Positions 1 to 35,516 of a stretch of 35,516 nucleotides of DNA are shown here, piece after piece. The position numbers and the translations under genes were made by a program. This stretch comes from Novosphingobium sp. (GTDB lineage: Bacteria > Pseudomonadota > Alphaproteobacteria > Sphingomonadales > Sphingomonadaceae), in the NCBI GenBank assembly GCA_020200285.1, contig JAIVIY010000008.1, positions 1-35,516 of the forward strand, in the 5' to 3' direction. Under the pieces are notes generated by a model, which was not told the DNA's origin, did not search any database, and was given only the letters and a program-made list of their open reading frames with translations. The number at the start of each line of letters is the position of its first letter. The first letter of the stretch is position 1.

Positions 1-4145
<4,145 letters not shown>

Positions 4146-4197
4146 GCATTTCCTCCCAGAGCCGCGACTGAAGGGCGCGGTTCTACCCGAGAGCGGA

Positions 4198-4222
4198 AAC
4201 GCGCGTGATCGGCACTCGTTCC
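4198..4222 (-). promoter_or_regulatory. Putative sigma-EcfG (general stress response) promoter
   Basis: Minus strand reads GGAAC-gagtgccgatcacgcg-CGTT, i.e. GGAAC-N16-CGTT, about 50 nt upstream of the GTG start at 4145. Confidence 0.65.
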
Positions 4223-4264
4223 CCGGCGGTCGACGGGCCGCGCGGAAGCCGCGATGCTACCCGT

Positions 4265-6211
<1,947 letters not shown>

Positions 6212-6273
6212 CGCCGGTCTCCGATCAGTCCCCGCCTGCCTTAGCGCGTCGCCGGGCCGTGTTTCCAGCGCCT

Positions 6274-8112
6274 TCAGCGCCCGAAGCGGATGCCCGCCCA
6301 CAGCGTCCGCGGCACGCCGAGATCGATCGAGCCGCCCTGGTTGCGAGTGACGATGCGCTCGTCGCTCAGGTTTTCGCCGCGCAGGACGAGCGCCAAGCCG
6401 CGCGCGACGGGAACCCGGGCGAACGCGTCGAGCGTGGTCGCCGCGGGCAGCGCGTCGCTCTCGAGATCGTCCTCGAACTGACGGCCGACGTGACGCAGCG
6501 TCGCCGCCAGCCGCCAGCGGTCCGCCGGCGCCCACGACAGCGTGCCGCTCGAGGCGATCTTCGGCGTCTGCGAGGGACGCTTGCCGTCGAGCGGGCTGCC
6601 GCGCTCCCGGACTTCGGCATCGGTCAGCGCCAGCGAGCCGTCGAAGCCCCATGCGCCCGTGCGCAGCGCCGCGCATCCGCGCAGCCGCTCGTTTCGGAGC
6701 GCGGCGTTGGCGCGGGTGGTGACCGGGAACACCACGAACGGGCGGTAGAGCTCGTTGAGCGTGGGCACGCGCAGCCCGCTGTAACCCGCGCCGCGCAACT
6801 GGACACCGCCGCCCAGCCGCGCCACCGCCCCGCCGCGCAAGCTCAGGTCCCAGCCCGCGCGGTCGGGAAACCGCGTGTCGGTGAGCGGCGTCCCGGCGGC
6901 GCTGGCCTCGCGGAACCGGCCGCGCCGAATCGTCCAGCGGTCGGCGCGGAGGCCGCCGGTCAGCACTACCGAGCCGAGCGTCCAGTCGTCCTGCGCGAAC
7001 AATCCGAGGTCGCCGTTCCTCCCGCCTGCGCGGCGCCGCGCGGTGACCAGCCCGGTGGCGGCGCTGAACGCCTCTTCCTGCAACTCTCCGGTCGCCAGAC
7101 GATAGTCGATGCCGAGCCGGACGACGTGGTCGGGTCCGAGCGGCGGACGCAGCTCGAGCTTGCCGCCGAGCCCCGTCGAGGGCGTGCGGCGCTGGTCGAG
7201 CGTCTTGCGGAAGCTGGTCGCGCTGATCACCACGTTGGAGAAATCGCGCGCCTGGACGTAAGCGAGCGCGTCGATCTGCCAGCGCCCGCGTCCGACCAGC
7301 CGCAAGCTCGCGTCTTGGCCGCTGCTGGTGCTATCCGCGCCCTCGAAGCGCAGTGTGCGATCGTCGTCATAGGCGAGCCCGCGCAGTTGCAGCTCGATCG
7401 TGTCGGTCAGCGGCGCTACCGCACGCAACTGGGTCGACCAGCTGTCGTAACGGGCGCGCGCGGTGGCCGCGACGCGTTGCGCTTCGGGCGTGGTGAAGAA
7501 CCCCTTCCCCCGGTCCCACCGCCCGCTGAGCACCGCGAAACCGCGGCCGAGCTCGGGCGCCAGCGTCGCCGAAGCCTCGGTCTCGCCGCGATCGTTGACC
7601 AGCAGCGCGCCGCTCGCCAGGCCGAGCTCGGCCGCCCCGGCGCTTTCGAGCTCGATCGTCCCCGCCACCGCGCCCGCGCCGAACGCGCCCGAGCCGCCGC
7701 CGCGCGTCACGCGAACCGAGGCGAGCCGCTCGGGCGGCAGCGCGCTCAACGGGATATAGCCGAAGAACGGGTCCGCCATCGGCACCCCGTCGAGCAGCAC
7801 GAGGCTGCGGCTGGTGGCGTTGCCGCCCAGCGCGCGCAGCGTCACCCCTTGCGCCGACGGGTTCGACGAGCGGCTGTCCGAGCGGCGGAACTGCTGGAAC
7901 CCGGCGACCGAGGCCAGCACGTCCTCGATCCGCCCCGAGGCCGAGCGCATCAGGTCCTCGCGATCGAGCACCGTGACGTCGTACGCCGGCGTCGCCGGCG
8001 TTTCCTCGAGGCCGCGGCCGGTGACGACGATCGGCCCCGCCGGCTCCTCGGCCGCGTTGGCGGAAGACGAAGCCGCGAGGAGGAGCACGGCGACGAAGCG
8101 AAGGCGAGGCAT
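6274..8112 (-). CDS. TonB-dependent outer membrane receptor (BtuB/siderophore-receptor-like)
   Basis: Signal peptide [20 protein letters not shown], TonB-box-like IVVTG, plug domain ([25 protein letters not shown]...[37 protein letters not shown]) and C-terminal beta-barrel ending in an aromatic-type IRFGR. Confidence 0.9.
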
Positions 8113-8285
8113 CGAGCTGGAGCGATCCGAATGGAGCGGCGACCATGGAACGTCCGGTCGCCGTTGGCGGTCTTCTAGCGGTTGCGACGCGGGACGCCAG
8201 CCCCGAGCGTTGACGGGCGCGTTCGGCGGTGGTCTAGCGAAGCGGTCAGCGCTGACGGAAAAGCGCGGCGGGAGAGAGGCGAGGC

Positions 8286-9985
8286 GTGACGATGGCGGCG
8301 GCAATCGACGAACCCATCGCAACCGACTGGCCGAAGATGTCGCTGGCCGATGCGCAGGCTGCGCTCACCGCGACCGGCGCGCCGTTCGAGATGGAGACGG
8401 TCGTCATCCGCGGCGTGCCGACGCGGGTATGGAAGAACGCGCTGCCCGACCTCGCCGAGCTCGCCCGCGCCGGGCGCGCGCACGGCGATCGGACGTTCGT
8501 AGTCTACGAAGGCGAGCGGGTAAGTTTCGAGGCCTGGTTTCGCGCGGTGGCGGCGCTGGCGCGGCATCTCCAGGCGCTCGGCGTGGGCAAGGGCGATCGC
8601 GTCGCGCTGGCGATGCGCAACCTGCCCGAATGGCCGGTGGCGTTCTTCGCCGCGACCGGCATCGGCGCGATCTGCGTGCCGCTCAACGCCTGGTGGACGG
8701 GCGCCGAGCTCGCCCATGGCCTCGCCGATTCGGGCGCGAAAGCGCTGGTCTGCGACGCCGAGCGCCTCGAACGGATCGCTTCCCACCGGGCGGGGTTGCC
8801 CGATTTGCAGCACGTGCTGGTCGGCCGGCTCGAAGGACCGCCGCCCGAGGCCACGGCGCGCCTCGAGGACGTGCTCGGCGCGAGCGGCTCATGGGGCGAT
8901 CTGCCCGACGACGACCTGCCGCAGGTCCCGCTCGAGTCCGACGACGAGGCGACGATCTTCTACACCAGCGGCACCACCGGCAATCCCAAGGGCGCGCTCG
9001 GCACGCACCGCAACCTGGTCACCAACATCGGCTCGGCCGGCTACAACGGCGCGCGCACCTTCCTGCGCCGCGGCGAGGCGCCACCCGAGCCTACGCCCAA
9101 GGTGCTGCTGACCGTGATCCCGCTGTTCCACGTCACCGCCTGCTCGGCGATGCTGATGGGCGCGGTCGCCGCCGGGCACCGCCTCGTGTTCATGCGCAAG
9201 TGGGACACGGTGAAAGCGCTCGAGCTGATCGAGCACGAGCGGGTCAACGTCACCGGCGGGGTGCCGACGATCGCCTGGCAGCTGCTCGAGCACCCGGACC
9301 GCGGCAACTACGACCTCTCCAGCCTCGAATCAATCAGCTACGGCGGCGCGCCTTCCGCGCCCGAGCTGGTCCGCAAGATCCGCGAGGAGTTCGGCGCGCA
9401 GCCCGGCAAGAGGACTATCTCGCCCGGCCGACCAGCTGCGGCCCCGCGGTGCCCGTGGCCGAGCTGGCGATCCGCGATCCCGAGACGACCGCGCCGCTGC
9501 CCGTCGGCGAGGTCGGCGAGCTGTGGTGCAAGGGGCCGATGGTGGTCAAAGGCTATTGGAACAACCCCGAAGCGACCGCCGCGACCTTCGTCGACGGCTG
9601 GGTCCGCACCGGCGACCTCGCGCGGCTCGACGAGGACGCGTTCTGCTACATCGTCGACCGCGCCAAGGACATGGTCATCCGCGGCGGCGAGAACATCTAT
9701 TCGTCCGAGGTCGAGAACGCGCTCTACGACTTCCCCGGCGTCACCGACGCCGCGGTGATCGGCATCCCCCACCGCACGCTGGGCGAAGAGCCGGCGGCGG
9801 TGGTCCACCTCGCCCCCGGCGCACAAGCCGCTGAGGCCGAGCTGCAGGATTGGGTCCGCCAGCGGCTCGCCGCGTTCAAGGTGCCGGTGCGGATTCTCTT
9901 CCTCTCCGAGACGCTGCCGCGCAACGCCAACGGCAAGATCCTCAAGAAAGACCTGAAGCGCTTGTTTGAGGAAAAAACCGTATGA
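8286..9985 (+). pseudogene. Class I adenylate-forming acyl-CoA ligase (long-chain-fatty-acid-CoA ligase-like) disrupted by an out-of-frame internal deletion near 9405-9411
   Basis: N-terminal part in frame of ORF 8286 (YEGERVSFEAWFR..., FYTSGTTGNPKGALGTHRN); C-terminal part in frame of ORF 7814..9985 (EDYLARPTSCGPAVPVAELAIRDPETTAPLPVGEVGELWCKGPMVVKGYWNNPEATAATFVDGWVRTGDLARLDEDAFCYIVDRAKDMVIRGGENIYSSEVENAL...RNANGKILKKDLKRLFEEKTV). The conserved [GY][WY]GMTE segment that should join them is missing. Confidence 0.88.
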
Positions 9986-10746
9986 GCGACCTGTTCGACC
10001 TGACCGGAAAGGTCGCGGTGATCACCGGCAGCTCGCGCGGGATCGGCCGCGCGATCGCCGAGGCGATGGCCGATCACGGCGCCCGCGTGGTGATCTCCAG
10101 CCGCAAGCAGGACGCCTGCGAGGCGGTCGCGGCGGAGATCAACGCCAGGCGCCCGGGCGCCGCCACCGCGATCGCCGCGAGCATCTCGTCCAAGCCCGCG
10201 CTAGAGGATCTGGTCGCGCGCACCCAGGCCGAAATGGGGCCGATCGACATCCTCGTCTGCAACGCCGCGTCGAACCCCTACTACGGGCCGATGAGCGGGA
10301 TCAGCGACGAGGCGTTCCGCAAGATCCTCGACAACAACGTGCTGTCCAACCACTGGCTGATCCAGCTGGTGCTGCCGGGGATGATCGAGCGCAAGGACGG
10401 CGCAATCGTGGTGGTCAGCTCGATCGGCGGCTTGCGCGGCTCGGCCGAGCTCGGCGTCTACGCGATCTCCAAGGCCGCCGACCTCCAGCTGGTGCGCAAT
10501 CTCGCGGTCGAGGTTGGCCGCCACAACGTCCGCGCCAACGCGATCGCGCCGGGATTGATCCGGACCGACTTCGCCCGCGCGTTGTGGGAGAACCCGGCCA
10601 ACATCGAGCGCTACAACACCAGCCATCCGATGCGCCGGATCGGCGAGCCGATCGAGATCGCCGGCGCGGCGGTGTTCCTCGCCTCGAAGGCCGGCAGTTA
10701 TGTCAATGGCCAAGCGATCGTGGTCGACGGAGGCTCGACGATATGA
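9982..10746 (+). CDS. SDR family NAD(P)-dependent oxidoreductase
   Basis: 254 aa; TGxxxGIG motif (VITGSSRGIGRAIAEAMADHGARVVISSRK), YAISK catalytic motif; ATGA overlap with the upstream ligase. Confidence 0.95.
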   Translation: MSDLFDLTGKVAVITGSSRGIGRAIAEAMADHGARVVISSRKQDACEAVAAEINARRPGAATAIAASISSKPALEDLVARTQAEMGPIDILVCNAASNPYYGPMSGISDEAFRKILDNNVLSNHWLIQLVLPGMIERKDGAIVVVSSIGGLRGSAELGVYAISKAADLQLVRNLAVEVGRHNVRANAIAPGLIRTDFARALWENPANIERYNTSHPMRRIGEPIEIAGAAVFLASKAGSYVNGQAIVVDGGSTI

Positions 10747-11975
10747 AGATGGACCGTACCGCGGCGCACGGGATGAACGCCGAGCGTCTCGCCCGGATCG
10801 AGGCGTTCCTGCAGGAGCGTTACGTCGGTCCCGGCAAGCTGCCGATGGCCGACGTGCTGGTCGCACGCGAGGGCGAGACGGTCTACCGCGCGACGCTTGG
10901 CAACGCTCGCGCCGATGGCACGACGCTTCGCGAAAACGCGATCTTCCGCATCGCCTCGATGACCAAGCCGGTCACGTCGATCGTGTTCATGCAACTGGTC
11001 GAGGAAGGCAAAGTCGCGCTCGACGATCCGGTGACGCGGGTGATTTCCGAGTTCAAGGGCCTGGGCGTTTACAACGGCGGCGGCGGCGCGGTCCCGTTCG
11101 CCCCGCCCAAGCCGTGCGCGCCGATGCGGATGGTCGACCTGATGACCCACATGGCGGGCTTCACTTACGGCTTCCAGAACCGCACGAGCATCGACGCCGC
11201 CTACCGCAAGACCCTGCCCGACGGCGGGCGCGAGATGCCGGGGTTCGACGGGTTCATCGCCGAGCTGGCGAAGATCCCGCTCGAGTTCGCGCCGGGAACG
11301 GCGTGGAACTATTCGGTCGCCACCGACGTGCTCGGGATCGTCGTCTCGCGGATCGAGGGCAAGCCGCTGGGCGAGGTCTTCGCCGATCGGATCTTCGGCC
11401 CACTCGGAATGGTCGACACCGGCTTCCATGTCCCCGAAGACCAGCGCCACCGTCTGTGCGACGCCTGGGCCTATCAGTCCGGCAAGCCGCCCAAGCTCAT
11501 CGACCAGGCCGGGAAGAGCAAGCTGACCGTGCCCGCCACGTTCGAGGGCGGCGGCGGCGGGCTGCTCTCGACCACCGCCGATTACGACCGCTTCTGCCGG
11601 ATGCTGATCGGCCGCGGCGCGCTCGACGGCACGCGGATCGTCAGCCCCAAGACGCTCGACCTGATGACCCGCAACCATCTCCCCGGCGGGGCCGACCTCA
11701 CCGCGATGTCGAAGTCGCTGTTCAGCGAGGCGACCAACGCCGGGATCGGCTTCGGCCTCGGCTTCGCGGTCAACCTCGATCCGGCGCGGACGCTGATCCC
11801 CGGCAGCGCCGGCGAGTTCTTCTGGGGCGGGCTCTATTCGACCGCGTTCTTCATCGATCCGGTCGAGAAGCTGCACATGGTGTTCATGACCCAGTTGACG
11901 CCGTCGTCGAGCTACCCCGTCCGCCGCCAACTCAAGACCCTGATCTACGGTGCGGTCGAGGAGAGTTATGCGTGA
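10743..11975 (+). CDS. Serine hydrolase, beta-lactamase/EstB-like family
   Basis: 410 aa; SxxK motif in IFRIASMTKPVTSIVFMQLVEEGKVALDDPV, WNYSVATDVLG; ATGA overlap with the SDR stop. Confidence 0.92.
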   Translation: MKMDRTAAHGMNAERLARIEAFLQERYVGPGKLPMADVLVAREGETVYRATLGNARADGTTLRENAIFRIASMTKPVTSIVFMQLVEEGKVALDDPVTRVISEFKGLGVYNGGGGAVPFAPPKPCAPMRMVDLMTHMAGFTYGFQNRTSIDAAYRKTLPDGGREMPGFDGFIAELAKIPLEFAPGTAWNYSVATDVLGIVVSRIEGKPLGEVFADRIFGPLGMVDTGFHVPEDQRHRLCDAWAYQSGKPPKLIDQAGKSKLTVPATFEGGGGGLLSTTADYDRFCRMLIGRGALDGTRIVSPKTLDLMTRNHLPGGADLTAMSKSLFSEATNAGIGFGLGFAVNLDPARTLIPGSAGEFFWGGLYSTAFFIDPVEKLHMVFMTQLTPSSSYPVRRQLKTLIYGAVEESYA

Positions 11976-11992
11976 TTTTATCTTACCTATCT

Positions 11993-12097
11993 CCGTTCGC
12001 CCTGAGCTCGTCGAAGGGGCCGTTCTTTTCTTTGGACCGGGCACCCAGCTCGAAGTGAAGGACGGTGCTTCGACAAGCTCAGCACAAACGGGTTTTT
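11993..12097. repeat. REP-like imperfect inverted repeat (sphingomonad-type CCGTTCGCCCTGAGC...GCTCAGCACAAACGG), followed by a T-tract
   Basis: Left arm ccgttcgccctgagctcgtcgaagg..., right arm gaaggacggtgcttcgacaagctcagcacaaacggg; arms are near reverse complements; followed by tttttt. A second copy is present at 29261. Confidence 0.85.
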
Positions 12098-12114
12098 TCG
12101 CGGGGGAGAAGCAC

Positions 12115-13210
12115 ATGACCTCAGACGCCCTGCCCGGCGCCAAGGAGCACATCGCGACCGCCCGCGCCAAGTCGGCGCAGGTCGACGGCATCGGCCCCGA
12201 CACCTCGCGCAAGCCGATCGGCCAGGTCGGCGTGCTCGGCGCCGGGACGATGGGCGGCGGGATCGCGATGAACTTTTTGACCGCGGGGATTCCGGTGACC
12301 ATCGTCGAGGCCGAGCAGGCCAACCTCGACAAGGGCGTGGCGACGATCCGCCGCAATTACGAGAACTCGGTCAAGCGCGGCAAGATGACGGCCGAGGAGG
12401 TCGAGGCGGCGATGGCGCGGCTCACGCCCAGCCTCGAGTTCGAGGACCTCGGCGACGCCGACCTGGTGATCGAGGCGGTCTATGAAAACATGGATCTCAA
12501 GAAAGAGATCTTCGCCAGGCTCGATCACGTCGCCAAGCCGAGCGCGATCCTCGCCTCCAACACCAGCTACCTCAACATCGACGAAATGGCCGCGGAGACC
12601 GCGCGGCCCGAGGCAGTGCTGGGGATGCACTTCTTCTCGCCGGCGAACATCATGAAATTGCTCGAAGTCGTCCGCGGCGCCAAGACCGGCGCCAGCGAGC
12701 TCGCCACCGTGATGGACCTGGCCCCGAAGATCGGCAAGGTCGCGGTGGTCTCGGGCGTTTGCACCGGCTTCATCGGCAACCGCATGCTCTCGCCGCGCCA
12801 GCAGCAGGCCCAGGCGCTGCTGATGGAGGGCGCGGCCTACAACGAGATCGACGATGTCCTGCTCGAGTTCGGCTTCCCGATGGGGCCGTTCCAGATGGGC
12901 GACCTCGCCGGCCTCGACATCGGCTGGCACCGCGATCCCGCGCGCGTCGAGACGATCCGCGACGCGCTCTGCGCCGCGGGACGCTGGGGCCAGAAGACCG
13001 GCCGGGCTGGTACGATTACGACGAGAACCGCCAGCGCACGCCGTCGGCGGATGTAAAGCAGATCGTTTCGGATTTCGCCGCTAAGCAAGGCGCGCCGCAG
13101 CGCGCGATCGGCAAGGACGAAATCCGATCGTCGCCGGGCTGGAGAAATACGGGCTCGAAGTCTCGCCCTACCTGCGGCGCAAGGCGGAGGCGGGCGAAAG
13201 GTTCGACTAG
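12115..13210 (+). pseudogene. FadB/FadJ-like 3-hydroxyacyl-CoA dehydrogenase: lacks an N-terminal crotonase domain and is broken by a frameshift (about 13000-13009) and an internal deletion (about 13120-13128)
   Basis: [69 protein letters not shown]; then the frame shifts to [40 protein letters not shown] and again to IVAGLEKYGLEVSPYLRRKAEAGERFD*. Confidence 0.85.
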
Positions 13211-14418
13211 GTCACGGCCGCCCGCACCCGGTATTCGGGCCGGTCCCAGGCGCTTTGGGCCATGATCTCGGCGAGGATTTCGACCGCGCGTTCGATGTCG
13301 GCGAAACGCAGGTAGAGCGGGGTCAGCCCGAAGCGGAGGATGTCGGGGGCGCGGAAGTCGCCAATCACGCGTCGGGCGATCAATGCTTGCATGATCGCGT
13401 AGCCTTCGGGGTGGGCGTAGGCGACCTGGCTGCCGCGCTCGACGGGGTCGGCGGGGCTGACGAGGGTAAAGCCGTGGCGCGCGCAAAGCGGCGCCATCCG
13501 CGCCATGAACAGCTCGGCCAGCGCGAGCGACTTGGCGCGGACGGCGGCCATGTCGGCTTCGAGCAGCAGATCGACCCCGCACTCGAGCGCCGCGAGGCCG
13601 AGAATCGGCGGCGTGCCGCAGAGGAACCGCGCGATTCCGCTGGCGGGAACGTACTCGTCGACGAAATCGAACGGCGCGGCATGCCCGAACCAGCCCGACA
13701 GCGCGGGCGTGACCCGCTCCTGGTGGCGCTCGGCGACATGGAGCCAGGCGGGCGCGCCGGGTCCGCCGTTGAGGTACTTGTAGCCGCAGCCGACCGCGAA
13801 ATCGGCGTGGGCGGCGCCGAGATCGACCGGGACCGCGCCCGCGCTGTGGCTGAGGTCCCAGACCGCCAGCGCGCCGCGCTGATGCGCCAGCGCGGTGGTC
13901 CGCGCGAGATCGCGCATCCGTCCGGTCTTGTAGTGGACCTGGGTCAGCAGCAGCACCGCGACGTCGTTGTCGATCGCCTCCTCTACCGCCGCGGGCTCCA
14001 CCAGCCGCGCCCGCACCGACCCGCCGGTCAGCTGCTCGATCCCCTGCATCATGTAGACGTCGGTTGGGAAATTGCCGCTTTCCGAGAGGATCGTAGTGCG
14101 CCCCGGATTGAGCGACAGCGCCGCGGTCAGCAGCTTGAACACATTGACCGAGGTCGAATCGCAGGCGATGACCTCGCCCTCGCCGGCGCCGACCAGCCGC
14201 GCGATCTTGTCGCCGATTCGCTGCGGGGCGGAGATCCAGCCGGCCGCGTTCCAGCTGGTGATCAGGCCCGCGCCCCATTCCTTGATCGCCGTCGCGGTAA
14301 GCCGGTCGGCCGTCGCGCGGGGCAGCGCGCCGAGCGAGTTGCCGTCGAGGTAGATCACGCCTTCGGGCAACGCGAAACGATCGCGAAAAACCGCCAGCGG
14401 ATCGTCGGCATCGGTCAC
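13207..14418 (-). CDS. kynU: Kynureninase
   Basis: 403 aa from GTG; IYLDGNSLGALPRATADRL, ESGNFPTDVYMMQGI, LTQVHYKTGRMRD, WDLSHSAGAVPVDL, CGYKYLNGGPGAPA (PLP lysine); GTGA overlap with kynB. Confidence 0.96.
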   Translation of the reverse strand: MTDADDPLAVFRDRFALPEGVIYLDGNSLGALPRATADRLTATAIKEWGAGLITSWNAAGWISAPQRIGDKIARLVGAGEGEVIACDSTSVNVFKLLTAALSLNPGRTTILSESGNFPTDVYMMQGIEQLTGGSVRARLVEPAAVEEAIDNDVAVLLLTQVHYKTGRMRDLARTTALAHQRGALAVWDLSHSAGAVPVDLGAAHADFAVGCGYKYLNGGPGAPAWLHVAERHQERVTPALSGWFGHAAPFDFVDEYVPASGIARFLCGTPPILGLAALECGVDLLLEADMAAVRAKSLALAELFMARMAPLCARHGFTLVSPADPVERGSQVAYAHPEGYAIMQALIARRVIGDFRAPDILRFGLTPLYLRFADIERAVEILAEIMAQSAWDRPEYRVRAAVT

Positions 14419-15041
14419 GGCAGCGCCCGCAGCACCGCGCGGACCGGGCTGGCGTCGGCCCCGGCGATCCGCAGCGGCAGCGCGATCAACTCGTAGCGGC
14501 CGGGCGCGACGTGTTCGAGCACCAGCCCCTCGAGGATCCGCATGTCGTGGCGGCGGACCGCGTGGTGAGCGTCCATCGACTTCGAATCCTGCGGATCGAG
14601 CGAGGCGGAGTCGGTCCCGATCAGGACCGCGCCCAGTCCGGCCAGCCGCTCGATCACTTCGGCGGCGATCGCTTTGGAGGAAGCGTCCCAAGTGTCATGC
14701 GGGAACCGCTCATAGGTGCGGAACAGCACCCGTCGAGCGTCGATCGCCGCCCAATCGACGTCATCCGGCGTCACTTCGGCGCCACATTGGCGCACATCGA
14801 GCACCACGCAGGCGCCGATGTACGGATCGAGCGCGCTGGCGGCGCTGTCGAGACCTGCCGCGTCGTAATGCAAGGGCGCGTCGGCGTGAGTGCCAGCATG
14901 CGTCGACAGCGTGATTTCGGCGGTGTTGACCGGGCAGCCAGGCTCAATCGTCGCATGGCGGCGCAAGCCGAAGCCCGGCTCGCCCGGCCAGCCAGGCAAC
15001 GCTGGATGGAGCACCTGGCTGATGTCGATCAACGCGCCCAT
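14415..15041 (-). CDS. kynB: Arylformamidase (kynurenine formamidase)
   Basis: 208 aa; DISQVLHPALPGWPGE, STHAGTHADAPLHYD (HxGTHxDxPxH metal-binding motif), adjacent to kynU. Confidence 0.95.
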   Translation of the reverse strand: MGALIDISQVLHPALPGWPGEPGFGLRRHATIEPGCPVNTAEITLSTHAGTHADAPLHYDAAGLDSAASALDPYIGACVVLDVRQCGAEVTPDDVDWAAIDARRVLFRTYERFPHDTWDASSKAIAAEVIERLAGLGAVLIGTDSASLDPQDSKSMDAHHAVRRHDMRILEGLVLEHVAPGRYELIALPLRIAGADASPVRAVLRALP

Positions 15042-15089
15042 AGTCGAGCGCCTAGCGCGAAACCCGTCCGGGGTGAACCTTTTGGCGGC

Positions 15090-15440
15090 TCAGGCGGCGA
15101 AGCGCCGGTCGCGCAAGGCGTCGTCGAGCTGGTCGAGCGTGAACGGCTTGGCCAGCATCGGCGCCATCGGGATGTCGTCTCCGAGCGGCAGCGAGCGGTG
15201 GCCGGTCAGGTAGACGAACGGGATCGCCTCGCCGCGCAGCCGCGCGGCGACGGGCGCCGCGTTGGTTTCGTCGGCCAGGCTGAAATCGAGCAGCGCGAAG
15301 TCGACCTCGCCTTCGTCGAGCGTGGCGAAAGCCTGGTCCACCGTCGCCGCAGAACCCACAACTTCATGGCCGAGCTCGACCAGGCTCTCCTCCAGGAGCA
15401 TGGCGAGCAGCGGCTCGTCCTCGACAACCAGTACCTTCAT
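15090..15440 (-). CDS. Single-domain response regulator (receiver only)
   Basis: 116 aa MKVLVVEDEPLLAMLLEESLVELGHEVVGSAAT...FALLDFSLADE...FVYLTGHRS...LAKPFTLDQLDDAL. Confidence 0.92.
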   Translation of the reverse strand: MKVLVVEDEPLLAMLLEESLVELGHEVVGSAATVDQAFATLDEGEVDFALLDFSLADETNAAPVAARLRGEAIPFVYLTGHRSLPLGDDIPMAPMLAKPFTLDQLDDALRDRRFAA

Positions 15441-15640
15441 TTCCGTCCGATCCCATGGCCGGTCCGGTCCGGCCAGGGCCTCGTCGAGCGCGCCCCCTAT
15501 CCGCGCTGCTCGATTTCGACCCGCCGCCGACATACAACATCTTGATTGCGAACGGTAGGGGGCGCGGGCGGCTCGACCGGGAACTTGCGCGCTTCGCCGC
15601 TCATTGAGGCGGAAATGGCGCAAAAACCGGCTCTCCGACG

Positions 15641-16348
15641 ATGACCGAGGCTCGTATCGCGGTCAGTCCGCGCACCAAATGGCTGACCGGGGCGGGTGTC
15701 GCGGCGATCCATCTCGCCGCGCTCGCCGCGCTGATCGCGGCGTTCGGCGTCGACGCAGTGGTCGGGACGGTCAGGTCGATCGCGGCCTTCGACATTCGCG
15801 CGCCCGCGCCCCCGCCCGAGCCGGAAAAGCAAGTCGAGGAGCCCCGGGGCGAGGCCGCCCCGCCCGCGCCCAAGGCCACGCCCAAGCCGGAGCGGGTCGA
15901 GCCGCCGCCCGTCGTCACCAAGCCCAAGCCTCAGCCCGTCGCCACCGCGACCGGAACGTCGCAACGATCCGGAGCGAGGGAAGCGGGCCCGGGAAGTGGA
16001 GCCGGCGGTCAGGGGGCCGGGACCGGCGCGGGGGGAAGCGGCTCCGGGGCGGGCGGCGGCCTGTCGCGCGGGGTCGAGAAGGTTTCCGGCGAGCTTCGGA
16101 CCAGGGACTTCCCGCGATCGGGCGCCGGCGAGCGCGACGGCCGGTTCATCATCGTTCGCTACACCGTGGGCGTCGACGGCCGGGTCGGCAACTGCCGGGT
16201 GGTCCAGTCGAGCGGCAGCGCAGAGGCCGACGCGATCACCTGCCGGCTGATCGAGAGGCGCTTCCGCTATCGCCCCGCGCTCGATGCGCAGGGCAATCCC
16301 GTGGCGCGCGAGACCGGCTGGAAGCAATGGTGGTGGCGGCCCGCATGA
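15641..16348 (+). CDS. TonB family energy transducer protein
   Basis: 235 aa; N-terminal TM helix, Pro/Lys/Glu-rich linker, Gly/Ser-rich spacer, C-terminal VDGRVGNCRVVQSSGSAEADAITCRLIERRFRYRPALDAQGNPV (TonB C-terminal domain). Confidence 0.88.
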   Translation: MTEARIAVSPRTKWLTGAGVAAIHLAALAALIAAFGVDAVVGTVRSIAAFDIRAPAPPPEPEKQVEEPRGEAAPPAPKATPKPERVEPPPVVTKPKPQPVATATGTSQRSGAREAGPGSGAGGQGAGTGAGGSGSGAGGGLSRGVEKVSGELRTRDFPRSGAGERDGRFIIVRYTVGVDGRVGNCRVVQSSGSAEADAITCRLIERRFRYRPALDAQGNPVARETGWKQWWWRPA

Positions 16349-16561
16349 ACACAGCGCTGCGACGCTGAATTGCTGCATATGCGAACAATATTTTGCAATT
16401 GCGAACGAAATGACGTAATGAATGCCCATCACGCGCTTACTCGAAGGACAAATGCGGCGAACAGTGAGGCGAGCGCGCGCTGTTTATTGCACTGCAGCGA
16501 AACCGAATCGCCGATGCTGCGTTGTTAATGCAGCGTCCATCAATCGCCACCGGAACCAAGC

Positions 16562-18910
16562 ATGATTTTTGATTTGCCGCCGGACTCTGCCCGGGCCACG
16601 GCTGCTTCCGCAGATATCGTCACCCTTTCCTCGCGCCGTGCACAGGGTCAGCTCAAGTTGGCGCTGGTCGGTGGGTTTGCGCCGCGCAAGTGCGGGATTG
16701 CCACCTTCACCACCGACATTTTCGAACAGCTCCAGGCCCATCGTCCCCGCATCGCGACCGCCGTCTGGGCGGTCGAGGACCCGGCGGGACCGCGCGCCGA
16801 CCAGCGCGTGCACGGGCGGATCGCCAGCAACGACCCGGCCGCTTGGCGGGTCGCCGCGCGCGAAATCAACGAGGGCGGGTTCGACGCGATCTGGCTCCAG
16901 CACGAATATGGCATCTTCGGCGGCGACTGCGGTGAGATGGTGCTCGACTTTGCCGAGCGCCTCGCGGTGCCGCTGGTCGTGACCTGCCATACGGTGCTGG
17001 GCGAGCCGTCGGACAAGCAGCGCGCGATCCTCGACCGGTTGGTCTCGCTGGCGTCGCAGATCATGGTCATGTCGGCGCATGCGCGGGCGCTGCTGATCGA
17101 GTGTTACGGCGCGGATCCGGCGCGGGTGAGGTTCATCGCGCACGGCGCGCCGGATCGTCCCTTCGGCCGGCAGGAGGGGTTCAAGGCTTGCCTGGGCATC
17201 GCCGGGCGGCCGGTGCTGATGACCTTCGGCCTGCTCGGTCCCGGAAAGGGGATCGAGGCGACGATCGCCGCGCTCCCGGCGATCGTGTCGCGGCACCCCG
17301 ACGTTCTCTACAGGATCGTAGGCGCGACCCATCCCAACCTGGTCGCCGCTCACGGCGAAACCTATCGCGAGAGGCTGGGGGCGCTGGCAACCGAACTGGG
17401 CGTCGCCGACAACGTGGTCTTCGACAATCGCTTCCTCGAAACCGCCGATCTGCTCGACCAGCTCGAAGCTTGCGACGTCTACGTCACACCTTATCCCAAC
17501 CTCCAGCAATCGACCTCGGGCACGCTGAGCTATGCGGTTGCGTTGGGCAAGGCGGTCGTCTCGACGCCTTATGTGCATGCCAGGGAGCTTCTCGGCGAAG
17601 GCGCGGGCGTGCTGGTTGCGCCTGGCTCGGTCGACGCGCTGGCCGAGGCTGTGCTCGGGCTGCTCGACGACCCCGCCGCGCTCGCGGCGATGCAACGTGC
17701 CGCTTATGAGCGCGGCCGGATTACGACCTGGCCCCATTTCGCCGCCGCCGCCGCGACGCTGGTCGAGAAGGCGGTCGCCCGGCCCGTGTTGGCCGCTCCG
17801 CCACCGACCGCGACGCCGGGCATGACCGCGATCATGGCGCTGAGCGACGGCACCGGTATGCTCCAGCACGGGATCGGCATCATTCCCGACCGGCGCCACG
17901 GCTATTGCCTCGACGACAACGTCCGCGCGCTGCTGCTGATGCTGCGCGCCGATGCGATACCCGAAGCGGAGCGCGAGCGGCTCGCTTCGACATATGCGAG
18001 CTTCGTCCAGCACGCCTGGAACGAGGATGCCGGCGCATTTCGCAACTTCATGGCTTTCGACCGCAGCTGGTGCGAGGATGCCGGCTCGGCCGACAGCAAC
18101 GGCCGCACCGCGTGGGTGCTCGGCGAGGTGCTGGCCAGCGATCTTTCGCCGGCGTGGAAGACTTGGGCAGCGCCCTGGTTCAGCCGCGCGATCGCAGCGG
18201 TCGCCGATATCGAGCACCCGCGCGCGATGGCGTTCGCGATGCTCGGCGCGGCCGCGGCGTTGCGCAATGGCGTCGAGCACGACGAAGCGCGGGCCTTGCT
18301 CGAGCGCGGCGGGACGATGCTGCATACGCTGCTCGACGCCGTGCGGCGGCCCGACTGGGCGTGGTTCGAGGCGGTGCTCGCCTACGACAATCCGCGGCTG
18401 CCGCAAGCGCTGCTCGAAGCCGGGGTGGTTCTCGACCGCGCGGACTGGCGCGACGAGGCGCTCGACAGCCTCGCCTGGATAGCCGGGCAGCAATGCGCGC
18501 CCTCGGGCCATTTTCGCCCAATCGGTTCCGAAGGCTTCGGGCGTGAATACACCGCGCTGCCATTCGACCAGCAACCGCTCGAGGCCTGGGCGGCGATCGA
18601 AGCCGCAGCGAGCGCGTTCGCGGTCACACGCGAGGCTCGTTGGCTCGAGCATGCCGAAATCGCCCATCGCTGGTACTTCGGCGGCAATGACCGCGGAGTC
18701 GTGCTGGGCGACCTCGCCAGCGGGCGTTGCCGCGACGGAGTGACGCCGCAGGGCGCGAACGAGAATTGCGGAGCCGAATCGGTTCTGGCATTCCAGCTCG
18801 CCTGCTACGCGATGGCCGGGCTGGCGCGCGCGGCCGATCGCAGCGAGGCGGGGAATCGACTTGGACCTACTACGCGAGTTGCCGCAGACCCCGCTCCGTA
18901 TCCTCGATGA
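16562..18910 (+). CDS. GT4-family glycosyltransferase fused to a C-terminal alpha-helical (probably (alpha/alpha)6-type) domain
   Basis: 782 aa; LVGGFAPRKCGIATFTTDIFEQL, LQHEYGIFGG, TFGLLGPGKGIEATIAALP, YPNLQQSTSGTLSYAVALGKAVVSTPY; C-terminal half MALSDGTGMLQHGIGIIPDRRHGYCLDDNVRALLLMLRAD...NGRTAWVLGEVL. Confidence 0.9.
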   Translation: MIFDLPPDSARATAASADIVTLSSRRAQGQLKLALVGGFAPRKCGIATFTTDIFEQLQAHRPRIATAVWAVEDPAGPRADQRVHGRIASNDPAAWRVAAREINEGGFDAIWLQHEYGIFGGDCGEMVLDFAERLAVPLVVTCHTVLGEPSDKQRAILDRLVSLASQIMVMSAHARALLIECYGADPARVRFIAHGAPDRPFGRQEGFKACLGIAGRPVLMTFGLLGPGKGIEATIAALPAIVSRHPDVLYRIVGATHPNLVAAHGETYRERLGALATELGVADNVVFDNRFLETADLLDQLEACDVYVTPYPNLQQSTSGTLSYAVALGKAVVSTPYVHARELLGEGAGVLVAPGSVDALAEAVLGLLDDPAALAAMQRAAYERGRITTWPHFAAAAATLVEKAVARPVLAAPPPTATPGMTAIMALSDGTGMLQHGIGIIPDRRHGYCLDDNVRALLLMLRADAIPEAERERLASTYASFVQHAWNEDAGAFRNFMAFDRSWCEDAGSADSNGRTAWVLGEVLASDLSPAWKTWAAPWFSRAIAAVADIEHPRAMAFAMLGAAAALRNGVEHDEARALLERGGTMLHTLLDAVRRPDWAWFEAVLAYDNPRLPQALLEAGVVLDRADWRDEALDSLAWIAGQQCAPSGHFRPIGSEGFGREYTALPFDQQPLEAWAAIEAAASAFAVTREARWLEHAEIAHRWYFGGNDRGVVLGDLASGRCRDGVTPQGANENCGAESVLAFQLACYAMAGLARAADRSEAGNRLGPTTRVAADPAPYPR

Positions 18911-20183
18911 GCGGCTCCACGCCGATCCCTCGCGGGTCGTCATTCGCCCGTTCCACCTGGGGTGGCACACCGCCGCCGGAAACGCCCGCGCGAAGGTGCT
19001 GGTGGGTGACATCTGCGCGCTCGACGAGGCCGCAGTCGAGGAGGAGTACGCGCGGGTGCTCGCCGACTTTTCCGAGCGTCACTGGCAGACCGAGCAGGTC
19101 TTCGAGCAGCGCTACAAGGAACTGCGCGCGATGCTGTGGATCGACGACGCGGCGCTGTCGCCGACCCGGCGGCGGCTGATCGGCAGCTACTTCTGCCACG
19201 AATACACTTACGCCGCGGCCGCGCTGATGAACCCGAGCATCGTCCCCCACCCCGACCAGAGCGGCACCCAGGGCGGCGCGTGCCGGTTCGTGATGAGTTT
19301 GCGCGCGGTCGGCGAGGGCCACATCAGCTCGATCGCGTTCCGCGAGGGCATCGCCCACGCCGACGGCAGCTTCGCGCTGTGGCCGCAGACCGCGCACGCG
19401 ACCGCGGTCATGCTCGACGCCGGGGAGCAGCTCGACGAGAACGACAACCCGCTCGACGGGGTGGTCAACGTCCACCGCCACGACGAGGCGAACCTTTCCA
19501 ATACGGTGATCTTCCCGATCACCGAGCAGCAGCGCAACGGGCTCGAAGACCTGCGGCTGACCCATTTCGACCACGGCGACGGCCAGTACGAGTGGATCGG
19601 CACGTACACCGCCTATAGCGGCCATTCGATCCGCTCCGAGCTATTGCGGACCCGCGACTTCCGCCATTTCGAGCTCGAGCCGATCAAGGGGCACGCCGGC
19701 CGCAACAAGGGCATGGCGCTGTTCCCCGAAAAGATCGGCGGCGCTTACGTCATGGCCGGACGCCAGGACGGCAAGAACCTTTACGTGCTCCGTTCCGACC
19801 GCCTCGATCGCTGGGACGATGACGGCGTGGTGCTGATGGAGCCGAAATATCCGTGGGAATTCCTGCAGATCGGCAATTGCGGCAGCCCGATCCGGATCGA
19901 CGAAGGCTGGCTCTTGTTCACTCACGGCGTGGGCGCGATGCGCAAGTACGCGCTGGGCTGCGCGCTGCTCGACCTCGAGGACCCGTCGCAGGTGATCGGC
20001 CGGACCCCACGGCCCGTGCTGACCGCGGTGGACGCCGACCGCTCGGGCTATGTTCCCAACGTCGTTTACACTTGCGGGGTGCTGCGGGTCGGCGAGCGCC
20101 TGCTGGTTCCCTACGGCATCTCCGACAGCGCGGTGGGCTTCGCCACCGCGTCGATCGCCGACATCCTGGCACTGATGGAATGA
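18861..20183 (+). CDS. GH130 family glycosidase / mannoside phosphorylase-like protein
   Basis: 440 aa from TTG, overlapping the upstream GT; RFVMSLRAVGEGHISSIAFREG, WIGTYTAYSG, NKGMALFPEKIGGAYVMAGRQDG, ILALME C-terminus; five-bladed-propeller GH130-type motifs. Confidence 0.87.
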   Translation: MDLLRELPQTPLRILDERLHADPSRVVIRPFHLGWHTAAGNARAKVLVGDICALDEAAVEEEYARVLADFSERHWQTEQVFEQRYKELRAMLWIDDAALSPTRRRLIGSYFCHEYTYAAAALMNPSIVPHPDQSGTQGGACRFVMSLRAVGEGHISSIAFREGIAHADGSFALWPQTAHATAVMLDAGEQLDENDNPLDGVVNVHRHDEANLSNTVIFPITEQQRNGLEDLRLTHFDHGDGQYEWIGTYTAYSGHSIRSELLRTRDFRHFELEPIKGHAGRNKGMALFPEKIGGAYVMAGRQDGKNLYVLRSDRLDRWDDDGVVLMEPKYPWEFLQIGNCGSPIRIDEGWLLFTHGVGAMRKYALGCALLDLEDPSQVIGRTPRPVLTAVDADRSGYVPNVVYTCGVLRVGERLLVPYGISDSAVGFATASIADILALME

Positions 20184-20204
20184 TCGGGCGTTGAGCCTCC
20201 AGCG

Positions 20205-21239
20205 ATGAACCAGATCGTTCCCGTGATCCTGTGCGGCGGCAGCGGCACCCGCCTGTGGCCGCGCAGCCGGGCGAGCAAGCCCAAGCCGTTCCTGCCGCTG
20301 GTCGGTGAGCAGACGCTGTTCGAGGCGACGCTGTCGCGGTGCTCGGCCGGCGAGGATTTCGCGCCGCCGGTGGTGGTCGCGGGTCGCCAGCACCTCGACC
20401 TCGTCGAGCAGCAGCTCGGCGATCGGGCGGCGCAAGTCATCGTCGAGCCGATTGCGCGCAACACCGCCGCGGCGATCGCGCTCGCCGCGCTGCGCCTGCC
20501 CGAGGAGGCGGTGATGCTGGTCTGTCCGAGCGATCACCATATCGGCGATTGCGCGGCGTTCACGGTCGCGGCGCTGGCCGCGGCGGCGCTGGCGAGAGAC
20601 GGATGGCTGGTCGCGTTCGGCATCCTGGCGACCGCGCCCGAGACCGGGTTCGGCTATATCAAGCAGGGCGAGCCGTTGGGCGACGCCGGGTTCCGGGTCT
20701 CGCGCTTCGTCGAGAAGCCCGATGCCGCCACCGCGAAGCGCTTCCTCGACGAGGGTGGCTATCACTGGAACGGCGGGATTTTCGCGTTCGCGGCCAGGAC
20801 CTTCCTCGCTGAACTCGAAAAGCATCGCCCGAAGATCGCCGGCGCCGCGCGCGAGGCGGTCGCGGGCGGCCATGGCGAAGGGCGCCGCTTCCATCCCGGT
20901 TCCGACACCTTCGCCCGGATCGAGAGCGAATCGGTCGACTACGCGGTGATGGAGAACACCGACCTCGCAGCGATGGTCCACGCCGACATGGTGTGGTCCG
21001 ACATCGGCAACTGGCAGGCGCTCCACGCCGCGACCGCGCAGGACGCGTCCGGCAACGCGGTGCGCGGCCGCGCCGAGCTGGTCGATTGCCGCAACGTCCA
21101 CGTCTCGAGCGACGGGCCGCGGGTCTCGGTGATCGGGGTCAGCGACTTGATCGTGGTGGTCGACGGCGACGAGGTGCTGGTGACCAGCGCGGCGGGGGCG
21201 CAGCAGGTCGGCAAGCTCGAAGGAGCGGCGAACCAGTGA
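20205..21239 (+). CDS. manC: Mannose-1-phosphate guanylyltransferase
   Basis: 344 aa; ILCGGSGTRLWPRSRASKPKPFLPL, PIARNTAAAIALAAL, CPSDHHI, FVEKPDAATA, YHWNGGIFAF, WSDIGNWQAL. Confidence 0.95.
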   Translation: MNQIVPVILCGGSGTRLWPRSRASKPKPFLPLVGEQTLFEATLSRCSAGEDFAPPVVVAGRQHLDLVEQQLGDRAAQVIVEPIARNTAAAIALAALRLPEEAVMLVCPSDHHIGDCAAFTVAALAAAALARDGWLVAFGILATAPETGFGYIKQGEPLGDAGFRVSRFVEKPDAATAKRFLDEGGYHWNGGIFAFAARTFLAELEKHRPKIAGAAREAVAGGHGEGRRFHPGSDTFARIESESVDYAVMENTDLAAMVHADMVWSDIGNWQALHAATAQDASGNAVRGRAELVDCRNVHVSSDGPRVSVIGVSDLIVVVDGDEVLVTSAAGAQQVGKLEGAANQ

Positions 21240-22039
21240 GCGCGCTGCCGATCCGCCAGGTCGCCAAGCCGTGGGGCCGCGAGCAGCTCCCCGCGCCGTT
21301 CGTGGCGCCGCCGGGCGAGAAGATCGGCGAGATCTGGTTCGAGCCGCCGCCCGAGCTGCCGAGCCTGCTGGTCAAGTACATCTTCACCAGCGAGAAGCTC
21401 TCGGTCCAGGTCCACCCCGACGACGGCCAGGCCCGCGCGGCCGGGCAAGGCGCGAACGGCAAGGAGGAATGCTGGCTGGTGATCGACGCCGAGCCCGGGG
21501 CGGCTCTCGGCGTCGGCTTCCGCGAGCCGATTTCCGCCGAGGCGATGCGTGCCGCGGCGCTCGACGGGTCGATCGAGGACATGCTGGTGTGGCATCCGGT
21601 GCGCGCCGGCGATTTCCTCTACATCCCGGCCAATACGGTCCACGCGATCGGCTCGGGGGTCAGCCTGATCGAGGTCCAGCAGAACGCCGACCTCACCTAC
21701 CGCCTCTACGACTACGGCCGCCCGCGCGAGCTGCACCTGGATCAAGGCATCGCCGTGGCCAAAGGGGAGCCGCACGATGCGCACCTCCGCCGCCATGTGC
21801 CCGAGCGCGGCACGCTCGAGCTCGCCGACGGCCGCTATTTCCGGCTTCACCGGGTCGACGGCGAGCCGGACGCGGCGATGCGCGCCGCCTACGACCGGCC
21901 GATGCTGGTGATTCCGCGCCAGGGCGCGGTCAGGATCGGCGGCGAAACCCTGCGCCCGGGCTCGTGTGGCTACGCCGCGACGATCTCGGACGTTTCCTTT
22001 GCTCCGGATGGCCAAGCGCTGATCACCCACCCGCGCTGA
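21236..22039 (+). CDS. manA: Class I mannose-6-phosphate isomerase
   Basis: 267 aa from GTG overlapping the manC stop (GTGA); KPWGREQLPAPF, GEIWFE, LLVKYIFTSEKLSVQVHPDD, GKEECWLVIDAEPGA, YIPANTVHAIG, IEVQQNADLTYRLYDYGR. Confidence 0.95.
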   Translation: MSALPIRQVAKPWGREQLPAPFVAPPGEKIGEIWFEPPPELPSLLVKYIFTSEKLSVQVHPDDGQARAAGQGANGKEECWLVIDAEPGAALGVGFREPISAEAMRAAALDGSIEDMLVWHPVRAGDFLYIPANTVHAIGSGVSLIEVQQNADLTYRLYDYGRPRELHLDQGIAVAKGEPHDAHLRRHVPERGTLELADGRYFRLHRVDGEPDAAMRAAYDRPMLVIPRQGAVRIGGETLRPGSCGYAATISDVSFAPDGQALITHPR

Positions 22040-22049
22040 GCGCGCGCCG

Positions 22050-22448
22050 CTAGCCGGCGGCGGACAAGCGCAGCACGCTCACCAGGTCATTCCTCGAATA
22101 GGGCTTAAACAGCACCGCGATCTTGTTCGCGTACCGCCCCGCGAGCGCATCGACCTCACCGTATCCGGTGGCGAAGGCGAAGCGGATCCCGCGTTCGTCG
22201 AGCGCGCGTGCGACCGGCTCGCTGGTTTCGTTTCCAAGGTTGAAATCGAGCAGCGCGAAATGATGATTCTCGCGCTCGAGCGCGGCCAACGCCGCGGCGT
22301 TGCTGGCGGCGACGTCGACGCGCTCGACCCCGAGGTCGAGCAACTGCTCCTCGGTATCGAGCGCGATGATCGTGTTGTCTTCGACCACCAGCACGCTCGC
22401 CGGCAGGGGTAGCTCGAGTTCGATGAACGATCGCGATCGGCGAACCAC
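22050..22448 (-). CDS. Receiver-domain protein; probable stand-alone remnant of a larger HWE-type hybrid kinase
   Basis: FIELELPLPASVLVVEDNTIIALDTEEQLLDLGVERVDVAASNAAALAALERENHHFALLDFNLGNETSEPVARALDERGIRFAFATGYGEVDALAG...LFKPYSRNDLVSVL; only a weak GTG start (22448), 11 nt after the heme oxygenase stop. Confidence 0.75.
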   Translation of the reverse strand: MVRRSRSFIELELPLPASVLVVEDNTIIALDTEEQLLDLGVERVDVAASNAAALAALERENHHFALLDFNLGNETSEPVARALDERGIRFAFATGYGEVDALAGRYANKIAVLFKPYSRNDLVSVLRLSAAG

Positions 22449-22459
22449 GGCGACCGGGA

Positions 22460-23086
22460 TCAGCCCACGGCCGACCGCGCGGTCGCGAACCGTTCGATGC
22501 AGCCCCGGAAGTGCGCGAAGGTCGCGCGGGCGCCGGCGATCGCGGCATGGGCGTCGCCCGGCGCAAAACTCCCGCCGAGCAGGGTCCTCAGCCGTTGCCA
22601 GTAACCCTGCATCGCGGTCCCGGCAAGGAACCGCCGCGCTTCCCACGGCAACGCCGCCCCGGCCTGGGCGAGGAGCAGGCGGTTGCCAAGCTGCGACCGC
22701 GCGACCACGAATGCCGGTCCGATCCAGTCGCCCGCGGGCCCCGCATCGAACCGCGGCGCGCGAAACGCCTTGGGCAAGCCGCCGAGCGCGATCAGGTCGT
22801 CGGCGATCAGGCCGGTCTGCGGCGGCGGCGCCCAGCCGACCGGGCAGTGCTCGCCGAGCCACTGCTCCACCCCGGCGCGAGCCGAGAGGTTGATCCCGAG
22901 GAAGCGGATCAGATCGCCGCGTTCGGCAAGGTCGAGCCCGACCAAGGCATGGTCGAGCGCGGCGTTGTCCGCGGCTGTCGCCGCGCCGATCGCGTCGCGC
23001 AGGCTCGACCGCTCCGTGCCAAGCCCCAAGTCGTCGAATTCCTGCCGGGTGTCGTTCAGCATAACCGCGTCGATTCCGCTACGCAT
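22460..23086 (-). CDS. Heme oxygenase-like protein (biliverdin-producing, BphO-type)
   Basis: 208 aa; SLRDAIGAATAADNAALDHALVGLDLAERGDLIRFLGINLSA...AFVVARSQLGNRLLLAQAG; overall heme-oxygenase-like pattern, adjacent to an HWE-type receiver. Confidence 0.65.
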   Translation of the reverse strand: MRSGIDAVMLNDTRQEFDDLGLGTERSSLRDAIGAATAADNAALDHALVGLDLAERGDLIRFLGINLSARAGVEQWLGEHCPVGWAPPPQTGLIADDLIALGGLPKAFRAPRFDAGPAGDWIGPAFVVARSQLGNRLLLAQAGAALPWEARRFLAGTAMQGYWQRLRTLLGGSFAPGDAHAAIAGARATFAHFRGCIERFATARSAVG

Positions 23087-23177
23087 TGCGGCGCATCCCG
23101 CGCCGTATCGGGCTCAATGCCGCAGCGCGCGCTTCGTTCCTGCCCGAAGCGCGTGGAAAGCGGATAATTTTAAGGGC

Positions 23178-23474
23178 TTATCGCAGCAGCTTGGTGCCCT
23201 GGTTGCGGATCGCCTGCTCGACCGCCCCGCCGAAGAAAGCGAGCTGCGGCGGAAGCTCGACGGTGACCACGACCTGTCGCTCCTCGACATCGAGCAGCGC
23301 CACCACCGCCTGGCCCAGCGCGCCGACCGACAGCCGCATGCGGTCCTCGCCGAGCCAGGCGTGATCGACCTGGGCGAAGCCGCCGGGGATGTGATTGGCA
23401 AGCTCGGGCATGCGGGATTCGAGCCGGCGGCGCACTTCGGCCTTGTCGAGCGAGTGAGGAATGCCCACGCGCAT
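23178..23474 (-). CDS. Polyhydroxyalkanoic acid system family protein (PHA_gran_rgn-like)
   Basis: 98 aa MRVGIPHSLDKAEVRRRLESRMPELANHIPGGFAQVDHAWLGEDRMRLSVGALGQAVVALLDVEERQVVVTVELPPQLAFFGGAVEQAIRNQGTKLLR; TGATG junction with the upstream CDS. Confidence 0.8.
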   Translation of the reverse strand: MRVGIPHSLDKAEVRRRLESRMPELANHIPGGFAQVDHAWLGEDRMRLSVGALGQAVVALLDVEERQVVVTVELPPQLAFFGGAVEQAIRNQGTKLLR

Positions 23475-24217
23475 CAGGCGGGCCTCTCCGTTCCGTCCTC
23501 GAGCGCGCCGCCATACTTGTAGTCGAGGAAGCGTCCGCGCACCGCCAGGTTGTCGAGGTCGCCGGCGGCGAGCTGGCGGGTGATCTGGTCGATCTCGCCG
23601 CTGATCTTGCCCAGCCCTTCGGTGAGCTGCTGATCGGGGGTGCGGCCATCGCCGCGTTGCTCGTGGCGCAAGTGCGACGGGATGCGGCGGTAGGTCGAGA
23701 TCATTTCGGGCAAGTGCTCGCCGACCAATTTGCGGACCTCGACCGTCGCCGGCTGGTCGCCGATCCCTTCGAGCTGAAGGCCGAGCGCGTCGAGCTGGAC
23801 TCCGATCCGGTCGACCAGCTCGACCGCCGGGGCGGGCAAGGCCGGGCGCTGGCTTTCGAGCCACAGCTCGGTACGCGCGACCATCGTCCGCGCGTCGCCC
23901 TCGTTGAGCCGCGCCTGCGGCGGCGGCTTGAGCCGCGGATAGCGCCCGAACACCGCGACCGCGGCGAGGATCGCCAGCGCGGTCACGAACAGGCCAGTGA
24001 AGCCGATGCCGTCGATTACCAGACCCGCGATCATCGCCGCCAGCACGATGCCGACGACCGTCACCACGATCCGGGTCAGCTTGGCGGTGTAATGCCGCGT
24101 TTTCAGCTCGGCCGAACCGCGTCCGATCGAGCGGCGCCGCCCGCCAGCGCGCTGGTCTTGCAGCACCCGCCGCGCCGCGGCGAGGGTGCGGTCCGAGTGG
24201 TGCGCCTCGCCCGCCAA
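23474..24217 (-). CDS. Two-TM membrane protein, XpaC-like (partner of TelA)
   Basis: 247 aa from TTG immediately after the TelA stop; hydrophobic LTRIVVTVVGIVLAAMIAGLVIDGIGFTGLFVTALAILAAVAVFG then a helical cytoplasmic region; TelA/XpaC gene neighbourhood. Confidence 0.7.
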   Translation of the reverse strand: MAGEAHHSDRTLAAARRVLQDQRAGGRRRSIGRGSAELKTRHYTAKLTRIVVTVVGIVLAAMIAGLVIDGIGFTGLFVTALAILAAVAVFGRYPRLKPPPQARLNEGDARTMVARTELWLESQRPALPAPAVELVDRIGVQLDALGLQLEGIGDQPATVEVRKLVGEHLPEMISTYRRIPSHLRHEQRGDGRTPDQQLTEGLGKISGEIDQITRQLAAGDLDNLAVRGRFLDYKYGGALEDGTERPA

Positions 24218-25288
24218 TCAGCCCTCCAGGCTCAGCAGGCTTGGCGCCTCGTGGGCGAGCTTGGCTTGCGCCGCGCCTTCGGCCCGCGCGATGTAGGCTT
24301 TCGACTTCTCGACCTCGCCCGACAGCGAGGTCACCGTCTGCTTCATCGATTCGAGCGCCTTCAATTTGAACGTGTCGATGTTATCCATCGTGTCGTAGAT
24401 GTTCTGGAACGCGCGCTGAAGCGTCTCGAGCGGAATCGTGCTCGACGCCGCCTGCTCGTGGATCCGCCCGGTCTGCTCGCGCAGCAGCTTGCCGGTCGAG
24501 TCGATCAGCCCCGCGGTGGTTTCGTTGAGTGCGGTGATCTGGCCGAGCACCAGCCGCTGGTTGGTCATCGCCTGGGCGACGGTGACCGCGGTGCGCAGCG
24601 CGCCGACGGTGGTGGTGCTCGCCCGGTCGACGCCCTTGACCAGCTCGACGTTGTTCTTCTTGACTAGGTCGAGCGCGAGATAGCCCTGCACCGTCACCGC
24701 CATCTGGGTGAGCAGATCCTGGGTGCGCTGGCGGACGTAGAACAGTGCGGATTCGCGGAGCGCCTTGGCCTTGGCCGGATCGGTCGCGTCGAGCTCGTTG
24801 GCCTTGTCCTCGAGCTTGGCGTCCAAGGTCTTCGAGATGTGGACCATCTGCTCGAGGTCGCCCATCGCCTTCCACAGGTTCTGCCGCTCGACGTCGATCG
24901 CGGCGTTGTCCATCAGCAGCTCGTCCTTGCCCGAGGCGAGGTGGCCGAGGATCGACTGGATATGCCCTTGGGCCGACTGGTAGCCCTGGAAGTAGTTCTT
25001 GAGGCTGTTGCCGAACGGGATGATCCCGAGGATCTTGCGGCCCTTCGAGAGCTTGCCCGACTTGCCCGGGTCGAGCTGCTCGACCGTGCGGCGGAGCTCG
25101 GCGAGGTTGGCGCCGACTCCCATTTCCTTGTCCATCGCCCGGACCGGGCGGTCGAGAAAGCGGTTGGACATCGCGCTCGCCGCCGCGATCTCCTTGCGCC
25201 CCATGTTGGTCAGCTGGTCGACCCGCTTGCCGAACTCGGGGCTCGCGGCGTCCTGCGCGACGAGGTCGGCCGCGCCGCGACTTCCCAC
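24218..25288 (-). CDS. TelA-like toxic anion resistance protein, apparently N-terminally truncated
   Basis: FGKRVDQLTNMGRKEIAAASAMSNRFLDRPV...FGNSLKNYFQGYQSAQGHIQSIL...VQGYLALDLVKKNNVELVKGVDRASTTTVGALRTAVTVAQAMTNQRLVL...LQRAFQNIYDTMDNIDTFK. Start uncertain (GTG 25288 chosen); the first 50 or so residues expected for the family are not found. Confidence 0.85.
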   Translation of the reverse strand: MGSRGAADLVAQDAASPEFGKRVDQLTNMGRKEIAAASAMSNRFLDRPVRAMDKEMGVGANLAELRRTVEQLDPGKSGKLSKGRKILGIIPFGNSLKNYFQGYQSAQGHIQSILGHLASGKDELLMDNAAIDVERQNLWKAMGDLEQMVHISKTLDAKLEDKANELDATDPAKAKALRESALFYVRQRTQDLLTQMAVTVQGYLALDLVKKNNVELVKGVDRASTTTVGALRTAVTVAQAMTNQRLVLGQITALNETTAGLIDSTGKLLREQTGRIHEQAASSTIPLETLQRAFQNIYDTMDNIDTFKLKALESMKQTVTSLSGEVEKSKAYIARAEGAAQAKLAHEAPSLLSLEG

Positions 25289-25367
25289 AAGTGTATTAGG
25301 TAGATAACACGCTCGATACAAGGGCGGGCACTGGCATGGGAGCGTGCTTCCCGTTAGAGCGCGCGGG

Positions 25368-27281
25368 ATGTGCGGCGTCGCGGGATGGTATCGGCGCGGG
25401 GGTAGGCCGGTCGCCGAAGCGGCGATCGCGCGCGCCTGCGACACGATCGAGCATCGTGGCCCCGACGATTGGGGCGTCCACATCGACCGCGACTTCGGCT
25501 TTGGGATGCGGCGGCTGTCGATCATCGACCTTGCCGGCGGGCACCAACCGATCTTCTCGCCCGACCGGCGCTGGGCAATCGTCTTCAACGGCGAGATCTA
25601 CAACCACCCCGAGCTCCGCCCCGAGCTCGAGGCGTGGGGCTGGCAGTTCGCCACCCACAGCGACACCGAGACGCTGCTCGCCGCATTCGTGCGCTGGGGC
25701 GACGCGGCTTGGCCGCGGCTCGAAGGAATGTACGGCGCGGCGATCTGGGACGCGAAGGAGCGCCGCCTGACGCTGGCGCGCGACCCGCTGGGGATCAAAC
25801 CGCTCTATTACACGCAGCAGCGCGGAGGGCTCGCCTTTGCCAGCGAAATCCGCGCGTTGCGCGTGCTGCCCGAGCACGAATTCACCATCGACGAGCGCGC
25901 GGTCCACGACTTTTTCAGCTTCGGCCACGTCCAGAAGCCGCGCTCGATCTGGCGCGAGGTGAAGAGCCTCGAGCCCGGCCACGTGCTGCACTTGGGCGCC
26001 GAGGGAGAGCCCGAGATAGCGCGCTTCTGGCAACCGCGCTTCGCGGTGGCCGCTGGGAAATCAGAGGCCGAGTGGATCGACGAGACCCGCGCCCGCGTCC
26101 GGCAAACCGTCGAGCAGCACATGCTCGCCGACGTCTCCGTCGGCTGCTTCGTCTCGGGCGGAGTGGATTCGAGCGCGATCGCCGCGGCGATGAGCCGCGC
26201 TGCCTCGGCCCCGGTCAAGGCGTTCACGGTCGGCTTCCCCGGGACCTCGATCGACGAGACCGAGAGCGCGGCGCGGATCGCGCGTCACCTCGGGATGGAG
26301 CACATCGTCCTGCCGCTCGAGCCGGTGGCCGCGGGCGACCTGCTGCCCGCGGTCCAGGCGTCGTTCGACGAGCCGTGCGCGGCGACCGCGGCGGTGCCGA
26401 TCTGGCACTTGTCGAGGCTCGCCGCCGAGCACGTAAAGGTCGTGCTGTGCGGCGAAGGTTCGGACGAGATCTTCGCCGGGTACAAGCGCCAGCGCACCGC
26501 GTTGCGCGCGGCGCAGTTGGCGCCGCTGCTCAGCGCACTCGGGCCGCTGGCGGGCGCGCTCGACCGCCTCCCCGGCGCGCTCGGTGGCAGCGCGCGCAAG
26601 TTCCGCCAGGCGGCCGAGCTGCGGTCGAGCTTCCAGCGCTTCTTCTCGGGCACCACGATCACCAACCCGTGGGTGCGCGAGCGGCTTTACACGCCGTCCT
26701 TCCACGCCCGCCAGGACCCGCCCGACAATTTTGCCAACCTCGAGGCTGAGTACTTTTCCGATCCCGAAGCCCAGCGGCTCGATCCGCTCGAGCAATTCAT
26801 GCTCGCCGACATCACGCTGCACATGCCGGGCTCGCTGCTCAACCGCACCGACCGGGCGAGCATGGCGGCGAGCCTCGAGGCGCGGGTGCCGTTCCTCGGC
26901 CACAAGTTCGTCGAGTGGAGCCTGACGATGCCGCGCGAGATGAAGCTGCGCGGCAGGACCGGCAAATACGCGCTGCGGAAGGCGGTCGAACCGTGGCTGT
27001 TCCCGGGCGCGCTGCACAGCCGCAAGCTCGGCTTCCAGCTGCCGTTCGCCGAGTGGTTCCGCGGCGATTTCGCCGATTTCGCTCAAGCAGCGTGGGCGGG
27101 CAGCGGGGCAAGCAGGGCGGGCTACCTGCAACCCCAAGCGGTCGAGCAGCTGTTTGCCGAGCATCGCGCAGGTCGCGCCAACCACGGCCGCGTGCTCTAC
27201 GCGGTAGCGATGTTCGCGATCTGGTGGGACCAGACTTTCGCCTGCGAGCCCGCGCAATTGCAGCGGGTCGCGGCGTGCTGA
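25368..27281 (+). CDS. asnB: Glutamine-hydrolysing asparagine synthase (AsnB-type)
   Basis: 637 aa; MCGVAGWYRRGG (catalytic Cys2), RGPDDWGVHI, FNGEIYNHPEL, SGGVDSSAIAAAMSRA PP-loop, GEGSDEIFAGYKR. Confidence 0.95.
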   Translation: MCGVAGWYRRGGRPVAEAAIARACDTIEHRGPDDWGVHIDRDFGFGMRRLSIIDLAGGHQPIFSPDRRWAIVFNGEIYNHPELRPELEAWGWQFATHSDTETLLAAFVRWGDAAWPRLEGMYGAAIWDAKERRLTLARDPLGIKPLYYTQQRGGLAFASEIRALRVLPEHEFTIDERAVHDFFSFGHVQKPRSIWREVKSLEPGHVLHLGAEGEPEIARFWQPRFAVAAGKSEAEWIDETRARVRQTVEQHMLADVSVGCFVSGGVDSSAIAAAMSRAASAPVKAFTVGFPGTSIDETESAARIARHLGMEHIVLPLEPVAAGDLLPAVQASFDEPCAATAAVPIWHLSRLAAEHVKVVLCGEGSDEIFAGYKRQRTALRAAQLAPLLSALGPLAGALDRLPGALGGSARKFRQAAELRSSFQRFFSGTTITNPWVRERLYTPSFHARQDPPDNFANLEAEYFSDPEAQRLDPLEQFMLADITLHMPGSLLNRTDRASMAASLEARVPFLGHKFVEWSLTMPREMKLRGRTGKYALRKAVEPWLFPGALHSRKLGFQLPFAEWFRGDFADFAQAAWAGSGASRAGYLQPQAVEQLFAEHRAGRANHGRVLYAVAMFAIWWDQTFACEPAQLQRVAAC

Positions 27282-28873
27282 TCGATTTCCGCAAGCACCC
27301 CGAGGCGCCAGACCACCGCGCCGAGTTCTGCGTGATCGGCGCGGGCGCGGCGGGGGTGACGATTGCCCGACGGCTGATGCGCGCCGGCCGGGACGTGATG
27401 CTGCTCGAAAGCGGCGGGACAGACTTCGAGGCCGCGACGCAGGAACTCTACCGCGGGCGCAACCTCGGCCTGCCGTATTACGACCTCGACGAGGCGCGGC
27501 TCCGCTTCTTCGGCGGTACGGTGTCGATCTGGGGCGGGCGCGCCGCGCTGTTCGACCCGATCGACTTCGAGCGACGCGCCTGGGTTCCGCACAGCGGCTG
27601 GCCGTTCGGGCGCGATGAGCTCGACCGCTGGTACCGCGAGGCGCATGCCGACTTCGACCTCGGCGAATTCGACTACGGCGAGGCCGACGCCTGGGCGACG
27701 CTGGGGCTCAAGGACCCCGGCTTCGACGTGGGCAAGCTCGCCACCCGGCTGTGGCGCTTCGACGAGGCCAGCGAGCGCTTCGCCGCGAGCCGCGCCAAGG
27801 ATCTCATCGCCGCGCCCAGCCTGCGCATCGTGATCCACGCCAACGCGGTTCGACTCCAGGCCAACGCGCAAGCGAACGGCATCGACCATGTCGAGGTCTG
27901 CGCGCTCGGCGGCGGCCCGCCGCGCAAGGTCTCGGCCAAGCACTTCGTCCTCGCTTGCGGGGCGATCGAGAACGCCCGGTTGCTGCTGGTATCAAGAGAC
28001 GTCGAGCCCGCGGGCATCGGCAACGCCCGCGACCAGGTCGGCCGGTTCTTCATGGAGCACCCCACGGGCCGCATCGGCAAAGTCGAAACCGACGCGCCGG
28101 CCGATCTGTGGGCCGCGTTCCAGAAGCGCTTCATCAAAGGCGGCATCCCGCTCGCCCCGCTGCTGCGGCTGTCCGACGCGGTCCAGCGCGAGCGCGAAGC
28201 CTTGAACTCGATCGTCACCTTCAAGCTCCAGCGCGACCCGGAAAAGGGCGTGGCGCTGGGCAACAAGCTTTATCACAACCTCAAGCACTCGCTCGACCCG
28301 AACCGCCGCGGCCGCGCGCTCGACCATCTCTACCGCGGCTTGCGCGGCTGGTTCCACCGTACTGTGCGCGAGCCGCTCGAGCACGCCCGCGCGCGCTATG
28401 CGGGCGCCGGGCTCTACCTGATCGTCCGCGGCGAGCAGGCGCCCAACCCCGACAGCCGGGTTGTGCTCTCGGACAAGCACGACGCGCTCGGCAACCGCCG
28501 CGCCGACCTCGACTGGCGCCTGAGCGAGCTCGACAAGCACACCGCGCGGGTCTTCGCCGAAGTGTTCGACGGCGAGATGAAGCGGCTGGGCCAGCAAGGC
28601 ATCTCCCCGAGCGGCTGGCTGGCCGAGCCGGGAACCGCCTGGCCGGTCGACCCGACCGTCGGCAACCACCCGATCGCCGGCTACCACCATATCGGCGGGA
28701 CGCGGCTGGGGACCGACCCGGGGACGAGCGTGGTCGACTCCGACTGCCGGGTCCACGGCTACGCCAACTTGTGGATGGCCGGCAGCTCGACTTTCGCGAC
28801 CGCCGGCTGGGCCAACCCGACGCTGACGCTGGTGGCGATGGCGATCAGGCTGGCGGAGCGACTGTCGCGATGA
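27275..28873 (+). CDS. GMC family oxidoreductase
   Basis: 532 aa from GTG overlapping the asnB stop by 7 nt; FAD motif FCVIGAGAAGVTIARRLMRAGRDVMLLESGG; SIWGGRAALFDPIDF; C-terminal YHHIGGTRLGTDPGTSVVDSDCRVHGYANLWMAGSSTFATAGWANPTLTLVAMAIRLAE. Confidence 0.92.
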   Translation: MLIDFRKHPEAPDHRAEFCVIGAGAAGVTIARRLMRAGRDVMLLESGGTDFEAATQELYRGRNLGLPYYDLDEARLRFFGGTVSIWGGRAALFDPIDFERRAWVPHSGWPFGRDELDRWYREAHADFDLGEFDYGEADAWATLGLKDPGFDVGKLATRLWRFDEASERFAASRAKDLIAAPSLRIVIHANAVRLQANAQANGIDHVEVCALGGGPPRKVSAKHFVLACGAIENARLLLVSRDVEPAGIGNARDQVGRFFMEHPTGRIGKVETDAPADLWAAFQKRFIKGGIPLAPLLRLSDAVQREREALNSIVTFKLQRDPEKGVALGNKLYHNLKHSLDPNRRGRALDHLYRGLRGWFHRTVREPLEHARARYAGAGLYLIVRGEQAPNPDSRVVLSDKHDALGNRRADLDWRLSELDKHTARVFAEVFDGEMKRLGQQGISPSGWLAEPGTAWPVDPTVGNHPIAGYHHIGGTRLGTDPGTSVVDSDCRVHGYANLWMAGSSTFATAGWANPTLTLVAMAIRLAERLSR

Positions 28874-29699
28874 CGATGTAGTCGAGCGACAGGTCGTCCG
28901 ACAGATGCAAGCCCCTGCCCGGAGACCAGACGATCCCCGTGGGCTGGTCCATCGTCAGGCCCGCGTCGGTCAGGAGCGCGCGCAGCTCGTCGGGAGTGAC
29001 GAAATCGTCCCAATGATGCGTGCCGCGTGGGATCGCGCCGACGGCCTCGGCCGCGTTGACCAGCAACAGCCGCGAGGCCGAGGTTCGATTGGGCGTGGAG
29101 AGGATCAGCAGCCCGCCCGGCGCGAGGCGCGCCGCCAGCGCGGCGACGAACGCGAGCTTGTCGGCGACGTGCTCGAGCACTTCCATGCACGTGACCAAGT
29201 CGAAGCGGCCGAGTTTCAGCGCGGCGAGCTCGCCGTGGTGGTAAGAAATCCCTCCAGAATCCGTTCGCCCTGAGCTTGTCGAAGGGCTGTTCTTGCTTTT
29301 CCGCGACGGGGAAGAAAAGGACGGTGGTTCGACAGGCTCAGCACGAACGGGGTTTGGGTTTAGCGGGAACCCCATGGCCTCGGCGTGCGCCCTCGCCGCT
29401 GCGATGTTCTCCGCCGCCGCGTCGACCCCGGTCACCGCCGCGCCGAGCCGCGCGAGCGGTTCGCACAGCAGCCCCGCTCCGCAACCGACGTCCAATGCGC
29501 ACTTGCCGGCGAGCGGCTTGAGGCTCTCCGGATCGCCGCCCCAATGCGCGTCGATCGCCACGCGCAGGAACGCCAGCCGGACCGGATTCAGCCGGTGGAG
29601 CATCGCCGCGGAACCCTTCGGGTCCCACCACTCCGCCGCCAGCTTGCCGAAGTGCGCGGCCTCCGCGGGCCGGATGGTCGGGGCGGTTGCCTTCTCCAT
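28845..29699 (-). CDS. ubiG: Bifunctional 3-demethylubiquinone 3-O-methyltransferase / 2-polyprenyl-6-hydroxyphenol methylase, carrying an in-frame REP-like insertion
   Basis: 284 aa; AAHFGKLAAEWWDPKGSAAMLHRLNPVRLAFLR, LDVGCGAGLLCEPLARLGAAVTGVDAA, FDLVTCMEVLEHVADK, STPNRTSASRLLLVNAAE. Insert-encoded peptide PVRAEPVEPPSFSSPSRKSKNSPSTSSGRTDS interrupts the fold. Confidence 0.93.
   Translation of the reverse strand: MEKATAPTIRPAEAAHFGKLAAEWWDPKGSAAMLHRLNPVRLAFLRVAIDAHWGGDPESLKPLAGKCALDVGCGAGLLCEPLARLGAAVTGVDAAAENIAAARAHAEAMGFPLNPNPVRAEPVEPPSFSSPSRKSKNSPSTSSGRTDSGGISYHHGELAALKLGRFDLVTCMEVLEHVADKLAFVAALAARLAPGGLLILSTPNRTSASRLLLVNAAEAVGAIPRGTHHWDDFVTPDELRALLTDAGLTMDQPTGIVWSPGRGLHLSDDLSLDYIVIATVAPPA
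29261..29350. repeat. Second copy of the REP-like inverted repeat, inside ubiG
   Basis: ccgttcgccctgagcttgtcgaagggctgttctt...gaaaaggacggtggttcgacaggctcagcacgaacgg; same arms as the repeat at 11993-12091. Confidence 0.88.
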
Positions 29700-29773
29700 C
29701 CCTGCTCCGTAACAGGGCGCCCGCCGCCGGGCGAGGCCCCGTCGCGGCAATTTTCTTGCTCAAGGACCCTGCT

Positions 29774-31042
29774 TTGGCCCGGATCGTGATGAAGTTCGGG
29801 GGCACCTCGATGGCCGGGACCGAGCGCATCCGCCGCGTCGCGCGGATCGTCCAGCGCCAGCAAGCCGCGGGCCACGAGGTCGCGGTGGTGGTCAGCGCGA
29901 TGGCGGGCGAGACCGACCGTCTGGTCAACTTCTGCCGCGAGGCCAACCCGCTGTTCGATCCCGCCGAGTACGACGTCGTCATCGCTTCGGGTGAGCAGGT
30001 GACCAGCGGGCTGCTCGCGCTGACCCTCCAGGCATTGGGCTGCAAGGCGCGCTCGTGGCTCGGCTGGCAGCTGCCGGTGATCACCACCGGGGCGCACGCC
30101 AAGGCGCGGATCGACGAGATCCCCGCCGAGGCGCTGATCGCTTCGATGCAGAGCGGCGAGGTCGCGGTGATCCCGGGCTTCCAGGGCCTCAGTGAGGACG
30201 GGCGCGTCTCGACGCTCGGCCGCGGCGGCTCGGACACCAGCGCGGTCGCGGTCGCCGCCGCGGTCGAGGCCGATCGCTGCGACATCTATACCGATGTCGA
30301 CGGGGTCTACACCACCGACCCGCGGATCGTCGCCAAGGCGCGCAAGCTGAAGCAGGTAACCTACGAGGAGATGCTCGAGCTCGCCAGCGTCGGGGCCAAA
30401 GTGCTCCAGACCCGCTCGGTCGGGCTGGCGATGAAAGAGGGCGTGCGCGTCCAGGTGCTGTCCTCGTTCATCGACGACGACGCCCCGCCCGCAGACAGCA
30501 TCCCCGGCACGATGATCGTCAGCGACGCGGAAGTGGAAGGAAGCGAGATGGAACGCCAGGTCATCACCGGCATCGCCCACGACAAGAACGAGGCCAAGAT
30601 CACGCTGACCCGCGTGCCCGACAAGCCCGGCTCGGTGGCGCACATTTTCGGACCGCTGGCGGCGGCCAGCATCAACGTCGACATGATCATCCAGAACGTC
30701 GCCAAGGACAAAGGCGAGACCGACGTCACCTTCACCGTGCCGCGCGCCGACCTCGCCCGCAGCCTGGCGATGCTCGAGGCCAAGCAGGCCGAGATCGGCT
30801 TCTTCCGCCTGCTGTCCGACGCCAAGATCGCCAAGATCAGCGTGGTCGGGGTCGGCATGAAGAGCCACGCCGGGGTGGCGGCGACGATGTTCAAGGCGCT
30901 GGCCGAGCGCGGCATCAACATCCAGGCGATCTCGACCAGCGAGATCAAAGTCAGCGTGCTGATCGACGAGGACGAAACCGAGCTCGCGGTGCGCGTGTTG
31001 CACACGGCCTACGGGCTGGACGCGAGCGACGAGGCGGCTTGA
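29774..31042 (+). CDS. lysC: Aspartate kinase
   Basis: 422 aa from TTG: MARIVMKFGGTSMAGTERIRRVARIV; VVSAMAGETDRLV, TLGRGGSDTSAVAVAAAVEADRCDIYTDVDGVYTTDPRIV, two C-terminal ACT-like regions. Confidence 0.95.
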   Translation: MARIVMKFGGTSMAGTERIRRVARIVQRQQAAGHEVAVVVSAMAGETDRLVNFCREANPLFDPAEYDVVIASGEQVTSGLLALTLQALGCKARSWLGWQLPVITTGAHAKARIDEIPAEALIASMQSGEVAVIPGFQGLSEDGRVSTLGRGGSDTSAVAVAAAVEADRCDIYTDVDGVYTTDPRIVAKARKLKQVTYEEMLELASVGAKVLQTRSVGLAMKEGVRVQVLSSFIDDDAPPADSIPGTMIVSDAEVEGSEMERQVITGIAHDKNEAKITLTRVPDKPGSVAHIFGPLAAASINVDMIIQNVAKDKGETDVTFTVPRADLARSLAMLEAKQAEIGFFRLLSDAKIAKISVVGVGMKSHAGVAATMFKALAERGINIQAISTSEIKVSVLIDEDETELAVRVLHTAYGLDASDEAA

Positions 31043-31057
31043 ACGCCGAAGGCGCGC

Positions 31058-31076
31058 GGTCGTTCGACGAACGACC
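31058..31076. promoter_or_regulatory. 19-bp palindrome GGTCGTTCG-A-CGAACGACC between lysC and the protease-like gene
   Basis: Perfect 9-bp inverted repeat around a single central base. Confidence 0.5.
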
Positions 31077-31122
31077 CAAAGGCACCGGTGAAGCCAGCCT
31101 CATTGCGTGATATGCTGCGGGG

Positions 31123-32196
31123 ATGACGCCTTTTCCCAGGCCTTGGATTCTATGCGCCGCGCTCGCCGCCGCGCTGTTCGTTCCGGGCGACTTCTCGGGC
31201 GCCGCCTCGGCCGCCACCAAGAAGGCCAAGCCGGTCCACGTCGCGCCGAGGGCGATGCCCAAGCTGCCCCCCGCCGTGATCGACGACACGTTGGCGATCG
31301 GCGGCGACGACATCGACGCGCGCAAGATCCGCTCCCGAATGACGGTGGAGGTCGCGGTCAACGGCACTGGCCCGTACAAGTTCATCGTCGACAGCGGGGC
31401 CGACAGCTCGGTGGTCGGCTGGCGCATCGCGCGCGCCTTGCAATTGCCGGTGGGCACGGCCGCGATCCTCAACTCGATGACCGCCAGCAGCCGGGTCCAG
31501 CGGGTCATGGTCGACGAGCTGACGCTGGGACCGAGCACGATCCGCAACCTCGAGCTCCCGGCGCTCGAAGAGCGCGACGTCGGCGGCCAGGGGATGATAG
31601 GAATCGACGCGCTGGTCCAGCAGCGCCTGATGATGGATTTCGAGAAGCGGACGATCAAGGTCGAGGACGCCGCGCGGCCCGCGCCGCGGCTCGACGGCGA
31701 GATCGTCGTCACCGCCAAGCGCCGCCGTGGCCAACTTATCCTGACGCAGGTGCGCGCCGCGGGCCTGCCGCTCGAGGCGGTGGTCGACACCGGCTCGGAG
31801 ATCACCATCGGCAACCTCAAATTGCGCGACAAATTGATCCGCGGCAACCGCGACAAGTTCGTCACGCTCGAGGTGACCGGGGTGACGGGGGTGACGATCC
31901 CGTTGCAGGTGGCGCGGATCGGCGAGCTCAAGCTGGGCTCGGTGACGCTGCGCAACGTACCGATGGCGTTCGCCGACGTTCCGCCGTTCGAGGTGTTCGG
32001 CCTGAGCGACCAGCCGGCGCTGCTGCTCGGCACCGACCTGCTCGAGACCTTCCGCCGGATTTCGCTCGACTTCAAGGCGCGCAAGGTCCGCTTCCAGCTG
32101 CGCCGCTGCGAGTCGACCGGGATCGTGATCAACACCTCGTTCGACAACGCGCGCACCCGCCTGTCGAGCGACAACCGCGAGGTGTGCCGCCGGTGA
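31123..32196 (+). CDS. Retropepsin-like aspartic protease with two DSG/DTG domains
   Basis: 357 aa; signal peptide; YKFIVDSGADSSVVG and LEAVVDTGSEITIGN motifs, each followed by LxxGxxxxxxxxxPxxx and (I/L)(G)xDxL elements (GMIGIDAL, LLLGTDLLE). Confidence 0.85.
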   Translation: MTPFPRPWILCAALAAALFVPGDFSGAASAATKKAKPVHVAPRAMPKLPPAVIDDTLAIGGDDIDARKIRSRMTVEVAVNGTGPYKFIVDSGADSSVVGWRIARALQLPVGTAAILNSMTASSRVQRVMVDELTLGPSTIRNLELPALEERDVGGQGMIGIDALVQQRLMMDFEKRTIKVEDAARPAPRLDGEIVVTAKRRRGQLILTQVRAAGLPLEAVVDTGSEITIGNLKLRDKLIRGNRDKFVTLEVTGVTGVTIPLQVARIGELKLGSVTLRNVPMAFADVPPFEVFGLSDQPALLLGTDLLETFRRISLDFKARKVRFQLRRCESTGIVINTSFDNARTRLSSDNREVCRR

Positions 32197-32278
32197 CCGG
32201 CGATCCCCGCGCCGCGAGGCGGGGTTTCGGGATACACTTGCCGGCTGGCCGGTTGCGCTACGAGATGCCGGCGATCGA

Positions 32279-33889
32279 ATGATAGCGATGGACGAGCGCA
32301 GTCCGGACCACGCCTGGTGGCAGCGCGGGGTCATCTACCAGATCTATCCGCGCTCGTTCCAGGACAGCGACGGCGACGGGATCGGCGACTTGGCGGGGAT
32401 CGAGCGTCGGCTCGATTATCTCGTCGCGCTCGGGGTCGACGCGGTGTGGCTGTCGCCGATCTACCCTTCGCCGATGGCCGACTTCGGCTATGACGTCGCG
32501 GATTATTGCGACGTCGATCCGATCTTCGGCGACCTCGCCGGGTTCGACCGGCTGCTGGCCGCGGTCCATGCGCGCGGCCTCAAGCTGATCCTCGACTTCG
32601 TCCCCAACCATACTTCGGACCGCCATCCGTGGTTCGAGGAAAGCCGCGCCTCGCGCGACAGCGCCAAGCGCGATTGGTACATCTGGCGTGATCCCGCGCC
32701 GGGCGGCGGCCCGCCCAACAACTGGATCAGCGATTTCGGCGGACCGGCGTGGGAATGGGACGGGGCCACCGGCCAGTATTACCTCCACGCCTTCCTCAAG
32801 GAGCAGCCCGACCTCAACTGGCGCAACCCGCAAGTGGGCGCGGCGATGCGCGAGGCGCTGCGTTTTTGGCTCGACCGCGGGGTCGACGGCTTCCGCATCG
32901 ACGTGCTGTGGCATATCGTCAAAGACGCCGCGTTCCCCGACAATCCGCTCAACCCGGCGTGGACCCCGGCGATGACCGAGCGCGACAAGGTGCTCCAGCT
33001 TCACTCCACCGACCAGCCCGAGGCGCACGCGATCTCGGCGGATTTCCGCGCGCTGGCCGACGGCTACGGCGGCAAGGTGTTGATCGGCGAGATCTTCCTG
33101 CCCAACGATCGCCACGCGCGCTGGTACGGCACCGCCGAGCGGCCGCAAGTCCACTTGCCATTCAACTTCCAGCTGATCGAGTGCGCGTGGAACGCGGCGG
33201 GGCTGCGCCGGACGATCGCCGAATACGAAGCCTCGCTGCCGCGGTTCGGCTGGCCCAATTGGGTGATCGGCAGCCACGATGCGCCGCGGATCGCCGCGCG
33301 CCTCGGCGAGGCGCAAGCCCGCGTCGCGGCGATGCTGGTGCTGACCTTGCGCGGCACGCCGACGCTCTACCAGGGCGACGAGCTGGGGATCGGCGAGGTC
33401 CCGATCCCGCCCGAGCGCATCCGCGACCCGCAGCACTTCCGCCAGCCGCACCTCGGGATCGGGCGCGACCGCTCGCGCACGCCGATGCCGTGGGACGCCA
33501 GCCCGTTCGCCGGGTTCAGCGCGGTCGAGCCATGGCTGCCGCTGAACCCGGACTGGCCGAGGCGCAACGTCGCGAACCAGGCGGGCGACCCGGGCTCGAT
33601 GCTCGCGTTATACCGGCGCCTGCTGGGCCTGCGCCGCGCGCACCCGGCGCTGTCGGTCGGCAGTCTGCATCTGCTCGAGGCGGAGGACGAGGTGCTGGCC
33701 TACGAGCGGCGCGCAGGCGACGAGCGGCTGCTGGTCGCGCTCAATCTCGGCTCCGCTCCGCGGCGGCTTCCACTGCCGACGGACGCGGCGATCGACGAGA
33801 CGGTGGGCACGACCTTGGTCGATCCCTCGACCGGACCCGAGCTCGCCCCCGACGAAGGCCGCATCGTCCGGCTGGCGAGGGCGCGGTGA
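32279..33889 (+). CDS. GH13 alpha-amylase-family alpha-glucosidase
   Basis: 536 aa; WWQRGVIYQIYPRSFQDSDGDGIGDLAGIERRLDYL, LILDFVPNHTSDRHPWF, DGFRIDVLWH, VLIGEIFLP, VIGSHDAPRI. Start could also be ATG 32288. Confidence 0.95.
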   Translation: MIAMDERSPDHAWWQRGVIYQIYPRSFQDSDGDGIGDLAGIERRLDYLVALGVDAVWLSPIYPSPMADFGYDVADYCDVDPIFGDLAGFDRLLAAVHARGLKLILDFVPNHTSDRHPWFEESRASRDSAKRDWYIWRDPAPGGGPPNNWISDFGGPAWEWDGATGQYYLHAFLKEQPDLNWRNPQVGAAMREALRFWLDRGVDGFRIDVLWHIVKDAAFPDNPLNPAWTPAMTERDKVLQLHSTDQPEAHAISADFRALADGYGGKVLIGEIFLPNDRHARWYGTAERPQVHLPFNFQLIECAWNAAGLRRTIAEYEASLPRFGWPNWVIGSHDAPRIAARLGEAQARVAAMLVLTLRGTPTLYQGDELGIGEVPIPPERIRDPQHFRQPHLGIGRDRSRTPMPWDASPFAGFSAVEPWLPLNPDWPRRNVANQAGDPGSMLALYRRLLGLRRAHPALSVGSLHLLEAEDEVLAYERRAGDERLLVALNLGSAPRRLPLPTDAAIDETVGTTLVDPSTGPELAPDEGRIVRLARAR

Positions 33890-34899
33890 TGCGGATCGCG
33901 ATGCTCGCCCCGATCGCCTGGCGAACCCCGCCGCGCCACTACGGTCCGTGGGAGCTGGTCACCCACTTGCTGACCGAAGCGCTGGTCGAGCGCGGCGTCG
34001 ACGTCACGCTGTTCGCGACGCTCGACAGCGTGACCAGCGCCACGCTCGACGGGGTGGTGCCGGCGCCGTACAACGAGGACCCGACGATCGACGCCAAGGT
34101 GTGGGAGTTCCGCCACCTCGCGCATCTGTTCGAACGGGCCGGCGACTTCGAGCTGATCCACAACCAGGCCGACTTCCCCGCGCACGCCTTCGCCCGCCTC
34201 ACCGAGACGCCGATCGTCACGACGATCCACGGCTTCTCCTCGGACCGCATCCTGCCGATGTACGCGCCCTACCAGGACCGCGTCCATTTCGTCGCGATCA
34301 GCGAGGCCGACCGCCATCCGGCGCTGCGCTACGCCGCGACCATCCACCATGGCATCCGCATGGGCGAGTTCCCGTTCGATCCGACGGGGAGCGAGGACTT
34401 GCTGTTCTTCGGCCGGATCCACCCCGACAAGGGCCCGCGCAAGGCGATCGCGGCGGCGCGCGCCAGCGGTCGCGTGCTGCACCTGTACGGGGTGATCCAG
34501 GACCAGGACTATTACGACCGCGAGGTCGCGCCTGCGGTCGACGGGATCGCGATCCGCTATCATGGCGCGGTCGGCGGCGAAGAGCGGCTGCGCGCGCTCG
34601 GCGGGGCGCGGGCGATGTTGCACCTGATCAACTTCGCCGAGCCGTTCGGGCTGTCGGTGATCGAGGCGATGGCCTGCGGCACCCCGGTGATCGCCTTCGA
34701 CCGCGGCTCGATGCCCGAGCTGATCGTCGACGGGGTCAACGGCTTCCTGATCGGCACGGTCGACGAGGCGGTGCGGGCGATCGACCGGGTCGCGACGCTC
34801 GACCGCGCGGCGGTGCGGCAAAGCGTGCGCGCGCGCTTCTCGGTCGAGCGGATGGCCGACGCCTACATCGCGCTCTATCGCCGGATCCTGGGCGGCTGA
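33889..34899 (+). CDS. GT4-family glycosyltransferase
   Basis: 336 aa; MRIAMLAPIAWRTPPRHYGPWELVTHLLTEALVERG; FFGRIHPDKGPRKAIAAA; EPFGLSVIEAMACGTPVIAFDRGSMPELI; TGATG overlap with the GH13 gene. Confidence 0.94.
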   Translation: MRIAMLAPIAWRTPPRHYGPWELVTHLLTEALVERGVDVTLFATLDSVTSATLDGVVPAPYNEDPTIDAKVWEFRHLAHLFERAGDFELIHNQADFPAHAFARLTETPIVTTIHGFSSDRILPMYAPYQDRVHFVAISEADRHPALRYAATIHHGIRMGEFPFDPTGSEDLLFFGRIHPDKGPRKAIAAARASGRVLHLYGVIQDQDYYDREVAPAVDGIAIRYHGAVGGEERLRALGGARAMLHLINFAEPFGLSVIEAMACGTPVIAFDRGSMPELIVDGVNGFLIGTVDEAVRAIDRVATLDRAAVRQSVRARFSVERMADAYIALYRRILGG

Positions 34900-34912
34900 T
34901 CGCGCGCGAGCG

Positions 34913-35516
34913 CTACCGCCGCATTTCCTCCTCGAAGCGGCGTTGCGCCTCGTCGGCGCGCTCCCGCGCCTCGCGCAGCGAATCGCGCGCGCGGTCCTGC
35001 ACGCGCTCCCACGCCTCGCGGTCGCGCGCGAGCTGCTCGGACGTGCGGCCATCGTCGATGCGGACCCCGCCCTCGCCGATCCGCACGTCGACCGGGCGGC
35101 CGCCGATCTCGGTGGTCAGCACTGCTTCGCCATTCTCCAGCCGCACCGGGCCATCGCCGAGCGGGATGTCGCCGAGATCGGGCACGTCGAGCGGCTCGAC
35201 CGGGCCGCTCGGGTTGGGACGCGGCCGCGGCGGCGCCGCGCGCTCGCCCAGCGCAACGCGCATGAAATCGCGCCAGATCCGCGCCGGGGTGCCGCCGCCG
35301 GTCACCCCCTTCAGCGGGGTGTTGTCGTCGTTGCCGACCCAGACGCCGACCACCAGGTCGCCGGCGAAGCCGACGAACAGCGCGTCGCGGTGGTCCTGGC
35401 TGGTCCCGGTCTTGCCGAACGCCGGCACGCCGAGCCGCGCGGCGCGGCCGGTTCCGCGCTCGATCGCGCCTTTGAGCATCTCACGCATCGCCTCGCGCTC
35501 GCCGCCCGAAAGCGCT
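34913..35516 (-). CDS. Penicillin-binding protein 1A-type transpeptidase, C-terminal part (5' end beyond right edge)
   Basis: MLKGAIERGTGRAARLGVPAFGKTGTSQDHRDALFVGFAGDLVVGVWVGNDDNTPLKGVTGGGTPARIWRDFM; KTG motif and typical VGVWVGNDD/TGGxxPAxIW signature; charged helical C-tail. Confidence 0.92.
   Translation of the reverse strand, partial: ALSGGEREAMREMLKGAIERGTGRAARLGVPAFGKTGTSQDHRDALFVGFAGDLVVGVWVGNDDNTPLKGVTGGGTPARIWRDFMRVALGERAAPPRPRPNPSGPVEPLDVPDLGDIPLGDGPVRLENGEAVLTTEIGGRPVDVRIGEGGVRIDDGRTSEQLARDREAWERVQDRARDSLREARERADEAQRRFEEEMRR

Follow-up and report, generated by a model that had tools for sequence, protein, structure and literature searches.

A conserved bacterial gene pair with a predicted role in mannoside metabolism: a GT4 glycosyltransferase with a fused helical domain of no known class, and a long-form GH130 protein

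The window analysed here is a stretch of 35,516 nucleotides of contig JAIVIY010000008.1 from Novosphingobium sp. (assembly GCA_020200285.1; 2.09 Mb, 68% complete). Positions 16562-22039 carry four co-directional genes, overlapping or tightly spaced as an earlier note on this DNA had described them, and all four were confirmed as real by open reading frames and family searches. GT4-HEL (16562-18910, + strand) encodes a 782-aa protein in which a GT4-type glycosyltransferase is fused to a helical domain of about 360 aa, termed HEL. It is followed on the same strand by a long-form GH130 gene (18861-20183; 440 aa), by manC (20205-21239), encoding a mannose-1-phosphate guanylyltransferase that lacks an isomerase part at its C-terminus, and by manA (21236-22039; 267 aa), encoding a class I mannose-6-phosphate isomerase. 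The overlap between GT4-HEL and GH130 is 50 nt if the TTG at 18861 is taken as the GH130 start, or 32 nt with the TTG at 18879; a gap of 21 nt separates GH130 from manC, whereas manC shares 4 nt with manA. For manA, the ORF start at 20993 was rejected, this position being inside manC, and the GTG at 21236 was used instead. Visual inspection of GT4-HEL and GH130 showed no signal peptide, and both proteins were therefore taken as probably cytoplasmic. The nearest relatives of the GH130 protein are found in Altererythrobacter, Tsuneonella and Novosphingobium (70-73% identity).

The glycosyltransferase domain (16562-17776, + strand) has a GT-B fold and was identified using Pfam (PF13692, PF00534 and PF13439), AlphaFold2 (AF2), Foldseek and residue alignment. 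Pfam matches are confined to residues 45-384 of the 782 (PF13692, 63.6 bits for a cut-off of 27; PF13439, 37.1 bits for a cut-off of 28.5), and the AF2 model has a pLDDT of 90.7. By fold and by sequence, the relatives of this domain are MshA, PimB' and PimA. GT4 enzymes are retaining, and from GDP-alpha-mannose they would yield an alpha-mannoside. Alignment to MshA and PimA places Leu224 at the position of the donor-phosphate Arg, keeps Lys229, and replaces the two glutamates of the E-x7-E motif by Gln316 and Tyr324; the canonical donor-site Arg and E-x7-E motif are thus absent from this GT4. These replacements are fixed or nearly so throughout the family, including its Ilyobacter and Deinococcus members. 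Because the donor site is so altered, GDP-mannose cannot be assumed to be the donor.

The remainder of the fusion (17777-18910, + strand) consists of a linker and HEL, the core of which spans about 17825-18860. Its AF2 helix pattern indicates about six helix pairs in a toroid-like arrangement that belongs to no recognised class: no Pfam family was found when 17 members were searched, and there was no NCBIfam or PHROG match. The only solved relative found is 7tem (Yersinia pestis YPO2471; profile E-value 1.1e-14, fold E-value 1.2e-12). The best 50 Foldseek matches of the whole GT4-HEL model were exclusively glycosyltransferase folds and 7tem. HEL and 7tem match over about 400 columns (TM 0.70-0.72 by target length), whereas YPO2471 lacks the glycosyltransferase fusion and is annotated as a "putative exported protein"; a literature search found no paper on its function. 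The conserved polar residues of HEL are H446, D451, D452, R501, W503, D511, R554, W601 and E603, together with N610, D669-Q671, N709, D725, N733, N735 and E739. In the model they appear to lie mostly in loops or at helix starts, an arrangement that would resemble that of toroid glycosidases.

The GH130 protein matches PF04041 over residues 213-439 (98.5 bits for a cut-off of 26). Its first 110 or so residues form a mostly helical extension outside the beta-propeller, and the AF2 model (pLDDT 91.6) has 9fj8 as its top Foldseek match (E-value 8.4e-22, TMt 0.77). Sequence matches in the PDB are 7fip, 9fj8 and 5b0p. The closest structures are beta-1,2-mannobiose and 1,2-beta-oligomannan phosphorylases, with Teth514_1788 as the best model match. 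Five residues (E229-D230, K283, R301 and H355) are invariant across 61 sequences, and aligned phosphorylases have the same residue types at these positions. E229-D230 aligns with GVED of 7fip, so that the catalytic Asp of the GxED motif is kept; this Asp is the invariant candidate acid of the family, in which a Lys marks beta-1,2 specificity (PMC4599007). In the alignment, K283 falls on the Lys of the NK motif in Teth514_1788, Lin0857 and Uhgb_MS, a motif in which TM1225 and the short Ilyobacter GH130 have Arg; K283 is a putative equivalent of Lys199 of BT3780, the Lys used as the mark of beta-1,2 specificity. R301 and H355 align with the Arg and His of the phosphorylases, the only sequences compared here; two basic residues of the putative phosphate site could be placed in this way, but not a third. 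Hydrolases of GH130 are without the basic phosphate residues (PMC4599007). The equation of K283 with the beta-1,2 specificity Lys, and of R301 and H355 with phosphate ligands, is tentative, being based on sequence alignment.

The claim of the earlier note that this protein would supply mannose-1-phosphate (Man-1-P), the substrate of ManC, is strengthened by these comparisons, as the protein looks like a phosphorylase and not a hydrolase, with the catalytic Asp and two putative phosphate-site residues kept. We consider it a predicted beta-1,2-mannoside phosphorylase, for which phosphorolysis to Man-1-P is likely because Teth514_1788 is the best model and the catalytic Asp, the Lys and the Arg/His pair are retained. 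Its score against NCBIfam NF052550, which describes characterised beta-1,2-mannobiose phosphorylases, is 145.9 bits for a cut-off of 450; since NCBIfam scores are far under the cut-offs, it was placed as a family member of unassigned specificity. Membership of GT108 was rejected on Foldseek E-values (6q50, 3.3e-7; 6q4x, 2.5e-6), compared with about 1e-21 for GH130 structures.

ManC matches PF00483 (NTP_transferase) and PF22640, and scores 332 bits against TIGR01479 over positions 1-341 of 467, under the 373-bit cut-off for the bifunctional enzyme. ManA matches TIGR00218 with an E-value of 2.7e-16, under the cut-off of that model. The home genome, which is incomplete, yielded a single manC and a single manA, and these copies may therefore also contribute to the general supply of GDP-mannose. 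No phosphomannomutase-like gene was found within the window, as had been noted earlier; the idea of an operon that avoids a mutase was nevertheless dropped, after a fragment of a PgmG-type phosphoglucomutase/phosphomannomutase turned up at the edge of a different contig of the home genome. Mannose-6-phosphate can thus reach Man-1-P by the usual route, and a bypass is unnecessary.

Conservation was assessed in two samples, one built from GH130 and one from HEL. In the GH130-first sample (a contig scan yielding 80 loci), GT4 and HEL form one ORF in 78 loci and separate ORFs in one (L082), the remaining locus being on a truncated contig; GT4-HEL is co-directional with GH130 in 76 of the 80. The HEL-first sample comprises 69 loci chosen by HEL alone, mostly from Sphingomonadaceae. 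GT4 is fused to or abuts HEL in 67 of these, and GH130 lies directly downstream in 65 and nearby in another arrangement in three. The sole HEL-first locus without GH130 (L170) has also lost GT4, and its HEL misses several conserved residues, for which reasons it was read as a decaying remnant. In L082 and L169, whose GT4 and HEL are not fused, GH130 still follows directly after HEL, and a divergent GT4 lies nearby.

The distribution of HEL was estimated from genome samples. An even draw of Alphaproteobacteria contained HEL in 7 of 233 good genomes, in full in six; all six also have a long GH130, which directly adjoins HEL in four of them and precedes GT4-HEL in the other two. Among 160 good-quality sampled genomes of Sphingomonadaceae, 64 (about 40%) carry HEL, nearly always with the GT4-HEL/GH130 pair. 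A true exception to the pairing is genome G093, whose second long GH130 has no HEL within 11 kb. Genome G608, with a long GH130 but lacking HEL, is uninformative, as the contig breaks off within a neighbouring GT4. Outside this class, a conjugative plasmid of Ilyobacter polytropus (Fusobacteriota) bears in a row a GT4, a short GH130, a long GH130 and GT4-HEL, the long GH130 being 37% identical to that of the window over its whole length. On a Deinococcus plasmid, GT4-HEL is accompanied by another GT4 and a short GH130. Within the class, plasmids of Sphingobium and Sphingomonas also bear the GT4-HEL/GH130 pair.

From the pairing seen in both samples, the trio of GT4, HEL and long GH130 was considered as the conserved unit, and manC and manA as optional partners. 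Within 4 kb of HEL in the 69 HEL-first loci, manA is present in 14, manC in 6, either in 15 and both in 5. The gene-order survey therefore upholds the GT4-HEL/GH130 order but not that of manC and manA, and the four-gene operon suggested by the window is not a conserved one. Loci of the Bradyrhizobium type and those of Sinorhizobium have manA on the upstream side of the pair instead; this repeated gain of manA or manC on either side supports a connection with mannose. The pair had been proposed as undescribed; it is strongly conserved, and no description of the GT4-HEL protein or of its near-constant tie to a long GH130 was found in the literature searched, the coverage of which was partial.

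The regions upstream of GT4-HEL were searched for the motif of the general stress sigma factor EcfG as given for Sphingomonas melonis (GGAAC-N17-20-GTT; PMC6599016), which in members of the regulon would be expected within about 100 bp of the gene. In the GH130-first set, 14 of 76 loci have the motif within 180 bp upstream of GT4-HEL, for 0.66 expected from random windows of the same loci (maximum of 4 in 1000 draws), and in the HEL-first set 10 of 65 have it, for 0.67 expected and with 4 of 65 in a reverse-strand control. Because relatives are not independent and some species occur in both sets, these ratios overstate the true support. Of the ten HEL-first sites, nine fall between 36 and 74 bp upstream and the tenth at 14 bp. 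An exact site is missing in most relatives and in the window itself, which has a possible, weak EcfG-type promoter at 16499-16523 (+ strand; GAAAC-N17-GTT, one mismatch), 63 bp ahead of the GT4-HEL start codon. Judged by the motif counts, EcfG appears to switch the pair on in some Alphaproteobacteria at least. The EcfG regulon of S. melonis Fr1 lists adjacent genes annotated "Glycosyltransferase" and "Glycosidases" (#1750/#1751; PMC6599016). The pair could not be identified with these genes: a search for the published promoter sequence gave no match in the collected loci, in 401 genomes of the family, in three genomes that supplied Sphingomonas loci or in 201 genomes congeneric with one of the three. 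The expected intergenic stretch has no motif, and the "Glycosidases" gene may be of amylase type.

Three characterised systems were compared with the locus. The Thermoanaerobacter cluster Teth514_1786-1796, for which the feeding of phosphorylase-derived Man-1-P into GDP-mannose was proposed (PMC4264767), shares a beta-1,2-type GH130 beside a mannose-1-phosphate guanylyltransferase and a GT4. It differs by an ABC importer, a GH5 and two short GH130, and by having no GT4-HEL in the published gene list; the window GH130 is only about 26% identical and has the additional N-terminal extension of about 110 aa. The recycling of Man-1-P to GDP-mannose put forward in the earlier note is therefore plausible through a phosphorylase-type GH130 but already published, and what appears new is GT4-HEL with its near-constant tie to a long GH130. 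The mannogen cycle of Leishmania, in which reversible turnover is established (GT108; PMC8950772), shares five-bladed propeller enzymes that interconvert Man-1-P and beta-1,2-mannan, and the idea of a cytosolic reserve; the fold match of GT108 to the window GH130 is much weaker than that of GH130 structures. Listeria Lin0857 and Uhgb_MS (beta-1,2-mannobiose phosphorylase and mannoside synthase, respectively) share the propeller and the aligned catalytic positions with the window GH130, but are only 22-23% identical to it and are not known to be paired with GT4-HEL. We know of no GT4 or helical partner in the Leishmania mannogen cycle.

The explanation that we favour, and to which we give about an even chance, is that GT4-HEL and the long GH130 form one stress-linked cytoplasmic unit for the synthesis and mobilisation of an oligosaccharide that contains mannose. 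The predicted activity of GH130 would be to move beta-linked, probably beta-1,2, mannose reversibly between this oligosaccharide and phosphate, with alpha-Man-1-P given or used. GH130 cleaves beta-mannosides with inversion (PMC4264767, PMC4599007). As GT4 is retaining and GH130 is beta-specific, the two cannot act on one bond, and GT4, with its unusual donor site, would rather make an alpha-linked part (primer, core or cap). Uhgb_MS adds beta-1,2-mannose onto alpha-1,2-mannobiose (PMC8950772), giving a mixed alpha/beta product of the type envisaged for this unit. HEL may process the same oligosaccharide, by trimming or rearranging it, with conserved carboxylates lining the pocket. The link from Man-1-P to GDP-mannose and fructose-6-phosphate would be provided by ManC, ManA and the mutase encoded elsewhere in the genome, and EcfG would switch the unit on in part of the Alphaproteobacteria.

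Four other explanations were weighed. GH130 might itself be both polymerase and depolymerase of a beta-1,2 reserve of the mannogen type, GT4-HEL only priming or capping the chain. The reversibility of GH130 phosphorolysis (PMC4264767), the enrichment of stress-type promoters and the five-bladed propeller shared with the dual-activity transferase-phosphorylases of Leishmania (PMC8950772; a weak fold match, E-value about 1e-6 to 1e-7) are consistent with this; but the GT108 structures match far worse than GH130 (1e-7 compared with 1e-21), intracellular phosphate usually pushes toward phosphorolysis, and no such polymer is known from these bacteria, and we regard this explanation as unlikely. Somewhat more doubtful is a role in salvage only, in which GH130 would break imported beta-mannosides to supply ManC with Man-1-P, and GT4-HEL would spend GDP-mannose on an envelope glycan. 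The Thermoanaerobacter cluster has the matching enzyme types (GH130, ManC and GT4; PMC4264767), and a tonB gene lies just upstream in the window and in a few relatives. However, the genes examined included no recognisable secreted mannanase or sugar importer (in particular no oligomannan ABC importer, among the classified neighbouring genes of the window and of relatives), the classifiable frequent neighbours in Sphingomonas loci are unrelated (QueF, rhodanese, OPT transporter), and the trio is bound together far more tightly than to ManC. HEL and GT4 could also be non-catalytic, for example a sugar-binding scaffold or a sensor governing GH130, as the degenerate donor residues of GT4 are themselves fixed; dozens of polar residues are nevertheless invariant in both domains across three phyla, and this seems improbable. 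The loop of the earlier note, in which GT4 makes the very mannoside that GH130 phosphorolyses and mannose is recycled without a mutase, accords with the gene content and order of the window and with the GH130 product being the ManC substrate, but is very improbable given a retaining GT4 with an altered donor site beside a beta-specific GH130, a PgmG fragment in the genome, and most copies having no manC beside them.

The favoured reading can be extended to a bolder proposal, which is offered tentatively: HEL would found an undescribed toroid family of carbohydrate enzymes and, with a GT4 of unusual donor chemistry and the long GH130, make and mobilise a stress-induced counterpart of mannogen, a mannose reserve or protectant of mixed alpha and beta linkage. 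If true, such a mannoside, produced and reclaimed in the cytoplasm during stress, would add a new reserve or protectant to those of bacteria and invite comparison with the mannogen of Leishmania. The pair is common in Sphingomonadaceae and has close relatives on conjugative plasmids, and it is small, clonable and testable.

On the conjugative Ilyobacter plasmid pILYOP02, a mannoside cassette of four genes (L083, 5551-11277) adjoins an IS256 transposase gene and recombinase genes, a setting from which the module looks mobile. At locus L172 of the alphaproteobacterial genome G700, the GT4, helical domain and long-form GH130 are accompanied by a short GH130 on the opposite strand, a gene content that reads as if the Ilyobacter-type cassette were also present in Alphaproteobacteria. 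The helical domain (about 360 aa, fused to GT4 in the window) is encoded as a separate gene adjoining manA at L170 (6875-8062), where it is missing several conserved residues and neither GT4 nor GH130 is found near it; this locus is apparently a module in decay.

The genome of the window carries another GH130, of a different subfamily (L002, 316-2544, contig C173). It lies in a single frame of 742 aa that seemingly runs on into a Rieske-type protein, probably through a frameshift or an assembly joint.

Within the window, a PRK13435/PhyR-like response regulator with a single domain is encoded on each side of the segment formed by the operon and the tonB gene upstream of it (15090-15431 and 22053-22430, both on the minus strand). 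The minus-strand gene at 3-4145, which continues past the window edge, encodes a histidine kinase with about nine serial HAMP domains, an array of unusual length, followed by GAF and HisKA domains. At four loci (L015, L067, L073 and L076), a further motif of the type bound by the general stress sigma factor EcfG lies 15-20 bp past GH130 and is perhaps the promoter of an additional stress gene.
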